NCBI GenBank assembly: GCA_016793885.1
Contig: JAEUHE010000042.1
Location: 248,001 to 312,000 of the forward strand
DNA from: Verrucomicrobiales bacterium
GTDB taxonomy: Bacteria; Verrucomicrobiota; Verrucomicrobiia; Limisphaerales; UBA11320
DNA length: 64,000 nt
Direction: 5' to 3'
Part shown: in pieces, positions 1-64,000 of the stretch
Layout of the letters: each line of letters opens with the position of its first letter
Position numbering within the stretch: the stretch's first letter is position 1
Program-made: the position numbers and the translations under genes
The notes under the pieces: generated by a model
What the model saw: the letters and a program-made list of their open reading frames with translations, nothing else
Told to the model about the DNA's origin: nothing
The model's database searches: none

Positions 1-391
1 CATCCGCTCGTCGGATGGGTGAGATGGTCAGGGAAATATCCACGCGAGTTCCATCCTTGCGGATCCGCACGGTGTCGAAATGATTCACCAACTCTCCGCG
101 CAGAATTCGTTCCAAAATCCAGTCCTCCTCTTCCATCTGATTAGGAGGGAGCAGTCGCTTGATGGATTGCCCGATCATTTCTGCAGCGGAGTATCCGAAG
201 AGGCGTTCGGCACCACGATTCCAGCTCGTCACGATCCCTTCGATCGACTTGCTCACGATGGCATCGTTGGAGGAGTTCACAATGGCGGCGAGCCGAGCCT
301 CGACGAACCGTTCGGGCTGATCTTGAACGGTCGTAGAGTTCACGCCGCCGTCGCCCTTGGCGGGCATCTCTCCTGGATTGGATTGGTTCAT
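1..391 (-). CDS. PAS-domain signalling protein, N-terminal part (cut by window edge)
   Basis: This gene reads leftward and runs off the start of the window, so only about 130 N-terminal residues are visible. The ATG at 391 overlaps the TGA of the upstream regulator as ATGA, which implies translational coupling. After a short polar leader the protein reads as a PAS fold: the SSNDAIVSKS opening, then VTSWNRGAERLFGYS, then MIGQSIKRLLPP, and further on VRIRKDGTRVDISLTISPI, which is typical of PAS sensor kinases. There is no signal peptide or membrane segment in the visible part, so it looks cytoplasmic. By family knowledge such a PAS domain usually precedes more PAS domains and a histidine kinase, but the output domain is outside the window. 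The coupled receiver protein is its likely partner. Confidence 0.8.
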   Translation of the reverse strand, partial: MNQSNPGEMPAKGDGGVNSTTVQDQPERFVEARLAAIVNSSNDAIVSKSIEGIVTSWNRGAERLFGYSAAEMIGQSIKRLLPPNQMEEEDWILERILRGELVNHFDTVRIRKDGTRVDISLTISPIRRAD

Positions 392-1122
392 GGGGTCGGT
401 GTCGAACCTTGGCTCTGCCGAAGCAGCGCCCACTGACACGCGAGCTGAGGGGTAATGCTGCAGAAGCGCTGAAAGTTGACTGGTTTGACGATATAGGCAT
501 CCGCACCCAAGGACTGGCTGGTGTGGAAGTCTGCATCGCTTTCGGACACCGTCAGCACCACCACCGAAATCATCCTCGTTCGCTCATTTGCTTTGATGCT
601 CCGCAGGACTTCAATGCCGCCGAGCTTCGGCAGATTGAGATCCAGGAGCACAACCAAGGGAAGCGGTTCGTCCTTGCGACTGGCATGCCGGCCGGAGCCG
701 AACAGAAACTCCAACGCCTCGTCACCATCGTGGATCACGTGAACCTGGTTGTTGAGGCCTGATTTCTTGAAGGCTCTCAGCGTCAGATCCACATCCTTGA
801 GATTGTCCTCCACGAGCAGAATATCCACCAAGCGCGCTGATCCATTCGGACGACGAGGATCGTTTAGCAACATGGGGAGCTCGTGGACACTGGTGAAGAG
901 CGCGGGTAGAGAGATATCCAGTGCGATGGCGAGTCGCTCCATGCTCTCTAACGAGAGGTTCCGTGCGCCGCGCTCCACATCGGTGATGTAGGTTCGGTGC
1001 AGCTTCGCCCGCTCCGCCAATCTCTCTTGTGAGATCCCTCGACGGAGCCGCCAAGTTTTAACGTTTGCCCCAAACCTTTGTTTGATGTTTGGTTCAACCA
1101 TAGAGACTACTTCATTCGTCAT
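388..1122 (-). CDS. XRE helix-turn-helix protein fused to a response-regulator receiver domain
   Basis: Residues about 14-70 form an XRE/Cro-type helix-turn-helix (WRLRRGISQERLAERAK, then YITDVERGARNLS). Residues about 98-225 form a CheY-like receiver of the Rcp1-like type, with the acidic pair in LLVEDN, the phospho-acceptor Asp in LLDLNLP, the Thr in VVLTVSES and the Lys in YIVKP. All key receiver residues are present. The order is unusual, because most DNA-binding response regulators carry the receiver first. The protein probably binds DNA under control of phosphorylation, possibly by the PAS protein whose ATG overlaps this gene's stop. ATG at 1122 is chosen; GTG at 1125 and ATG at 1101 are alternatives. 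A palindrome lies just upstream at 1157-1173. Domain calls are firm; the signal is unknown. Confidence 0.88.
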   Translation of the reverse strand: MTNEVVSMVEPNIKQRFGANVKTWRLRRGISQERLAERAKLHRTYITDVERGARNLSLESMERLAIALDISLPALFTSVHELPMLLNDPRRPNGSARLVDILLVEDNLKDVDLTLRAFKKSGLNNQVHVIHDGDEALEFLFGSGRHASRKDEPLPLVVLLDLNLPKLGGIEVLRSIKANERTRMISVVVLTVSESDADFHTSQSLGADAYIVKPVNFQRFCSITPQLACQWALLRQSQGSTPTP

Positions 1123-1151
1123 CACTTCGAGAGTAACCGAGGGATCAACAG

Positions 1152-1178
1152 ACTATACGTGACACCATCACGTCAGAA
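1152..1178 (-). promoter_or_regulatory. Possible autoregulatory operator in the promoter of the XRE-receiver gene
   Basis: A perfect inverted repeat, ACGTGA-N5-TCACGT, occupies 1157-1173, about 35-50 bases before the regulator's start. On the minus strand a TATAGT hexamer (1157-1152) follows it and a weak TTCTGA (1178-1173) precedes it, so the palindrome would sit between -35 and -10. That is a classical repressor position. The repeat is seen directly; its role as a binding site for the adjacent XRE domain is inferred. Confidence 0.4.
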
Positions 1179-1180
1179 TC

Positions 1181-1496
1181 GTTTTCCTGTCGGGTTCAGA
1201 ATTGTTCCGATGAAACAGCCATCCGGCCTGGATCCGTTGGAGGCTTCAAATCACGCCTCCCGATCAAGTGGTTCATCGAGGGGTTGCTCTAGCGCGTGCA
1301 GGAAGTGCCGCCGAGACAATTGTGGTGGAATGGACGTAGAACGGGATGACTCAGACCTGATCGCCTGTTTCAGCCTCTGTCTGAGGGAGAACTAAAGGTT
1401 TAACCGGGTTTCAGATGCGCGCCGTTTGGGTTCAGACTGGTTGGACTCCGGTTGATACCCACAGCCTTGCGCGGTTTGCGTGACCGTTGGAGGCGC
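1181..1496. other. Intergenic stretch with no recognised gene
   Basis: This lies between the 3' end of the C39 peptidase gene and the promoter of the XRE-receiver gene. Short reading frames cross it but show no recognisable protein features. I see no tRNA, no clear terminator and no repeat. Confidence 0.5.
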
Positions 1497-2321
1497 TTAC
1501 TTCCGACGAATCTCGATACCAGTGCCTCGCCAGATCTCGCGGAAGGCTGCGGGGCGATACTCGCGCAAGCCCTGGTTGGGATCTCCGACGACGACGGCAG
1601 AAGGAGTGACGCGGAGCACGGTCACGTAGTGGTCGACCAGAAATCCATATTTGATGACCGCCAGCGTGAACACCCCTGGCTCGCGGCCGAGTTCGTTGAG
1701 TTCCGGATAGGGGCGGTGTCGCGAGACGATGCCGTCGGCGCCGTAGCGCGCTGCGATGGCGTCTGACAGGAGATCGGATGGAGTTCCAAGTGAATTGCTG
1801 GTGTGGGCGAGAATGGCCAGCTCTCCCTCTTGGGCCGGAATCCCCAATTTGCGCAGTGCGGTGACGGCGGCTGCTGGGCCACAGCTGTAATCGGTTCCTT
1901 GGATGCAAATGCCGTTGTCATCGATCTGTGTGACATAGCTCTGCCAGAAGCTGCGATTGAAAGCTGGCGCCAGGAAGGGCCAGATGCACACCACCGAAAC
2001 GAAAAAGGCAACAAAGCCCATCAGCACGGTCCGTTCGCGAGCGGTGCGCAGGCGAGAGCAGGGAGTGGCGAGCACCCAGGCGGCGCAGATACCGCCGAGG
2101 AGAAACTCCCTTCTCCCCGCCAGCAGCCACGAGAACGGCGGGACGAACTCCAGACTGAGGACATTCCGTCCCAGCCCCAGGAGGCCGATGAGGAGCAGGG
2201 GAACAATGTAACCCACCAGCCACCACCGTCCCGGAAGCGTCGAGCATCGCCATCCCATCCCCAGCCCGGCCAGGCAGAATAGGGTGGCCCCGAGCGCTTC
2301 GATCCAAGGTTCTAAGTCCAT
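1497..2321 (-). CDS. Membrane-anchored C39-family cysteine peptidase-like protein
   Basis: This is a 274-residue protein with about four hydrophobic segments in its first 120 residues (around 8-24, 33-50, 72-88 and 100-118), followed by a C39 (bacteriocin-processing type) papain-fold domain. The domain shows Gln141 and Cys147 in QGTDYSCGPAA, His231 in DHYVTVL, and Asp247 in GDPNQG, so the Gln/Cys/His/Asp set is complete. C39 domains cleave leader peptides at double-glycine sites when fused to ABC exporters. Here there is no ATPase domain, and no exporter gene or leader-peptide substrate was noticed nearby, so the substrate is unknown. The catalytic part follows the last membrane segment. AGGAGA about 11 bases before ATG 2321 supports this start. 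A possible broken small gene lies just upstream on the same strand. Confidence 0.82.
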   Translation of the reverse strand: MDLEPWIEALGATLFCLAGLGMGWRCSTLPGRWWLVGYIVPLLLIGLLGLGRNVLSLEFVPPFSWLLAGRREFLLGGICAAWVLATPCSRLRTARERTVLMGFVAFFVSVVCIWPFLAPAFNRSFWQSYVTQIDDNGICIQGTDYSCGPAAAVTALRKLGIPAQEGELAILAHTSNSLGTPSDLLSDAIAARYGADGIVSRHRPYPELNELGREPGVFTLAVIKYGFLVDHYVTVLRVTPSAVVVGDPNQGLREYRPAAFREIWRGTGIEIRRK

Positions 2322-2347
2322 TGTTTCTTCATCTTCTCCTGAGGAGG

Positions 2348-2508
2348 TTATCGGCGGATTTTGGAGATTGCTTCGGCGGCCTGTTCCACAATTTGTGGGT
2401 TCGGGTCAGTCGCATCTACTCGCGTTTTATGGCACGTGGTTTGGCCAGGAGCACCAGCGCCATCACCGTCGCCGCCATGACTTCGCGAACGCTTCGAGCA
2501 GTGAACAT
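2348..2508 (-). pseudogene. Possible small broken gene upstream of the C39 protein
   Basis: On the minus strand ATG 2508 opens a frame with a signal-like stretch (VMAATVMALVLLA) that stops at TAG after a run of four A. In another frame the sequence continues as a plausible protein tail, ATDPNPQIVEQAAEAISKIRR without its first residue, ending in TAA at 2348-2350, 26 bases before the C39 start. One extra A in the run would join the two into a protein of about 53 residues whose tail resembles a HEAT-type helix. This could be a frameshifted gene, a sequencing error or chance. Confidence 0.25.
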
Positions 2509-2628
2509 GAATCGGTTCGTGGGTGATCTCCGTGCCCCTATTAGTTGCCGTTCCCGACTCGCGGGGCTCCCCCGACTATAGAGAGCGCCATTTTAAGTGG
2601 GTGACTTACTCACGTGTCGCTCCGGATT

Positions 2629-3060
2629 TCCGACTCCGTCGGTCCTGAAAAGCGGTAGAGGGCTCTAAGCATTACCCACAAGTTCGGAATGCTTCGGTCC
2701 CTATCCCAACGGGATTGCGCTTCAAAGCCCAGGGTTGGGAGGAACGAGTTACCCTGGGAAAAACCCATAGAATTCACAACCCCATCGTGGGTTGCGGTTT
2801 GTTTGGGGGTGTTGGCCGATCCGGTCGCAACCCGCGATGGGGTTGTGAGAGAACGACGACTAACCCAGGGTAGGCGCTCCCGCTTCGCGCCAACCCTGGG
2901 CTTTGAGGCGGAATCCCTGTGGGATTCTAACATCTGGTCGAAGAACTTGTGGGTAATACTCAGAGAGGGCTCCGCACTCCATATGTCCCACATTCCTCGC
3001 GAAGCGTTTGGAGTGCTGTAGCCCTCTACAGCTTTCTTGCCCCCCCGGAGGGGGATCCTG
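2629..3060. repeat. Composite nested-palindrome repeat element
   Basis: This non-coding region is built of nested inverted repeats. ATTACCCACAAGTTC at 2671-2685 is repeated exactly in inverse at 2943-2957. A 36-base block at 2703-2738 (core CAAAGCCCAGGGTTGG) is mirrored at 2890-2925 with a few mismatches. TACCCTGGG near 2750 mirrors 2861-2872. A 22-base block at 2776-2797 mirrors 2826-2847 with one mismatch. Outside this core, GTAGAGGGCT (2655-2664) pairs with 3019-3028, and small hairpins lie at 2974-3016 and 3015-3032. The edges (CGACTCCGTCGG and CCTGAAAAGCGG on the left; CCCTCTACAGCTTT and CGGAGGGGGATC on the right) recur at 37845-37980, so this is a dispersed family. A 161-codon minus-strand frame crossing it (2610-3095) is probably spurious. 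Confidence 0.85.
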
Positions 3061-3110
3061 ACGGTCATCACCCACCTTACATCACGCTCAGCCATCGACG
3101 TGACCCGAGA

Positions 3111-3872
3111 CTAGGTTTGGACACAACCCGGATTAATGGCGAAATGGGGTAGTGGTTTCTGCCCCACTTCCCGATGCAGGCGACGCAGGAAGCGGCCGAG
3201 CTGGACCTGGACTTCCAGGAAATACTCGCGCCGACTGGATCCCAATCCGCGCAGGCAGGGGCCGTGGTTGATCCAGAGCATCATCGCCGCCGCGTGGCCC
3301 AATACCCAGAACTGTGTCATCCACAGGAGGCTGGGTAGGACGCTGCGGGCTTCGTAGTGGGTCCTAAGACGGTCTCGGTGAAAAGCTACATGTCCCGCTT
3401 CATCGCGGAGTATCAGTCCGCACATGTCCCGAATGGGCTCGTCGGGAACGTGACGTCGCAGCACCTTGTAGTAGGCTGTGCTGACCAGTTCCGTAAGCAG
3501 GAGCACCTGCAGCTCGAATCGAACTCCCAACAGACGTCGGCAGGCGCAGAACGCTGAAAAGCTCCAATGCGACTGCCGGGCGGATCCACCCAGTCGCCGA
3601 GCTGCGCATGACAGCAAGCGCGCGTGCTCACGTTCCTCTTGAAACCAGAGGTCCACCACCCTGCGCATTTCATCGGAAGTACCTCGGAATCGTTCGGCGT
3701 CGTGAGCGATGAGGCAGGCTGGCCCTCCCCCATCCCCCAAGGCGAACTGCTCAAGTGACGGTAACGTTGTCATTCGTGTTCGGCGATCCATCGAGAGAGG
3801 GGCAGTCCAGCTCGGTTCTGGCCGTCGGTGTTGATTGTGTTCGAAGTGGCGGATCCAGCGATTGAGGTTCAT
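3111..3872 (-). CDS. Ferritin-like di-iron protein
   Basis: The 253-residue protein carries the carboxylate/histidine pattern of a ferritin-like four-helix bundle. ExxH occurs at Glu80/His83 in FQEEREHARLL, a central helix has Glu128 in LLTELVS, and a second ExxH at Glu158/His161 lies in LRDEAGHVAFHRDRL. This set is typical of di-iron oxygenases and related ferritin-like proteins, and the RDEAGHVAFH segment is the most diagnostic. No signal peptide is visible, so it is probably cytoplasmic. The substrate is unknown; it might be an oxygenase or an iron-storage-like protein. The start is uncertain, since Met28 and Met34 are alternatives and the first 35 residues look unlike the rest. It stands alone between the repeat element and rlmN, with no obvious partner. 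Confidence 0.75.
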   Translation of the reverse strand: MNLNRWIRHFEHNQHRRPEPSWTAPLSMDRRTRMTTLPSLEQFALGDGGGPACLIAHDAERFRGTSDEMRRVVDLWFQEEREHARLLSCAARRLGGSARQSHWSFSAFCACRRLLGVRFELQVLLLTELVSTAYYKVLRRHVPDEPIRDMCGLILRDEAGHVAFHRDRLRTHYEARSVLPSLLWMTQFWVLGHAAAMMLWINHGPCLRGLGSSRREYFLEVQVQLGRFLRRLHREVGQKPLPHFAINPGCVQT

Positions 3873-4092
3873 GGAATGGAAAAGAATCAGCGTCTTAAAC
3901 TAAGCCGCTCGGTTTTTCGGATGTAGAGCTCCGAAGCCAGTTCCTCTGAGGATTCGGTCAAGGTCTCAGCTCTTGTGCTTTGATCGCCCCACGTAAGATT
4001 GGACACCACCCACAGAATATTGTTCTAAGATTTTCGCGGGCTTGTTCGCTTCTCTTCAGTTCCGACATCGCGCCCTTTGCGTCCATCGCGGT

Positions 4093-5199
4093 TTAAACCT
4101 CGGCGTCCTTTCCGTTCGCGGAACGGCGGGCCTGCAGTTGGCCGCAGGCTGCGTCGATGTCCGGACCGCGGGAGCGACGGAAGTGAGCCACCACTTTCCG
4201 CGCTCGTAGCACACTAGTGAATGCTTCGGAAGTCTCGTCGGAGGAGGCTTGGTATTCGATCCCACGCAGGCTCAATCCGGTTGGATTGTAGCGCAGCAGA
4301 TTCACATGCATGCGTCGCGAGCCCACGATATCGGCGAGCATCTGCGCATGGTCGACAGAATCGTTCACGCCGGCGAGTAAGCAATACTGAAGTGTCACCG
4401 GACGACCCCGCCGGGCCTGAAAACGGTCGGCCGCAGCCAGGATGTCTGCGATTGGGAAGCGTTTTCCTACGGGCAACAGGCGAGCGCGGGTGAGGTCGTC
4501 AGGAGCATGCAGGGAGATGGCGAGGTTGAGGTTGAGTCCGGTGGAGGTGAGCGCGTCGATACCTGACACGATTCCGACGGTGGAGATCGTAATCTGACGC
4601 CATCCCATTGCTCCGAGAGAATTGTCCGCCAAACGCCGCACTGCCTCGAGCACGGATTCCAGGTTCAGCATGGGTTCGCCCATGCCCATGAAGACCAGCG
4701 TCTGCAGGTTGCGGCCCATCGATCGGGCCTCGCGACGCAGCGCCAGAAACTGTTCAACGATCTCCCCGGAAGTGAGGTTGCGTTCGAATCCGGATTTGGT
4801 GGTGGCGCAGAAGTCGCAGCCCATTGAGCAGCCTACCTGGGACGAGATGCAGCCAGCCGCGCGATCGGCCCGATAGTCCGGCATGAGGACCGACTCAACC
4901 GTGCGTCCGTCGTCGAGTCGGAGCAGAAGTTTGGTCGTGCCATCCGACGCCGTCTGGCGGGCGGCGAGCGTCGCGGCCTGGCTAGCGAACTCCGCACGCA
5001 CCCGCTCCAAGAGCCCCTTGGGCAGGGAGCACGAAGCGGAGTGGGTCACCTCGTTGCCCCCATAGAAAGCCCGCATCACCCGGGCCGCATGCCTAGGTTT
5101 GTAGCCCCAGTGCCTCAAGCGCTGCTCGAGATCGGCCAGCTCTAGGTCGACCATCTTGGTGGCTCCCTCGGAGGACGGAGGAAGGTGCGATGAACTCAT
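4093..5199 (-). CDS. rlmN: 23S rRNA (adenine-2503-C2)-methyltransferase RlmN
   Basis: This 368-residue radical SAM methyltransferase should methylate C2 of A2503 in 23S rRNA, and in known homologues also A37 of some tRNAs. The CxxxCxxC motif that holds the iron-sulfur cluster is Cys124/Cys128/Cys131 in QVGCSMGCDFCATT. The GMGEP motif is present. The two catalytic cysteines of the family correspond to Cys117 (AAGCISSQ) and Cys352 (DIDAACGQL). The N-terminal helical domain (LRHWGYKPRHAARVMRAFYG) is also typical. Length and motifs fit a complete, functional enzyme. ATG 5199 is used; Met16 is an alternative. Just after the stop there is a GGACGCAAAGGGCGC-type sequence also seen, in similar form, near 13332. 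Confidence 0.96.
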   Translation of the reverse strand: MSSSHLPPSSEGATKMVDLELADLEQRLRHWGYKPRHAARVMRAFYGGNEVTHSASCSLPKGLLERVRAEFASQAATLAARQTASDGTTKLLLRLDDGRTVESVLMPDYRADRAAGCISSQVGCSMGCDFCATTKSGFERNLTSGEIVEQFLALRREARSMGRNLQTLVFMGMGEPMLNLESVLEAVRRLADNSLGAMGWRQITISTVGIVSGIDALTSTGLNLNLAISLHAPDDLTRARLLPVGKRFPIADILAAADRFQARRGRPVTLQYCLLAGVNDSVDHAQMLADIVGSRRMHVNLLRYNPTGLSLRGIEYQASSDETSEAFTSVLRARKVVAHFRRSRGPDIDAACGQLQARRSANGKDAEV

Positions 5200-5410
5200 C
5201 GCTTAGACTAGAGCCGGACCAACCGGGCATTGCAAGAGTGCGGTCGCGAGGACCGCCCTATCCTTGGTGACGGTTCCCTTTCAAGCCTCACGTGAGGATC
5301 ATCACACTCGGGCTCTCCCTCCTTTGTTCATGACTCTTTCGCCACCCATTGGTAATACTTTTCTCCCGAAGTCTCAGAAGTAACGTAACATGATCACTCC
5401 AGGAACTCGT

Positions 5411-8400
5411 ATGCCAACCCAGGTTTTCTCCGCTGGTTCCATCCTAAGAATCTGGCTTCTCGTAGTTGGATTCGGGCTTCCTCTCACCACCTTTGCCGCC
5501 AGTAAGACTTGGACGGGCTTGGGCGCCACCGGCAATTGGACCAGTCCGGCCAATTGGCAGAACAACGACGCGCCCGATCCGGGCGATATTCTGAATTTCC
5601 CCCAGAATGCCTCGCGGAAGACCAGCAACACCAATAACTTCCCTTCCGGAACTGCCTTCTCGACCGTGAACATTTTCGGGGCTGACTATCGGCTTCGGGG
5701 CAATGGGATCGTGATCAGTAACTACGTGGGCATCGGAATTCCCGGCGGCACCAATGTCATCGATCTGGACCTTACCGCCGCCGGTCCAGGAGCGGGCCTG
5801 ACCCTCCGTAGCTTTAGCACTGATCACCGGCTCACGATCAGCGGAGATATTGAGCTGAATTCTCGTAACCTTACCCTGGAGGGTGAAGGCGATTACATTC
5901 TCACCGGCTCGATCCGCGGGTCAGGCGGAATTCGGAAGCTCAACACGGGCGAATTGATTCTGTCGGGCCCAGTGGGTAACACTTACTCTGGACCGACTCT
6001 CGTGGGCGCGGGCACCCTCCGGTTGAGCAAAGCGCTGCTGCTCGGATTTCCCAACCCCCTGGTGTCTCCGAGAACGGCGATTCCAGGACGCCTGGTTATT
6101 GGGTCGGGATCAAGCGGTCCGATCACTGAGTTCGTCATTCACACGTACAGCAACCAGATTGCGGACAGCTCCGTGGTGGAGGTTCTCGGGTCCGGGGAAC
6201 TGGATCTGGAGGGAAACAACGACCAGATCGGATCGCTGAGCATGCGGGGAGGAAGCATCGTCACCCGTCAGGCGCGAGATCTCGGCCAGTTGACCCTCGG
6301 TGGAGATGTCGACGTGGCCTTGGGTAGCCAGCCATCGGTGATTGAGGGGCAGCTTAACCTGGGACCGAATGGCCAACGGCTCTTTGATATTGCTCAGGGG
6401 GCCACCTTGCGAGTGGATGCGCGGATCGTGGGCCAGCCGGGCGTATCCCTCGTCAAGTCCAACCGAGGAAATCTGTTCCTGACCGCCTCCAATCTCTTCA
6501 GTGGCGATGTCGAGCTTCTGGGTGGGTTCCTGACCCTTGGCCATGGGGCGGCCCTCGGAGATGTTACCGGAGTGACTCGCATTCGAAGCGGAATTCTTGC
6601 TATCGACAGCACCTCCCAAGGACTGGGAATCCGAGAGCCGCTCGAGGCCCTCGGACCCTCGGGCGTGTTGCGGACGGACTCCGGTTCGTACAGCTGGCTC
6701 GGCTCGGTTCTTTTGGAAGACGACCTCTCGATTGAAGTGCCGACCATTGGCTCCTTGACCATCCTCGGTTTGATATCCGGGCCGGCCGGTTGGGTCAAAA
6801 CAGGCGATGGAACGCTCACCTTCAAGACTGGCTCGACCAACACCTATAGCGGCACCAGCTGGGTTCAGAGGGGCAATTTCGTCATGGATGGTGTGTTAAA
6901 TCAGGTGGTAGTCCCGGGACCTCTGGTGGTGGGAAACCACACGGACCCTACCAACACCACTCGCGCCTGGAGCATCAAACAGCATCAAATTGCCGATAAT
7001 GCTCCGGTGACTGTCAATCGGAGTGGAGTGCTTGAGTTGGTTGTGGGGGATGAGCGCATCGGTTCGCTGACGTTCAACGGAGGGGCGGTAAATTCATTGA
7101 ACAATACCCTGGTGTTGGGCGGGGACATCCTGGTGAACGCGACCAATGAAATGGCCCGGCTCTACGGACATTTGTCGCTTGGCGGCGTCAGTCGCCAGAT
7201 CAACACCGTGGGGACTGCCAATACTCCGGACCTGCTCATTGAGGCGGAGATCCTTGATGGTGGAGCTGCTGCAGGGTTAAGCAAGGTGGGGGAAGGTTCA
7301 CTTCAGCTCGCCAATGCCAATCTCTTTTCGGGTTTGGTGACCGTAACCGACGGTGAACTTCGAGTCTCGCATCCTGAGGCCCTGGGCGGTGCTTCGGCTG
7401 GGACGGTCCTTTCGGGTCCCGATGGTCCCAGGCTCGTGCTCCAGTCCGTGGCCAGCCTGACGATCGTCGCTGAGCCCCTCACCCTAGATAGCACGTCCCC
7501 TGGCTTGCCCGCAGTGCTGCGAAACTTTACCGGAAGTAATCAATGGAATGGTCCCATCACACTTCTCGCCCCGGAGTCTGTCATCGAAGTGCCAAGCATT
7601 CCACGGCCGCTGGCCTTGGGAGGCACCATCGGTGGAGTAGGTGGATTGACGAAAGCAGGTCCTGGTGTGTTGACCTTGAATGGAAATGCCGCCAACACCT
7701 TTAGCGGTCTGACCAAGGTCCACGAGGGTGAACTCATTCTGAACAAGCCGCTGGGTGAAGCCATTCCGGGCGATCTCCAGATTGGGGACGGTCTGGGTGG
7801 TGCCAACTCGGATCGCGTGATCGTGCGTGGCTCCGGGGGGGCGATCGGAAACTCCTCGCGGATTGCTTTGAGCAACTCCGGCTTCTTGATCCTCGATTCG
7901 GTTTCCGAAGCGGTGGGTTCCATCGAAGGACTGGGGAATATTTCAATCCTCGGCAACACCAGCGGGTTGGTGGTTGGGGGTAACCAGCTGTCCACCGTCT
8001 ATTCGGGTCTGATGACCGGAGACGGCAGCTTGGAGAAGGTGGGGGCGGGAGTGCTTCAGTTCACCGGCGGTAGTTTGCTGACGGGAAAGACAGCGATTTC
8101 GGAAGGAGCTCTCATCGTCGACAGTGAAATGACCTCCAGTTCCGGCGTGCTAGTGAACCAGCCTCTGAATCCGGCGAACAACCCGCCGGGCATTCTGGGA
8201 GGATCCGGCAATCTGCCCAAGGTAGTAGGATTTCCGGGAGGGACCCTGTCTCCTGGGGCTGGGCCTGGTCAAACCGCCGTGCTTCGAGTGAAGGGAGATC
8301 TGGAGCTGTCGTCCAGCGATGTTCGCATCGAGATCAATGGCTTGGCTCCCGGAGTTGGTTACGATGTGATTCGTGTTAACGGTGGAGTGATCTTGGGAAA

Positions 8401-8845
8401 CAGCTCCCTACATTTGACCTCCGCATTTACAGCCACAACCAACGACAGCTTTCTGGTCTTGCAGAAGACGAGCCCGGGCCCGATTCAGGGAATTTTCCTG
8501 AATGCGACGGAAGGGTCGATCATCGGGACCGCCCCGGACACATTTCGTATTACCTATCAGGGTGGTGATGGCAATGATGTGGTTCTGCAGCGAGTGGGCG
8601 TCGCGGGATCCACCATCAGCGGCATCTCCGCTTTGGCGGGCGGAACGATGGAAATCCTCGGGCAAGGGCAGCCCTTCGCGACCTATATTCTGGAAGCGGC
8701 ACCCCATCTGGACATCCCGATCCCCTGGACACCGGTTGCCACTAACAGCGCGAACCAAAACGGGCTCTACCAGTTCATCGACGCTTACCTGGAGCAGGGG
8801 GCGCAGCTCTTTCCCAAGCGATTCTACCGCGTGATCTCTCCCTAG
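5411..8845 (+). CDS. Secreted autotransporter-associated beta-strand-repeat protein with C-terminal FYR module
   Basis: This exported protein of about 1144 residues has a clear signal peptide (hydrophobic ILRIWLLVVGFGLPLTTFA). It then has a W-rich opening (TWTGLGATGNWTSPANW) and about six autotransporter-associated beta-strand repeats of the kind N-x-Y/F-SG-x-x-x-V-x-x-G-x-L (for example NTYSGPTLVGAGTLRL, ANTFSGLTKVHEGEL). Such repeats predict a long beta-helix passenger. No outer-membrane beta-barrel domain or PEP-CTERM motif follows. Instead the last 60 residues form the window's shared module (FATYILEAAP to KRFYRVISP). ATG 5411 is preferred over ATG 5390 because CAGGA lies about seven bases before it and the signal peptide is then of normal length. 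It probably acts at the cell surface; no enzymatic motif is visible. Confidence 0.88.
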   Translation: MPTQVFSAGSILRIWLLVVGFGLPLTTFAASKTWTGLGATGNWTSPANWQNNDAPDPGDILNFPQNASRKTSNTNNFPSGTAFSTVNIFGADYRLRGNGIVISNYVGIGIPGGTNVIDLDLTAAGPGAGLTLRSFSTDHRLTISGDIELNSRNLTLEGEGDYILTGSIRGSGGIRKLNTGELILSGPVGNTYSGPTLVGAGTLRLSKALLLGFPNPLVSPRTAIPGRLVIGSGSSGPITEFVIHTYSNQIADSSVVEVLGSGELDLEGNNDQIGSLSMRGGSIVTRQARDLGQLTLGGDVDVALGSQPSVIEGQLNLGPNGQRLFDIAQGATLRVDARIVGQPGVSLVKSNRGNLFLTASNLFSGDVELLGGFLTLGHGAALGDVTGVTRIRSGILAIDSTSQGLGIREPLEALGPSGVLRTDSGSYSWLGSVLLEDDLSIEVPTIGSLTILGLISGPAGWVKTGDGTLTFKTGSTNTYSGTSWVQRGNFVMDGVLNQVVVPGPLVVGNHTDPTNTTRAWSIKQHQIADNAPVTVNRSGVLELVVGDERIGSLTFNGGAVNSLNNTLVLGGDILVNATNEMARLYGHLSLGGVSRQINTVGTANTPDLLIEAEILDGGAAAGLSKVGEGSLQLANANLFSGLVTVTDGELRVSHPEALGGASAGTVLSGPDGPRLVLQSVASLTIVAEPLTLDSTSPGLPAVLRNFTGSNQWNGPITLLAPESVIEVPSIPRPLALGGTIGGVGGLTKAGPGVLTLNGNAANTFSGLTKVHEGELILNKPLGEAIPGDLQIGDGLGGANSDRVIVRGSGGAIGNSSRIALSNSGFLILDSVSEAVGSIEGLGNISILGNTSGLVVGGNQLSTVYSGLMTGDGSLEKVGAGVLQFTGGSLLTGKTAISEGALIVDSEMTSSSGVLVNQPLNPANNPPGILGGSGNLPKVVGFPGGTLSPGAGPGQTAVLRVKGDLELSSSDVRIEINGLAPGVGYDVIRVNGGVILGNSSLHLTSAFTATTNDSFLVLQKTSPGPIQGIFLNATEGSIIGTAPDTFRITYQGGDGNDVVLQRVGVAGSTISGISALAGGTMEILGQGQPFATYILEAAPHLDIPIPWTPVATNSANQNGLYQFIDAYLEQGAQLFPKRFYRVISP

Positions 8846-8964
8846 CAGGCCGCCGGACTTGGAATATCGTTCTGCACGGTGCCCCACCCGGGCTTTGGTG
8901 TGATTTCCGGCAGGCTTGGCTTTTTGCTCTCGCCTAAACTTCCAACGTTTCTTAATTCTCGCCC

Positions 8965-11331
8965 ATGAAAAGCCTGATGGCTGCTGTGTTCGCGGCGCTG
9001 ATGTCCATACGACTGGGCTGGGCGGCTGTGCCGCCTCAACCGGCTGCCACACGAGCCAACATTGTGTGGATCCTGGTCGATGACATGTCCCCGCATTTGT
9101 CATGCTACGGAGAGACCAGCATTCGTACACCTCATCTTGATCAGATGGCGACGGAAGGGACCCGTTTTCAGCATGCGTTCGTGACGGCTCCTATTTGCTC
9201 GATCAGCCGGTCGGCGTTGATGACCGGATGCTATCAGACCACGATCGGATGCCAGAATCATCGTAGTGGCTCGGAGCGTTTTCCTATCCACTTGCCTCCC
9301 GGATTGAAACCAGTTCCCCAACTCCTGCGGGAGGCGGGGTATCACGCCTCTAATCTGTCCTTCCAAGATTTTATGAAGCCAGGTGGCAGCGTGGGGATTG
9401 CCAAGACCGACTATAATTTCGTTTGGGATCGTGGTGCGACCTATGACACCAACCACTGGACCGACCGGAAGCCCGCCACGCCGTTTTTCGTTCAGATTCA
9501 GCTGGCGGGAGGCAAGTATCGGGGGCAGGTTCCCCGACCGGAATGGCCGGCGAAAGTGAAAGCGACGCTAGGATCGGTCACCCGCGCTGAAGACGTTCGA
9601 CTGCCCCCCTGGCTGCCCGATGACCCCATCGTGCGCGAGGATTGGGCGCAGTATTTGGATACCGTACGGTGCACGGACTGGGAGGTGGGGCAGATTATGG
9701 AGCGGCTGCGGAAGGTCGGGGAGCTGGAGCGCACCGTGGTGTTCTTCTGGACCGACCATGGAATTAGCCATGTGCGCGCGAAGCAGTTCCTTTATGATGC
9801 GGGGATTCGAGTGCCCTTACTGGTGCGTGGACCTGGTGTCTTGGCCGGTTCGGTTCGCGGAGAGCTGGTCGAGCACATTGACATCGCTGCCACCACCCTG
9901 GCGTTGGCGGGCGTTCCTCGACCGGCTGGCATGCAGGCCCACAATCTTTTCGCGTCCAACCCCGAGGCCAGGCCATTTGTCTTTGCGGCCCGTGACCGGG
10001 CTGATGAGACCGTGGACCGCATCCGATCCGTTCGGAGCGTTCACTACAAATACATCCGTAATTTCTATCCCTCACGGCCTTATCTCCAGCCCAACCGCTA
10101 CAAGGACGAGAAAGCAATTGTCCAGGCGATGCGCCGTCTTCACGCCGAGAACCGACTCAATGCCCAGCAGTCCTTGATCATGGCCGAAACGCGTCTCGAG
10201 GAAGAGTTGTATGATCTCCAGACAGACCCCGACGAACTTCGCAATTTGGCCGAGGATCCTCGACATCAGCCGGGGTTGCGACAGCATCGACGCGCTCTGG
10301 AGGAATGGATGCTCCGCACCGACGATCGGGGTCGGGAGGTGGAGTCGGAGGCAGTTTACCTCGATGCGATTTACGACCAACGTCCAGAGGGAGGACGTGG
10401 AGCAACGAATGCCACGTTCCAACGCAATGTGGAACTCATGCGCCAATGGACTCGGGAGAAGCCCATGCGCCCGGAACTGCGGAAAAGCGAGGTGGCCGGA
10501 ACTTGGTCATTTCTTACCAACGAGCTGGTGGTGATCGGTGTCGATACGAGCCGCGGATCGGGCATCGGCTATTTTGCGCGACGGGATACGGGCCGGAATG
10601 TGCTGAACCACTTCGATACGGGTCGGTTTGTTCAACAGTCCTACTACGGCGATGCCGACGGATCGACCTGGGGCCGTCAGCCTTGGCGCTACAATCCGGT
10701 GCAGGGAGGCGGTTACCGACAGGAGTGGCCTGCGGAGACTTTAACCTCGACCCAGGCGAAGGACGAACTCTACGCGCGAGTGAGGCCGCGACATTGGGGT
10801 ACGGGTAAGCCGTTGCCGGAGGTTCTGATGGAGCAGTGGATTCGATTGGAGGGCGAGGTAGCGCGCATTCGATTTCGCATGAGCTACTCAGGGGAGGATC
10901 ATGCCGAGGTGCGCGACCAAGAAATGCCCGCGGTGTTTGCGGACTTCGCCTTGGACGAATTGGTAACTTACCAAGGGAGCCAGCCCTGGCAGCGTGGCTC
11001 CATGAAGCGCCTCGCCGTGGTGGCGTCGGATCCTCCACGCAATGAATACTTGCGTCGGGATGAGGAATGGGCTGCGTGGGTGGAGAAGGGCTCGCAGTGG
11101 GGGCTGGGAGTTTATACTCCCGGTTCCTCGGGCATGACCTACTATCGTTACGGAGGTGGGAAGCAGGACGGCCCCAATGGTTCGAGGTGTTCTTACTTCG
11201 CTCCCCTGAGAAAGTTTAGACTCACCAAAGGCCTGGTGGTGGATTATGAGTTGTACCTCACCATTGGGTCGGTGGATCAGATTCGTTCCACCTTCGAACA
11301 TCGGCATGCCTCACTGCCGAAGGTGCCTTGA
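8965..11331 (+). CDS. Secreted sulfatase (SGSH-like) with an unrecognised C-terminal domain
   Basis: This 788-residue exported enzyme has a signal peptide (MKSLMAAVFAALMSIRLGWA). The sulfatase fold covers about residues 28-440: metal ligands Asp39-Asp40 in ILVDDMS, the formylglycine-precursor Cys78 in APICSISRSALMTG, the QTTIG...NHRSG motif typical of the N-sulfoglucosamine sulfohydrolase-like group, and Asp-His in FFWTDHGISH. The signature reads C-S-I-S-R, so the third position is Ile instead of the usual Pro or Ala. Residues about 500-788 form a separate aromatic-rich domain (GRFVQQSYYG, PWRYNPVQGGGY) that I do not recognise; it could bind or cleave carbohydrate. The enzyme likely desulfates an environmental polysaccharide in the periplasm or outside. 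A cytosolic maturation enzyme (FGE or anSME) is needed but was not found here. Confidence 0.85.
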   Translation: MKSLMAAVFAALMSIRLGWAAVPPQPAATRANIVWILVDDMSPHLSCYGETSIRTPHLDQMATEGTRFQHAFVTAPICSISRSALMTGCYQTTIGCQNHRSGSERFPIHLPPGLKPVPQLLREAGYHASNLSFQDFMKPGGSVGIAKTDYNFVWDRGATYDTNHWTDRKPATPFFVQIQLAGGKYRGQVPRPEWPAKVKATLGSVTRAEDVRLPPWLPDDPIVREDWAQYLDTVRCTDWEVGQIMERLRKVGELERTVVFFWTDHGISHVRAKQFLYDAGIRVPLLVRGPGVLAGSVRGELVEHIDIAATTLALAGVPRPAGMQAHNLFASNPEARPFVFAARDRADETVDRIRSVRSVHYKYIRNFYPSRPYLQPNRYKDEKAIVQAMRRLHAENRLNAQQSLIMAETRLEEELYDLQTDPDELRNLAEDPRHQPGLRQHRRALEEWMLRTDDRGREVESEAVYLDAIYDQRPEGGRGATNATFQRNVELMRQWTREKPMRPELRKSEVAGTWSFLTNELVVIGVDTSRGSGIGYFARRDTGRNVLNHFDTGRFVQQSYYGDADGSTWGRQPWRYNPVQGGGYRQEWPAETLTSTQAKDELYARVRPRHWGTGKPLPEVLMEQWIRLEGEVARIRFRMSYSGEDHAEVRDQEMPAVFADFALDELVTYQGSQPWQRGSMKRLAVVASDPPRNEYLRRDEEWAAWVEKGSQWGLGVYTPGSSGMTYYRYGGGKQDGPNGSRCSYFAPLRKFRLTKGLVVDYELYLTIGSVDQIRSTFEHRHASLPKVP

Positions 11332-11425
11332 ACCTGTCCCGTGACGGCCTTTTGGCTATGGAGTAACGTTGGTTCTCTTGGTTTCGGCATTGCCTGCTTT
11401 GACATCAAGGCTTCTACTGGGGGCA

Positions 11426-13183
11426 GTGACTGCCTTACCGATCCTGGAGCGAGAATTGCGCGTCGCGGCCCGACGTCGGAGCAGCTTCATCGCGCGCTGG
11501 GTAAGCGCCTTGGCAGCTGTGGTGGTCGGAGGGGCATGGGTTCTGTTGAATGAGGCTGGGCCCATGTTGGCAGCGCTCGGTCCGGTGGGAAGTTCTCTCT
11601 TTCAAGTGCTTGGCTGGTTGACGTTTGGTACCTGCCTTTCTGCCGGCGTGTTCCTGACGGCCGATTGCATCAGCGAGGAGAAACGGGAGGGCACGCTGGG
11701 CCTTCTGTTCCTGACCGACTTGAAGGGCTTGGACGTCGTTGCGGGCAAGCTCTTGGCGACCTCGTTGCAAGGCACTTATGGATTGATCGCGGTGCTCCCG
11801 ATACTCGCGGTTCCCATGATTCTCGGGGGAGTTGGCGTTTCGCAGTTCGTCCTAACTTGCGTCGTGCTTCTGACCACTCTGTTGCTCTCCTTGGCGTGTG
11901 GCCTTCTGGTGTCGACATTCGTTCGTCAATCTCAGGCAGCCATGGGGGGAACCCTGGCGCTGGTGGTCACACTCAATTTGGGAGGACTTGGCTTCGATGC
12001 CGTCACTCAGTGGTTGTGGGGTGCGTCCTCCGCCCCGATCGCCAGCCTCACCAGCCCGGCCTTCCTTTTCAATTTGGCCTCCAACGGGATCACAACCCCG
12101 TTCTGGGTCTCCTGGGCGTTCCACTCCGGACTGAGCATCGTGTTCTTTGTTTGGGCCTGCCGAAGAGTTTCAAATCGGTGGGGGCGCGCCTCTGAATCCG
12201 AGGCTCTGATTAGCCGTGTCACCAGCACGCCTGCCGGAGCGGCTCCCATCCGGAGTCCGATCCAAGAATTGGATCCTGTGGAATGGCTGACGAGACCCGG
12301 ATGCAGGGAAATGCGGCTGTTGTGGCTGGCGCTGAGCCTCTATGGAGCGGCCATACTCGCGTTTTTGGTCTGGTGGCTCGCCACCGGTATTTCTTGGGGA
12401 AAAACGGCGTTAGATTGGGGCGAGTCATTGTTAGCTTGGGTCGTGTATGGGTGGGTGACATCCGTTGCGACGCGCGTTTTCGTGGAGGCCCGGCGAAGCG
12501 GTCTCCTCGAGTTAATGGTGACCACCCCCCTCACGGTACGCGAGATGTGGCAGGGCCCCTGCCGAGTTTGGCTGCGGCGACTCAGCGCACCACTGCTCGC
12601 TTGGACATCGCTGAGTCTTCTCCTCGCCTTGAGCACCATCGATTTGCAGTTCATGGTTTCGGGACTTGCCACGACCGCTCCACCCCCCACCGCAACGACC
12701 AATCCAGCGGTTGTTCCAACCCCCTCTAAGGTCGTCGTCACGACGTCCACTTCTAACTCCGCGGCTGGACCAACCGTAACAGTGACGCGACCGTCCGCCG
12801 ACGAGATGGCGCTGTTCCGATGGCTTGTGCCCTTCCAGGCTATGGGCGGCTGGATCGTCTTCTTCACCAATCTGGTGGCGCTTTTCGTGAGTGGCCTTTG
12901 GTTCGGACTCACGACGACCAAGCATCCGATGGCGGTTGCCAAGACCTTCGTATTCGTTCTGGTGATTCCTTGGATCGGGATCGGCTTTCTCACCATGCTG
13001 TTCACCTTGATGGGGGCTTTCAGTATGGTAAGCAATGGTTCTGTTTCGGTGGCATGGATGCCCTTTGTGATGCTCGCGGTGTGGAATGGCGCTCAGGTCG
13101 CGAAAAATGTGGTTTTCTTTCTCTGGTTTCGAGGGAATCTGGCCGCCCAATTTCGAGAGCGAGCCGTGGAAGCCCGGAAGTAG
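11426..13183 (+). CDS. ABC-2 type transporter permease-like membrane protein
   Basis: This polytopic membrane protein of about 585 residues opens with LPILERELRVAARRRS, a hallmark of a verrucomicrobial/planctomycetal group of ABC-2 permeases. It has some ten or more hydrophobic segments spread over its length, and a Thr/Pro/Val-rich loop around 415-455 (TTAPPPTATTNPAVVPTPSK) between helices. The GTG at 11426 is proposed because it gives the usual family start. The longest frame begins at TTG 11369, which would add 19 residues of a less typical leader. ABC-2 permeases need an ATPase partner. None is encoded on either side, so the partner must be elsewhere in the genome. Substrate unknown. The gene starts about 95 bases after the sulfatase and could share its transcript. 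Confidence 0.78.
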   Translation: MTALPILERELRVAARRRSSFIARWVSALAAVVVGGAWVLLNEAGPMLAALGPVGSSLFQVLGWLTFGTCLSAGVFLTADCISEEKREGTLGLLFLTDLKGLDVVAGKLLATSLQGTYGLIAVLPILAVPMILGGVGVSQFVLTCVVLLTTLLLSLACGLLVSTFVRQSQAAMGGTLALVVTLNLGGLGFDAVTQWLWGASSAPIASLTSPAFLFNLASNGITTPFWVSWAFHSGLSIVFFVWACRRVSNRWGRASESEALISRVTSTPAGAAPIRSPIQELDPVEWLTRPGCREMRLLWLALSLYGAAILAFLVWWLATGISWGKTALDWGESLLAWVVYGWVTSVATRVFVEARRSGLLELMVTTPLTVREMWQGPCRVWLRRLSAPLLAWTSLSLLLALSTIDLQFMVSGLATTAPPPTATTNPAVVPTPSKVVVTTSTSNSAAGPTVTVTRPSADEMALFRWLVPFQAMGGWIVFFTNLVALFVSGLWFGLTTTKHPMAVAKTFVFVLVIPWIGIGFLTMLFTLMGAFSMVSNGSVSVAWMPFVMLAVWNGAQVAKNVVFFLWFRGNLAAQFRERAVEARK

Positions 13184-13636
13184 AGAAACTTTGGGGGGAT
13201 GGTAATCGGCAGGGATCCTTCAAATCCCGCAGGCAGGGGTTGATCGAGAACTACAGCTGCTCCTGTTCATGACCGTCCTTGGTGTTCTAACGTTTTCCCC
13301 GGCCGGAATGGGACTGGGCCCGAGTTTTGAAACGCAAAGGACGCAAAGGACGCGATGAGGAACCAGAAGAAAAACAAAACCAGAAATGGGTGACATTTTC
13401 GTTGCGAGCCTCGTCCGAAAACGATCACCTCCCGGCTCTAGGAGACCAGAATTCAAGGTTTACTTTACCGCCTGGATCAGGCTACATTTTGCCAATTCTC
13501 ATTTCAGTCGATGCATCTCGGGGGGGCTTGTGTGGTGAATCGCGAGGGACTGATCCGTTCAGATCAGACGCACCAGCGATCCCTGAACCGGAGTTGAGCG
13601 ACACCTGGGACAGGTTCGTCCGGTGTTTAGTCTGTA
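13184..13636. other. Intergenic region with a short tandem repeat
   Basis: No gene is supported here. The notable element is a threefold tandem ACGCAAAGG at 13332-13353 (the last unit incomplete). It resembles short GCAAAG-rich intergenic sequences found in many bacterial genomes, and a shorter relative lies near 4071-4092. The promoter of the downstream delta-60 gene probably lies in the right half, but I cannot place it. Confidence 0.6.
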
Positions 13637-16600
13637 TTGAACCTACATTCAACATTGCCTGACCTTGTGAAACCGACGCTTCCTCTAGTTGCTTGCCTGG
13701 TGCTCGTCGTCACTGGCTGGCTGGTGCCGCTGGCTCCCGCGAGAGCTGCCACTGTTCCATCGGCCCCTCCCGTCCTTCCCGTGCTCCCAGGCGCGGTCGA
13801 TCCCTCTACGTTGGCCAACCCGCCGAATCCCAACGATGTGGTGCGCGTGATCCGGACGCTGGAGGATGGCAAGATCATGGTGGTCGGCCAATTCACCGAG
13901 ATCGGCGGCAATAATTCGTGGCGGCTGGCCCGTCTCAATGCCGATCTGAGCTATGACCTCACTTTCCAAGCCGGTCCCGGCGCCGACGGGGTGATCTACA
14001 GCCTGGCCTTGCAAGACGATGGAATGATCCTGATCGGGGGCGAGTTCATGACCTACAACGGCGTGACGCGTCCACGGCTCGCCCGCCTGAACGCCGACGG
14101 CTCGCTGGATGAGTCTTTCCGAGCCGATGACACGCTCCCCGCGATGGACGGTGCTATCTGGTCCATTGCAGTCCAGCCTGACGGGCAGATTCTCATCGGT
14201 GGTGATTTCAACGCCGTGGATGGATTATCCTATGGCAAGCTGGCACGGCTAGCCTCCACGGGCGAACTCGATACCAGCTTCGGCACCGAAGGGGCAGGGA
14301 TCAATGGAACGGTGCGATCCATCGTCATCCGCACCCCCGACCTTATCTATGTGGGGGGAAGTTTCTCAGCTTATCAGAATGTGTCCGCCAACAATCTGAT
14401 CGCACTGGACGGGGCGGGAGGTCTCAATCCTGTTTTCGAAACAGGATTTGGCCCGGTAGGGCAGGTCAACACTTTAGCGCTTCAACCCGATGGTCGGCTC
14501 CTGGTGGGCGGTTTCTTCGAGAGATACGTCAGCCGGGACGGCAATAAGGCTGTCTCTCACCTGGTTCGCGTGCTTCCTAACGGAGCGATGGACCCCTTCT
14601 TCGATCCGGGCAAGGGCCCCGACCAGGCCATTACGAGCATCGCCATCCAACCCGACGGACGCCTTTTGGTCGGCGGTGGATTTACAAGTTTTGATCAGCA
14701 AAATCGCTTGCGACTCGTTCGCCTTCTGCCGGAGGGCGCGATCGATCCGCTCTTCGACCCTGATCTTGCTTTTGACTCCTGGATCGAGACGATCGCGCTC
14801 GACGCTGAAGGGCGGATCTTGGTCGGAGGAGACTTCCAGTATGTGAAATCCACCCGCGTGGCACGATTCGCCAGACTTGTAGGTGGGGACCCCGCACCGT
14901 TTGCCCCGGTGATAATCGCCGATCCAGCCGGAGTCAGGGTTTTCGAGGGGGATCATGTGCGACTCTCGGTCAGGGTTCTGGGTGCCCCGTTTCCCACTCT
15001 CCAGTGGTTCCATGGAGATCAACCCATCGCCGGTGCTGACTCCAGCGAGCTTCAAGTCTTCAACGTCAAGGCTTCGGACGCGGGCTCCTATTGGGTGTCC
15101 GCCGTCAATGTGCTCGGATCTGTGCGAAGCGCCTCGGCCCAGTTGACCGTCTATCCTTCTCCGACGGATTTCGGCTCGCCGGACGTCGGATTCTACGGAG
15201 GGAGCGGACCTGATCAACCGGTGTTTACCATGCTCCCCGATGGTCCTGGAAAATGTTATGTTGGTGGCAATTTCTTGACCTTTGACGGTACTTCCACCCC
15301 GGGCATCGCGCGACTTACCGAGAGTGGTGCTCTGGATTCCACCTTTCTGTCTCCCTTCGGCAATCCAGGAGGTCAGCCCCCACCCCAGGTTTACAGCATC
15401 GTTCGGGATCGGGTGGGGAGAGTTCTGATCGGTGGCCTCTTTCCGATTCGAGATTTGGGCTACTTTCAACTGATTCGCGCCAATTCCGATGGAACTTTGG
15501 ATCCAACGTTCACTCTGACTTCGTCCGGTTTGGGTGGAGTGGTTTCGGCGATTGCCGAGCAGGCCGACGGGAAGCTTCTCGCGGTGATTGGTCAAGCTCC
15601 TTCGTCCGTGGGGTTTGTTCAATACACTTCCATTCGACGGTTCTTTGCCAACGGCACCCTCGATGCTAATTACCTGCCCGAGTCGAGAGGCTCGCTTCCG
15701 CAGCCGATTCTAGGCTTGGCTCTTCAGGCTGACGGCAAAGCTGTTGCGGTCGGAGGTAGAGCCTCCAGAACCGCGATCCCCAACAACTTAAACATCGTCA
15801 GGCTCCTGCCCGACGGTAGTCCCGATCCTTCCTTTAGAGTCGGTTCCGCGGCCAACAGCACCATCAGCGCCGTTGCTCTCCAATCCGACGGTCGAATCCT
15901 AATCGCTGGTGCTTTCACGCGTTTCAACGGGCGCCCGCAACCTCGCCTCGCTCGCCTGAACGTGGATGGATCTCTTGACCCATCGTTTCAAGTTGGATTC
16001 GGACCGGATAACAACGTTGATAGCCTCCACCTGCTTCGTGATGGGCGGTTTTACGCCGCTGGTCAGTTTACATCTGTCGATGGCATTCCGCGTACGCGTG
16101 TCGCTCGATTCAACCCCAACGGGAGTCTTGATCTGAGCTTCGATCCCTTGGCTGGCCCCAATGACCGCGTCCGTGTGGTCGCTCACAATGGGGCTGACTC
16201 TGTTTGGATTGGCGGACAGTTCTCGACTGTTAATGACCTTCCTCGTCCACGGCTGGCCCGTTTGCATGACGGCGACCCCTTTCCCCTGAGGCCCTCCATA
16301 CTCTACCAGCCTTACAGTGATCCTGTTTTTGTAGGCATGGATGTTTCCCTCAGCGTGGTGGCCGAGTCCTGGCCAGTTCCCTCGTACGAATGGCGTAGGG
16401 GGCCGAGTCCCCTCGCGGGCGAAACCAACTGGGTGCTCTCGTTCCGCAATATCCAGCAAAACCAACAAGGTGCTTACTCGGTGGGGCTCAGCAGCCCGCT
16501 TGGTAAAGTCGACAGCGTGGATGTCGAGTTGATCGTCAACCCGGCCCCGGTTAACGCTGGCGCCACGGACCTTTCCTTCTACACCGGCGCGGGACCTAAC

Positions 16601-17872
16601 GATCAAGTTCGATCCATCGTGGTTCTCCCGAATGGCGGGACTCTCATCGGTGGACGGTTCAGTGAAGTGGATGGCATTCAACGGAATGCCTTAGCCAAGC
16701 TCCAACCCGATGGGTCAGTAGACCTGGATTTTGACACGAGCCAGGGACCTCAGGGACACATCAATGTGCTCCTACCTGCCGCGGATGGCAAATGGATCGC
16801 CGGGGGCGATCTGCGCAGCACCAATTCGGTGCGTTACACTCCTTTGGTACGCTTTCTAGCCAATGGCCTCCGTGACACAACCTTCAACCCTCCGGTCTTC
16901 AATCAGGATGCCTCGGCTCAGGTGTTTGGAATCATTCCCCAGAACGATCGCAAACTGCTGGTCTTTGGTAGCTTCTATCTCGTTGACGGCGTCAACCGAT
17001 TCAGCCTGATGCGGATGAGCGTCGATGGCACTCTCGACACGCTTTACCGTCCCTTACTCCCGGGACCCTCTGGGTCCATCCACGCCGTCGCGGTTCTTCC
17101 GGACGATCGATCGCTCATCGGTGGTAATTTTACGGGCTTCGATGGGCGTCCCAAACCTTTTCTCGTCCGACTTGACTCCGAAGGAAACCTCGATGCGTCA
17201 TTTAACCCCACCTTGAATGGGGAGGTTCGTTGTATCCACGTGCAGCCTGACGGTCGCATCCTGATTGTCGGCGCGTTCCAAATCGTCGATGGCCAATCGC
17301 GTGTGCGTCTTGCACGCCTTCTGCCTGATGGCCGCCTGGATCGGTCATTCGATCCGTCGACCGGCCCCAATAACCTCGTCTATTCGCTGCTCGTTCAATC
17401 GGATCAGAAGGTCATCATTGGGGGAGCCTTCACGGCCGTGAACGATACCCCTCGATACCGGATCGCTCGGTTGCTTGCGAATGGGTCATTGGATCGGCAG
17501 TTCGATCCAGGGGAAGGGATTCAGAACGGATCCGCCTACCTGGATGAATACGGCGCGCCTGTTGACTTGACGGCTGTCCACGCCGTGGGGCAGCAAGTCG
17601 ACGGGCAGATCCTCGCGGGGGGCGAGTTCACCCGAGCGGGCAAGCTGCCCCGCAACTTCGTCGTTCGCCTGAATGACCGGGAACGTCTCCCGCTTCTTCA
17701 ATGGAACATAGCCGGGGACTTGCTGAACAGTTTGGAGCTGCGTTGGGACAACGGTATTCTTCAGGCGGCGCCGGAAGTTGAGGGGCCATGGTCCGATCTC
17801 CGGAACGCCACCAGTCCGCAGATCATTAATGCCAGCGATGGTAATCGCTATTTCCGACTCCGCCTACGCTAA
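13637..17872 (+). CDS. Giant secreted delta-60 repeat protein with two Ig-like domains
   Basis: This exported protein of about 1411 residues has a signal peptide (VACLVLVVTGWLVPLAPARA). Most of it is delta-60 repeats, roughly 55-60 residue beta units of the form LQPDGRILVGG-x-F-x-x-x-x-G-x-x-R-x-x-LARLxxDGSLDxSF. They come in three blocks separated by two immunoglobulin-like domains (around residues 425-507, with LQWFHGDQPIAG, and 895-970, with YEWRRGPSPLAG). Delta-60 arrays are predicted to form propeller-like structures; their function is unknown. The C-terminus carries a divergent copy of the FYR module (LELRWDNG to NRYFRLRLR). The start is uncertain: TTG 13637 opens the frame, and GTG 13667 would give the shortest plausible signal peptide. 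A GGCCGC/GCGGCC hairpin at 17875-17898 follows the stop. Confidence 0.88.
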   Translation: MNLHSTLPDLVKPTLPLVACLVLVVTGWLVPLAPARAATVPSAPPVLPVLPGAVDPSTLANPPNPNDVVRVIRTLEDGKIMVVGQFTEIGGNNSWRLARLNADLSYDLTFQAGPGADGVIYSLALQDDGMILIGGEFMTYNGVTRPRLARLNADGSLDESFRADDTLPAMDGAIWSIAVQPDGQILIGGDFNAVDGLSYGKLARLASTGELDTSFGTEGAGINGTVRSIVIRTPDLIYVGGSFSAYQNVSANNLIALDGAGGLNPVFETGFGPVGQVNTLALQPDGRLLVGGFFERYVSRDGNKAVSHLVRVLPNGAMDPFFDPGKGPDQAITSIAIQPDGRLLVGGGFTSFDQQNRLRLVRLLPEGAIDPLFDPDLAFDSWIETIALDAEGRILVGGDFQYVKSTRVARFARLVGGDPAPFAPVIIADPAGVRVFEGDHVRLSVRVLGAPFPTLQWFHGDQPIAGADSSELQVFNVKASDAGSYWVSAVNVLGSVRSASAQLTVYPSPTDFGSPDVGFYGGSGPDQPVFTMLPDGPGKCYVGGNFLTFDGTSTPGIARLTESGALDSTFLSPFGNPGGQPPPQVYSIVRDRVGRVLIGGLFPIRDLGYFQLIRANSDGTLDPTFTLTSSGLGGVVSAIAEQADGKLLAVIGQAPSSVGFVQYTSIRRFFANGTLDANYLPESRGSLPQPILGLALQADGKAVAVGGRASRTAIPNNLNIVRLLPDGSPDPSFRVGSAANSTISAVALQSDGRILIAGAFTRFNGRPQPRLARLNVDGSLDPSFQVGFGPDNNVDSLHLLRDGRFYAAGQFTSVDGIPRTRVARFNPNGSLDLSFDPLAGPNDRVRVVAHNGADSVWIGGQFSTVNDLPRPRLARLHDGDPFPLRPSILYQPYSDPVFVGMDVSLSVVAESWPVPSYEWRRGPSPLAGETNWVLSFRNIQQNQQGAYSVGLSSPLGKVDSVDVELIVNPAPVNAGATDLSFYTGAGPNDQVRSIVVLPNGGTLIGGRFSEVDGIQRNALAKLQPDGSVDLDFDTSQGPQGHINVLLPAADGKWIAGGDLRSTNSVRYTPLVRFLANGLRDTTFNPPVFNQDASAQVFGIIPQNDRKLLVFGSFYLVDGVNRFSLMRMSVDGTLDTLYRPLLPGPSGSIHAVAVLPDDRSLIGGNFTGFDGRPKPFLVRLDSEGNLDASFNPTLNGEVRCIHVQPDGRILIVGAFQIVDGQSRVRLARLLPDGRLDRSFDPSTGPNNLVYSLLVQSDQKVIIGGAFTAVNDTPRYRIARLLANGSLDRQFDPGEGIQNGSAYLDEYGAPVDLTAVHAVGQQVDGQILAGGEFTRAGKLPRNFVVRLNDRERLPLLQWNIAGDLLNSLELRWDNGILQAAPEVEGPWSDLRNATSPQIINASDGNRYFRLRLR

Positions 17873-17914
17873 ACGGCCGCCACCCTCCTGCTGCGGCCTT
17901 ACCCTACAATTCGC

Positions 17915-19087
17915 ATGCTCCCGCTAACGCGCTCGGATGGAAGCCTAAAGATCTCATTCCTCCTTGTCGTTGCGGGGGCTGGACTTTCCCTGGTCCGCCC
18001 GCAGGCAATCTACGCCGTATCCGATTCTTGGATCGGCCTCAACAGAGGTCTCTCCTCCAGCAATAGGTTGGTCAACCCGGGCAAGGTGGACGTTCTGTAT
18101 AAGCATGTTCAAGACGAAGAACGCTACAATGTCTTCGGCTGGACACCTCTTTTCAAGGGCGGTTATGGCCGACTAGATCCAGATCAAGGCTCGAGCACCG
18201 ACTATGGAGGAGGATACCTGCGCCCGCTGGCCACGCAACCCACGTACGGAGATCTCATCATGGGGGGGCTGTGGGCGAACTCGACTCAACGCACCGACTG
18301 GGAGTTTCAGGGTGAATATCGGCTGCCCGCCGGACTTGGATTCGGCGGCGGCCTGGTCGATGTCCAGCCCGGCAACAACATCACTTTCGGCAAGATGTCC
18401 TATCGCGGCAAGCTGGGGCGCTGGAGCTATATCGGCGAGGCTCAGTGGCAGGATGTGGAAGGGGAAGGCTCACCCGGCGGCTATGCTGCCGTTTACGACT
18501 CCAACTGGATGTTCGTGGGCGGCTCTGACGGGGAACAGTGGCGCACCACCGTCGGTTATGTGGCGCCTGACACCTTCGAGCGCATCCGCCCGTCGGCTGA
18601 GCTGTTGTATGTTGACAACACGATGGGTAGGTTGGCCGGACCGCGCAGCTTCTTCGCCAATGTGACCTTGCGGTATGAAGGCGGTTTCTTGAGCCACCCG
18701 GCTCGATTGGGCCGGGCGATGGGGCCCCAGGGCCTCGAATATGGAAATCCCCTCGGATTCCTCATCCCTACATGGAACAGGCGTCTCGAGGTTTGGGAGC
18801 TGGGCGGCCTTGCTGACTTTCGTGCGGAACGCATCCGTTCACCCCGTGGTTTGATTACCGAACGCTACGAAGGGCTGCTCTTTCCTGGGCAGATCCACAC
18901 TGCTCCTGGCTGGATTGGATCCCTTTTTATCGGGGTCTCCTATTCCCGGAGTTCGGCTCGCGAAACGGCGGGCATCCTGGGAGGCTGGGCGGGGCGTCTG
19001 GGATTTTTGAGAACTTCACTCGGAGTCGATCATGAGTTGGACCCGGCGCGGACTTCCGTCACCGTTGGCATTGTTGATGTGTTTTGA
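17915..19087 (+). CDS. Putative outer-membrane beta-barrel protein
   Basis: I do not recognise the family. The 390-residue protein has a signal peptide (SFLLVVAGAGLSLVRPQAIYA) and then a sequence rich in Gly and aromatic residues. Alternating amphipathic strands are visible (FQGEYRLPAGLGFGGGLVDV, YRGKLGRWSYIGEAQWQDV, FFANVTLRYEGGF, WIGSLFIGVSYSR), and it ends in TVGIVDVF. A terminal phenylalanine after a predicted last strand is the usual signal for barrel insertion in Gram-negative outer membranes. It may be a porin-like or surface barrel. The next gene, a putative lipoprotein, begins three bases after its stop, so the two are very probably co-translated and work together. Confidence 0.65.
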   Translation: MLPLTRSDGSLKISFLLVVAGAGLSLVRPQAIYAVSDSWIGLNRGLSSSNRLVNPGKVDVLYKHVQDEERYNVFGWTPLFKGGYGRLDPDQGSSTDYGGGYLRPLATQPTYGDLIMGGLWANSTQRTDWEFQGEYRLPAGLGFGGGLVDVQPGNNITFGKMSYRGKLGRWSYIGEAQWQDVEGEGSPGGYAAVYDSNWMFVGGSDGEQWRTTVGYVAPDTFERIRPSAELLYVDNTMGRLAGPRSFFANVTLRYEGGFLSHPARLGRAMGPQGLEYGNPLGFLIPTWNRRLEVWELGGLADFRAERIRSPRGLITERYEGLLFPGQIHTAPGWIGSLFIGVSYSRSSARETAGILGGWAGRLGFLRTSLGVDHELDPARTSVTVGIVDVF

Positions 19088-19090
19088 AAT

Positions 19091-19753
19091 ATGCGGCATC
19101 TCCTAGCCAAGAACCTTCTCCGGCAGACTTTCACAGTCGGCGTTCTCATGGTGTTCACCCAAGGCTGCGCTTACCTCAAGCCTCGTGGCGCCGATACCAG
19201 CGGAGGTTCGCCTGCTGCCGCTTCTCCTGCCTGGTTGGGTTCACTCCGGGGCTCTGCCCTTGATGGCTTTCAGCTCAGTGAACAGCTCGAACGCCGTGGA
19301 ACCTCGTTGATCACTGCCACCAATCTTGCAGGCGATATCCTCAAGTTGGAGCGAATTCCCGGCCTGGATGCGGATTCGGCCAGCCGGCTTATTGGCGATG
19401 GCGTCATGAGTCTGGAGGCTCTGTATGCGAACGCGCTTTCTCCCTATCCGGGCGACCTTTCCAATCGAGTCATCACCGACGATGGCTTTCACCCCCGGCG
19501 TGCCGCCGGCCCTCGGGAACCCTGGTTCGTCTTGTTCGCCAACGATCGATTCGGATTCGGGGTGAGCACTCCAGAACAAGTGAAATACAAAGCACTGTTG
19601 GGGTGGGTTCACAGCGATTCCAGCGAGGAGCTTTTTAAGATCCGACTGTACGTCCCTGCGAATCGCAAGGACGCCGAGCTGCGCCGGTGGGTGAAAGGCA
19701 TTGGCGCCGGTAGCCGAGGCGCGATCGGTCAGCGTGAGGGCTTGATTCAGTGA
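19091..19753 (+). CDS. Putative lipoprotein of unknown function
   Basis: This 220-residue protein is encoded directly behind the putative beta-barrel gene. The N-terminus has a basic start, a hydrophobic stretch (FTVGVLMVF) and a Cys in FTQGCAYL. That is a weak lipobox, because the -3 residue is not the usual Leu. The mature part contains ERRGTSLITATNLAGDILKLERIPGLDADSASRLIGDGVMSLE broken into helices and strands, and a segment WFVLFANDRFGFGVSTPEQVKYKALLGWVHSDS that looks like a mixed alpha/beta domain; neither matches a family I know. It is likely a periplasmic accessory to the barrel. The export call is moderate and the function is unassigned. Confidence 0.6.
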   Translation: MRHLLAKNLLRQTFTVGVLMVFTQGCAYLKPRGADTSGGSPAAASPAWLGSLRGSALDGFQLSEQLERRGTSLITATNLAGDILKLERIPGLDADSASRLIGDGVMSLEALYANALSPYPGDLSNRVITDDGFHPRRAAGPREPWFVLFANDRFGFGVSTPEQVKYKALLGWVHSDSSEELFKIRLYVPANRKDAELRRWVKGIGAGSRGAIGQREGLIQ

Positions 19754-19849
19754 GCTAGGCAACGTGAGAACATCCGCCCGGCTTGTCTTTTTCTTGATCG
19801 CTCTTAGATTTAGGTGTTCATCCAACTGCCAAACCAATTGATCGCTCCC

Positions 19850-21424
19850 ATGTCGACACGACTCGAATCACCACCGCGGGTAGACAGTGCACGGCCTCGG
19901 GGGCAGCTCTCCTACCCCAGCCAGCCTAGGGCCTTGGCTCTGCTGCAGCCATCGATCTTGTGGCTAGGGGTTCTAACTCTCTGCGCTGCCGACTCGATTC
20001 CGACAGCGGCACCCGGTCCGAAGTTTAACATCGTCTTGATTTCAGCGACCAACACGCGAGCGGATCACCTGGGTGTCTACGGATACGCACGCCCCACATC
20101 CCCCCACTTGGATGCCTTCGCGCGCCAGGGGATCGTCATGCGGCAGGCCTTCACTCACGCCAGTTGGACTCTACCCGTCGCCGTTTCGCTGTTCACTTCC
20201 CAGTACCCTTTCACCCACGGGCTGATGAATCGTGATGAAAACCCGGTGCTACCGCCTTCCGTCCCGACCTTCGTGGATGTCTTGAAGGCGGCCGGTTACA
20301 CAACCGCCGCATTCGTCGGGGATCGAGACTACAGCATTCGATACGGACATACCGCGCGTTTTGATACGGTCTTTGATGCGGTTACCGATCATGAACAACA
20401 GGACTGGAAAACCTACGGGGTCTTCGGCCAAACGCTCCCTCCTGCGCGCAAATGGCTGGAAGCGAATCATCAGTCCCCCTTTTGCTTGCTCATCCAGGGT
20501 TACGATACCCATTGTCCGTTTGCCAGCCCAGCGGAACACAAACAGTTCGATTCCAGTTACCGAGGCGATATCGACTTCACCCAGTGCTATTGGACTTTCG
20601 AACCTACGAAGCCGATCCGCAAACGCAGCCCGTCGGGACTCTATCAGGACGTCTATGTTCTCAAATCCAAACCTGGGAAGGCGGCCGGAGAGGATTATGA
20701 GGTCATGTTTTACCCTGAGGACGTCCGACACATGATCGCCCTGTACGATGGCGAGATCGCCAATGTAGATCGCATGCTGGGTGGCCTCTTTGACGATCTT
20801 GAGCGTCTCGGCCTCGCTAAAAATACTATCGTGGTGTTCTACTCTGATCATGGCGATATGTTTGGGAAGCATGGCCGCTTTATGCGGGGTGGCCCTCTCC
20901 GTGGAACCTTCTACGACGATGTTCTCCACATCCCCCTTCTGATTCGCCATCCTTCCTTGCCGTCTCGATCGGTCGATGTTCCGGTTGAGGTGGTCGACAT
21001 CGCTCCGACGCTGCTTGAGTTGCTGAAGCTCCCATCCCCAGCCACGTTCGTTGGACGCTCATTCGCCGCCGCACTGGAAGGGAGGACTTCGCCGCAGGAG
21101 AATTCCACGGTGTTTGCTGGCTCGGCATTCACCCCTGCCAAGAATAACCAGTTCTTTAAATACCCTTCCACCATCATGTCGGCGCGGAATTCCAAGTGGA
21201 AATTGATCGTCGAGCGCGTCACCTACCCGGATGGCACCCGGGATTCGGTTGAATTGTATGAACTGGAGCGGGATCCAGAGGAATTGAAGAGCGTGGCGCT
21301 GCAGCATCCCGAGAAAGTGCGAGAGATGCGCGCCCAGCTGCTCCACTGGCTCCGGCGCATCAACGCCCAACCCCAGCTCAAAGACTGGAGCGACACCCCC
21401 GCGCCTTTGCCCGCCAAAGGCTGA
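19850..21424 (+). CDS. Secreted sulfatase-fold protein lacking the catalytic cysteine
   Basis: The protein of about 524 residues has the alkaline-phosphatase/sulfatase fold (ADHLGVYGYARPTSPHLD near the start, VFYSDHGDMFGKHG near the middle) and a hydrophobic export segment (ALLQPSILWLGVLTLCAADS). The formylglycine site is replaced: where sulfatases have C-x-P-x-R this reads T107-L-P-V-A111, so the nucleophile Cys is Thr and the Arg is Ala. The first metal-ligand region, normally ISIDTLRADHL, reads ISATNTRADHL, so the usual Asp is missing as well. A true sulfatase reaction is therefore unlikely. It may act as a phosphodiesterase or phosphotransferase with Thr, or be a non-catalytic binder. ATG 19850 is preferred over GTG 19814. 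The next gene of the same superfamily starts 11 bases after its stop. Confidence 0.8.
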   Translation: MSTRLESPPRVDSARPRGQLSYPSQPRALALLQPSILWLGVLTLCAADSIPTAAPGPKFNIVLISATNTRADHLGVYGYARPTSPHLDAFARQGIVMRQAFTHASWTLPVAVSLFTSQYPFTHGLMNRDENPVLPPSVPTFVDVLKAAGYTTAAFVGDRDYSIRYGHTARFDTVFDAVTDHEQQDWKTYGVFGQTLPPARKWLEANHQSPFCLLIQGYDTHCPFASPAEHKQFDSSYRGDIDFTQCYWTFEPTKPIRKRSPSGLYQDVYVLKSKPGKAAGEDYEVMFYPEDVRHMIALYDGEIANVDRMLGGLFDDLERLGLAKNTIVVFYSDHGDMFGKHGRFMRGGPLRGTFYDDVLHIPLLIRHPSLPSRSVDVPVEVVDIAPTLLELLKLPSPATFVGRSFAAALEGRTSPQENSTVFAGSAFTPAKNNQFFKYPSTIMSARNSKWKLIVERVTYPDGTRDSVELYELERDPEELKSVALQHPEKVREMRAQLLHWLRRINAQPQLKDWSDTPAPLPAKG

Positions 21425-21435
21425 CCCCTCATCTC

Positions 21436-23496
21436 ATGACTCGCGCCCACTCCTTCCGTCAATTCAGAGCCGATAGGGTTCTGCTTGCGATCCTCCTTTT
21501 GACCGCCCAGAGGTGCCTTCCGGCAGAATCCTTGGCCTCACCCTCCGCCCCATCCAAGTCGACATTGCCCGCCAAGCTCTATTGGTTTATTCCCGACGGC
21601 ATGCGGGCCGACCCGGGTGTGTTTGACGTTTATCGTTGGGCTTCCGAGGGCAAAATGCCCAACCTCAAACGTTTGATGAACTCCGGGACCTTCGGCTATT
21701 CAAGGCCTGCGTTTCCCGGTCACACTCCCGCAAATTTCGCCACCCTTTTCACGGGAGCCTACCCCGAAGTCAATGGGGTCAACGACGGCCCAATGCACAC
21801 CCAGGGCAGCCCGCTCAGCCAGATCTCAGTGCCTGGGTTCAGTTCGATCGCGAAAAAGGTCGAGCCATTCTGGTTGACCGTGGAGAAAGCCACCCGGGCC
21901 GACATTACTCTCCTCTCCTTGCCCGGATCGACTCCCCCTGAGCTTCGTCATGGGATCACCATCCGCGGTCGCTGGGGTCGCTGGGGGGCGGACTTTCATG
22001 CCGTCAACTTTCAAGATGACGCCGACCCCGATTATGCTCAGCACGACCGCACTTCCGCTAAGCTCTTCTATCTGGGCGCGCCCCTCACTCAGCGAATCCG
22101 AAAGGAACCCGTATCTCAAGGTTGGTCGGGGATCCTCTCCCATTCACCTAAACTTGAGATCAGCTGCACGGCCTGGGGCAATACTCTCTGGGGATGCATC
22201 TCCGACTCTTCCGATGATCAGAAAGTCAATTACGACCGTCTGACACTGTCCTCCGATCGTGCTACCCCACTGTGCACGCTGACCTCTGGTGCGTGGAGCG
22301 ATTGGTTGCCCGTCACTCTCAAATGGCAGATTCCTAACAGCACCCTTCAGCGCGAGGTTCCCACTTCCGTGCGCATCAAGCTCATTCGCCTCGAACCCAA
22401 CGGCCTCTTCCGTCTGCGGTTCTTCTACAACAACATCAACCAGTTCCTGACCGAGCCGCCTGAGATCGCTGATGAGCTCACCAAGCAGGTCGGTCCCATG
22501 GTCGATTTTGTCGACAACTTTCCCGCTCAGCTCATCTATTACACCGAGGACAAGCAAACCTTCCTTGAAGAGTCCAGGATGTCCATGCAATGGCATCAGA
22601 CCGCCTCTGAGTTCATCCTCCGACACTACCAGCCCCAGGTTTTCATTCAGAACATCTATACCCCGAACCAGATGCTCTGCAGCCGTTGGTGGATGGGTTA
22701 CCTCGATCCGAAGAGTCGTCGGTATAACCAGGTCACAGAAGCTCAGCGCGCCCAGCTCTGGAATGAAGTCCAGGAGATGTATCGCGGCCTGGATAGGATA
22801 CTGGGTCGTTTGCTGGACAAGGCTGAGACTGAAACTAACACCTACGTGGTGCTTAGTTCCGACCACGGTGCCATCCCCCTTGATGTGTCGGTGAAGCTCA
22901 ACAATCTCTTCGCCAAGAAGGGATGGCTCAAGTTCGTGACGGATCCCAAAACCCAGGAACGCGTCGTGCAGTGGGAGCAAACCAAGGTCATTTACCTGAA
23001 GATGCACAATGTGTTCATTCACCCCGACGGACTAAGTGGGAACTGGAAGCGTGGGGCCGGTCCCGCGTACGAGAAGCTCCGTTCCGAGGTGAAACGCGCC
23101 CTCCAGGATTTGACCGACGACCAAGGGGTTCAGCCGCTCGTCAAAGTCGCCAACTGGGAGGATGCAGGGGCGTCATTCCGGCTCGACTCCGAGCGTACCG
23201 GCGACCTGATCATTGCGAACAGGCCCGGCTACGGCTGGGCCGAGGAAATGACTCCTGACCTTGACGTGTTCTCGACACCGCTGGTTTGCGGATACAAGCA
23301 GGCCGTGCTCTCGGCTCAGGAGCCCGGAATGTGGACGCCCTTTGTCATGGCCGGACCCGGAGTTCGCAAAAACCATTCTCTGGGCACTCAGCCCATCGAG
23401 GCGGTGGATCAGTATCCAACCCTGTTTCGATGCCTCGGACTTCCCACTCCACCATGGGTTCAGGGCCGGGTCGTCACTGAGGCGTTCGCGCCCTGA
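21436..23496 (+). CDS. Secreted type I phosphodiesterase/nucleotide pyrophosphatase-like protein
   Basis: This 686-residue exported member of the alkaline phosphatase superfamily is of the phosphodiesterase/NPP type. It has a signal peptide (VLLAILLLTAQRCLPAES), metal ligand Asp54 in WFIPDGMRAD, the Thr nucleophile Thr97 in FPGHTPANFATLFTG, and Asp-His in VVLSSDHGAIPLD. In the segment where typical NPPs have PD-x-x-GH-x-x-G, this reads PNQMLCSRWWMG, so the Asp and His ligands of one metal site appear as Asn and Cys. The enzyme may use one metal or belong to a distinct subfamily. It lies 11 bases behind the Cys-less sulfatase-like gene and is probably in the same operon. Substrate unknown. Confidence 0.8.
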   Translation: MTRAHSFRQFRADRVLLAILLLTAQRCLPAESLASPSAPSKSTLPAKLYWFIPDGMRADPGVFDVYRWASEGKMPNLKRLMNSGTFGYSRPAFPGHTPANFATLFTGAYPEVNGVNDGPMHTQGSPLSQISVPGFSSIAKKVEPFWLTVEKATRADITLLSLPGSTPPELRHGITIRGRWGRWGADFHAVNFQDDADPDYAQHDRTSAKLFYLGAPLTQRIRKEPVSQGWSGILSHSPKLEISCTAWGNTLWGCISDSSDDQKVNYDRLTLSSDRATPLCTLTSGAWSDWLPVTLKWQIPNSTLQREVPTSVRIKLIRLEPNGLFRLRFFYNNINQFLTEPPEIADELTKQVGPMVDFVDNFPAQLIYYTEDKQTFLEESRMSMQWHQTASEFILRHYQPQVFIQNIYTPNQMLCSRWWMGYLDPKSRRYNQVTEAQRAQLWNEVQEMYRGLDRILGRLLDKAETETNTYVVLSSDHGAIPLDVSVKLNNLFAKKGWLKFVTDPKTQERVVQWEQTKVIYLKMHNVFIHPDGLSGNWKRGAGPAYEKLRSEVKRALQDLTDDQGVQPLVKVANWEDAGASFRLDSERTGDLIIANRPGYGWAEEMTPDLDVFSTPLVCGYKQAVLSAQEPGMWTPFVMAGPGVRKNHSLGTQPIEAVDQYPTLFRCLGLPTPPWVQGRVVTEAFAP

Positions 23497-23618
23497 GCCG
23501 GTGGACGAGCCGCTTCGGAAACCCCTGAATCATCCTGAAGACTATGGATTCTCTTGTCGTCCAAAAATCCTGGCAGAGACAAAGGACTCGGCTCGAGTCC
23601 ATCAAAGAGGAGACCTTC

Positions 23619-25652
23619 ATGAATCTAAAACTGCAACGCCGTGTAGGCTTATGTCTTATCGGTCTGGCCATTTTCCCCACGATCCTTCATTCCGCAGTGC
23701 TGACCCAGTGCGATGAGGTTGCCTTGCGCGCCGCCATCGAACAGGGGGGGCTGATCCAATTCGATTGCGATGGCGTCGTCCCCTTCTCGTCGGTCATTGC
23801 CATTTCTAAGCCCGTCACGCTTGACGCCAATGGACACTCGGTCACGTTGAGCGGTCAGAACAAGACACAGCTGTTCATGGTCGGACCTGAGGGCGAACTG
23901 ACGCTGCGAGGCCTCACGGTATCCGATGGCCACTCCGCCACCAACGGCGGGGCGATCGGGGTGAGTTCAGGCATTCTCGATGTGTATCAATGTCGCTTTC
24001 TCACCAATCGCGCTTCCGCTCAAGTGGCCGTGGCATCCAATGGCTTGAAATCCTCTGGCGGGGCCATCTACAACCTTCGCGGAAAGGTCTCCGCGAGTCA
24101 CTCCCGGTTCATGTATAACACCGCCGATGGCGGAACCGGCGGATCCTCGTTGCCTGGCGGTGATGGTTTGGGCGGAGCCATCTACAGTGAAGCTGGATGG
24201 CTCAGCTTGACCAACTGCGATTTCAGTCTCAACAACGCGCGGGGCGGGGCGGGCGGGGATGCAAGCGGGGGATTCTCTCCAGGTTCTGGTGGAGCTGGTG
24301 CGGGCGGCTCTGTCTATCTCAACGGCGCACAACTCACTGTCGTGGATTCCGATTTCCTGGGGTGTATCGCCTTCGGCGGTAACGGAGGGTTCGCGTTCTT
24401 GTCCAGCGGCAGTGGAGGGTTGGGTCGCGGGGGTGCCATCGCCATGAGCGGCGATTGTAGTGTTCTGATCCAAGGGGCCAATTTGAACGGGAACGTTGCC
24501 AATGGCGGAAACTCTGGTCGTGGTGCGTTTGGCGGCGTAGCGCAAGGGGGCGCGGTCTTTTGCGGAGGAGGACAACTTGTGTTGCAAAACAGCAACCTGA
24601 AGGACAACGAGGCGTTTCCGGGATATGGGAATCCCCATGGGGGAACCTCGTCCTTCGCTCAGGGTGGCGCTCTGTTCAATACCTCCACTTCCATCGTGAC
24701 GCGCTGTCTGATTCAAAACAATAAGGTCACCGGTGGGGTAGCCAGTACTCGACCTTCGGGACCTGGTGGAGGCGATGCGGAAGGGGCAGGTATTTACAAT
24801 GATGAACAGTTGCTCGTGGAGCAGTCCGCCCTGATCGGGAACATAGCCATAGGAGGATCTGGCTCGATACGGGAAGGGTTCGGTTTTCCACCCAACACCG
24901 CCCCCGGTGGCGACGGTAGGGGCGCTGGAATCTTTTCGACACAGGGCGAGGCCAAGCTGCTGAATACCACTCTCGCAAACAATACGACCGTTCCAGGGCC
25001 TGCCGTCGATGGTGGAAGCTCAGGTATAGAAATCGGCGGTGCCTTCTATACCGACGGAACTGCATCGATTCGTTTCTGCACGATCGCTCGCAATGAATCC
25101 ACTGGAGGTTCTGTCGTATCGCGAGGCTTTGTGACCCTTGCCAATTCCATCGTGGCATACACCTCGAAGGGTCCGAATCTGGTGGGTAAGTTTGTGGATC
25201 TCGGACATAACATTTCATCCGACTCCAGCGGGGGCTTTCAAGGCCCAGGAAGTCGACGGTCGACCAATCCGCTCCTGTTGCCTCTTGGCGATAACGGCGG
25301 TTCCACCCCCACGATGGCTCTGGCTGCCGAAAGCCCGGCTGTCGATGCGGCTGTGGATGACAATCCTCCCGCGACGGATCAGCGTGGCGTGGCCCGGCCC
25401 GCACTCCGCGGTCTTGACATCGGGGCCTACGAATTGCTCCCTGCCGGCTTCCAGATCACCTCCCTCCGGTTCGATGGCGATCGGGAGATTGTTCTCTCAG
25501 GCGCCGGACCCTTGCTGCAGTCCTTTGCCGTGGAGGCCTCGTCGAACTTGCGCGATTGGCAAGAGATTGCCACTGGTCGCGCCGATTCCCTCGGCGATTG
25601 GAGTGTGCAAGTGCCAAACACCGCGACGACCACCTTCTATCGGGCAAAATGA
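23619..25652 (+). CDS. Secreted right-handed beta-helix protein (choice-of-anchor Q type) with FYR module
   Basis: This exported protein of about 677 residues has a signal peptide (VGLCLIGLAIFPTILHSA). The body consists of Gly-rich parallel beta-helix turns with recurring GGAI, GGSV and GNxAxGG units (SSGGAIYNLRGK, GLGGAIYSEAGW, AQGGAVFCGGG). It ends with the choice-of-anchor Q signature (PLGDNGGSTPTMAL, SPAVDAA, DQRGVARP, DIGAYEL). The last 65 residues are the shared module (LRDWQEIATG to TTFYRAK). ATG 23619 is chosen because AGAGGAGA lies just before it and the signal peptide follows at once; the frame itself opens at ATG 23544. It probably sits on the surface as an adhesin-like or polysaccharide-binding helix; no catalytic residues are evident. 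Confidence 0.86.
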   Translation: MNLKLQRRVGLCLIGLAIFPTILHSAVLTQCDEVALRAAIEQGGLIQFDCDGVVPFSSVIAISKPVTLDANGHSVTLSGQNKTQLFMVGPEGELTLRGLTVSDGHSATNGGAIGVSSGILDVYQCRFLTNRASAQVAVASNGLKSSGGAIYNLRGKVSASHSRFMYNTADGGTGGSSLPGGDGLGGAIYSEAGWLSLTNCDFSLNNARGGAGGDASGGFSPGSGGAGAGGSVYLNGAQLTVVDSDFLGCIAFGGNGGFAFLSSGSGGLGRGGAIAMSGDCSVLIQGANLNGNVANGGNSGRGAFGGVAQGGAVFCGGGQLVLQNSNLKDNEAFPGYGNPHGGTSSFAQGGALFNTSTSIVTRCLIQNNKVTGGVASTRPSGPGGGDAEGAGIYNDEQLLVEQSALIGNIAIGGSGSIREGFGFPPNTAPGGDGRGAGIFSTQGEAKLLNTTLANNTTVPGPAVDGGSSGIEIGGAFYTDGTASIRFCTIARNESTGGSVVSRGFVTLANSIVAYTSKGPNLVGKFVDLGHNISSDSSGGFQGPGSRRSTNPLLLPLGDNGGSTPTMALAAESPAVDAAVDDNPPATDQRGVARPALRGLDIGAYELLPAGFQITSLRFDGDREIVLSGAGPLLQSFAVEASSNLRDWQEIATGRADSLGDWSVQVPNTATTTFYRAK

Positions 25653-25658
25653 TCACTC

Positions 25659-25672
25659 AGCCCCGGGGGGCT
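25659..25672. terminator. Possible bidirectional terminator hairpin
   Basis: Between two convergent genes the sequence AGCCCCGGGGGGCT can fold into a five-pair stem with a four-base loop, followed on the plus strand by CGTCATTT. It lies six bases after one stop codon and seven bases before the other. Position and shape suit a shared terminator, but there is no clean T-run. Confidence 0.4.
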
Positions 25673-25679
25673 CGTCATT

Positions 25680-26855
25680 TCACTCAATCCGCAGGCGATA
25701 GAAGCGTGCCGCACCGGAAGGATTTGAATCGGTCGCCGATTGCACCGCGCCGTTCCCGGTCCGAGTGGCCAACAGACTCCAGGTGACGGACCCCAGCCCG
25801 CTTTGGGTTTCCACGTGATACGTGACGCCGGTCATGGTCGGAAACGACAGGTTGATTTCTCCGACGTGGGTCCTTGAGGCAGTCAGGGGAGTGGCGGAAA
25901 GCACTCTGAAGTTCGCACCGTTTGTGCTGGCGACGGAGTGAAGGCGCAGACCAGGCTCCAGCAACACATGCTTCACGGCGAGGGTGTGCCCTGCATCCAC
26001 ATCCGCGCCGTCCCTCGATTGAACATGGATATGACCCACCACGGCATACCGATGGTTCGCCACGGGGACGAAGGACGCAGAGCCTGCTTTGCGAATTGGC
26101 GTGAGGCGGGAGTTGGCGACATCGGGATAGGGTTCGAGAGGGCCGAAGGAGTCTCTGGCGATATTTGAGCCTTGTTGGAAGACCTCGAAAGCGCCCACCT
26201 CCCTAGGCACGTCGTCGGTGTAGTCACTGTCGGGTCGAACGAGTTGATCGATGACGTCGAGATCAAAAATGCGAACGGAACCATAGAGGCGGTACCACCA
26301 AGCGTGCAGCCCCTGACGCGTAAAAAGAGGGTTTCCCACCTGTCCGCAAAATCCCGTGGTGCAGGGGGATCCGCTGATGTCCACTTCGAAACTCACCGCC
26401 AAGGTGACCGCCGCCGAACCTAGACCGGAGCCGGTGAAGGTCCATTGATCGCTCCAGATGGACTCCGCGATCATGGAGTGGCTTCGTCGGTCGAAGAATT
26501 GTCGGTCTTCGGTCTCCCCAAATCCGGTCAGGAATGTCTGAGTCTGGGCGTGATTCTGGCCGAAGTCCGTTTGGGCTTTCGCGGTATAGGGATCCGGCCC
26601 TATGACGTCACTATTGGGAGCCACGACCAGCACGCGAGCCAGCTCCCTGTTGGTTTTGGTGCTTGAATCGTTATGGGCTTCGCGAATCTCAGGCTCATCG
26701 GGAAGACGAGCATCCCGGCTATAGCCCCCGGCGGCTGCCGAGTAGAGGCCGGGAACCGCGAAGCGGCCATCCCACCACGAGAAATAGACTTTCTCCGCGC
26801 GCGCCGAAACGCTGGACGCCATGAGGAGCGACAGCACCATCCATCGATTTGTTGT
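25680..26855 (-). CDS. Secreted protein of unknown function with C-terminal FYR module
   Basis: I do not recognise the main domain. The protein of about 391 residues has a signal peptide (WMVLSLLMASSVSARA) and then a beta-rich region starting KVYFSWWDGRFAVPGLYSAA. The middle has a Cys pair (SPCTTGFCG), which might form a disulfide, and GHIHVQSRDGADVDAGH. The last 75 residues are the shared module (GVTYHVETQSGLGSVTWSLL to ARFYRLRIE). ATG 26855 is chosen because the signal peptide begins there; the frame opens eleven codons earlier at 26888. It is convergent with the beta-helix gene and divergent from the tyrosinase gene, and probably stands alone. It is extracytoplasmic by its signal peptide; the role cannot be deduced. 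Confidence 0.7.
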   Translation of the reverse strand, partial: TTNRWMVLSLLMASSVSARAEKVYFSWWDGRFAVPGLYSAAAGGYSRDARLPDEPEIREAHNDSSTKTNRELARVLVVAPNSDVIGPDPYTAKAQTDFGQNHAQTQTFLTGFGETEDRQFFDRRSHSMIAESIWSDQWTFTGSGLGSAAVTLAVSFEVDISGSPCTTGFCGQVGNPLFTRQGLHAWWYRLYGSVRIFDLDVIDQLVRPDSDYTDDVPREVGAFEVFQQGSNIARDSFGPLEPYPDVANSRLTPIRKAGSASFVPVANHRYAVVGHIHVQSRDGADVDAGHTLAVKHVLLEPGLRLHSVASTNGANFRVLSATPLTASRTHVGEINLSFPTMTGVTYHVETQSGLGSVTWSLLATRTGNGAVQSATDSNPSGAARFYRLRIE

Positions 26856-27202
26856 CATAGGGAACGACGGCTTTTCAAAACAGTACAACCTAGCCAGGGT
26901 CCATTCTTACTCCAATTCATCGATTTTGGCTCGCGAATATTACGGGAAAGGTGAAGGGAACGCTCAACTGGAGGGGAAGTCGCGACCGCTCGAGAACTGA
27001 TATAAGAGATGGTAATTAAATGTATTAAAACCGCTTGACTATTCGCGATTGGGTTCTATATACGAAGGTTAGTTCCACAAACAAAAACGTCTCTTTCCGA
27101 TCGGTATGCGGCACACCACTGCTGCGGGATCGTTTCGGCGCTGAGCGCTGGGTAGTGCGTGCGCGCTCTGAAGCCTCCACCCTTAACATGGACGTCCATC
27201 CT
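26856..27202. other. Divergent intergenic region upstream of the tyrosinase gene
   Basis: No gene is supported here. It is AT-richer than its surroundings around 26990-27070 and contains the strong promoter described at 27035-27062. It should also hold the promoter of the leftward gene starting at 26855, which I cannot place. Confidence 0.5.
27035..27062 (+). promoter_or_regulatory. Sigma-70-like promoter for the tyrosinase gene
   Basis: TTGACT at 27035-27040 is followed after 16 bases by TATATA at 27057-27062, close to the vegetative consensus. Transcription would start near 27069 and leave a leader of about 130 bases before ATG 27203. The match is seen directly; activity is inferred. Confidence 0.6.
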
Positions 27203-30200
27203 ATGAAGATAAAAGCCACCTCCCTCGGTCAGGACACGAGATCCCTGGTTGCCATGATACGTTTGGCGGCTCTCGGTGCTGGAGTTTTCGCCTGCGGTTC
27301 GCTGTGGGCACAAAGCGATCTCTACATTCGCGATACCCCGTCCGACACAGGAGCAGAACCCTGCGCCGGGGGGGATATGTACGTGAGCGAGGATATTTGG
27401 GTGCGAACGAACCCCGATCCAGCCTGGCAACCTTATCCGTTCAATGCCGCCTCGCCTCCCTGGACCCCGGCCGCTCATCAGAATCCGGAGTATCGAGATC
27501 CCAAATACAGCACTCCCAACTACATTTATGTCCGGGTTCGGAACCGAGGTGGAGCAGCGTCCACGGGCAATGAACGACTTCGGGTTTACTGGGCGAAGGC
27601 CTCCACCGGCTTGAGTTGGCCAGCCCAGTGGGTGGACTACGCGACAACGATGCCGGGGTGTAATGCCCGTGTCTTTGGCATGGAAATCACCAAGCCGCGC
27701 AAGAATGCAGCGACCGCTACCCCGGCTGAACGGGAAGCTTACCGCGATGCCATCATTGCCATCGGCACCACGCCTGCCTATCAGTTCCCGGATCGAAGTT
27801 ATTGGCACAAACAGGATCAGATTCACGAGTCGGCCCCGGCGGGGATTGCTCACTTTGCCGCGCCCTTCCTTCCCTGGCATCGCGAATATGTCAATCGATA
27901 CGAACTGCTGCTGCGCGAAGCCAATCCGCTGGTCACGTTGCTGTATTGGGACTGGACCGTCAACCCGTCCGGACCCGGCGGAGGATTCAACTATTTCACC
28001 ACCACCTTCATGGGTGTCTCCGGAGCTGGAGGAGGCGCCTCCGTGGGCGCGCCCTTTGGTTCCCTGGCAGCTCCGCTGGATGGTGCGATCACCCGAGCTT
28101 TCAACTGGGCCGGTGGAGCAATACCGGCGAGCGACGCATCGATCTTGACGCCTGCCTCCTACAGTGGCGCCTCCGGCCTGAGAAATAACATGGAGAGCAC
28201 GGCCCATGGGCGCGCGCACCTGCGTATCGGAGGTGATCAAAACGGATTCAATGGCGCCGCCGAGGACCCCTGGTTCTTTTTGATTCACGCCGACGCCGAC
28301 CGCCTGTTCGCCCAATGGCAACGAAGTGACCTCACGGGCGCACGGCTCGATCCGAGTGCCGTTTATGGTGCCGACGGCGGAATCTCCGTGATCAACAACA
28401 ATCTCCCCCCCTGGGATGGATCCAGCGTGCTGAACAACGATACTTTGGTGAACGCGCCCATTCGTCCCTGGACAGCGGGGGACGGATATATCGTTAATAA
28501 GAACGCGAAGCACCGCTCGATCGTGGCACCCCCTATCTATGACGTGGCACCTTTGCGCATTCCCATCTTGGCTCCCGGCCAGGCGGTCGTGCTAGAGATC
28601 CCGTGGTATCCTCCAAATCCAGGCGACTATGCTTGTTTCGGGGATCCCGGCCATCACTGCCTCTTGGCTCGCATAGAGACTTCGACGAATGCCCCCTTTG
28701 GGATGACCACGGTGGAAGGGCCGGATGTGGGGGTCAATACGTGCAACAACAACAACATCGCTTGGAAGAATCTCACCGTGGTGGACAACTTCCCGGGCGC
28801 CATGGCCCTGTCATCGCTTTTGGTTCGCAATATTCACGAAAAATTCAATCTCGCGACCATCCGCTTTCGAAACCTGGGAACCTTCGCTCCCAAGTTCAGC
28901 GACTTCGGCCGTCCATTTTTTCAATTGCCTAAGGAAATCTTTGCGCGGTGGCGTCAAGCTGGGGGCGGACTTAAAGGAATCGAGCTGATAGGCGAAAATC
29001 GGTTTCAGCTGTTTGGAGATACCGCCGAGATCACGGGTATTCCGATGAACCGGGAGGAGACATTTTCACTCGATCTGCAGTTCGAGCTGGGGCCGAACTA
29101 TCAGCCGATCGAAGGACGCGACATCGCTTTCGACATCCAGCAATTAGGTTCGCCCGAGGACCCCGATGGCTTCGTGGGAGGAGTTCGGTTCCAAATCGAC
29201 ATCAGCAAGCTTACGTTCGTGAAGCGTGGAGCGGATTGGCGGTATCTCGACGGAGGCCAAATTGCGGACAAGCAATGGACCTCCGCCAAATACGATGACT
29301 CCAAATGGGCCCTGCGGCAGGCGGGGCTGGGATACGGAGGCGACCAGACCACGACCATTCGGCCGGTCGGTCGAGGTGAAGGCGGGCTCGCCGCCTACTT
29401 CCGCAGGTCCTTCCAGACTCGAGGAGTCGGGATTACGCGCGACACCTGGCTGCGGCTACGGGCAAGCGACGGAGTGGTTGTCTACCTCAATGGACGTGAA
29501 GTGATGAGGCGCAATCTGCCTCAAGGAGAGATCTCACCCGAAACTCCGGCTCTGAATGAGGTCACGGGTATCGCGGGCGAGATCTTCCTGCAGATCCCTA
29601 TCGAGACTGCCCGAACGCTTTTGGTGGAAGGCGAGAATATCATCGCTGCGGAAGTGCATGCGGCGAGCAAAGCGGACACGGACCTCTACTTCGATCTGGA
29701 ATTCTGCGCCAACCTCGCCGCGCGGTCAGTCCCCCCGGAAGTGCGGATTCGTAGACCTCTCAACGGCGAACGTTTTCTCCCGACTGAAACCATCGGGGTA
29801 TCGGCCGACGCTATGGACACGGATGGCAAGATCGCGTCGGTCCGATTCACCGTCGACGGCGAGCTGGTCGGGACAGCCACAGCCCCACCGTATCGGACGG
29901 AACTCAGTGGATTGAAGATTGGCCGGCATCGGGTGGCTGCCTTCGCCACCGACGACGATGGACTGACGGCTGAGGAGGTGGTCGATGTCATCATCGAACA
30001 GAATCTTGCGCCCATCGTGGAATTCTCGACACCGCAACAGTATCAACGTTTTCTGGCAAGCGAGCCCGTTACGTTAGGGGCGAATGCTGAGGATCGTGGG
30101 GGAAGTATCGCCCAAGTAGACTTCTTGGTGCGCACGGGCCACGGATTCGCCGTCGAAGACGATTTTAAACTGGTCGGGTCTTCAACGAAGCCACCCTATG

Positions 30201-30508
30201 GGGTGGAAGTCCGCGGACTCAACCCGGGCCACTACATGGCCATCGCTCGTGCGACCGACAACTCGGGGGTCACCGGCGATGCTCCTTCGCTGCACTTTGA
30301 AATCACCGGGCTAGTGGCTCCGGAGCTGCGAATCGTCCCGATGGCCCCTGGACAAGTGATGCTCACTTGGAATTCGCCTGGGGCAGCTCTGGAGTATACC
30401 GAGGTGCTCCCTGGCGCTCGGTGGACTACGATTCAAAATGCCGCGAGTCCTCTGCACGAAACCGTGGGCGGTAAGGCACGCTTTTATCGGCTGCGGATTC
30501 AACCGTAA
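27203..30508 (+). CDS. Large secreted tyrosinase-family copper protein with Ig-like domains and FYR module
   Basis: This exported protein of about 1101 residues has a signal peptide (LAALGAGVFACGSLWAQ). An N-terminal region (PNYIYVRVRNRGG) looks CARDB-like. The tyrosinase domain follows: CuA shows AHFAAPFLPWHREYVNRYE, with a further His in HKQDQIHESA; CuB shows TAHGRAHLRIGG and DPWFFLIHADADRLFAQW. The usual His-His pair in the last motif is Ile-His, keeping the His that normally binds copper. Such enzymes oxidise phenols with dinuclear copper. Two Ig-like beta domains (around 870-1040) follow, then the shared module ending ARFYRLRIQP. ATG 27203 gives the best signal peptide; ATG 27188 is close, and the frame opens at 27035, which overlaps the promoter and is unlikely to be the start. 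Confidence 0.86.
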   Translation: MKIKATSLGQDTRSLVAMIRLAALGAGVFACGSLWAQSDLYIRDTPSDTGAEPCAGGDMYVSEDIWVRTNPDPAWQPYPFNAASPPWTPAAHQNPEYRDPKYSTPNYIYVRVRNRGGAASTGNERLRVYWAKASTGLSWPAQWVDYATTMPGCNARVFGMEITKPRKNAATATPAEREAYRDAIIAIGTTPAYQFPDRSYWHKQDQIHESAPAGIAHFAAPFLPWHREYVNRYELLLREANPLVTLLYWDWTVNPSGPGGGFNYFTTTFMGVSGAGGGASVGAPFGSLAAPLDGAITRAFNWAGGAIPASDASILTPASYSGASGLRNNMESTAHGRAHLRIGGDQNGFNGAAEDPWFFLIHADADRLFAQWQRSDLTGARLDPSAVYGADGGISVINNNLPPWDGSSVLNNDTLVNAPIRPWTAGDGYIVNKNAKHRSIVAPPIYDVAPLRIPILAPGQAVVLEIPWYPPNPGDYACFGDPGHHCLLARIETSTNAPFGMTTVEGPDVGVNTCNNNNIAWKNLTVVDNFPGAMALSSLLVRNIHEKFNLATIRFRNLGTFAPKFSDFGRPFFQLPKEIFARWRQAGGGLKGIELIGENRFQLFGDTAEITGIPMNREETFSLDLQFELGPNYQPIEGRDIAFDIQQLGSPEDPDGFVGGVRFQIDISKLTFVKRGADWRYLDGGQIADKQWTSAKYDDSKWALRQAGLGYGGDQTTTIRPVGRGEGGLAAYFRRSFQTRGVGITRDTWLRLRASDGVVVYLNGREVMRRNLPQGEISPETPALNEVTGIAGEIFLQIPIETARTLLVEGENIIAAEVHAASKADTDLYFDLEFCANLAARSVPPEVRIRRPLNGERFLPTETIGVSADAMDTDGKIASVRFTVDGELVGTATAPPYRTELSGLKIGRHRVAAFATDDDGLTAEEVVDVIIEQNLAPIVEFSTPQQYQRFLASEPVTLGANAEDRGGSIAQVDFLVRTGHGFAVEDDFKLVGSSTKPPYGVEVRGLNPGHYMAIARATDNSGVTGDAPSLHFEITGLVAPELRIVPMAPGQVMLTWNSPGAALEYTEVLPGARWTTIQNAASPLHETVGGKARFYRLRIQP

Positions 30509-30679
30509 AAGCCGCGCGCTGAGCGACTAGGTCTACTCGGTCGGGGATGGTTAACAGCTTATCCCCTCCGCCGTTTTCGTGCTCACGACGGGGGTAAGGA
30601 TGGAGCCCGAAGCTCGGGTCGTGCGTGGAATGTCACCCGCTTCTAATCACGCCTCAATCCGCCTACCACTACGTGTAGG

Positions 30680-33646
30680 ATGGACAGAGTTCTGCAAGGC
30701 TTGGTATTCTTAGCTACCATTTATTCTAAGAATAAACAGTCTCGTCAACGTTCGCGCTGCCGCTTTGCCATGTGGGCTTTTTTTGCGGCGTTCGGACTCT
30801 TATCCAGTGGTCGTTCCCTCCTCGGCGACTCCACCCCCGAAATTGTTCTCCAGCGCGGCCACTACGGGGAGGTCGGAGCGGTGGCCTACAGCCCCGATGG
30901 ACGCATTATCGCGTCAGCGGGCCCGGCGGACGACATCCGCTTGTGGGATCGGGCGACGGGGGATTTGGTACGTGCCTTGCCCGGTCATCCGGAGCGGGTC
31001 ATGGGATTGGTTTTCAGTCCGGATGGAAAATGGCTCGCGTCCGCGGGCACCGAGGGAACGGTCAAGTTGTGGGATTATGATGCAGGTCGACTGGCACACC
31101 TGCTCACCAATCACGTTGGCGATTGGGTGCGCCGGATAGCCTTCAGTCCGGATAGCCGCCTATTGGTGCCAGCCAGCTACGATGGCAAAATGAGCGTCTG
31201 GGACGTGGCTAGCGGTGCCGTGTCACGAACTTTATCGACCGATGGTTCCGTGTCCGACGTGGTGTTCACGCCGGATGGAAAGTCCATCGTCACTCTGCTT
31301 CGACGTGGAGCTTCGAAATCGGTTGTCTTCTGGGATGCGGCCACCGGGGCTCCCGGGCTGACGCTGGATTCAGGCGTGGTGATGAGCGGAGTCGCGGTGG
31401 CGAACGATGGCTCCCGGCTGGCCGCCGGTGGATTGGACGGACTATTGATCGTCTGGGAACTCCCTTCGGGCCGTGTGCTGCATCGGCTGATGGCTCCTGA
31501 GAAGGAGCAGATTCTCGATATCGACTTCAGCCCCGATGGGGCGCTGCTGGCGGCTGCCGGGGCCGTCACCAATACCGTGTGGTCCACGGAGACAGGGCGG
31601 ATGGTCAGCCAACTCCTCGGTCACGAGGACAACACCATGCACATCAATTTTTCTCCCGATGGTCAGGAGATCGCCACGGGTTCCTCGGACTCGAGCATCC
31701 GCTTATGGAATGCTCATAACGGGACGATCAAGCGGATCTTTCCGCGTCGTGCCCCGAACACCCCCGTGACCAGCGTGGCGTTCAGCCGGGACGGTCGCTT
31801 CGAGGCCATCTCCACGGCCGATGGGCGTGTGCGGACCTGGGACGCCGAGGATGGACGGTTTCTCCATGAGCTGGATGGGCATGAAGAGGCGGTTCAGGTG
31901 GTTGTTTTCGGGGAGGACAGTCGTTGGCTCTTCTCGGGCAGCGTCGATCGCACCGTTCGCGTGTGGGATATGCACCGGGGCACGTTGTCGGCGAATAAGG
32001 CTGCGTTCGATCGAGTGGATACGATGGGGGCAATTGCCGTGGGAGGAACCGAGAATCTGATGGCGACCGCGCCTGGACCGACCGCCAGCGCCAGTCTCGA
32101 CTATTCCATCAAGCTTTGGGAATCGCACGATGCGTGGCCCAGACTCGTGCTAACCGGCCATGTCGCCAGCGTCCGCTCGGTGGCGTTTAACCCGGGAGTT
32201 GATTTGCTGGCGAGCGCGAGTTTGGACGGCAGCCTGAAACTCTGGAGCACGGCGAGCGGTGACTGTTTGCGCACGGCGACCAACACGGTGCTGCCTGAGG
32301 TGGTGGTCTTTTCATCTGAGTCGAGATGGCTTATTGCTGGGATGGCCGATGGCACGTTGCGCGTATTGGATACGAATGCTCTCCTGGTGGCACGCGAATG
32401 GCATGCCCATCATCGCCCCGTGCAATCCTTGGCGATCAGCGCCGATGGACGGTTCCTTGCCAGCGCCAGTGCGGATCGAACTGTCGCCTTGTGGGAGTTC
32501 GAATCAGGCAGGGAGCTGCGCCGCTTTACCAATGTCACTTCGCATCATCTGCCCCTGGCATTTCATCCCAAACGGCCCGTGTTGGTGTATGCGCCGCGGG
32601 ATGATTTAGTGATTCACGTAGACATGGATTCCGGGGAAATTCTGTTCCAGCGCGTTCTCTTCGCGAACGGTGAATGGCTGGCCTGGAATCCCGCCAAGGC
32701 GTTCCATATGTCATCCCCGCGTGGTGGAGACCGCGCGCGGCTTCGCTTGGCGGGGCAGCTCGCGCCCGTGTATCCGCTGGAGTTGTATCGGTATGAATTG
32801 AGCCGTCCGACTGATCTACTCAAGGCACTGGCGGGGCCAGCGCCTGTTTTGGTGCCCAAGGATTTCCGGCTTTGGTGGCATCGCTATCCTCACAAGCGCG
32901 CCTGGTTGTATGGCGGTTGCGCATTGGTGCTCATCTGGGTGATCACGCGATTGCGTCGCGGCTGGATCGCTGAGCGCCGACGGCGCTCGCAGGAAGCGCT
33001 TTCTCGCCAGCTTCTGGTCTCTCAAGAAGCCGAGCGCAAGCGCATCGCCGCCGAGTTGCACGATAGCCTGGGACAGAACCTCCTGATCATTAAGAATCAG
33101 CTGTACCTGGCACAACGGAAAATGCCCGCAGAGTCGGCCCTGCAGTTGGACGAGATCTCCCAATCGGTCTCCCAGTCTCTCACCGAGGTTCGTGAAATCT
33201 CCCACAACTTGCGTCCCTATCAGCTGGACCGGCTGGGGCTTACCAAGGCTCTCGAATCCGTGGTTACCAAGGTTGCCGATTCTGGGTCGCTGCGCGTGGA
33301 GAGCCAGTTTGCGGACATCGATGGATTGTTCTCGCCGGAGGGAGAGATTAACATCTTCCGGATCGTTCAGGAGAGCTTCAACAACATCCTTAAACACTCA
33401 GAGGCAGCCACCGTCAGTTTTTCGATCGCTCGGGTGGCCAACCAGGTGCGCATCCGGATCGACGACGATGGTCGGGGGTTCGATTATCGGCGCGCGACGA
33501 GCAACCGAGACGGTGCGCGTGGTTGCGGTTTGGCGAGCCTCAGTGAACGGGTTCGGATACTCCGTGGAAGCTTTCTCTGCGACTCAGCCCCCTCCCAGGG
33601 CACTCGGCTGACCTTCGAAATTCCTGTGCCTTCGGAACGAAAGTAG
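30680..33646 (+). CDS. WD40-repeat membrane sensor histidine kinase
   Basis: The 988-residue protein starts with a signal or anchor segment (MWAFFAAFGLLSSGRSLLG). About twelve WD40 repeats follow (FSPDGKWLASAGTEGTVKLWD and similar), probably two propellers outside the membrane. A transmembrane helix (WLYGGCALVLIWVITRL, about 735-752) comes next, then a HisKA_3 dimerisation domain with phospho-acceptor His794 in AAELHDSLGQNLL, and a GHKL ATPase with IVQESFNNILKHSEA, DDDGRGF and GCGLASLSERV. The kinase half matches the NarX/DesK class, whose partners are usually LuxR-type regulators. No regulator is adjacent, so it is an orphan kinase here. A WD40 propeller as the sensor is unusual; the better-known large systems use two-component propellers of another family. 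ATG 30680 opens the frame; ATG 30770 is also plausible. Confidence 0.9.
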   Translation: MDRVLQGLVFLATIYSKNKQSRQRSRCRFAMWAFFAAFGLLSSGRSLLGDSTPEIVLQRGHYGEVGAVAYSPDGRIIASAGPADDIRLWDRATGDLVRALPGHPERVMGLVFSPDGKWLASAGTEGTVKLWDYDAGRLAHLLTNHVGDWVRRIAFSPDSRLLVPASYDGKMSVWDVASGAVSRTLSTDGSVSDVVFTPDGKSIVTLLRRGASKSVVFWDAATGAPGLTLDSGVVMSGVAVANDGSRLAAGGLDGLLIVWELPSGRVLHRLMAPEKEQILDIDFSPDGALLAAAGAVTNTVWSTETGRMVSQLLGHEDNTMHINFSPDGQEIATGSSDSSIRLWNAHNGTIKRIFPRRAPNTPVTSVAFSRDGRFEAISTADGRVRTWDAEDGRFLHELDGHEEAVQVVVFGEDSRWLFSGSVDRTVRVWDMHRGTLSANKAAFDRVDTMGAIAVGGTENLMATAPGPTASASLDYSIKLWESHDAWPRLVLTGHVASVRSVAFNPGVDLLASASLDGSLKLWSTASGDCLRTATNTVLPEVVVFSSESRWLIAGMADGTLRVLDTNALLVAREWHAHHRPVQSLAISADGRFLASASADRTVALWEFESGRELRRFTNVTSHHLPLAFHPKRPVLVYAPRDDLVIHVDMDSGEILFQRVLFANGEWLAWNPAKAFHMSSPRGGDRARLRLAGQLAPVYPLELYRYELSRPTDLLKALAGPAPVLVPKDFRLWWHRYPHKRAWLYGGCALVLIWVITRLRRGWIAERRRRSQEALSRQLLVSQEAERKRIAAELHDSLGQNLLIIKNQLYLAQRKMPAESALQLDEISQSVSQSLTEVREISHNLRPYQLDRLGLTKALESVVTKVADSGSLRVESQFADIDGLFSPEGEINIFRIVQESFNNILKHSEAATVSFSIARVANQVRIRIDDDGRGFDYRRATSNRDGARGCGLASLSERVRILRGSFLCDSAPSQGTRLTFEIPVPSERK

Positions 33647-33738
33647 GCTGGCCGAACGTGCTCCCGCGTCGAGACGACGGTATCGCGGTCTCGCTCGAAT
33701 TTGGCACTGCTCCCCTTCCTGCCTCGGTTTTATGCTAA

Positions 33739-33762
33739 ACGGCTCCTCATCGAGCGAGCCGT
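33739..33762. terminator. Weak terminator-like hairpin between convergent genes
   Basis: ACGGCTC and GAGCCGT form a seven-pair stem around a ten-base loop between the stop codons of the convergent WD40-kinase and NxxGxxxAF genes. No T-run follows on either side, so the role is uncertain. Confidence 0.3.
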
Positions 33763-33774
33763 CTCAACCCCTCG

Positions 33775-36195
33775 TCAAGGACTCGTGACGCGGTAGAACG
33801 CTCCGTTGGCCGGAGGATTCGGATCGGTGTAACTCAGTTTGCCATCCGGTGCAGCAATCAAGGGCTGGAGAGTGATCCAGTTTTGAAGATCGACACTGCG
33901 TTGCAGTAGATACTGCTGCCCTGGCACTCCATAGAAGAGAACGTTGACGGTGGGGCCGCCTGGCAGGTAGATCAGCGATGGATTGGGCTGGCCTGGTCCT
34001 TGCGTGAAAAGGGCAATGTCGTTGCCGTCCCCTCCAGCGTAAGTGATGAACAGGTCGGTTCCGCCAAAGGTGCCGATGCGCGCACCTTCATTGAGACCGC
34101 TGAATGTTCCCGTGCGGGTTCCACTGACCGCAGCGATAACGTAGGACTCTCCGGTGTTGAGCGTGTGGCCGTTCAAGAGGTTCACCTGAAGGTTGCCCGC
34201 CAGGTTTAAATTCCCGTTCACTTGGAGCCGATCGTATTGAGAGGGAGACAACCCGCCGAGCTCAGCCAGAAATGAGCTGGTGGCTGTCTGGGTCCAATCG
34301 CCCTGGATGACGAGTGACCCGGGACTGGAACCTGGGCTGATCACACCGTAGTTGGTGACGCTTCCCAGAAGTTGGCCGTTACCGAGAACGGACCCGTTCG
34401 TCGCGATGGTGGTGCCATCGGTTGCGGCGATGCTGGATCCGGCCTGTAGCGTCAGGCTCGCGTTGCCAGTGCCGCCGCCAATGTAGAGAGCTTTGACCTG
34501 GGTATTGCCTGCCGGGCCGAGGACGGTGACCGTATTGCTGGGGGCAATGAATACGTTGTGAACAGCCGCAGGCGCCAGACTCAGAGTCCAGTTGGTGGCG
34601 ACCTCCCAGCTCCCATTTCCTTGGGTTCGCCAGCGCAGATCTGGGGTCCAGAGACGGATGGCTCGTCGGCCATCCGCGAGTTCGGTGTTGAAAACAACTT
34701 GTCCAAGATTATTCAGCCCTCGGGTTCCGAAGCCTGAATCGAATTTGCGGTAGGTGCTCCCCTCACAGGGATCACCCGTTCGTGCGACACTGATGAGATC
34801 GATTCCATCGCCCGTGAAGATCCCAAACACCGAGAAGAGTCCCGATCCCCGGAGCGCTGTGGGCGTGGCCCAGGCAACCTGGCCTGCATCGTTGAAAGCG
34901 ATGTCCGATGGAATGCCGTCAAACCGGCCGACCAAGGCGCCGGCTGCGTTGGGCGCCAGCTGATTTTCGCGAGCAATTGGGGTCAGGGGCCCGCCGCTAC
35001 CGCGGAGGATCACCGCATCATCGGAAGTGCCGCCGCTCGTGCCTGTCAGCACGGTTGCAAAAGCTACCTGTCCGGCCTCATTAATTTTGCTCTCTACGTA
35101 GGTGGAGGCCGTGATTTTTCCATTTCCACCGGGTGCTGACTGTCCCTTGCGCAGGATCTCAGTGACCTCTCCCAGGCGAGCCCGATACAGTCCCGCGTTG
35201 TTGACAGTGCCTTGGCTAGTCCCGGTTAAGGTAGCATTGAAGCTGAATTCGCCGGAGCTATTCAGGTTGTGATCCGCCAGATTCAAATTGGAGAACTTCC
35301 CGCTTCCATCCGGGACTGAATCTCCCACCAGAACAACCGCGGCGTTGGGTTGCGGGGAATCCTTCCGGTTAATCCAAATCCCGTTTCGAACCTCAAATGT
35401 GCTGGGGGATTGAACGCGGCCCACGAAGGCGATCGTCCCGGCATCGTTCATGGGTGTATGAGCGGGCGCCTCAACAAGTCGCCAGTCTCCTGTAAAGCTG
35501 GTTTGGCCGACTTGCACGGAATCCGAGAGAAAGCTGATCGCCACCGTTCGCACGGTGGTTCCATCGATCCGAAAGAGGCCTGGCAACTGCGACCCGAAGG
35601 GAAAGCAGTTCGCGAATACTGCGAAGTCCCCAGACGCGTTGGGAGTCGGAGGCTCGACGAACGCAAAATTGAACTGCCCGAAGGTGCTGTTTGCTATCTG
35701 GGGCAACGGGTCCAGACCGTGAATGAGTTCGGTACGATTGAGCGCACTCAAGCGATAGACCGTGTATTGTCCGAATTGCTGACCAGGCGCCGTCTCGTTT
35801 CCGATGAACACAACATCGCCTGATTTGTTGAAGCCCGGTTGGCCGATAGTGAGATGGGTTTCTGAACCATCCGGCGTGAGTCCTCCTTTGCTGATCAAGC
35901 GGGTCAAAGTCCCTTTACTCCAGGCGAATAATCCCGCGTCCGCGTCTGGGGGCGTGTCGCTTAATTTCGCAAAGAAAACGATCTCCCCTTGGTGATTGAG
36001 AACTGGAGTGGTCGCCGAGGAACCCGCAGTGGTCCAAAATCGAAGCAAGGTGCCACCTCCATCGACCGCATCGCCGGTTTTAGCGACCGTCACGGTGTCA
36101 GCAGTCCCCGTTTGAAAAGAAGCCAGAGTCAACGAAAGAACTCCCGGCACCAGCCAGCCTGATAGATAATTTGAGCAGTACGACTTAATCCGCAT
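33775..36195 (-). CDS. Secreted NxxGxxxAF tandem-repeat protein with beta-strand-repeat region and FYR module
   Basis: This 806-residue exported protein has a signal peptide (LSGWLVPGVLSLTLASFQTGTA). Residues about 40-510 carry at least eight copies of the NxxGxxxAF-type repeat (NHQGEIVFFAK, NKSGDVVFIG, NDAGTIAFVG, NEAGQVAFAT, NDAGQVAWAT, NNLGQVVFNT). NCBI families name such proteins choice-of-anchor tandem repeat proteins, with no known function. A second region (W-x-x-x-x-NW, then LTLQAGSSIAATDGTTI and GDWTQTATSSFLAELGG) resembles the tail of autotransporter-associated strand proteins. The last 70 residues are the shared module (QYLLQRSVDLQNWITL to GAFYRVTSP). It is probably a surface protein and is convergent with the WD40 kinase gene. 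Confidence 0.85.
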   Translation of the reverse strand: MRIKSYCSNYLSGWLVPGVLSLTLASFQTGTADTVTVAKTGDAVDGGGTLLRFWTTAGSSATTPVLNHQGEIVFFAKLSDTPPDADAGLFAWSKGTLTRLISKGGLTPDGSETHLTIGQPGFNKSGDVVFIGNETAPGQQFGQYTVYRLSALNRTELIHGLDPLPQIANSTFGQFNFAFVEPPTPNASGDFAVFANCFPFGSQLPGLFRIDGTTVRTVAISFLSDSVQVGQTSFTGDWRLVEAPAHTPMNDAGTIAFVGRVQSPSTFEVRNGIWINRKDSPQPNAAVVLVGDSVPDGSGKFSNLNLADHNLNSSGEFSFNATLTGTSQGTVNNAGLYRARLGEVTEILRKGQSAPGGNGKITASTYVESKINEAGQVAFATVLTGTSGGTSDDAVILRGSGGPLTPIARENQLAPNAAGALVGRFDGIPSDIAFNDAGQVAWATPTALRGSGLFSVFGIFTGDGIDLISVARTGDPCEGSTYRKFDSGFGTRGLNNLGQVVFNTELADGRRAIRLWTPDLRWRTQGNGSWEVATNWTLSLAPAAVHNVFIAPSNTVTVLGPAGNTQVKALYIGGGTGNASLTLQAGSSIAATDGTTIATNGSVLGNGQLLGSVTNYGVISPGSSPGSLVIQGDWTQTATSSFLAELGGLSPSQYDRLQVNGNLNLAGNLQVNLLNGHTLNTGESYVIAAVSGTRTGTFSGLNEGARIGTFGGTDLFITYAGGDGNDIALFTQGPGQPNPSLIYLPGGPTVNVLFYGVPGQQYLLQRSVDLQNWITLQPLIAAPDGKLSYTDPNPPANGAFYRVTSP

Positions 36196-36459
36196 GATCC
36201 GCCACTTTAACCCATCTACCCGTGAATTGTCGAAGCGTATTTGCGCTCGGCTACGGGATGCGATGGACCCTGTTCATCTGATAACCTCCCCGGCAATGCT
36301 CAAGCGAGGCGGCGTTCGCCGCAGTTGACCTGTCCGTGGTTCGTGTACAGGTTGCTGCTCACTATGTTCGTCATAAACGTCGGTTCCTTAACTCGAGTCC
36401 CCGGCTTGATCGGAATCGCCTACCACCGAGGCCGGCGAGTGATCCAACCGTCCGGAGGT

Positions 36460-37749
36460 ATGACTTTGCCTCGTTCGATCACGACTCGCCCGGTCCGGTC
36501 ACCCTTTCAGACCCTGGTACTTTGGTGCACATGCATCCTTGTAGGCGTTGGGGCCTCGGCTTCCTTGCAGGCGGAGGATTGGCCGCAGCGACGTGGGATC
36601 GGGAACAACGGCATCTCGCTCGAAACGGGCTGGACTCATGATTGGCCTGCGGAAGGGCCTAAGGTCTTGTGGAAGGGAAGTGTCGGTATAGGGTTTTCTG
36701 GGGTGGTGGTTGGGAATGGCCGGGCCTTCACTGCCGGGAACTCGAATGGTGTAGACACCATTTGGGGACTGGATGCTTCGACCGGGCAAAGCCTGTGGAG
36801 TTTCAGCTATACAGAGGCTCTGGCCCCCAAAATGTATGAGGGAGGGCCCAACAGCACTCCCACCCTTGACGGCAATACTCTTTTGGTTGCGAGTAAAACG
36901 GGGAAGCTCTTTCGGATAAATGCGTCCACCGGCGTGGTTCTGTGGACGAACGACCTGCAAGTCACTGTCGGTCCGGTTCTCAGCGACTGGGGCATCGCCT
37001 GCTCTCCATTCGTTCTGGCGGGCAGGGTCTATCTCAACCTGGGTCCATCTCTAGTGGCGTTGGATGCAGAGTCGGGCAAAATGTTCTGGCGCACGGAGCC
37101 GGAGGTTAAGGGCAAGTTCAGTTTTACCACCCCCGCTTTGTTGCTGCAGAAAGAAACGCCCTACCTCCTGGTGCATATGCACAAGGCGCTTCATACCGTG
37201 AACGCGGCGACCGGTAAGGAGCTCCGGGTTCATCCTTTTGGACGTGGATACGAAACGCACTCATCCGATCCGGTCATCTGGGATGGTAGCGTATTCATCA
37301 GTTCAGGAGACGATGGTGGTGAACTTCTCGATTTCACCCCAGAGGGACCCTCGCGACGTTGGAAAAATAAGAATCTTTCGACCTTCACCGGAACGGCCGT
37401 GGTGCGAGATGGAATGGCGTATGGGGTTGACTCGGGAGGCTATCGCAAAGGGGAGCAGAAGCTCCGGTGTGTAGACCTGGCCACAGGGAAGATCCGTTGG
37501 TCGCTGGACGGCTTCGGTCAGGATAGTTGGATTCTCGCCGGTGACAGGCTGCTCTTGCTGCGGGACTCCGGTGAAATTCAAGTGATCCGGGTAACCCCTG
37601 AAAGTGGGAAGATCGTGGCTCGGGCTCAGGTTCTAGGAGGCAAATGCTGGACGCAGCCCTCGTTAGCAAACGGTCTGCTCTACTGCAGGAACGCCCGAGG
37701 CTCGATCGTGTGCCTGGATCTCCGCGCTTCCTCGGACAAAGTCCCCTGA
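36460..37749 (+). CDS. Secreted PQQ-like beta-propeller repeat protein
   Basis: This exported protein of about 429 residues has a signal peptide (TLVLWCTCILVGVGASASLQA). A PQQ-binding-like (quinoprotein, eight-bladed type) propeller follows: DWPQRRGIGNNGISLETGW at the start, then blades with WGLDASTGQSLWSF, LFRINASTGVVLW, LVALDAESGKMFWRTEP and VDLATGKIRWSL. Many such proteins in this phylum do not bind PQQ and have no known enzyme activity; catalytic residues of PQQ dehydrogenases are not visible. ATG 36460 is chosen because the signal peptide starts there, although GGAGG is very close to it; the frame opens at 36241 with a leader that does not look like protein. It appears to be monocistronic. 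Confidence 0.8.
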   Translation: MTLPRSITTRPVRSPFQTLVLWCTCILVGVGASASLQAEDWPQRRGIGNNGISLETGWTHDWPAEGPKVLWKGSVGIGFSGVVVGNGRAFTAGNSNGVDTIWGLDASTGQSLWSFSYTEALAPKMYEGGPNSTPTLDGNTLLVASKTGKLFRINASTGVVLWTNDLQVTVGPVLSDWGIACSPFVLAGRVYLNLGPSLVALDAESGKMFWRTEPEVKGKFSFTTPALLLQKETPYLLVHMHKALHTVNAATGKELRVHPFGRGYETHSSDPVIWDGSVFISSGDDGGELLDFTPEGPSRRWKNKNLSTFTGTAVVRDGMAYGVDSGGYRKGEQKLRCVDLATGKIRWSLDGFGQDSWILAGDRLLLLRDSGEIQVIRVTPESGKIVARAQVLGGKCWTQPSLANGLLYCRNARGSIVCLDLRASSDKVP

Positions 37750-37844
37750 CTTGTTCGCGTACTTCCGTGAGTGGGCGGAGCGCCGTTTTTACCCAGGTGT
37801 GATGTTTTGCGCGGAAAGGCGCATCCGTGCATGAGGAAATCCCG
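37750..37844. other. Short spacer before the second repeat copy
   Basis: Nothing is recognised in this spacer. Together with the repeat and gene fragment that follow it, it forms a gene-free stretch of about 470 bases between the propeller gene and the PEP-CTERM gene. Confidence 0.4.
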
Positions 37845-37980
37845 ACTCCGTCGGCGCCTGAAAAGCGGCAGAGGTCTGCCGGACAATGGAACTATAAACC
37901 TCATCGGGCCGCTTCGCGATCAACTCCATATCGTCAGAGCCCTCTACAGCTTTTCAATATCCCCGGAGGGGGATCTCAAC
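37845..37980. repeat. Second, shorter copy of the 2.6-3.1 kb repeat family
   Basis: The left edge shares CGACTCCGTCGG and CCTGAAAAGCGG with 2630-2655. The right edge shares CCCTCTACAGCTTT and CCGGAGGGGGATC with 3021-3056. The long nested-palindrome core of the first copy is absent here, so this looks like a deleted or minimal form. A gene fragment begins exactly where the repeat ends. Confidence 0.7.
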
Positions 37981-38150
37981 CGCGGACATGTCGCGGATGC
38001 TCCAGCCACCATCGGCGTGCTGCTTGGCGGAGAGCAACGCCAACGCGGCGTCGCGGTCCTTCGCCGGCTTGACCTCCTTCGGCCCCGAGCCGACAACGTC
38101 GTTGTGAACTTCCGAGCTGGCGGGACCGAACTGCTTCGTCCACGCCGTGC
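37981..38150 (-). pseudogene. Internally deleted fragment of a heme-c toroid gene
   Basis: This 170-base stretch matches two separate parts of the intact gene at 44981-46144: the first half matches 45299-45381 and the second 45777-45868, with scattered substitutions. In the intact gene both break points contain TCCTTCG (45375-45381 and 45777-45783), and the fragment has a single TCCTTCG at 38057-38063. The missing 402 bases are thus explained by recombination between short direct repeats. The fragment has neither the start nor the stop of the gene, so it cannot encode a working protein. It implies that a related copy once existed or was captured here. Confidence 0.85.
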
Positions 38151-38221
38151 CTCAGATGCCGCTATCCGGGTAGCCCGTAGAAGGTGACCTCGACGGGCTA
38201 CGCGGATTCAGCCTCCGCCGA

Positions 38222-38998
38222 CTAGTGACGGCGACGACGCAATAGTGGGATCAGGCCGCCCAGGCCAGCCAAAGCGATGACAGCCGAGGAAGGCTCCGGA
38301 ACGGAGGTTATGGTAACCCGCAGTATATCCGTGTTGGCATTGAGCGACGAAGAATCAAAGACGTATCCCGCGGCCGTGGTGAGCCCGTTGTAGGCCGCCA
38401 ACTCTGAGAACTCGAACGAGACCGTGCTGTTTTCGTCAACGCGGTCACCATTCACTGAACCCACCAGGAAGGCGGCATTGGCGGCGATGGCCTGCTCGGA
38501 CCCGGCGTCCCAAATCGCCCCGGCTTGAAGAGTGAAGGTTCGTGAAGTAAACGCGCCCATTTCGTCGAAGAGTTGAGTTCCCACAGGATTGTCATTGCCA
38601 ATGAACAGATCGTTACTCGGGACCACCATTGCGGCATACGTGAAGTAGCGATTGATAGCACCATCGACTTCGAAGTCAGCCGAGAAGACGCTGCCTGGAG
38701 TCTCAGGACCTCCCACCGCGCCAATGACGGCGTTGGGCTCGGCCGCTAGAAACTCAGGGATCCAGACGTTGCCACTTCCCCCTTCTGCAATCGAGACGAT
38801 CGCAGGCGTTGCTGCAAAACCGGAGTTGAAAGCGTCGAACGTTCCGTTGCCGAAACCAAGTCGGAACGGCGCAAACGAGACACTGTTGGCGGGGGCAATG
38901 TTTTCAACGGTAACCCTAACGGTCGTCGTTGCAGCTTGGCTGGACATTGCGGAGAGTCCGAGAAGGGCCGAAGCCCATGCGTGAGAATGCTTTTTCAT
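38222..38998 (-). CDS. PEP-CTERM-sorted spondin-domain-like secreted protein
   Basis: This 258-residue exported protein has a signal peptide (WASALLGLSAMSSQA). The body starts VRVTVENIAPANSVSFAPF and continues with FNSGFAATPAIVSIAEGG, which resembles the spondin_N family. It ends with a complete PEP-CTERM tail: VPEPSS, a hydrophobic helix (AVIALAGLGGLIPLL) and a basic RRRRH end. By established knowledge this tail is recognised by an exosortase and directs the protein to the envelope, often together with exopolysaccharide production. No exosortase gene is in the window. It is the only PEP-CTERM protein I found here, in contrast with the many proteins ending in the FYR module. Confidence 0.9.
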   Translation of the reverse strand: MKKHSHAWASALLGLSAMSSQAATTTVRVTVENIAPANSVSFAPFRLGFGNGTFDAFNSGFAATPAIVSIAEGGSGNVWIPEFLAAEPNAVIGAVGGPETPGSVFSADFEVDGAINRYFTYAAMVVPSNDLFIGNDNPVGTQLFDEMGAFTSRTFTLQAGAIWDAGSEQAIAANAAFLVGSVNGDRVDENSTVSFEFSELAAYNGLTTAAGYVFDSSSLNANTDILRVTITSVPEPSSAVIALAGLGGLIPLLRRRRH

Positions 38999-39232
38999 AG
39001 TGTTAGTTGATCAGGCGAGCCTTAATGAGCATGCGCTTAACACTGAGAGCTTCCACCCGAGCTATTTATTCCAACCTTGTTCGAAATTCTTTTCCTCCTG
39101 AGCTTGGAATACACCTCAGGTCGCTCGTTTGTGTTGGGGAGTGTAGGTATACGATTTTCTGCAACAACCTCCGCGCCGCGCTTCAGAAGACAGTAACATC
39201 GCTTTGGGTGGAATCGCCCGGCACCACTGCCT

Positions 39233-41230
39233 ATGAAACAGTTAATACGCCTGCACCTTTGCTGTCTGCTGCTCTGCTTCCTGTCCGCCGTAAGTCTCAC
39301 GGCCCAGAATAACTTCAACGGGTCGCTCCACTTCGGCGAAGTCAATAGCCGTCTGGTGCTTAAAAGCACTTCGATCCCGCCGCCCTGGACGGCCGAAATG
39401 TGGGTGCGCCGCCATGATGCCAGTGGGCCGTCGGCGCCGTTGTTCATTGGCGATGCCGGAGCTCTCAAGCTCGAACAGTTTGCCTCCGAACGACGCGTGG
39501 GTTTTACCAAATTCGGGGTGGGGGACTACACCTTTGACTATGTGGCCCCTGCCGATCAGTGGGTCCACCTCTCCTTCGTTGCGGGCTTGGATGGAAGCAC
39601 GGCCCTGTTCGTCAACGGTGCCTTCATCGACAGCCAGCGGGTGACCATCCCCTTGCCGCTGGATTACTTCGGTTCATCCCCGGCCATACTTGGGGATCAG
39701 CTCGCGGCTGAAATCGATGAGCTGCGCGTCTGGAATATCGCTCGATCTGACGAAGAATTGGCAGCTAACTTTCGGACGCCTCTGACCGGGACCGAGGCCG
39801 GGCTCGTCGGGTACTGGCGTTGCGACAGCCTGACTGACGGCTCGACGCCTAACGCCGCCGCAATCACTTGGATTGGCTCGGGCATCGTTGCGGGGGTGAC
39901 CTTGCGATCCGAGAGCCCCAGGTTGGACCCTGCTATCATCCTTTCCCGTCGTGAGGTTTCTGTGCCCGAACGGGGGAGCGCTGGTGTGGGCGTACGCCTC
40001 AGTGCAGCGCCACTCAGCAATGTCGTCGTCGCGGTGCAACGCCTGAACGGAGATCCGGACCTCATCGTCAACGCCAAGAACCTGCTCACATTCACACCGG
40101 ATAACTGGCAGGACGATCAACCCCTGCCGATCCTCGCTCTCGGCGATGCTGACGCCGAGGACGGGACGGCGACATTCCTCATTGCCTCGACGGGGGCAGC
40201 GAGGCTCACCAGCGCTACCTTCCTGGCGCGCGAGCTCGATACCGACTTGGCGGCACCGGTGCGACTGGCGATGAGGCCGGTGTCAGCCTTGCGTCTCGAG
40301 GGACCATCCCCCGCGGTCTACACGGTGGAGTTCAGCCACGATCCCGCCGTTTCCAATTCGTGGACATTTCTGACCAACGTGGTGGTCTCGAACGGCGCGA
40401 GCTGGCTGGTCGATTGGGAGGGTCTTGACGATTCGCGGCGGTTCTATCGCGCGTCGGTACAACCGTTCCAGCCCATCACCAACATGGTCTACGTGGCCCC
40501 GGGCGAATTTACGATGGGCTCTCCAAATAATGAAAAGGAGCGCTCGGAGGCCGAGCTTGCCCACCGCGTGTTTATCACGCGCGGGTTTTGGATGGGCCGC
40601 TTCGAAGTGACGCAGGATGAGTATTACCGCATTGCTGGTACGCGTCCTAGCTACTTTTCCGGCGGGAACCTCCCGGTGGAACAAGTCAGCTGGATCGATG
40701 CCACGAACTACTGCGCGCGCCTGACCGCGGAGGAACGACTGGCTGGACGTCTGCCCCGGGGCTGGGTTTACCGCCTGCCGACCGCGGCCGAGTGGGAATA
40801 CGCCTGTCGGGCCGGATCCTCCACTCCGTTCAGCATGGGCTCGGATCTCCGATCCGGTATGTGCAATTTCGACGGCCACGAGGAATACCATTCCGGGATC
40901 GGCACGGTCCACAATCCGACGGGTATCCGGCTGGATCAGACGATCGCCGTCGGCAGCTACGCGCCAAATGCGTGGGGACTCTACGATATGCATGGCAACG
41001 TCATGGAATGGTGCCTGGACGGAGATCAGCCGTATCCGGCGCACGCCCTTACCGACCCGCTGCAGCCTTGGGGCGGACATTTTCGCGATCGCATCGCCCG
41101 GGGGGGAAGCTTCCTCAATGCAGGGCAGTTCCAGCGTTCGGCTTTTTGGGCGACCCGTTTTGAGCATGGTGGCCCGAACGATCTTGGATTTCGCGTCGTT
41201 CTCGCCCCGGCGGATCTGACCACACCGTAA
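39233..41230 (+). CDS. Secreted LamG and SUMF1-domain protein
   Basis: This 665-residue exported protein has a signal peptide (LHLCCLLLCFLSAVSLTAQ). A LamG-like jelly roll (about 25-210) shows WTAEMWVRRHDASG, VHLSFVAGLDGSTALFVNG and IDELRVWNIARSDEE. A Calx-beta-like stretch (about 225-330) follows, then an internal copy of the FYR module (YTVEFSHDP to RRFYRASVQPF, about 360-420). The SUMF1/FGE-sulfatase fold comes last: VAPGEFTMGS, YRLPTAAEWEYACRAG, GLYDMHGNVMEWC, ARGGSF and LGFRVV. SUMF1 domains include formylglycine-generating enzymes, but those act on unfolded cytosolic proteins. As this one is exported it is more likely a binding or structural domain than a sulfatase activator. Confidence 0.85.
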   Translation: MKQLIRLHLCCLLLCFLSAVSLTAQNNFNGSLHFGEVNSRLVLKSTSIPPPWTAEMWVRRHDASGPSAPLFIGDAGALKLEQFASERRVGFTKFGVGDYTFDYVAPADQWVHLSFVAGLDGSTALFVNGAFIDSQRVTIPLPLDYFGSSPAILGDQLAAEIDELRVWNIARSDEELAANFRTPLTGTEAGLVGYWRCDSLTDGSTPNAAAITWIGSGIVAGVTLRSESPRLDPAIILSRREVSVPERGSAGVGVRLSAAPLSNVVVAVQRLNGDPDLIVNAKNLLTFTPDNWQDDQPLPILALGDADAEDGTATFLIASTGAARLTSATFLARELDTDLAAPVRLAMRPVSALRLEGPSPAVYTVEFSHDPAVSNSWTFLTNVVVSNGASWLVDWEGLDDSRRFYRASVQPFQPITNMVYVAPGEFTMGSPNNEKERSEAELAHRVFITRGFWMGRFEVTQDEYYRIAGTRPSYFSGGNLPVEQVSWIDATNYCARLTAEERLAGRLPRGWVYRLPTAAEWEYACRAGSSTPFSMGSDLRSGMCNFDGHEEYHSGIGTVHNPTGIRLDQTIAVGSYAPNAWGLYDMHGNVMEWCLDGDQPYPAHALTDPLQPWGGHFRDRIARGGSFLNAGQFQRSAFWATRFEHGGPNDLGFRVVLAPADLTTP

Positions 41231-41274
41231 CCCCAACGATCAGATCCGGGTTTGCGGGCCAAGACGATCTTCTA

Positions 41275-43236
41275 CTATTGCCCCCTCAATCTGAGGAAGC
41301 GCGCCGTCACGTTTTGAGGGGGCACATGATCACGAAACACGAGCTGCGTGGGCGTCTCACTGAGCTTAACTATTTCTGGATCGGCGGACCAGGTGACGAG
41401 GTCCGAAGAAACATCTATGGTGTATCGCACGTCCGGAGTGGGGGCAGAAAGGGAAACCGTTACCATAAGGAACTTCTGGTCGCCTTCTTCGACAATGCTG
41501 GCGGACAACCGAGGTCTCACATAGGCGATCCGCCAGATTGTTCCGTTGGCGTCCTCCGTCATAAGCAAAGCGCCATCACGTGCCACCGCAACACCAACCG
41601 GTCGCCCCCAGACATTTCGATCGCTGGTCACAAAGCCGGTAAGAAAATCATCGTAACGACCCGTAGGCACCCCCCCATTCAAAGGGATCCGGACGATCTT
41701 ATATCCGGTTCGCGTTGCCCGATTCCATGAACCGTGCAATGCCACAAACCCATCGCCGTGATAATCGGAAGGAAAGGCGGCTGGACCCTTGTTCACTGGG
41801 TAGAATGTCATCTGCAAGGAGGCGGAATGGGCCTGTTCCAAGACATCAGGCACGATCGCCTTCCCGGCTAAGTCCGGTCGCTCGCCCTTTCGGCGAGGAT
41901 CCTCAAGATTTCCCATATAATACCAGGGCCATCCATAGAAGCCTCCTTCCCGAACGCGCGTGACGTAATCGGGAACGAGGTTGTCTCCGAGTCCATCCCG
42001 CTCGTTGGTGGACACCCAAAGATCACCGGTTGCCGGATGGGTCGCTAACCCTACCGGATTTCGGATTCCCGTTGCATAGGGACGCAGCGGCGCCCTCCCT
42101 TCTGGATCGGTGACCAGGATGTTGGCGCGATGGGTTTCCGGACCCCATGCGGCTCCCAAACCATGTGCCGCTTCCCATGCCGCAACTTCAGCGGCTGTCT
42201 TACGGCCCATCTGTTCCCCAACGTTGGAGGCCGATCCCACGGAGATAAACATCCTGGTGCCGTCCTGGGAAAAGGCGACATCCCTTGTGGTGTGGCCCCC
42301 AGTGGTGGCGCTCAAGGACGGAACCACTACCTGGGCGGTTCCAGACGCAACCAGGTCGCCGTCTTGATACGCAAACCTCACGACTGAGTTGTTCAGTGCG
42401 ACATAGAGCCAGCGAGGGTTGTTACCTGGCGGGTAGAACGCAGTGCCAAAGGGGCGGTTCAGCCCTTGCGCAAAAACTCGGTTGGTAGACGGTTTGTCGG
42501 CACCCTCAGTGGACCGCAGGACTCGAATTCGGTTTTGTGCCGTCTCTGAAACGAAAATGTCCCCGTTGGGCGCCACCCTGATGATGCGAGGGTTATTGAG
42601 GCCAGAAGCGAACAGTTTTACGGTAAACCCGGCCGGAACGGACAAGACGGCGTTCGCGGGTTGACGTACGACACTGGGAGGATTGCCCGCTGATGGAGTG
42701 GCAAAGGGCGCCGGTAAATCCGCCACCGTGATGTAATGCTGATCACCCGGCGAGGCTCGCTGCCAGTCATCCGGGTCGGGACCCGTCACAGTCGGTAGCT
42801 TATCGAGATCCAGGCCCTCCGGCACTTTCAGTGTCGCCAAGTAAGCGATGACATCGGCACGGTCAGCCGCGTCTGCGACCTTGGTTAACATCGTCGTGCC
42901 GGGAACAGCAGTTTCAGGATCGCTCAGGTAGGAATTCAGCGCCTCCGCGTTCCAGACCAATCCTGAATCCTGGAGAACCTGCGTGAATCCGAAGTGTGGA
43001 CTCGTTCCAGCCCTCCGTCCCATCACTCCCACCAATGTGGGCCCCAGCTTGATGATCACGGTCTGATCCGGCCCTAGGGTCGAGCTATGACAGAGCGCAC
43101 AGCTTGTCTGAAACAGCGGGTCTCCGCGTGCGGCGTCGCCTGCTGGATTAATTTGAGCTCGCGCCTCTGTCACGCGCACTAATCCCGCCAGGAGGGCGAT
43201 GAAGGGCCACTTTGCTTGAAGAAAGCGGTAGTGCAT
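41275..43236 (-). CDS. Secreted cytochrome c-PQQ-type sugar dehydrogenase fusion with FYR module
   Basis: This 653-residue exported protein has a signal peptide (WPFIALLAGLVRVTEARA). A class I cytochrome c domain (about 34-135) has CALCH at Cys46/Cys49/His50 and a probable axial Met in PGTTMLTK. A six-bladed glucose/sorbosone dehydrogenase-like propeller follows (about 195-570): GFTVKLFASGLNNPRIIRV, GDIFVSET, TRDVAFSQDGTRMFISVGSASN, GLATHPATGDLWVSTNERDGLGDN, FYGWPWYY, LHGSWNR. Family members oxidise sugars with PQQ and pass electrons to cytochromes, so the fusion makes sense as a self-contained electron path in the periplasm. The last 75 residues are a divergent FYR module ending ARFLRLRGQ. 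It faces the SUMF1 gene convergently with a 44-base gap. Confidence 0.87.
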   Translation of the reverse strand: MHYRFLQAKWPFIALLAGLVRVTEARAQINPAGDAARGDPLFQTSCALCHSSTLGPDQTVIIKLGPTLVGVMGRRAGTSPHFGFTQVLQDSGLVWNAEALNSYLSDPETAVPGTTMLTKVADAADRADVIAYLATLKVPEGLDLDKLPTVTGPDPDDWQRASPGDQHYITVADLPAPFATPSAGNPPSVVRQPANAVLSVPAGFTVKLFASGLNNPRIIRVAPNGDIFVSETAQNRIRVLRSTEGADKPSTNRVFAQGLNRPFGTAFYPPGNNPRWLYVALNNSVVRFAYQDGDLVASGTAQVVVPSLSATTGGHTTRDVAFSQDGTRMFISVGSASNVGEQMGRKTAAEVAAWEAAHGLGAAWGPETHRANILVTDPEGRAPLRPYATGIRNPVGLATHPATGDLWVSTNERDGLGDNLVPDYVTRVREGGFYGWPWYYMGNLEDPRRKGERPDLAGKAIVPDVLEQAHSASLQMTFYPVNKGPAAFPSDYHGDGFVALHGSWNRATRTGYKIVRIPLNGGVPTGRYDDFLTGFVTSDRNVWGRPVGVAVARDGALLMTEDANGTIWRIAYVRPRLSASIVEEGDQKFLMVTVSLSAPTPDVRYTIDVSSDLVTWSADPEIVKLSETPTQLVFRDHVPPQNVTARFLRLRGQ

Positions 43237-43641
43237 AATAGGTGTTCTCTGACGGTCGAATACGACGGTTGTTCTTCCAAGTTAAGGGAGCAGTGCGGGG
43301 TGAAAGATGCCTCCGAACGCTTGGCCATAAAGTTCGAGAAAGAACCGCGCCATGTCCGGGTCCGCAGCTAAGAAAGTTTTGTCCTCCGATATCCGCTGCC
43401 CCCAACGGCTTATACGAAAGGGTCTTCCGACGTCCGAGAATGTTTTAACCGCGGGCGGCCGATGAGCCGGTTCGGCGCCAGCGGCTGGCGTTCTGCATGA
43501 TCGGTTGAATAGGTAGGGCGTTCTGCAACTCGACATCGTATGATGGGGATCTGCTTTCAACCCGCAGCTGCGCCAACACGATGGCTTGCCGCCATTGGCC
43601 TTGTTTGATGAGGGGTGTTGCGGAGCGGCAGATCCGTAATT
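43237..43641. other. Intergenic region without a supported gene
   Basis: This lies between the divergent cytochrome c-dehydrogenase and antiporter genes and should hold both promoters. A minus-strand frame around 43282-43560 gives a protein-like stretch (TFLAADPDMARFFLELYGQ) that might be the remnant of a gene, but it has no convincing start, family or partner. I see no repeat or RNA gene. Confidence 0.4.
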
Positions 43642-44913
43642 ATGAATTCATCTGTGAACGAGACAACCATTTGGTTTTTGTTGGTCGGAGTTCTTCTCAT
43701 CCTCATGGTGCTCGGAGAGGAGTTTTTTAAAAGGGCGGCTATTTCGGCGGCCATGGTCTACCTAGCTATTGGGTTTGGACTGGGTCCACTTGGTCTCGGA
43801 ATCCTCAGATTCAGTCCGACCGAGAACTCGAAAACACTGGAGTTTGTTGCGGAGATTGTTGTTCTGATTTCGCTCTTTTCTGCGGGACTAAAACTCCGTA
43901 TTCCGTTTCAGCATGCTCACTGGCGCCTGAGCCTTAAGCTGGCGACCCTGACGATGGTTTCAACCGTCGTCTTGATCGCGGTTCTGTCACACTATGTTCT
44001 GCACCTCCCGTGGGCCTTTGCGTTGCTCCTGGGCGGTATCCTGGCCCCAACCGACCCGGTTTTAGCCTCGGCCGTTCAGGTTGAGGATGAACGTGACGAC
44101 GACCGACTCCGAATCGGGTTAACAGGCGAAGCCGGGCTTAACGACGGAACCGCCTTTCCAGTTGTGATGCTCGCCCTCACTTTACTCGGGCTTCACTGGC
44201 GCGAGAATCAAATGATCAATTGGCTTCTGGTGGATGTGCTCTGGGCAACTGTTGGCGGGCTCGCCATCGGCTACGGGGTTGGTTGGCTCGGTTCCAAAGC
44301 CATCATTTGGGTTCACCCGAAAAAAGACGACGAACTGCTCATCGAAGATTTTATATCCATCGGGCTTATCGCCCTTTCTTATGCTCTTGCACTCATGCTG
44401 AAAAGTTATGGCTTTCTCGCGGTCTTTGCCTGCGGACTGGCTTTCGCCCGAGTCGAACAAGGGTTCTTCAACTTGAACTCCAAGAAAAAGGCAGATGAAT
44501 TTTCACCCTCACTCATCAAATTCACCTCACAGATGGAGCGAATCGGCGAAGTGTTGACGGTTGTGATCGTTGGAGCGATGCTGAGTTTTGTTAAGTTCGA
44601 CATTTGGATTCTTTTTTTCGCCCTAGCTTTGATTTTGGTGATACGGCCGCTTTCCGTCCTCGCGGGCACCCTAGGCTCAAAGATGCGCTTTAAACAACGC
44701 ACGCTCATCTCGTGGTTCGGGATTCGAGGCATCGGCTCGATCTATTATCTAAGCTATGCGATGAATCATGGTGTCAAGGGTAGCGATGCGGAGGTCCAGG
44801 TCAGTATCGTCCTCACGACAGTTGCACTTTCGATTTTGGTTCACGGGATTACAGCGAACCCGTTCATGAAAATCTACAACCGCTCGAAATCCATTTCGGC
44901 CACACTCGCGTGA
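43642..44913 (+). CDS. Cation:proton antiporter (NhaP/CPA1-type)
   Basis: This inner-membrane antiporter of about 423 residues has twelve or so hydrophobic helices from residue 8 to the end. The diagnostic segments of CPA1 exchangers are present: LISLFSAGLKLRIPF, LLLGGILAPTDPVLASAV with the conserved Asp of the TDP motif, LTGEAGLNDGTAFPVVML with the ND pair that replaces the DD of CPA2, and SWFGIRGIGSIYYLSYA. It probably exchanges Na+ or K+ for protons in pH and salt homeostasis. ATG 43642 gives the natural start; the frame opens nine codons earlier. By eye it is richer in A/T and in Lys than its neighbours, which might hint at transfer, but this was not measured. No partner gene is adjacent. 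Confidence 0.88.
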   Translation: MNSSVNETTIWFLLVGVLLILMVLGEEFFKRAAISAAMVYLAIGFGLGPLGLGILRFSPTENSKTLEFVAEIVVLISLFSAGLKLRIPFQHAHWRLSLKLATLTMVSTVVLIAVLSHYVLHLPWAFALLLGGILAPTDPVLASAVQVEDERDDDRLRIGLTGEAGLNDGTAFPVVMLALTLLGLHWRENQMINWLLVDVLWATVGGLAIGYGVGWLGSKAIIWVHPKKDDELLIEDFISIGLIALSYALALMLKSYGFLAVFACGLAFARVEQGFFNLNSKKKADEFSPSLIKFTSQMERIGEVLTVVIVGAMLSFVKFDIWILFFALALILVIRPLSVLAGTLGSKMRFKQRTLISWFGIRGIGSIYYLSYAMNHGVKGSDAEVQVSIVLTTVALSILVHGITANPFMKIYNRSKSISATLA

Positions 44914-44980
44914 GGGTGGCCCTTCGGCTGGCCGCTGGGCAAAATGAGAAATCCTCTCCGATCCTTTCACCAGGCAGTTC

Positions 44981-46144
44981 TCAGTCGGCGGGAAGGGCAT
45001 CCAACTCGCCGCTCAGGGCAAAAGCCTTCACCGCCTGGGCCGTGGCGATGTAGGTGATGTAGTGATAGTTGCCCCGGTAAAGCGAGTGCATCCACCAACG
45101 CCCGCTCTCGCGCTGCTCCCGCCGCAGCCAGGCGAGGCCACGCTGGATGCGTGGATCGGTCGTTGGGACGTTGCTCTGCCGCAGGAGCACGACGGCGAGC
45201 GCGGTCATGTAGGCGTCGCTCTCCGGCTGCTGGGCGTCCGGCAGCCCGTTGATGAGATTCACAACGGTCGCGCTCATCTCGAAGTGCCAGTCGTTGAGCG
45301 CGGACATGTCGCGGATGCTCCAGCCTCCGTCGGCGTGCTGCTTGGCGGACAGCAACACCAACGCAGCGTCGCGATCCTTCGTCGGAACCAGTTCCGGTAG
45401 GTAGTGCGCGAGTTGGAGTCTTAAAATGCGGTCGAAATCGTTCTTCGGTGCACCGGTGCGGAGATAGTCCTTCAGCTTGGCCACGCGGCCTATCAGGGTC
45501 TCATCCTTCAGCCCGGCGAGCCAGCCTGGCGCGGCAGTGATGGCACGCGCGGCTTGCAAGGATAACTCGAAGTCCGTCGTGATGTGCGGAATCTCCACCT
45601 CGCCGTGGCTCACGAACGCGCCGTTCCCCGACTGCTGCTCGAACAAGTCGCGCAGCGAGCGCTCGGTCGGCTCGGAGAGTTTGCCCGTGATGTGCCGGTC
45701 CCACTCGGCCAACCCGAGGCTGCGCCACACGCTGTAGAACGTGCTTGGGTAATGCTTGTGGCCGCGCGTCTCCGTCTCCTTCGCTGGCTTGACCTCCTTC
45801 GGCACGGAATCGACAAAGTCCTTGTGGACTTCCGCGTTGGCGGGACCGAACTGCTTCGTCCACGCCGTGCGCTCCGTCAGGTAGGGGCCGGTGGTGTGGC
45901 AGTTCACGCAGGATTTCTCACGGACCCAAGTCAACGCGCCCGCTTCCAAATACTTCGCGGCCAATTTCAGTGACGCCGGCCCGAACTCCTTCACGCGAGG
46001 CTCGTCGGCAGTGGGAATACTCACCCGAATGTCGCCCGACTGATATTGAAAGGCGGGTTTGGATTTGTCTTGTGCCAGAGCCGACATCGGCAGTGCAAGA
46101 CAGGTGAGGATCGCGAGGAAATGGATTTGAACGCGGGTATTCAT
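44981..46144 (-). CDS. Secreted heme-c protein with alpha-alpha toroid (prenyltransferase/squalene-cyclase-like) fold
   Basis: This exported protein of about 387 residues has a signal peptide (FLAILTCLALPMSALAQ). A single CxxCH heme-c site (SCVNCHTTGPYL) follows after about 85 residues. The C-terminal part is a helical toroid with terpenoid-cyclase-like repeats (LLSAKQHADGGWSIRD, GLAWLRREQRESGRWW). Heme attachment and export exclude a role as a hopanoid cyclase; the toroid is probably a binding scaffold in the periplasm. Related cytochrome-toroid fusions are known from planctomycetes and verrucomicrobia, with no assigned function. ATG 46144 is chosen from the signal peptide; the frame opens at 46321. 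A degraded partial copy lies at 37981-38150, and a GGGGG/CCCCC hairpin sits 34-50 bases before the start. Confidence 0.82.
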   Translation of the reverse strand: MNTRVQIHFLAILTCLALPMSALAQDKSKPAFQYQSGDIRVSIPTADEPRVKEFGPASLKLAAKYLEAGALTWVREKSCVNCHTTGPYLTERTAWTKQFGPANAEVHKDFVDSVPKEVKPAKETETRGHKHYPSTFYSVWRSLGLAEWDRHITGKLSEPTERSLRDLFEQQSGNGAFVSHGEVEIPHITTDFELSLQAARAITAAPGWLAGLKDETLIGRVAKLKDYLRTGAPKNDFDRILRLQLAHYLPELVPTKDRDAALVLLSAKQHADGGWSIRDMSALNDWHFEMSATVVNLINGLPDAQQPESDAYMTALAVVLLRQSNVPTTDPRIQRGLAWLRREQRESGRWWMHSLYRGNYHYITYIATAQAVKAFALSGELDALPAD

Positions 46145-46664
46145 CGGCTGGATGCAAAACGGTTTTCTCAACGCTGCGGGGGCTTCGACCCCCACGCGGG
46201 TCATAGAGATTAGCCGGGTGATCGCAGATCCCCGGAACCGGTCCGCAAAACCCAGAGCATCGCGCAGCGATGCCACGAGCTGGGATGGTTGTCGTGAGAC
46301 GAGCTTACGTGCCGGGTCCATGGAGAGTTATTTCGCCCCCATGTGACAGGGTTGTAAATAGGATTCAGCTCGGTTTTGACAGTAAGGGCGAAACCAGGGA
46401 GGCAAGAGCGGTGAGCATGGAAACCGCTCCAGGGCTAAGGAATGTTGGATCGAGGGGGCTTGGTCGGCATTCTGGTCATGCTGGTGCCAGACTCATCACC
46501 AGATAAGGCCCCAGCAACAAACCACCGACGGCCATCTCAGATTGCTTCGCTTATCCCAATAGCGGCAACCTGGATGGTGTGTAGATGATGCGCTCTGATT
46601 GGAGGTAGAGGGCAGGGCTCGATTTTGGCGGATCGAAGTGGGTGAAGGAGTCGATTGCCAGACT
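46145..46664. other. Intergenic region of about 520 bases, mostly featureless
   Basis: No gene is supported. The clearest structure is GGGGG-N6-CCCCC at 46178-46193, in the leader of the leftward heme-c toroid gene. Frames crossing the region look random. Its left part might be a dispersed intergenic repeat, but no second copy is present in the window. Confidence 0.45.
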
Positions 46665-46751
46665 TTAGCGTCCCCGTCGACTCCAGAAGAAGCCGCCACC
46701 GCCAAACAAAAGCAACAAAACGACTATAATTAGAAGAGTATTATTGGACAT
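46665..46751 (-). CDS. 28-residue single-helix membrane peptide
   Basis: The frame reads MSNNTLLIIVVLLLL, then FGGGGFFWSRRGR and a stop. It has a short polar start, one hydrophobic helix of about eleven residues, a Gly4 turn, aromatic residues and a basic cytoplasmic tail. This layout is typical of very small bacterial membrane proteins that are often missed in annotation. There is no clear ribosome-binding site. It is divergent from the MBL-rhodanese gene starting at 46914. Function is unknown. The strongly non-random composition is the main evidence that it is real; conservation could not be tested. Confidence 0.6.
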   Translation of the reverse strand: MSNNTLLIIVVLLLLFGGGGFFWSRRGR

Positions 46752-46913
46752 AGCTTACAGTAGGCTTGGCGCACACGGCGCACCATTAGGTGTTCTCCCC
46801 ATAGGAACTCAAATCGGGAAGGCACGACTAACCGTCGTCCGGTCAGTACCCCATGGTAGGTTGTGAACGATGCAGTAGGATCCCCCCGTTCCTTTCTTAA
46901 GCATCATAACTTT

Positions 46914-48332
46914 ATGGCTCTGGTTTTTGAACGAATCCAAACTGACGGCATCGCCGAACTTTCCTATTTAGTCGGCGACGATGCCGAAGGCGTCTGCGCC
47001 GTATTCGATCCTCGCCCGGACGTGGACTGCTATCTCGAGCTCGCGCGCGAGAAGCAGGTTTCTATCACCCACATCTTTGAAACGCACATCCATGCCGATC
47101 TGGTCAGCGGTGCGCGCGAACTGTGCGCGCGCGTCGAAACTGCCAAAATATTTCTCAGTCACGAGGGCGGCGCACGCTACGGCTTCGAACACGAAGAAAT
47201 CAAAGCCGGAGACACGTTCAGGCTCGGCTCCGTGGTGATTACCGTTCGGCACACCCCCGGCCACACGCCGGAGCATGTTGCTTATTCTTTGGCGGAGAAA
47301 GACCACCCTGATGCGCCGTGGGGGGTGCTTACGGGAGACTCACTGTTTGTCAGTTCCGCCGGGCGACCAGACCTCCTCGGCAACGCCCAAGCGACAAAGC
47401 TGGCCGAACAACAATTTCATACCCTGCGGGAATTTTACCTCCAGCTCACCGATGGGGTCATTATTTATCCGGCGCACGGTCATGGATCGCCGTGCGGCGC
47501 GGATATCGGCGACCGGCTAAGCAGCACGATTGGTTACGAGCGGCGCTTCAACCCCTTCCTGCAATTTCAGGATGCGGGACGCTTCACTGACTACGCACTC
47601 TCCACCGCGCCTCCCGTGCCGACTTACTATCCGAGGATGAAGAAGTTGAACGCGAAAGGGCCGGAAGTGCTAGGCAACCTGCCCAAAGTCCGTGGGCTAC
47701 CTCCCAAGTTCTTCAAGGAAGCCGTCGAGCACGAAGACAATGTGCTGATTGATACCCGCATGATGCTGGCGTTTGGCGGTGGCCATATCAAGGGTGCGCT
47801 GAGTATCGGTGGCTCGCCCATGCTATCCGTCTGGGCGGGTTGGCTGCTCGACGCGGGCAAGCCGATCCTTCTCGTTCTTGAGTCCGACGAAAAGCTCAAC
47901 GAAGTCCTCCGTTACTTCCTGCGCACGGGTTACACGAAGTTCGGCGGATATCTCGTAGGTGGAATGAAAGCATGGGATAACGCCGGTCTACCCTTGGATG
48001 ACGTCGGGCAAATGACGGTGCATGAAATCAAGAAGCGCGGGAAAAAATTGCAACTGCTCGACGTGCGCGCGCCGGACGAATGGCAAGGTGGTCACATCCC
48101 AAATGCGCGCCATATCTTCCTGGGCGATTTACGCGAAAAACTCGGCGAACTGGATAGGGGCCAACCCACGGCGGTGTACTGCGATAGCGGTTATCGGGCG
48201 AGCATCGCCACCAGCATTTTGAAACAGGAAGGATTTGGCTGTGTCTGCAACGTGCCCGGAAGCTGGCAAGCGTGGAAGAAAGCGGGATTCCCGGTGGCTG
48301 GGGTGATCGAAACGAAAAAGGAGTCAAATTGA
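46914..48332 (+). CDS. MBL-fold hydrolase with two rhodanese domains (persulfide dioxygenase-like)
   Basis: This cytoplasmic protein of about 472 residues starts MALVFERIQTDGIAELSYLV. The metallo-beta-lactamase domain (about 1-240) has THIHADLVSGARE, GHTPEHVAY, TGDSLFVSSAGRPDL and YPAHGHGSPCG, as in ETHE1/BLH-type persulfide dioxygenases. Two rhodanese domains follow. The first (about 260-350) has no active-site Cys (it reads VLESDEKLN), while the second has the active loop CDSGYRAS. Such proteins oxidise glutathione persulfide to sulfite or handle sulfane sulfur. ATG 46914 is chosen by family start; the frame opens at GTG 46863. Its TGA overlaps the TTG of the next gene. With the two YeeE genes it forms a sulfur uptake and oxidation operon. 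Confidence 0.92.
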   Translation: MALVFERIQTDGIAELSYLVGDDAEGVCAVFDPRPDVDCYLELAREKQVSITHIFETHIHADLVSGARELCARVETAKIFLSHEGGARYGFEHEEIKAGDTFRLGSVVITVRHTPGHTPEHVAYSLAEKDHPDAPWGVLTGDSLFVSSAGRPDLLGNAQATKLAEQQFHTLREFYLQLTDGVIIYPAHGHGSPCGADIGDRLSSTIGYERRFNPFLQFQDAGRFTDYALSTAPPVPTYYPRMKKLNAKGPEVLGNLPKVRGLPPKFFKEAVEHEDNVLIDTRMMLAFGGGHIKGALSIGGSPMLSVWAGWLLDAGKPILLVLESDEKLNEVLRYFLRTGYTKFGGYLVGGMKAWDNAGLPLDDVGQMTVHEIKKRGKKLQLLDVRAPDEWQGGHIPNARHIFLGDLREKLGELDRGQPTAVYCDSGYRASIATSILKQEGFGCVCNVPGSWQAWKKAGFPVAGVIETKKESN

Positions 48333-48931
48333 AGGCGCAAGGGAAAAGGCTTATCATCATGGGGGGCTTGGCCCTGCTCTCTATGGATACTGGGATCGCG
48401 GCGGACCAAAGCGTCAACTCGCTCGATTATCCCGGCGCGACATGGTCGCCCTATGTCGTGGGCGCAGGCATTGGCGTTCTCTCGTGGCTCACCTTCTATT
48501 TTTCAGACAAGCCTATCGGCGCGTCCTCCTTTTACGCCCAGGTGGCGGGCTTCATTGGAAAAATGTTTGCGAAACGTCATACCGAGTCGCTCGCCTACTT
48601 CAAAGACAACCCGCCCCGAGTGGGCTGGGAATTTGTTTTTGTCCTGTCCACCATCGTGGGGGGAGCGATTGCCGCCATCACCGGTGGCGAGTTCGTCAAC
48701 GAATGGCTTCCACCCATGTGGATTGACCGCTTTGGTGACAGCATTGCGCTGCGTGCAGGAGTCGCATTCGGAGGCGGTATTCTCATGGCCATTGGCGCTC
48801 GCCTCGCCGGAGGTTGCACCAGCGGGCATGGCATTAGCGGAACGATGCAGCTTAATGTCGCCTCTTGGATTTCTGTGATCTGCTTTTTCATTGGCGGCAT
48901 CGCCGTGGCCATGCCCCTCTTCAAACGTTAA
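48329..48931 (+). CDS. YeeE/YedE-family sulfur transporter, first half-protein
   Basis: This inner-membrane protein of about 200 residues has four to five helices. The family motif GARLAGGCTSGHGISGTMQL is near the C-terminus, with the conserved Cys thought to carry sulfur through the membrane in YeeE/TsuA thiosulfate transporters. The start is TTG 48329, overlapping the TGA of the rhodanese gene; AAGGAG five bases before it strongly supports this over ATG 48272, which lies inside the previous gene. Residues 9-27 look like a signal or first helix. A second half follows six bases later, so the pair probably forms one transporter unit. The substrate is likely thiosulfate or another sulfane sulfur compound. 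Confidence 0.88.
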   Translation: MKAQGKRLIIMGGLALLSMDTGIAADQSVNSLDYPGATWSPYVVGAGIGVLSWLTFYFSDKPIGASSFYAQVAGFIGKMFAKRHTESLAYFKDNPPRVGWEFVFVLSTIVGGAIAAITGGEFVNEWLPPMWIDRFGDSIALRAGVAFGGGILMAIGARLAGGCTSGHGISGTMQLNVASWISVICFFIGGIAVAMPLFKR

Positions 48932-48937
48932 GAAACC

Positions 48938-49531
48938 ATGATTGATCCCGGAAAAGCAGTTAAGCAATCCGCAGAAAGGCCCGCGCCGCAGGTCGCCACA
49001 GTGCGCACGCTGTTGGCTGGAGTGATGTTCGGCCTAGCTTTTGGCTTTCTCTTGCAGAAAGGGGGCGTCGGTAAATTCAATATTCTCATCGGCCAACTGT
49101 TGCTCCAGGACTGGACCGTCGCGAAAGTCATGCTGACCGCCATCGTGGTGGGCATGCTGGGCGTTTTCACGCTGCACCACTTCGCCAAGGTGAACCTGCA
49201 CCTCAAGCCGACCAAAATCGGCGCGAATATCATCGGCGGACTCCTCTTTGGCGCGGGCTTCGCGCTGATGGGCTATTGTCCCGGCACGGCTGCGGCGGCG
49301 CTGGGACAGGGAAACTGGGACGCGCTTTTCGGCATGGTCGGCTTAGTCGCCGGTTCGTGGATTTTTGCCGAGCTCTCAGCGTGGCTGCAAACGACCTTGG
49401 AGAAGTGGGGCGACCTTGGTAAGCTTCTTCTGCCGGATTTGCTGCACGTCCCGCGCGGAGTGTTCGTGGTCATTTTTGCGGTCCTGGTTACCGCGGGTTT
49501 GGTCGCATTGGAAAGAGCGTTTCCCCGATGA
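48938..49531 (+). CDS. YeeE/YedE-family sulfur transporter, second half-protein
   Basis: This 197-residue inner-membrane protein has about five helices: VRTLLAGVMFGLAFGFLL, MLTAIVVGMLGVFTL, IIGGLLFGAGFALMGYCPGTAAAALGQG, the helix after it, and a final hydrophobic end (VFVVIFAVLVTAGLVAL). The GYCPGT segment holds the conserved Cys of the YeeE/YedE family. Single-chain homologues such as TsuA carry both halves in one protein of about 350-400 residues, so this gene and the one before it look like a split version. It starts six bases after the stop of the first half, and both belong to the operon headed by the MBL-rhodanese gene. Confidence 0.9.
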   Translation: MIDPGKAVKQSAERPAPQVATVRTLLAGVMFGLAFGFLLQKGGVGKFNILIGQLLLQDWTVAKVMLTAIVVGMLGVFTLHHFAKVNLHLKPTKIGANIIGGLLFGAGFALMGYCPGTAAAALGQGNWDALFGMVGLVAGSWIFAELSAWLQTTLEKWGDLGKLLLPDLLHVPRGVFVVIFAVLVTAGLVALERAFPR

Positions 49532-49849
49532 CGGTCCGGAGAGCGGATCCGTTTGACGCGGAGGTGTTCCTGTCTGGGGCGACGTCTTTGGTTTTGCTTT
49601 CCGTCTTCAACTCCTGTTGCACTGCTTGATCACCAGCCAGGATCCTTGAGCCGAAGGTCACCTGAAGGCTGGCTTCCTCCGTCGCTAGCAGCTAGAGAGG
49701 AGTTGGGGGCAGATCTCTTATGTCTGAGTTTGGCATCAGTGATGAAATACTGCGTCTGAGGTTCTTGCAAAAGTTGCAATATCGGAACTAAGAGATCCCT
49801 AATGGCGTGTTCGTGGTCGGACGGCGGATGCGCTGACCTGGTCGTGGCG
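49532..49849. other. Intergenic region between convergent genes
   Basis: This lies between the convergent ends of the second YeeE gene and the LamG/beta-helix gene. No gene is supported. GATCTCTTA at 49712-49720 is repeated in inverse at 49789-49797, and TTGCAA occurs twice close together near 49765-49778. These may be chance; I see no clean terminator. Confidence 0.4.
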
Positions 49850-52800
49850 CTATTCGCGCAGGCTCACCCGATAGAACCGGCTGAGCTGCCCGCCGGAATG
49901 GGAATCCTCGAAGACGAAGCTTCCCGGAGAGACCTCCGTGGCGGTGCCGACCACGGTCCACAGGGCTGCGGGGTTCCCCAACTGTGTGGTGGATTGGACC
50001 GCGTAGCTTCGCTGGGGAACGCCCAGGAAACGGATGCGGAACGTCTGCGCCAGGGGAAGGAAATCCGCCACCAGGCGTGGAACCACGGTCTGGAGGCTCG
50101 CCCCCCACTCGAAGGCTCCGATGTCCTCGCGCTTCCCGTTGGGCCGGGGATAACCGCGTTGGTCGAAACCGGCCACACCCGCCTCCCCGGCATCGATCGC
50201 CGGACTCCCGGTCAGCAGCGCATGCGTCGGCGTCGGCCCCCCGTAATTGTTGAGCCGAGCCAGACCCGGAGAAATGGGATGCGTTCCCGAACCGATGAGG
50301 CTGGTGTTGTCCGGGCTCTCCAGCATCAGGTCATCAATCGAGCTGGCGTCGCCAATGAGGTTGTAACCGGAGTCCAGGATACGCGCCGTCTCGTATGTCC
50401 CGGCATCGACTTCGACGAATCCCTCGAGATCGGGTGCCTCGATGAGGGCGCGGTTGTCCGCCACGATGGTGGAACGCAGGACCATCTGGCCACCGTAGTT
50501 GAAAAGTCCGCCTCCGACATGGGCCTGATTCTCGGCGATCGTGCTCCGGGCGATGGTCACCTGGCTGAAGAAGCTCAGGATGGCTCCCCCGAAGTTCTGA
50601 CGGCCGGAGTCCAGGTAATCGGTAAACAACTCGCCCGTGTTCAGGGACGTGAATAAGTCGAGGTTTCCACTGAGCGTGCTGTTGGATACCGTCAGCTCGG
50701 TCGGAGAGTTGGTGCTATTACCATCGGAATAGAGAAAGACGGCATTGCCTCCGGACCAAGCGCCATTGTCCGTCATGGTTGTGTTCAAAAGGAGACACGC
50801 CGCCGGATTGGTCAGCGTGACGCAGGATAGCGCTCCTCCATGGGTCGCCAGGTTGTTCCGGAAGACGCAATCAACCAGCGTCAAATGGTCCAGGTTCAGC
50901 ACTCCCCCGCCTGTTCCATCCCACCACTCAGACTCGGAGGATGTGCTGGTAGTGCCGTCCGCGATCGTTAAGCCGGAGATCCGGACGCTGCCGCGCTCGA
51001 TTCGCAGGACTCGGTTCATCGCGTTTCCGCTTACCGTCAACTGGGCTGCGCCGGGGCCGTCGATCCGCAGGCTGCGGTCGATCCGGAGCTCACCCGAGCT
51101 GAGCAACAGCGTTCCTGAAAGGTCGGGGCTGATCCGAATGAACCCCTCATCGACGGTTCTCTGCAACGCCTGCCGCAGCGATCCCTCCCCCGCGTCGTTC
51201 AGGTTTTTCACCACAGTGGACAGGGCGGCCGTTTGGTCCGGGCTGTAAGCGATTCCCCATCGGTTCGAGAGCCCGATCCGATAGTGGAAGTCTCCCTCCG
51301 GCGGCAGGTTGGCCAGCGTCAGGGTGGCTTGGGTATCGGATCCGCCGGGAGTGGTTTGGAAAGGGGCGGGACTGGGCTCAGCCTGGTAGACAGCGCCCGA
51401 TCCCCGTTCGATCCAGCACCGCCCGGACTCATACCACGAAGGAATCCGGAGGTGGACTTCCAGCTGGCCTGGACCGGGGGTGGATGCCTGGATGTTGTTC
51501 GCGCTGATGGGAAGGGGGAAGGAGACTCCGGGGATCGTCTGTGGATTACCCGCTGTGTTTCCACTCAGCTCACTTCCTTGCGAGGCGTAGTTGGGGATGG
51601 CACTGGCGAGCAGCTCCTGATCAAACCGAAAGTAGACCATCAGGTCGGTCTCGCTCCCGGAGAGCTCACGGACCAAATCGCGTCGGATCTCCTCCGGCGA
51701 TCGCGCGACCTGCCAAATCCGGAGTTCGTCGATGTCCGCGTTGGCGTAGCCGTCGAGCGGCCAGTTGCTGCGGCCAATGAAGTTCTGTGTTCGGAGGCCA
51801 ACGGTGGATCCGATCACTCCCGATTGCTCGGAAACTAATCGGCCGTTGTGATAAAACTTCAGCCGGTCCCCGTCGACCACCACGGCGAGGTGCAGCCATT
51901 CATCCAGCGGCAACGGGGTGGGAAACAGGTAAGTCCGGGGCTGGCTGCCGCGATACAGTGTGAGGCTCGGCTGCCCGGTGGTCCCCGTGCTCAGCGCGAA
52001 GACCACATTGTCCATGGCCGGGCCGTTTCCGAAGTCGAGCAGACGTCCCCAGTTCGTATAGTTTTTCACCCGAACCCAACTTTCGATCGTGAAATCGCGG
52101 GTGAAATAGTTGCCCGGTGGCAGCTGCACGTATTGTTCCTGTCCGTTCAGGGACAGAGCTCGATCCAGACCTTGGATGGCCGCAGTGGCGATCCGGCCCA
52201 GATAGCCGTAGGTGATCCCGGCACGGTTGGAGGCTACCAGGCGAACGTCATACGCAAGACCGGGACTTAGCCCGCGCAACACATTGGTCACGAGCGTCGG
52301 CGATTTTTCCGCGGGAAGGGAGATCGGCCGGGAAGTACGGTCGAAGGCGGAACCCAACCCAAACTCAAACCAGGACTCGGTGGCACTACCGTTCGGATTC
52401 ACCCGACCGGCAACGGTGAGCGTGTTGGGGGAGATGTCGGTCGCCGGCAAGCCGGTCAGGCTCGGTCGACGCAGCGAGTAGAGAAACTCCGTGGTGGCGA
52501 ATTCCCCAACGGGGAAGGTAAACACCCGGACATCATCGATGCGTCCGTTGAAATACTCAGCGTTCCCCCCCTGACCAGGGCTCCCAAGGACGAACTTGCC
52601 GCCCGTGGGAGGGAGCGGAGGCAGCGTGATGAATACCTCCATGGGCTGGCTGTTGATGTACAGACGAGCATAGCCGGAAGTACGGACGAACGCGAGGTGG
52701 GTCCAGGTATTGGGCCGCACGGTCCCGCCCGTGGCAAGCTTCACTCCCCCGAAGAGGATGCCGTACGTGTCGCCCACCTGATACAACCCCCAACCCGAAG

Positions 52801-53242
52801 TGCGGGTGTCGCCATTGTAGACGATGGCATGGTTGCCCACGGTGGTCCGCGGATACACCCACGCCTCCACTCCAAAGGATTCGGTATTGACGTCCAGCAG
52901 GTCTCGCCCCAGGGCTTGGTCGATCCCGTTGAACTGGGCGCAAAGAGGCCCACCGCTGATCTCGGCTGCCAAGCCCGGCACATCAAGGGTATATGTAGGG
53001 GAGCCGATCGCCTGCAGATCCCGACCCCCTGTCCGATCCCGGGTCGCGGTGATGATCTTGGGTTGCGCCGCGCCCCGGTCATCGTCGCCAAGCCCATAGC
53101 GGGCGACGTCCACCCAATCGGCACGAGCCGAAGCAGGGAGACTTGCCAGGATGGCGACGAGAAGGCTGAACCTGAAATTCCGGCGGCTGAGGAGTTGATC
53201 CGCCCAGGCACGAACAACTGATAAAATACTGAATGGTTTCAT
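49850..53242 (-). CDS. Giant secreted double-LamG, beta-helix (choice-of-anchor Q) protein with FYR module
   Basis: This exported protein of about 1130 residues has a signal peptide (FRFSLLVAILASLPASARA). A first LamG domain (about 60-255) shows FGVEAWVYPRTT and WTHLAFVRTSGYARLYINS. A fibronectin-like linker follows (GRVNPNGSATESWFEFG), then a second LamG (about 360-550) with DFTIESWVRVKNYTNW and IDELRIWQVARSPEEI. A beta-helix with choice-of-anchor Q signature follows (RSTIVADNRA, NNYGGPTPTHALL, SPAIDAGEAG, DQRGYPRP, DIGAFEWG), then the shared module (YAVQSTTQLGNPAALWTVV to SRFYRVSLRE). The LamG domains suggest carbohydrate binding at the cell surface. ATG 53242 is preferred, with GAGGG before it; the frame opens at 53272. 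Confidence 0.87.
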   Translation of the reverse strand: MKPFSILSVVRAWADQLLSRRNFRFSLLVAILASLPASARADWVDVARYGLGDDDRGAAQPKIITATRDRTGGRDLQAIGSPTYTLDVPGLAAEISGGPLCAQFNGIDQALGRDLLDVNTESFGVEAWVYPRTTVGNHAIVYNGDTRTSGWGLYQVGDTYGILFGGVKLATGGTVRPNTWTHLAFVRTSGYARLYINSQPMEVFITLPPLPPTGGKFVLGSPGQGGNAEYFNGRIDDVRVFTFPVGEFATTEFLYSLRRPSLTGLPATDISPNTLTVAGRVNPNGSATESWFEFGLGSAFDRTSRPISLPAEKSPTLVTNVLRGLSPGLAYDVRLVASNRAGITYGYLGRIATAAIQGLDRALSLNGQEQYVQLPPGNYFTRDFTIESWVRVKNYTNWGRLLDFGNGPAMDNVVFALSTGTTGQPSLTLYRGSQPRTYLFPTPLPLDEWLHLAVVVDGDRLKFYHNGRLVSEQSGVIGSTVGLRTQNFIGRSNWPLDGYANADIDELRIWQVARSPEEIRRDLVRELSGSETDLMVYFRFDQELLASAIPNYASQGSELSGNTAGNPQTIPGVSFPLPISANNIQASTPGPGQLEVHLRIPSWYESGRCWIERGSGAVYQAEPSPAPFQTTPGGSDTQATLTLANLPPEGDFHYRIGLSNRWGIAYSPDQTAALSTVVKNLNDAGEGSLRQALQRTVDEGFIRISPDLSGTLLLSSGELRIDRSLRIDGPGAAQLTVSGNAMNRVLRIERGSVRISGLTIADGTTSTSSESEWWDGTGGGVLNLDHLTLVDCVFRNNLATHGGALSCVTLTNPAACLLLNTTMTDNGAWSGGNAVFLYSDGNSTNSPTELTVSNSTLSGNLDLFTSLNTGELFTDYLDSGRQNFGGAILSFFSQVTIARSTIAENQAHVGGGLFNYGGQMVLRSTIVADNRALIEAPDLEGFVEVDAGTYETARILDSGYNLIGDASSIDDLMLESPDNTSLIGSGTHPISPGLARLNNYGGPTPTHALLTGSPAIDAGEAGVAGFDQRGYPRPNGKREDIGAFEWGASLQTVVPRLVADFLPLAQTFRIRFLGVPQRSYAVQSTTQLGNPAALWTVVGTATEVSPGSFVFEDSHSGGQLSRFYRVSLRE

Positions 53243-53497
53243 ACACCCTCTGCAGAAAGATTTTCTGCGCAAGGGTGCAGGAAAAAGTGACTTGGGAGGT
53301 GCCGGAGCCGCGGAGCCTGTTGAGCCTCAAACTCCGGGGAACGCTGAGAAAGTAGGCAGGCAGGTTGCCGCACCTTGTTCTGATGAGCCGGCCGGCTGAA
53401 GGAGTTCAGGTCCACTTCGAACAGCTGCTGATTCAACCTCTCTTCCCTAGCCTGAACTCACGCGTGAGTGTTTCTGGATGAATCTGTCCAATTGGCA

Positions 53498-54352
53498 ATG
53501 ACCGCCACCGTCCCTAGCAGGGTCCTGCGCCGTCAACTCGCGGAGGCGAGGATCCCGGAAGCACGTCTCGCGCTGGCCTGTTGTGAACTGTGCGCCCACC
53601 GGTGTCAGGTGAACCGACTGGCCAATGAACGGGGCCTTTGCCGGGTGGGGGCCGATTCCCGGGTCTTCTCCGCGCAGGTGGAGGTATCGGATGAGCGGGC
53701 GCTCGGACCGACCTTTGCCATCGCCTTCGCCGGTTGTGATCTCCGCTGCTCGTTCTGCATCACCGGCCGGGAGAGCTGGAATCCGCAGGTAGGCACCTCG
53801 TTCGCGCCAGCGGCTCTCGCCCAGCAGGCGGCCCGGGCCGTGGCCCAGGGGGCTCAGTCGATCATGATCCTAGGCGGAGAACCCACGGTGCACCTGCCCG
53901 CGGTGCTCGAGTTGGTCAGCCAACTTCCGGAGCAGGTGCGGCTCGTGTGGAAGACCAATGCCCATGGGACGGAACAGTCGCGCCGGCTGCTGGCGGGTTT
54001 GTTCGATCTCTGGCTCATCGATTTCAAGTTCGGCAATGACTGCTGTGCTGAGCGGCTCAGCGGTGCGTCCGATTACGTCGCCACCGTTGTCCAAAACCTC
54101 GTGTGGGCGCAGGAAGACAGCGGGGTGGTGGTCCGGCACGTGCTGATGCCAGGTCACCTGGAGTGTTGCTGGCGTCCGGTGGCGGAATGGCTTGCGGGAC
54201 ACCTTCCCGAGGTGTCGGTGAATCTCCGTTCGGGCTTCTGGGCCGGCTGGCAGGCCAGCCGACATCCCGAGCTGTGTCGTCCGTTCCTGCCGGGCGATGA
54301 AGCAGCGGCTCGCCGGCTCGCGGATGAACTTCACCTCCACCTCATCGACTAG
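53498..54352 (+). CDS. Radical SAM protein (PflA/PflX-like), first gene of the Ycf46-DUF1257-DUF2997 cluster
   Basis: This cytoplasmic protein of about 284 residues has the radical SAM motif Cys80/Cys84/Cys87 in FAGCDLRCSFCITG, and GGEPTVHLP for SAM binding. Before this core it has extra cysteines (Cys29/Cys32/Cys36 in CELCAHRCQVNR and Cys48 in GLCRV), as in the PflX-like group of activating-enzyme homologues, and these could hold a second cluster. Such proteins activate glycyl radical enzymes or modify proteins; no glycyl radical enzyme is in the window. The next gene starts four bases after its stop, so it is probably translated together with the cluster and may modify one of its members. 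ATG 53498 is chosen; the frame opens at GTG 53468. Confidence 0.85.
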   Translation: MTATVPSRVLRRQLAEARIPEARLALACCELCAHRCQVNRLANERGLCRVGADSRVFSAQVEVSDERALGPTFAIAFAGCDLRCSFCITGRESWNPQVGTSFAPAALAQQAARAVAQGAQSIMILGGEPTVHLPAVLELVSQLPEQVRLVWKTNAHGTEQSRRLLAGLFDLWLIDFKFGNDCCAERLSGASDYVATVVQNLVWAQEDSGVVVRHVLMPGHLECCWRPVAEWLAGHLPEVSVNLRSGFWAGWQASRHPELCRPFLPGDEAAARRLADELHLHLID

Positions 54353-54356
54353 AACT

Positions 54357-54611
54357 ATGCAAACCAATGGCTCTCCGCTCTCGTCCGATCCTCCGCTTCC
54401 CGAGCCGCCTTCGTTTCATTCCGAAATGCGGCTGCTGCCGGATGGCCGGGTGCTGGTCCACAATCTCACCCCGGCCTTCGCCCGGTTTCTCGACTCGCTG
54501 GGATTAGCTGATCTTCGTTCGTCTAGCGAGAAAACCGAAGGCGCCATTCTCACTGTCCGCGTGCATGTCGCCCCGGGCCTTCACTCTTCACACCCGGAGG
54601 CGCAGTCATGA
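54357..54611 (+). CDS. Small conserved-looking protein of the Ycf46 cluster
   Basis: This 84-residue protein is of unknown family. After a Pro/Ser-rich start it reads EMRLLPDGRVLVHNLTPAFARFLDSLG, a compact motif of two strands and a helix that looks like a genuine folded core. The rest is variable. No membrane segment or signal is present. It starts four bases behind the radical SAM gene, and its TGA overlaps the ATG of the AAA+ gene as ATGA, so it is very likely made at a fixed ratio with the ATPase. It could be a substrate or adaptor of the ATPase or of the radical SAM protein; this is inference from position only. Confidence 0.7.
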   Translation: MQTNGSPLSSDPPLPEPPSFHSEMRLLPDGRVLVHNLTPAFARFLDSLGLADLRSSSEKTEGAILTVRVHVAPGLHSSHPEAQS

Positions 54612-56173
54612 CCTTCGCCGAAGAAATCGAGACCCTCATCCGGGCCCGCTACCCCATCCTCTACATTGTCTCCAGCGAGGAAGCCCGGGTTACTCAACTC
54701 ATCATGGGGCTCGCTCAAAAGCGGCAGAAAAAGGTCTTCGAATGGACCTTCACCACCGGCATCGTCCCCGCTGGCACCAACATCCAGTCTCAGAAGAGCC
54801 GCAACGCGGCAACCAAGGACCCGCTGGCGGCCTTGGATCAGGTGATTGAGCAGGTCGAACCAGCCATTTTCGTGTTCAAGGACCTGCATCCCTTTCTGGC
54901 CAAGGGAAACCGCGCCGCCAACGCCGCCCCCATCCGAAAGCTCAAGGATGTCGCAGGCCATTTGAAGAGCAGCTACAAGACGATCATCCTGGTCTCGCCC
55001 ATCCAGGAAATCCCGGAGGAGTTGGAGAAGGAAATCACGGTCCTCAACCATCCGCTGCCTAGTCGGGAGGAACTCCAGGCGCTGCTCAATCGGATCGTTC
55101 AGGAGGTGAGTCAGCTTCGGCAGGTGACGATCGATTTGGATGGGCAGGGACGCGACCGTCTGCTGCAGGCGGCGCTGGGTTTGACGCTTGCCGAGGCGGA
55201 GAACGTCTTTGCCAAGATCATCGTCAAGGACGGACGGTTAAGCGGAGAAGATGTCGTGGAGGTTTTTGCTGAGAAGCAGCAGATCATCCGGAAGAGTGGC
55301 CTGCTGGAGTACTGCGCGTGCTCTGAGACGTTTGCCGAAATCGGGGGGCTGACGGTGATGAAGGAGTGGTTGAGAAAACGAGCGCGGGCCTTCACTGATG
55401 AAGCTCGAGCCTTCGGCCTCCCGGCACCCAAGGGCATCCTGCTGCTCGGGGTGCAGGGGTGTGGGAAGAGCCTGTGCGCGAAGGCCGTGGCCAGTCTGTG
55501 GCAGCAGCCTTTGTTGCGATTCGACATGGGACGCATGTTCGGTAGCCTGGTCGGATCCTCGGAAGAGAATGTTCGACGGGCCATTGCGGTGGCAGAGTCC
55601 GTGGCCCCGGCGGTGCTTTGGGTGGACGAAATCGATAAGGCCTTCGCCGGATCGCAGGGTTCCGGCGGGACGGACGGCGGGACCACCGCCCGGGTCTTCG
55701 GAACGTTCCTCACCTGGCTCTCGGAGAAAACTTCCCCGATCTTTGTGGTGGCCACCGCGAATGACATCTCCCAGCTTCCGCCCGAGCTTCTGCGCAAGGG
55801 GCGGTTGGATGAAATCTTTTTTGTGGACCTCCCGGCGGAGGCTGAACGGGAGGAGATTTTCCGCATTCATCTTGCGCGACGCCGTCGTGACCCGGCGGCG
55901 TTTGATCTCTCGGCGCTCGTCAGCGCTAGCCCCCAATTCAGCGGCGCCGAATGCGAGGAGGCCATCATCAGTGGGCTCTACGACGCCTATGCGGCGGGCC
56001 TTGAGTTGTCGACGGACCACATCGTGCAGGGCTTGTCACAGACGGTGCCCCTGGCACGTACCATGGATGAACAGATCAGTCGCCTGCGGGCTTGGACGGA
56101 AGGCCGTGCTCGCAACGCGAGCGTGCCTCGTCGGCCCGAAGCACCTTGCCCAATCCGTCGCATGGAACTGTAA
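54608..56173 (+). CDS. Ycf46-like AAA+ ATPase
   Basis: The 521-residue cytoplasmic protein opens [24 protein letters not shown], the typical Ycf46 start, with an N-terminal domain to about 230. The AAA+ module follows: Walker A in GVQGCGKSL (about 281-289), Walker B in [11 protein letters not shown] (337-347), sensor 1 Asn in VATAND (about 385), and the Arg-finger region in [15 protein letters not shown] (about 391-405), then a helical lid to about 475. All catalytic residues are present. Ycf46 proteins were named from chloroplast and cyanobacterial genomes; their substrate is not established. The ATG overlaps the previous stop. The next two genes (DUF1257, DUF2997) are the family's usual neighbours as I recall, so this is probably the motor of the system. 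Confidence 0.9.
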
Positions 56174-56250
56174 ACGCTCCGGCGTGAGCTGCGATCCTCG
56201 GCTCGGTCCAACCCAATGACACTCCTGAACCTCAACCCCTCACTTCCATT

Positions 56251-56715
56251 ATGAGCGCTGTCTGCATTCTCACTCCGGTGGTTATCGCCGCCTGGCCGGC
56301 TTTTTCGGCCGCAGTTGTCGCGGCCGCTTCGTCGCTCGGTTATACCGTGGTGGACCAGGCCCTGGACGCGTTGTCTACCCAGTCGTCCCCAGCCCGAGTG
56401 CAACTCGAGATCCCGCAGAGCGAGTTGGTCACGGATCGACTGGCTCGGGCTAAGGAATTAAGTGTGAGTCGGGATGGGGTGACCATCACCTTCTCGCGCG
56501 ATGCGCGTGGCCGCGCGGCGGTTTGTGTCAGCGGGGAAGGGCAATCCAAGCAGGAACTGCAAGCCCTGGGTTCGGAGTTGGCCGGGCGGGTCGTGCAACA
56601 GTACGTGTATCAAAGATTGAAGGAGGAGATGGCGGCCCGGCAGTTCCTGGTCGTTGAGGAGGAGACCGATGCCACAGCCGCCATCCGCCTCAAGGTGCGG
56701 CACTGGGAGAACTAA
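56251..56715 (+). CDS. DUF1257 (Ycf35-like) protein
   Basis: The 154-residue protein matches DUF1257, the family that includes cyanobacterial and plastid Ycf35, in its general layout. A first strand-helix unit (FSAAVVAAASSLGYTVVD) is followed by a middle with ITFSRDARGRAAVCVSG, a helix LAGRVVQQYVYQRLKEEMAARQF, and the ending LVVEEETDATAAIRLKVRHW. The N-terminus is unusually hydrophobic (VCILTPVVIAAWPAFSAAVVAAAS), which might be a false membrane signal. Function is unknown. It lies 77 bases behind the AAA+ gene and six before the DUF2997 gene. The call rests on pattern and neighbourhood, since sequence similarity to DUF1257 is moderate. Confidence 0.75.
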   Translation: MSAVCILTPVVIAAWPAFSAAVVAAASSLGYTVVDQALDALSTQSSPARVQLEIPQSELVTDRLARAKELSVSRDGVTITFSRDARGRAAVCVSGEGQSKQELQALGSELAGRVVQQYVYQRLKEEMAARQFLVVEEETDATAAIRLKVRHWEN

Positions 56716-56721
56716 CTTCAT

Positions 56722-56922
56722 ATGTCACAACGCGAATTCGACATCACGATCGGGCCGGACGGAAAAGTGGAGCTGCACGTCTCGGGCTATGAAGGCAAGG
56801 GTTGCCTGGAGGCGGTGCGCTTCTTCGAGCAAATCATCGGCCGGGTTCAGTCCCGCCAGGAAACGACTGAGTTCTACGGTCCGGAGGAGGAAGTTCGACA
56901 GCAGACGGACAATCATCACTGA
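56722..56922 (+). CDS. DUF2997 family protein
   Basis: The 66-residue protein reads REFDITIGPDGKVELHVSGY, then EGKGCLEAVRFFEQIIGRV and ETTEFYGPEE. This is the DUF2997 pattern of a two-strand unit (I-x-P-x-G-x-V-x-x-x-V-x-G) followed by a helix with Cys and a short acidic tail. No function is known for the family. It starts six bases after the DUF1257 gene, as is typical for this pair in other genomes as I recall, which suggests a direct partnership, possibly as a complex handled by the Ycf46-like ATPase. Confidence 0.88.
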   Translation: MSQREFDITIGPDGKVELHVSGYEGKGCLEAVRFFEQIIGRVQSRQETTEFYGPEEEVRQQTDNHH

Positions 56923-56950
56923 GCTCCTTTGCTCCCAACTTGGGATTTTC

Positions 56951-57832
56951 ATGCGCGCGCCTGAGTCCAGCTACTATCCGCCACGACGGAACGCCTGGCG
57001 CAGATGGGTGGGAAACCCCATCCGGGCCGCGTGGCGAGAGTGGTGGCGTCGTGGAGTTCCGGTTCACTCCGATTGGTCCTTCGGGAGCAGTCTTGGCGCG
57101 CTTCTCCTTCCCGGCTATGCCCTGGTCGGCCTGCGGCGTCCCTGGCTGCAACGCTTCTGGTGGTTGGCCTACGGCACCTGCTGGGCGGCCGCGTTGATCG
57201 GGTTGGGTTTCCTGGTGGGCGACCTAGCCGTTGGGTTGCTAGTGGCCTTGCACGCCAGTGCGTTGGTGGGCTGGCTCGGTCGCCATGGGGTCAACTTGCG
57301 CGACGGGCACGGGGTGATGGTGGTTGCAGCGGCCCTGACGATGGTGACCTTGACGGTTTATCTGCCCTTGGGCGGCGAGGTGATTCGCCGGATGTGGCTG
57401 CCGCTGGCCAGTCCGGAAGGCGTGATCGTGATCAATTGCACGGCTTCTCCGAAAGGCCTGGGTCGTGGCGACTTTGTGGCTTACACCGGTGCGAATCCTG
57501 GTACGTATGCCTACCAGGGCGGAGTCTATGTGGCGGATGGCCCAGGCTGCGGCCGAGTGCTGGCCGTCGCGGGTGATCACGTGGAGTTCAGTTCCGAGTT
57601 TGTCTGGATCAACGGGGAGCCCCAACCCCGGCTGCCAGACATGCCGACGGAAGGGCATTTGCGCATTCCCGCTGGCTCCTGGTTCGTCTGGCCTCGGCTG
57701 GTTCAGACCAACGGACGAGCCAACGCCGACATCATCGCCGCAGCTCTCCTACGGGTCGCTGTGGTACACGAATCCCGCTTTCTGGGCCGTCCCTTTGTCC
57801 GTTGGTTTGGGCGTCGGCAGCCATTGTCATGA
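56951..57832 (+). CDS. TraF/S26C signal-peptidase-like membrane protein, catalytic Lys apparently missing
   Basis: This protein of about 293 residues has three or more hydrophobic segments (around 45-60, 68-110 and 122-140), then a C-terminal domain that resembles the S26C/TraF peptidases of conjugation systems. NCTASPKGLGRGDFVAY puts Ser166 at the catalytic serine position, RVLAVAGDHVEF and WINGEPQP match the lysine-box region, and HESRFLGRPF resembles the final SRYxGPV motif. The residue before RVLAVAGD, where the general-base Lys is expected, is Gly201. The protein may therefore be inactive or use another base. ATG 56951 lies 28 bases behind the DUF2997 stop, and its own TGA overlaps the next ATG, which places it firmly in the cluster. 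Confidence 0.75.
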   Translation: MRAPESSYYPPRRNAWRRWVGNPIRAAWREWWRRGVPVHSDWSFGSSLGALLLPGYALVGLRRPWLQRFWWLAYGTCWAAALIGLGFLVGDLAVGLLVALHASALVGWLGRHGVNLRDGHGVMVVAAALTMVTLTVYLPLGGEVIRRMWLPLASPEGVIVINCTASPKGLGRGDFVAYTGANPGTYAYQGGVYVADGPGCGRVLAVAGDHVEFSSEFVWINGEPQPRLPDMPTEGHLRIPAGSWFVWPRLVQTNGRANADIIAAALLRVAVVHESRFLGRPFVRWFGRRQPLS

Positions 57833-58602
57833 GCCGCTTCATCAACCTCGAATTTGGTGATCTCTCGGAGGGCCGCTGCGAACCCGAGGAAACGGTCAAG
57901 GATGAGTCGTATTATCTTTCCGAGGCTCAGCAGCATTTTGAGAATGGCTGCTTCGAGCCGGCGCTTCGGGCCTATGCGCGGGTTCTGGAACACAATCCGC
58001 AAAACCCCGCCGCCTGGGCTGGTCAGGTGCGCATGTTGATCGAACTGGGCGAGGCTCATGAGGCGAGTTTGTGGTGTGACAAGGCGCTGGAGCGGTTCCC
58101 CCAAGAGGCCGACCTGCTGGCCGCCAAGGCTGTGGCACTCGCACGGATCGGGGAACTGGATGATGCCCTAGGGTTCTCGGATGCTTCGTTCGAAGGATCC
58201 GGCGACTCGGCCTACCTCTGGCTCGCTCGGGCCGAAGTACTCCTGGCTCGGAAGGAACGGCGCGCCGCGTTTTGCTTCGAGCGTTCGGGGCAGGTGGCCA
58301 ACCACACCTGGGTGACCCAATGGATGGCCTCGCGCCTCCGCCTGGCGTATCGACAACCGGCGTTGGCCCTCCAGCATGCCCGCTCGGCCATGGAGTTGGG
58401 GCCGACGGTTTTCCTGGTCTGGCTCCAGTTGGGGCTTTGTCAGCAAGCCCTCGGAATGGTGACGCCCGCCGGCACTTCCTTCACCCGCGCCCTGGAGCTC
58501 AACCCCGATTGTTTGGAGGCGCAGCGGGCGTTGAAACTCACTCAGCAAATGGACGCCTGGACCCAATTGCGACTCTGGCTGCGCCGACTGCTCTCCTCAT
58601 GA
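57829..58602 (+). CDS. Tetratricopeptide-repeat protein of the Ycf46 cluster
   Basis: This cytoplasmic protein of about 257 residues has an acidic N-terminus (FGDLSEGRCEPEE) and about five to six TPR units: LSEAQQHFENGCFEPALRAY, VLEHNPQNPAAWAGQVRMLI, CDKALERFPQEADLLAAKAV, ARAEVLLARKERRAAFCFE and FTRALELNPDCLEAQRALK. TPR superhelices hold protein complexes together, so it probably bridges cluster members. No signal peptide or membrane helix is visible. The ATG overlaps the stop of the TraF-like gene and its own stop overlaps the ATG of the PilT-like gene (ATGA both times), so these three proteins are translationally coupled. Confidence 0.85.
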   Translation: MSRFINLEFGDLSEGRCEPEETVKDESYYLSEAQQHFENGCFEPALRAYARVLEHNPQNPAAWAGQVRMLIELGEAHEASLWCDKALERFPQEADLLAAKAVALARIGELDDALGFSDASFEGSGDSAYLWLARAEVLLARKERRAAFCFERSGQVANHTWVTQWMASRLRLAYRQPALALQHARSAMELGPTVFLVWLQLGLCQQALGMVTPAGTSFTRALELNPDCLEAQRALKLTQQMDAWTQLRLWLRRLLSS

Positions 58603-59657
58603 ACCACCCCCGACTCGATTTGCTCTTGGCTCAAGCGACGGAACTGGGTGCATCGGATCTGCACCTGATTGCCGGTGTCCCGCCCGCCTTCCGGGTCTTC
58701 GGAGAGATCCGTTTTGCCGACGGGGAAGCGTTGAGCCAAACCGAGAACTTCGAAATGGTTCACGCACTCCTCAGCGAGCGCCAACGGGAAACTCTGGACA
58801 ACGAATGGGAGCTTTGCATCTCGCTCCTGCATCCGGCCGCCGGCCGGGTCCGTGTGACGCTTTATCGGCGCAACGGGTATCCGGAATTGAGCCTCCGGTT
58901 CTGCGGCCGTGAAGTGCCGTCGCGTGAGGAGCTGGGTCTGCCCGAAAAATTGGACGAGCTGGCGCGGCGTCCCAACGGCTTGATGCTCATCACCGGGCCG
59001 ACCGGGGCGGGCAAGACCACCACGCTCAACTACCTGGTGAACCTCATCAACCAGGAGCGCCGCTGCAAAATCGTCACCATCGAGGATCCCGTCGAGTTTG
59101 TGCATGAAAACAAGCGCGCCATCGTCGTTCAGCAGGAAGTGTTGACCGACACCCATTCCTTCCACCGCGCCCTCATTCATGTGCTCCGCCAGGATCCGGA
59201 CGTCATTGTGGTCGGGGAGATGAGGGATCATGAAGCCATTGAGACTGCACTTGCTGCGGCGGAGACTGGTCACCTCGTGCTGGCCACCATGCACGCGCCG
59301 AATGTGACCCATGCCCTGGAGCGGATCGTGGGCATCTTCGAGGGCAGCGCCCAGCGGCAGATCGTCATGCAATTGGCCAACACGCTCCGGGGTGTGATGG
59401 CCCAGGACCTTCTGCCGTCCGCCGACCGCTGTCGGCGGGTGCTGGCCTGCGAACTCCTGGTGGTGAACAGCGCGATTCGTAACCTGATTCGGGAAGGAAA
59501 CCTCCACCAGATTGAGAACGTGGTGCAAACCGGCGCGAAGGACGGGATGGTCTTGATGGACGACTGGCTCGAGGATCTCTACTGTAAATGCGCCATCAGC
59601 TACGACACGGCCGTGACGCGGGCTCGCGATCCTCAACGTTTCATGAAGAAGGAATGA
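58599..59657 (+). CDS. PilT-like type IV pilus retraction-type ATPase
   Basis: This 352-residue hexameric-type ATPase of the PilT/GspE superfamily has the N-terminal domain start LDLLLAQATELGASDLHLIAG, Walker A GPTGAGKTTT (133-142), the Asp box in TIEDPVEFVHE (about 160-170), Walker B in DVIVVGEMRDHE (201-212), and the His box in GHLVLATMHAPN (224-235). All ATPase motifs are intact. PilT normally drives pilus retraction together with PilB/PilC, but no pilin, secretin or platform gene is near. Its overlap with the TPR gene and its position as last gene of the Ycf46 cluster suggest a non-pilus role, for example as a second motor of this system; this is inferred. It reads cleanly to the stop at 59657. 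Confidence 0.93.
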   Translation: MNHPRLDLLLAQATELGASDLHLIAGVPPAFRVFGEIRFADGEALSQTENFEMVHALLSERQRETLDNEWELCISLLHPAAGRVRVTLYRRNGYPELSLRFCGREVPSREELGLPEKLDELARRPNGLMLITGPTGAGKTTTLNYLVNLINQERRCKIVTIEDPVEFVHENKRAIVVQQEVLTDTHSFHRALIHVLRQDPDVIVVGEMRDHEAIETALAAAETGHLVLATMHAPNVTHALERIVGIFEGSAQRQIVMQLANTLRGVMAQDLLPSADRCRRVLACELLVVNSAIRNLIREGNLHQIENVVQTGAKDGMVLMDDWLEDLYCKCAISYDTAVTRARDPQRFMKKE

Positions 59658-60036
59658 CCGTGACAAGGATGGTCCAAATCCACAATGGCCCACAGAGGTG
59701 ACTGCAAGGGTTTCTCTGCGTTCCATCCCGTGTCAGCGGTGTAAAGATGCCCTCTCTGGACTCACACCCCTTTGCGGCATGTGCCGCGTCCTTGCGTTAA
59801 CCTAGAACCGAGAATGGATTAACCACGGATTTCACTGATGACACGGATCATGAAAGATTTGTCACATGTGTTAACGGGAGATCACAGTCCCTTTCAGAGT
59901 GGTGAGGTGGTTCGTTCAACTTCTTAAAAGCTCAGTTCAGGGGATGCTATTGGGGCGGAGAGCTGCGCCAGAGGATCTGCCAAGATTTCGGGAAACCAAA
60001 TCATCACTGCTGCCGCTCATCGGTAATCACTTATGA
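59658..60036. other. Intergenic region with a common short repeat motif
   Basis: No gene is supported. AACCACGGATTTCACTGATG starting at 59821, continuing as ACACGGAT to 59848, is like short dispersed sequences that occur between genes in many bacterial genomes. No terminator of the upstream cluster is obvious. Confidence 0.45.
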
Positions 60037-60222
60037 CGTTCCTTTTCATACCGTTCGTTGGCAGGCCTTGGCGGACGATGGACAATGCTGAACGGCGTGG
60101 GGTTAGATCCCGCTTGGACCACGGTGGCTTCGCCCCTGCTGACCGAGCCCCGATTTCTGTTCATGGATACGAATACTCCCTTCGAACCTTCCCGATACTA
60201 TCGTGTTCGCTTGGTACCCTAA
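60037..60222 (+). pseudogene. Orphan fragment encoding only the C-terminal FYR module
   Basis: An open frame without a proper start runs from after TGA 60034-60036 to TAA 60220-60222. Its last 55 residues read GRWTMLNGVGLDPAWTTVAS, then a strand with RFLFMDTN and the ending SRYYRVRLVP. This matches the shared C-terminal module of the secreted proteins in the window (Trp, strand, Asp near a turn, then RFYRV). No signal peptide or N-terminal domain is upstream, so this is the 3' remnant of a lost gene. It supports the idea that the module moves or survives as a unit. Confidence 0.65.
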
Positions 60223-60298
60223 GGTTCGACTGCACCTGCCGACAGCGTGGAACGGTGATGCTGTTCGTCAGTCTAGCTCTTCCCAACCCAGGGCCAAC

Positions 60299-63200
60299 TC
60301 AGCGCCCCCGCTCCTCCACCGCCCGGACCCAAGCCTTTCTCAACTCTTCCCGTGTCAGGGGCACCACCGCTCCGGAGGGTTCCTTGCGGTGGGCCGCCAA
60401 CAATTCGGCCTTCTGCCGTGCGTCGACCAGGGAGCCCACTTCCGGACCGAGATCCCAAACCCGCGTGGTCCCGTCGTCACTGCTGCTTAACAACTGCGAG
60501 CCATCCGCGGAAAAGTGAATCCACTGGACAGCTCGCGCATGCCGCAAGGGCGGGGTGACCGCGTCACCCGTGGCGGTGTCCCAAACCCGCGCCGTGCCAT
60601 CCTGACTGGCCGTCGCCAACAGCGTGCCATCGGGACTGAATACGACTCGCGTGATCTTGCCTTGATGCCCCAACTCCGGCACGAGCTGACGTCCAGTCTG
60701 TACCTCCCAAATCCGTACGGAGTTGTCCTCGCTGCCCGTGGCGATTCGACGGCCGTCCGGACTAAACGTGGCCTGAGTCACGCCATCCCGATGCCCCCGG
60801 AACTCGTGGATCCTTTGTCCGGAACTCACATCGAACAGAACGGCTGAACGAGCCTCATAGCTGTAATCAGAGTTCGCCGCCAGAATCTGCTGGCCGTTCG
60901 GGCTGAAGTGAGCTTCCCAGATGAAGCCGCCGGCGCTCATCGGTAGAGCGGCCGGTTTCCCGTCACCGCTGTGGAAGACGCGCACCTTTCCATCCGCACA
61001 GGCCGTCAGGAAGAAATCGCCATCCGGACTGAACTCGCAATCGTCGAGCCAATCCGGATGCGGGATCGGCGGGCTCAACGGTTTGCCCGTGTTTGCATCC
61101 CACACGCGGGCGGCGCTCAGCTGGGGATCAGCCGAGAGGGTGATCGTTACCAGCTTGCTCCCGTCTTTACCAAAGGCAGCACGGCGAACGGCGACTTCGT
61201 GCGCGAGGGGAGCAAACTTCTCCCTCCGGGTTCGAAGGTCGAAGACGCGCAGAAACCGATCCGCACCCGCGACCGCGAGGGCTTGGCCGGTAGGATCCTG
61301 AGCGACATGCAGCACGTCTGATCCGCCGGCTAGGAGCTGTCCCACCGACTGTCCGTTCGTGACGTCCCAGAGGGTCAGCTTGCCCCGCGCGGTGGCGGTG
61401 TAGGCATGGGAGGTTCCCCGGATCCAATCCGAATGCACCATCGGATCCCTCTCCGACCACTCCCGAAGGGCGGTGGCGCCCGTGCGCTCCCAGACTCGGA
61501 CGATGCCCAGCTTGTCCCCTGTGACCAGGCGGAGCTCCTCCGGGCTGAGCGAGGCCGAGAAGACGAAGGCGCTGTGTTGCAGGGCTGGCCAGAGCGATTC
61601 ACCCCCGAAATCGCGGGGGTGTACGGTGTGGTTGAGCTCGGGCAGCAAGACCAGGCCGCGGCCAAGATTCAACCCTTCCTGTGCTCCATCGAGCTCAGTT
61701 TCTCCCGCGACTCCAAAGGGCTCACCGGTGCGGGGATTCCACAGGCGGAGCTTGCCATTGTAACCTACAGTGAAAGCGTAGCGTCCGTCGCCCCCGAAAC
61801 CGGCATGTTGCAAGCGGGGATGTCCGGCATGCGTCAGAACCGGGGAGAGGGCTTGACCGGTCTGGGCACTCCAGATTCGTGCTTCGCCAGCGTGGCAGGC
61901 GGTGATCACCTCGTGGCCATCTGGACTAAACCATCCCCCCGCCCAATCGTCCTGCGTGCCGCCCGGCAACTGCCATGGGCCGAAGACCGGACGAAAGCTT
62001 GCGACGTCAAACAGTTGGGCATAGCCTCCATGGCCGACCAGTAGGATGCGGTCCCCTTGAGGACTGAAGGTGGCATGCAGGATCTTTTGCGGAAGCGTCA
62101 GTGCGGGGCCGATGGATTTCCCGCCGCGCACCTCGCGGACTTGGGCTTTTGATCCCTGGGCGGAAATCACCCAGCGGGAGTCCGGAGTGAAAGAAATTCG
62201 CGCCGTCGCGGTGCGCTTCAATCGGCTCTCGTTCTCCGGGAACGGCCCCGCCAGCAGCCGTCCCGTTGCGGTTTCCCAAACCCGGGCCGTGCCATCCGAG
62301 CAGGTGGTCGCGATGGACAACCCATCTGGACTGAAGTAGGCGGTGGACACCGCTGCTGGATGTTTCAGAGGGGGGAGTGTCGGCTGTCCGGTGATTCCCT
62401 CCCATACCTGGAGCACGCCGTCCTCACCCGCGCTCAAAATCCGCCGTCCGTCGGGGCTGAATTGAGTCATGTTGACGGATCCCTCGTGGAACATGAGTTG
62501 TCCCAACCGGGGTGCCTGACGGAATCCTTCGGCGATTCGACGGCGGTGGATGAGTTCCTCCGCAGGGCGTCCGGTGTCCAAACTCAGAGCGTCCAGGAAG
62601 TGCAGCACCGCAGTGGTGGGATCACCCTGCAGCGTGAGCCGATTCCCTTCAGCCACGTTGAGCCGAACGACCTGCCGGCGGTTCTTCTCTGCTTCGCTGG
62701 CGATGCGCATACCCAGGACGGCCGAGATAGCGACGATGACCAGCGAGCCAATAGCGACCGCCAGACCGAACGCGGCCGTCCACGGATGTCGCCGGGTCCA
62801 CTTCACTAGAATCTCGGGCGTGCTGCTCGGTCGGGCCTGGATGGGCTCGTGGCGCAGCCAACGTTCGAGGTCTTCCGCCAGCTGGAGCGCCCTGGTATAG
62901 CGGCGCTGCGGTTCCTTCTCGAGACACTTCAAACAGATGGTCTCCAAGTCCGCATCGATGACCGGATTGACCACCCGAGGCCGGATTGGTTCCTTCTGGA
63001 CCACCTGCTGAAGTGTTTCGAAGGCGGTATCCCCGAGAAAAGGCGGACTTCCGGTCATTAACTCGTAGAGCACGGCCCCCAGGCTGTAGGTGTCCGATGC
63101 CGTGGTGAGCTGACGGGATTTCCCTTCGGCCTGCTCGGGCGACATGTAGGCCGGAGTACCAAGAACCGCGTCGGACAGTGTCAGATTCGATTCACCTCCC

Positions 63201-63877
63201 TCGACCTTAGCCAGTCCGAAGTCGGTGACCTGAGGTTGCCCCTGTGCGTCGATGAGGATGTTGGCGGGCTTGAGATCGCGATGGAGGATCCCGTGCTCAT
63301 GAGCGTAATGAACAGCCCGTGCCACCGTGGCGATCAAGTTGGCGGCTTCGGTCAGGCTGAAGGGGAGAGTCCGCTGAGCGAGCCGTTCACCCAAGGTGGA
63401 GCCTTCGATCAGCTTCATGCTGAAGAACGGCATGCCCTCTCGTTCGCCCACTTCGTAGATGGGGACGATGTGCGGATGATCCAGCCGGGCGGCCGCTTCT
63501 GCCTCGGCGCGGAAGCGTCGAAGATCGACTTCGCGGGCCAGCTTGCCACCGAGGATCATTTTTAAAGCCACCCGCCGATTCAAACTCACTTGGCGGGCTT
63601 CATACACAATGCCCATGCCACCCCGGGCGCGCGGGCGGAGTTCCGCGTAGTCTCCAAAGGAGTCCAGCTTGGGGGCGGGACCAGCGACCAGCGAGTCGAG
63701 GTCCAAGCTATCGGCGGAGGAGGTCGCCGGGTCCGGATCACTGGACTCATCCGCGAGCAAGGCGACCACCAGACACCGGGGGCAGAGCCCCTCGGTGGCG
63801 CTTTCTGCGATCAGGCGCAGGCATTTAGGACAATGCATGGCAGGCAGCTTTGTCATGACTTGCGGAGTCGGAGGCAT
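60299..63877 (-). CDS. Membrane serine/threonine protein kinase with WD40 propellers
   Basis: This protein of about 1192 residues has an N-terminal zinc-ribbon-like CPKC...CPRC. A Hanks-type kinase domain follows (about 75-345): a Gly-rich loop in [14 protein letters not shown], Lys in [31 protein letters not shown] and [13 protein letters not shown], so it should be active. A transmembrane helix ([19 protein letters not shown], about 372-390) comes next, then about fourteen WD40 repeats ([21 protein letters not shown] and similar), likely two propellers. If the helix spans the membrane, the propellers lie outside and the kinase inside. Proteins of this layout are common in Planctomycetota and Verrucomicrobiota and often sit next to an ECF sigma gene, as here. 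The start among Met1, Met8 and Met14 is uncertain. Confidence 0.93.
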
Positions 63878-63942
63878 CGGCGCACTCGCCCAGTTGTCTT
63901 ACGACCCTGCGTTCCATAGAGAAAGGTTTGGGCGTCAAAGAT

Positions 63943-64000
63943 TCAGCTCAACGCGGCGAAGAGCTGCCGGATTTCCTCATCCACCTGGTTCGGATCCTCG
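63943..64000 (-). CDS. C-terminal end of a probable ECF sigma factor (cut by window edge)
   Basis: Only the last 18 codons are visible; they read EDPNQVDEEIRQLFAALS and a TGA at 63943-63945. This tail, with VDEEIR-x-LF, is typical of the ECF-type sigma factors that lie directly upstream of WD40 serine/threonine kinases in Verrucomicrobiota, and the gene is in the same orientation 65 bases before the kinase. The assignment is based on tail and context only. Confidence 0.6.
   Translation of the reverse strand, partial: EDPNQVDEEIRQLFAALS

Follow-up and report, generated by a model that had tools for sequence, protein, structure and literature searches.

A conserved eight-gene cluster in Verrucomicrobiota groups DUF1257-like and DUF2997 proteins with an AAA+ ATPase, a radical SAM enzyme and a PilT-family ATPase

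Organization of the cluster

Eight open reading frames occupy positions 53498-59657 on the forward (+) strand of the window, the 64,000-nucleotide stretch of Verrucomicrobiales DNA analysed here. In order, they encode a radical SAM enzyme (rSAM), a small protein of 84 amino acids (s84), an AAA+ ATPase, a DUF1257-like protein, a DUF2997 protein, a membrane protein with an S26 fold, a tetratricopeptide repeat (TPR) protein and a PilT-family ATPase. Re-checking the coordinates confirmed the compact, co-directional arrangement described in an earlier note on this DNA, with ATGA overlaps at 54608, 57829 and 58599 and remaining gaps of 4, 77, 6 and 28 bases, within the claimed 4-77. Tens of other genomes preserve the order of all eight reading frames, which indicates that they are real genes and that their arrangement is not due to chance. 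A promoter and terminator scan at the cluster gave no clear excess over shuffled sequences, and an Rfam scan there returned no match.

The AAA+ ATPase

The AAA+ ATPase (521 aa, 54608-56173, +) matches Pfam AAA with 98 bits and PHROG 8638 over its full length with 529 bits, and consists of an N-terminal domain followed by a Cdc48-like AAA domain. The Walker A (GVQGCGKS) and Walker B (VLWVDEID) motifs and the region of sensor 1 and the Arg finger are all present, and these elements are near-invariant in 90 sequences, as in AAA+ proteins of the classical clade. By sequence, the closest PDB relatives of the AAA domain are Cdc48/p97. The protein thus resembles Cdc48/p97 and the proteasomal AAA+ ATPases in its complete motifs and best structural relatives, but has a different N-terminal domain and one clear AAA domain; in contrast to Cdc48/p97, its partners are not Cdc48 cofactors. 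It is 46% identical to relatives on cyanobacterial plasmids, the cyanobacterial proteins with which it was compared, and no model for Ycf46 turned up in Pfam or NCBIfam.

The DUF1257-like and DUF2997 proteins

To our knowledge, no biochemical role has been established for Ycf35/DUF1257 or DUF2997, both of which are orphan families. The DUF1257-like (Ycf35-like) protein (154 aa, 56251-56715, +) scores 14.9 bits against PF06868 (DUF1257), below the Pfam gathering cut-off of 22.2, and a PF06868 search of its own genome found nothing over threshold. PF06868 is matched, however, by 22 of 29 relatives of the protein (best 2.1e-7), and its C-terminal part aligns with mobile-type DUF1257 over 42 columns (hhalign E 2e-4). 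The DUF2997 protein (66 aa, 56722-56922, +) belongs to PF11211 (52.7 bits; cut-off 24.1). Its Cys28 is conserved in two alignments (46/46 and 25/25), and its C-terminal tail carries a conserved T-x-E-[FY]-Y. AlphaFold models of both proteins are of low confidence (pLDDT 63 each). At that confidence, a Foldseek search of the PDB with the DUF1257 model gave no reliable fold match; its top viral match, A0A7S5REL3 (147 aa, E 2e-3, probability 1.0), may be a phage DUF1257 protein.

The radical SAM enzyme and the 84-residue protein

The rSAM enzyme (284 aa, 53498-54352, +) matches Pfam Radical_SAM (PF04055) with 46.3 bits against a cut-off of 29.5. Both its AdoMet motif CxxxCxxC (C80, C84 and C87) and an N-terminal four-Cys motif (C29, C32, C36 and C48) with an additional CC pair are nearly invariant in 53 sequences. 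None of the NCBIfam equivalogs for PflA, NrdG, AmmeMemoRadiSam or RiPP maturases was reached (best 39.6 bits against 231.8). The adjacent s84 (54357-54611, +), with the conserved core ELLILPDGRILAHNLTP, has no family match in Pfam, NCBIfam, PHROGs or PADLOC, and recurs between rSAM and the AAA+ gene in most full loci. Its beta-PDG-beta start resembles that of DUF2997; homology between the two was considered and rejected (hhalign probability 7%).

The S26-fold membrane protein and the TPR protein

In the membrane protein (293 aa, 56951-57832, +), hydropathy places about three transmembrane segments ahead of the S26 fold. Peptidase_S26 is matched by 13 of 17 of its relatives (best 1.7e-8), and it shares the RV..LPGD and NG signature with type I signal peptidase and TraF. 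Unlike in these enzymes, however, neither Ser nor Lys is conserved at the positions of the Ser-Lys catalytic dyad in 44 homologues, and by sequence the protein is a catalytically dead S26 (signal peptidase) fold. The TraF-like membrane protein of the earlier note is accordingly re-described as a dead S26 fold. The TPR protein (257 aa, 57829-58602, +; Pfam TPR) has an N-terminal SRF..LE motif that is invariant in 52 homologues.

The PilT-family ATPase

The last gene (352 aa, 58599-59657, +) encodes a member of TIGR01420 (379.9 bits; cut-off 319.1), the family of PilT/PilU retraction ATPases, with which it shares complete Walker A and B motifs, a His box and an AIRNLIREG-type motif. Most of its orthologues retain an AIRNLIRE-like, retraction-type motif. 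Unlike PilT/PilU, it is encoded beside AAA and TPR genes rather than pilus genes. Its orthologues are mutually 66-75% identical, whereas the next PilTs reach at most 46%, and the cluster PilT stands in an orthologue group apart from the genome's five other PilT-family proteins. Motif and conservation checks thus bear out the complete catalytic motifs ascribed earlier to the rSAM, AAA+ and PilT-like proteins. The claim of a PilT without pilus genes, by contrast, is true only locally: the genome encodes six PilT-family proteins over the cut-off, about nine PilB/GspE-like proteins and about ten T2SSF proteins. As regards retraction as an output, the ATPase and retraction motifs are intact and pilus machinery is present in the genome.

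Conservation and modular loss

The gene order is shared with other Verrucomicrobiota and with records titled Planctomycetota/Phycisphaerae. Among the 45 AAA-anchored loci with enough flanking sequence, 21 have the same order and other loci are sub-modules; 11 of the 45 have no cluster partner locally. By these comparisons AAA is the hub of the cluster. A persistent sub-module comprises AAA, TPR and PilT, and occurs as a variant without the S26-fold partner. The PilT orthologue is found in 8 of 113 genomes of the class, all 8 of which also carry the AAA orthologue (8 of 9; Fisher p 2e-11), and it is encoded elsewhere in 21 of the 23 AAA genomes in which the local cluster is incomplete. In four genomes the operon is split, with rSAM, s84 and AAA at one site and the half from DUF2997 to PilT at another.

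The second sub-module, comprising rSAM, s84, DUF1257, DUF2997 and the S26-fold protein, tends to appear or disappear as a unit. Intact rSAM occurs in four of five genomes with window-type DUF2997 (in G460, window-type DUF2997 is present and a close rSAM orthologue is absent) and in none of the 18 without it; one of these 18 keeps a truncated rSAM and a fragment of the S26 gene, suggesting that the set decays together.

Three genes that flank the cluster in relatives (sigma, s75 and tprM) are grouped elsewhere in the window's genome without the eight, as if the eight had been displaced as one block. Of pilus genes, only T2SSF occurs beside the cluster: it adjoins sigma at 3 of 52 sigma-bearing loci, all from a single small clade. 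The linkage on which the earlier note had staked its single-system idea is therefore present: rSAM, S26, TPR and PilT are linked to AAA, DUF1257 and DUF2997 in the genomes of relatives as well as in further classes. This linkage, the co-occurrence of AAA and PilT when separated and the modular losses sustain that idea; a PilT lacking pilus genes is not supported.

The core set in phages, plasmids and cyanobacteria

AAA, DUF1257 and DUF2997 form a more widespread core, found in 46 of 80 viral loci as well as on plasmids and at mobile-type loci. An rSAM gene lies near the core in 5 of the 80 viral loci; its absence nearby in most of them indicates that the core does not always have rSAM as a neighbour. 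Paenibacillus plasmid pPPM1a, Paenarthrobacter plasmid pYJN5-1, Pseudomonas phage SM1 and Rhizobium phage L338C each encode an AAA relative that is about 31-44% identical, with a DUF1257 or DUF1257-sized protein and DUF2997 close by, but lack TPR, PilT and S26-fold partners. The two plasmid sets also carry a radical SAM protein (Fer4_12), which, in contrast to the rSAM described here, is short and NrdG-like. No description of a function for these four sets was found in the literature searched.

In cyanobacteria the two DUF families occur together with a 4Fe-4S protein: 'cluster g' of Synechocystis is duf2997-ycf35(DUF1257)-fed7, in which Fed7 is a [4Fe-4S] ferredoxin that is not needed for photoautotrophic growth and is linked to oxidative and metal stress (PMC4284462). 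As in the window, DUF2997 adjoins DUF1257 and a third member is an Fe-S protein, but this is a ferredoxin rather than an rSAM, and AAA, TPR, PilT and S26 are missing. The co-loss described above, together with an Fe-S partner that recurs in cyanobacteria (PMC4284462), at a few viral loci and on plasmids, indirectly supports a tie between rSAM and DUF1257/DUF2997.

The vWA-MoxR ternary conflict systems (Kaur et al. 2020, PMC7159879) likewise combine an AAA protein with small proteins, and one subtype has an rSAM; unlike them, the cluster has neither vWA nor MoxR among its eight proteins, and the text of PMC7159879 names neither DUF1257 nor DUF2997. Among anti-phage systems in PADLOC, no full component set was matched, with only weak partial matches such as those to IetA, pVip and mad8. 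Only the cyanobacterial cluster surfaced in the literature searched; no paper joining DUF1257 or DUF2997 with AAA or rSAM was found.

Discussion

The genetic linkage of the cluster is strong. The eight genes travel together across bacterial groups and their core recurs in phages, plasmids and cyanobacteria, so that the set looks like an undescribed cellular machine, for which we infer a mechanism. We tentatively propose, at somewhat short of an even chance, that the genes encode one co-inherited machine in which an AAA hub would act through the TPR protein on a dedicated PilT, with a membrane-anchored, rSAM/Fe-S-dependent input from DUF1257 and DUF2997. The two DUF proteins would be small partners of the remodelling ATPase, serving it as adaptors or as clients. 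In this scheme rSAM, or a different Fe-S protein in other lineages, might modify or read out the conserved Cys of DUF2997, and assembly of the machine could thereby come to depend on the redox or iron state. This input may be anchored to the membrane by the catalytically dead S26-fold protein. AAA would remodel or load the dedicated PilT through the TPR protein, and PilT would do the mechanical work, most probably by retracting a type IV pilus or pseudopilus of the cell.

A related possibility, which we consider somewhat unlikely, is that the genes form one system in which PilT has been repurposed as a second hexameric motor, acting on an S26-fold membrane complex or an unknown filament and not on a pilus. 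The distinctness of its orthologue group, its location away from pilus genes (save T2SSF beside one clade) and its retention with AAA and TPR once all else is lost would suit such a motor, but most members keep the retraction-type motif, the genome has pilus and T2SS genes for it to serve, and the AAA-TPR-PilT variant lacks the S26-fold partner. The rSAM lies beside small proteins that are conserved and have an invariable Cys, and it is co-lost with DUF1257, DUF2997 and S26; this also brings to mind a RiPP-like pathway, with DUF2997 or s84 as the modified precursor, AAA and the S26-fold protein in processing or export, and PilT energizing export. We find this very doubtful: the cluster encodes no transporter or active peptidase, the S26-fold protein is missing its protease dyad, DUF2997 is conserved over most of its length rather than in a leader/core layout, and the rSAM reaches no RiPP maturase family above cut-off.

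The distribution of the core across viral, plasmid and mobile-type loci, and the weak relationship of its AAA domain to IetA of an anti-phage system (PADLOC), would also accord with a phage or mobile module of replication, defence or counter-defence that was domesticated in PVC bacteria and merely shares an operon with TPR and PilT. Mere domestication, however, does not predict the synteny of the PVC version or its joint inheritance with PilT where the two are no longer linked, and the set matches no PADLOC system; we regard this account as improbable. Decidedly improbable is the absence of any joint function, with the genes as old neighbours held by operon economy and co-occurring through shared lineages. 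The evidence is entirely genomic, sampling of metagenome-assembled genomes is uneven and housekeeping clusters can persist for other reasons, but modular co-loss and unlinked co-retention, displacement of all eight genes together, conservation in several classes and in records with Planctomycetota in the title, and three overlapping start/stop junctions argue against this account.

A broader reading, which strikes us as rather unlikely, would make the core an undescribed machine for remodelling that is widespread among phages, plasmids, cyanobacteria/plastids and bacteria, under Fe-S/radical-SAM control exerted on the DUF2997 Cys. In PVC bacteria it would have been wired to a dedicated PilT motor, a TPR protein and a dead S26 anchor, so that a mechanical machine in the membrane would come under redox-gated control. 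The cluster links the orphan families DUF1257 and DUF2997 to an AAA hub, an rSAM, a dead S26 fold and PilT, and phages and plasmids carry the same core, turning an orphan problem into separately testable predictions about the binding partners of AAA, modification of Cys28 of DUF2997 and the cargo moved by the dedicated PilT.

The eight-gene cluster

All eight co-directional genes that an earlier note had placed at 53498–59657, with three ATGA overlaps, are open reading frames at those positions, on the plus strand. Family scans identified a radical SAM enzyme (rSAM), an orphan 84-aa protein, a Cdc48-like AAA+ ATPase (AAA), DUF1257-like, DUF2997, TPR and PilT proteins, and a membrane protein with a weak Peptidase_S26 match (S26). 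The DUF1257 and Peptidase_S26 identifications rest on family-wide scans of aligned members: the DUF1257-like protein of the window scores under the PF06868 cut-off and 22 of 29 aligned members match (best E 2e-7), and 13 of the 17 aligned relatives of the S26 protein match Peptidase_S26 (best E 2e-8).

The catalytic motifs, previously described as complete, are indeed present: rSAM has an invariant CxxxCxxC, together with a CC pair and, at its N-terminus, a motif of four cysteines, AAA has the full set, and PilT has Walker A/B and the His box, with an AIRNLIRE-type motif in most members. The S26 protein, with roughly three transmembrane helices, retains the RV..LPGD...NG signature; it is predicted from sequence to be a dead fold because no conserved Ser or Lys was found at the dyad positions across homologues. 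DUF2997 keeps a single Cys in every aligned sequence (46/46 and 25/25 in two alignments), and the phage and plasmid DUF2997 proteins inspected carry a Cys at the corresponding place.

Elsewhere in the window, the gene of a metallo-beta-lactamase/rhodanese protein and, after it, two sulphur-transport (PF04143) genes make up a probable sulphur-handling operon (46863–49531). The cluster is closely followed, on the opposite strand, by the gene of a large Ser/Thr protein kinase with fused WD40 repeats (60299–63877, minus strand).

Conserved linkage and modular loss

The linkage is conserved, AAA and PilT are co-retained when unlinked, and loss is modular. Scanning the genome collection with AAA returned 80 loci (59–80% identity); with the other seven proteins mapped, the order rSAM-84aa-AAA-DUF1257-DUF2997-S26-TPR-PilT recurs in tens of them, some from records titled Phycisphaerales or Planctomycetota; in Kiritimatiellota it is seen in part, up to a contig end. 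The rSAM, S26 (formerly TraF-like), TPR and PilT genes, whose linkage had been in question, thus recur beside AAA, DUF1257 and DUF2997 in related genomes. In 45 AAA loci the flanks extend for 2 kb or more upstream and 4.5 kb or more downstream; the full cluster is present in 21 of these, AAA-TPR-PilT in 7, rSAM-AAA in 5, AAA-TPR in 1 and AAA alone in 11, many of the last with a sigma gene. A second survey, anchored on DUF2997 in class and phylum genomes and independent of the AAA query, gave eight window-type loci and about seventeen of another type, mostly with a distant AAA relative and often in the order DUF3150-DUF1257-DUF2997-small protein-AAA; these PVC loci look like mobile elements.

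In 113 class genomes, mostly draft MAGs like those behind the loss data, PilT orthologues (at least 68% identity; next best 46%) occur in 8 and AAA orthologues (at least 71%) in 9, and all 8 PilT genomes have AAA (Fisher p 2e-11, uncorrected for phylogeny). Five of these pairs share a contig and three are split, with AAA at a contig start in at least two. PilT persists in 21 of 23 genomes whose AAA locus is short of some local partners; in most AAA-alone and rSAM-AAA genomes it sits at another place. In four of the 23 the operon is split, with rSAM-84aa-AAA apart from DUF1257-DUF2997-S26-TPR-PilT (or the part visible on contigs). Intact rSAM is found in 4/5 genomes with window-type DUF2997 versus 0/18 others; in one of these 18 (G448) rSAM is truncated and a remnant of S26 adjoins TPR-PilT. 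These patterns therefore indicate two sub-modules, a persistent AAA-TPR-PilT and an rSAM-84aa-DUF1257-DUF2997-S26 set that tends to be lost together.

Relatives have further genes around the cluster. Upstream they encode an ECF sigma factor and a conserved small protein (s75), some of them also a rhomboid-fold protein (GIGG replacing the expected GxSG in the one example inspected); PilT is followed in some by the gene of a membrane TPR protein (tprM). The window locus lacks all of these, and sigma, s75 and tprM stand together elsewhere in the same genome (G000:C193, ~49.3 kb). This is most simply read as a joint move of the eight genes, as one block, out of the ancestral array. In one clade (L111, L063, L112), the ECF sigma gene of this extended arrangement has a T2SSF (PilC/GspF-like) gene at a distance of 46 bases.

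The core on plasmids and in phages

Full-length AAA relatives occur on plasmids and in phages. DUF2997 and DUF1257, or a DUF1257-sized protein, adjoin AAA on plasmids of Paenibacillus, Paenarthrobacter, Planktothrix and Geminocystis, the first two also with a radical SAM protein. They do so too in the phages SM1 (Pseudomonas) and L338C (Rhizobium); Rhodobacter phage RcTiptonus has AAA and DUF2997, the latter adjoined by an unassigned 126-aa protein. Among the best 80 AAA loci in IMG/VR, 46 (non-iterated profiles) or 47 (iterated) carry both DUFs, usually with ~1–2 kb of other genes intervening; five of these loci have a radical SAM protein, and PilT, TPR and S26 were found in none. This viral AAA-DUF1257-DUF2997 set is an undescribed phage module.

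On Treponema succinifaciens plasmid pTRESU01, a close AAA relative (50%) has a 4Fe-4S protein on one side and a phage-baseplate-V-like gene on the other, which suggests use in a contractile injection-like system. Prochlorococcus phage P-SSM7 has overlapping DUF2997-like and DUF1257-like genes (168914–169466) ~0.2 kb upstream of psbA, with a ferredoxin nearby; this plastid-type pair is a candidate for photosynthesis-related phage genes.

Interpretation

The literature searched, which covered few subscription journals or preprints, yielded no description of the eight-gene set. What would be new is the assembly, each enzyme falling in a known superfamily. The nearest known relative, the Synechocystis duf2997-ycf35-fed7 operon, whose fed7 encodes a [4Fe-4S] ferredoxin (PMC4284462), is equally unexplained.

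The eight genes very probably constitute one functional system. How it works can be proposed tentatively, and the scheme taken whole is rather doubtful. AAA would be a remodelling hub with DUF1257 and DUF2997 as small partners; DUF2997 may in turn be a substrate of rSAM or of a different Fe-S protein, the conserved Cys being the obvious site; the S26 protein would anchor this input, and the dedicated PilT would be the target of AAA-TPR. The earlier description of a PilT without pilus genes holds within the cluster and fails genome-wide: the genome encodes PilT-family proteins six times over and is rich in pilus/T2SS genes, and for this reason pilus or pseudopilus retraction would be the simplest output.
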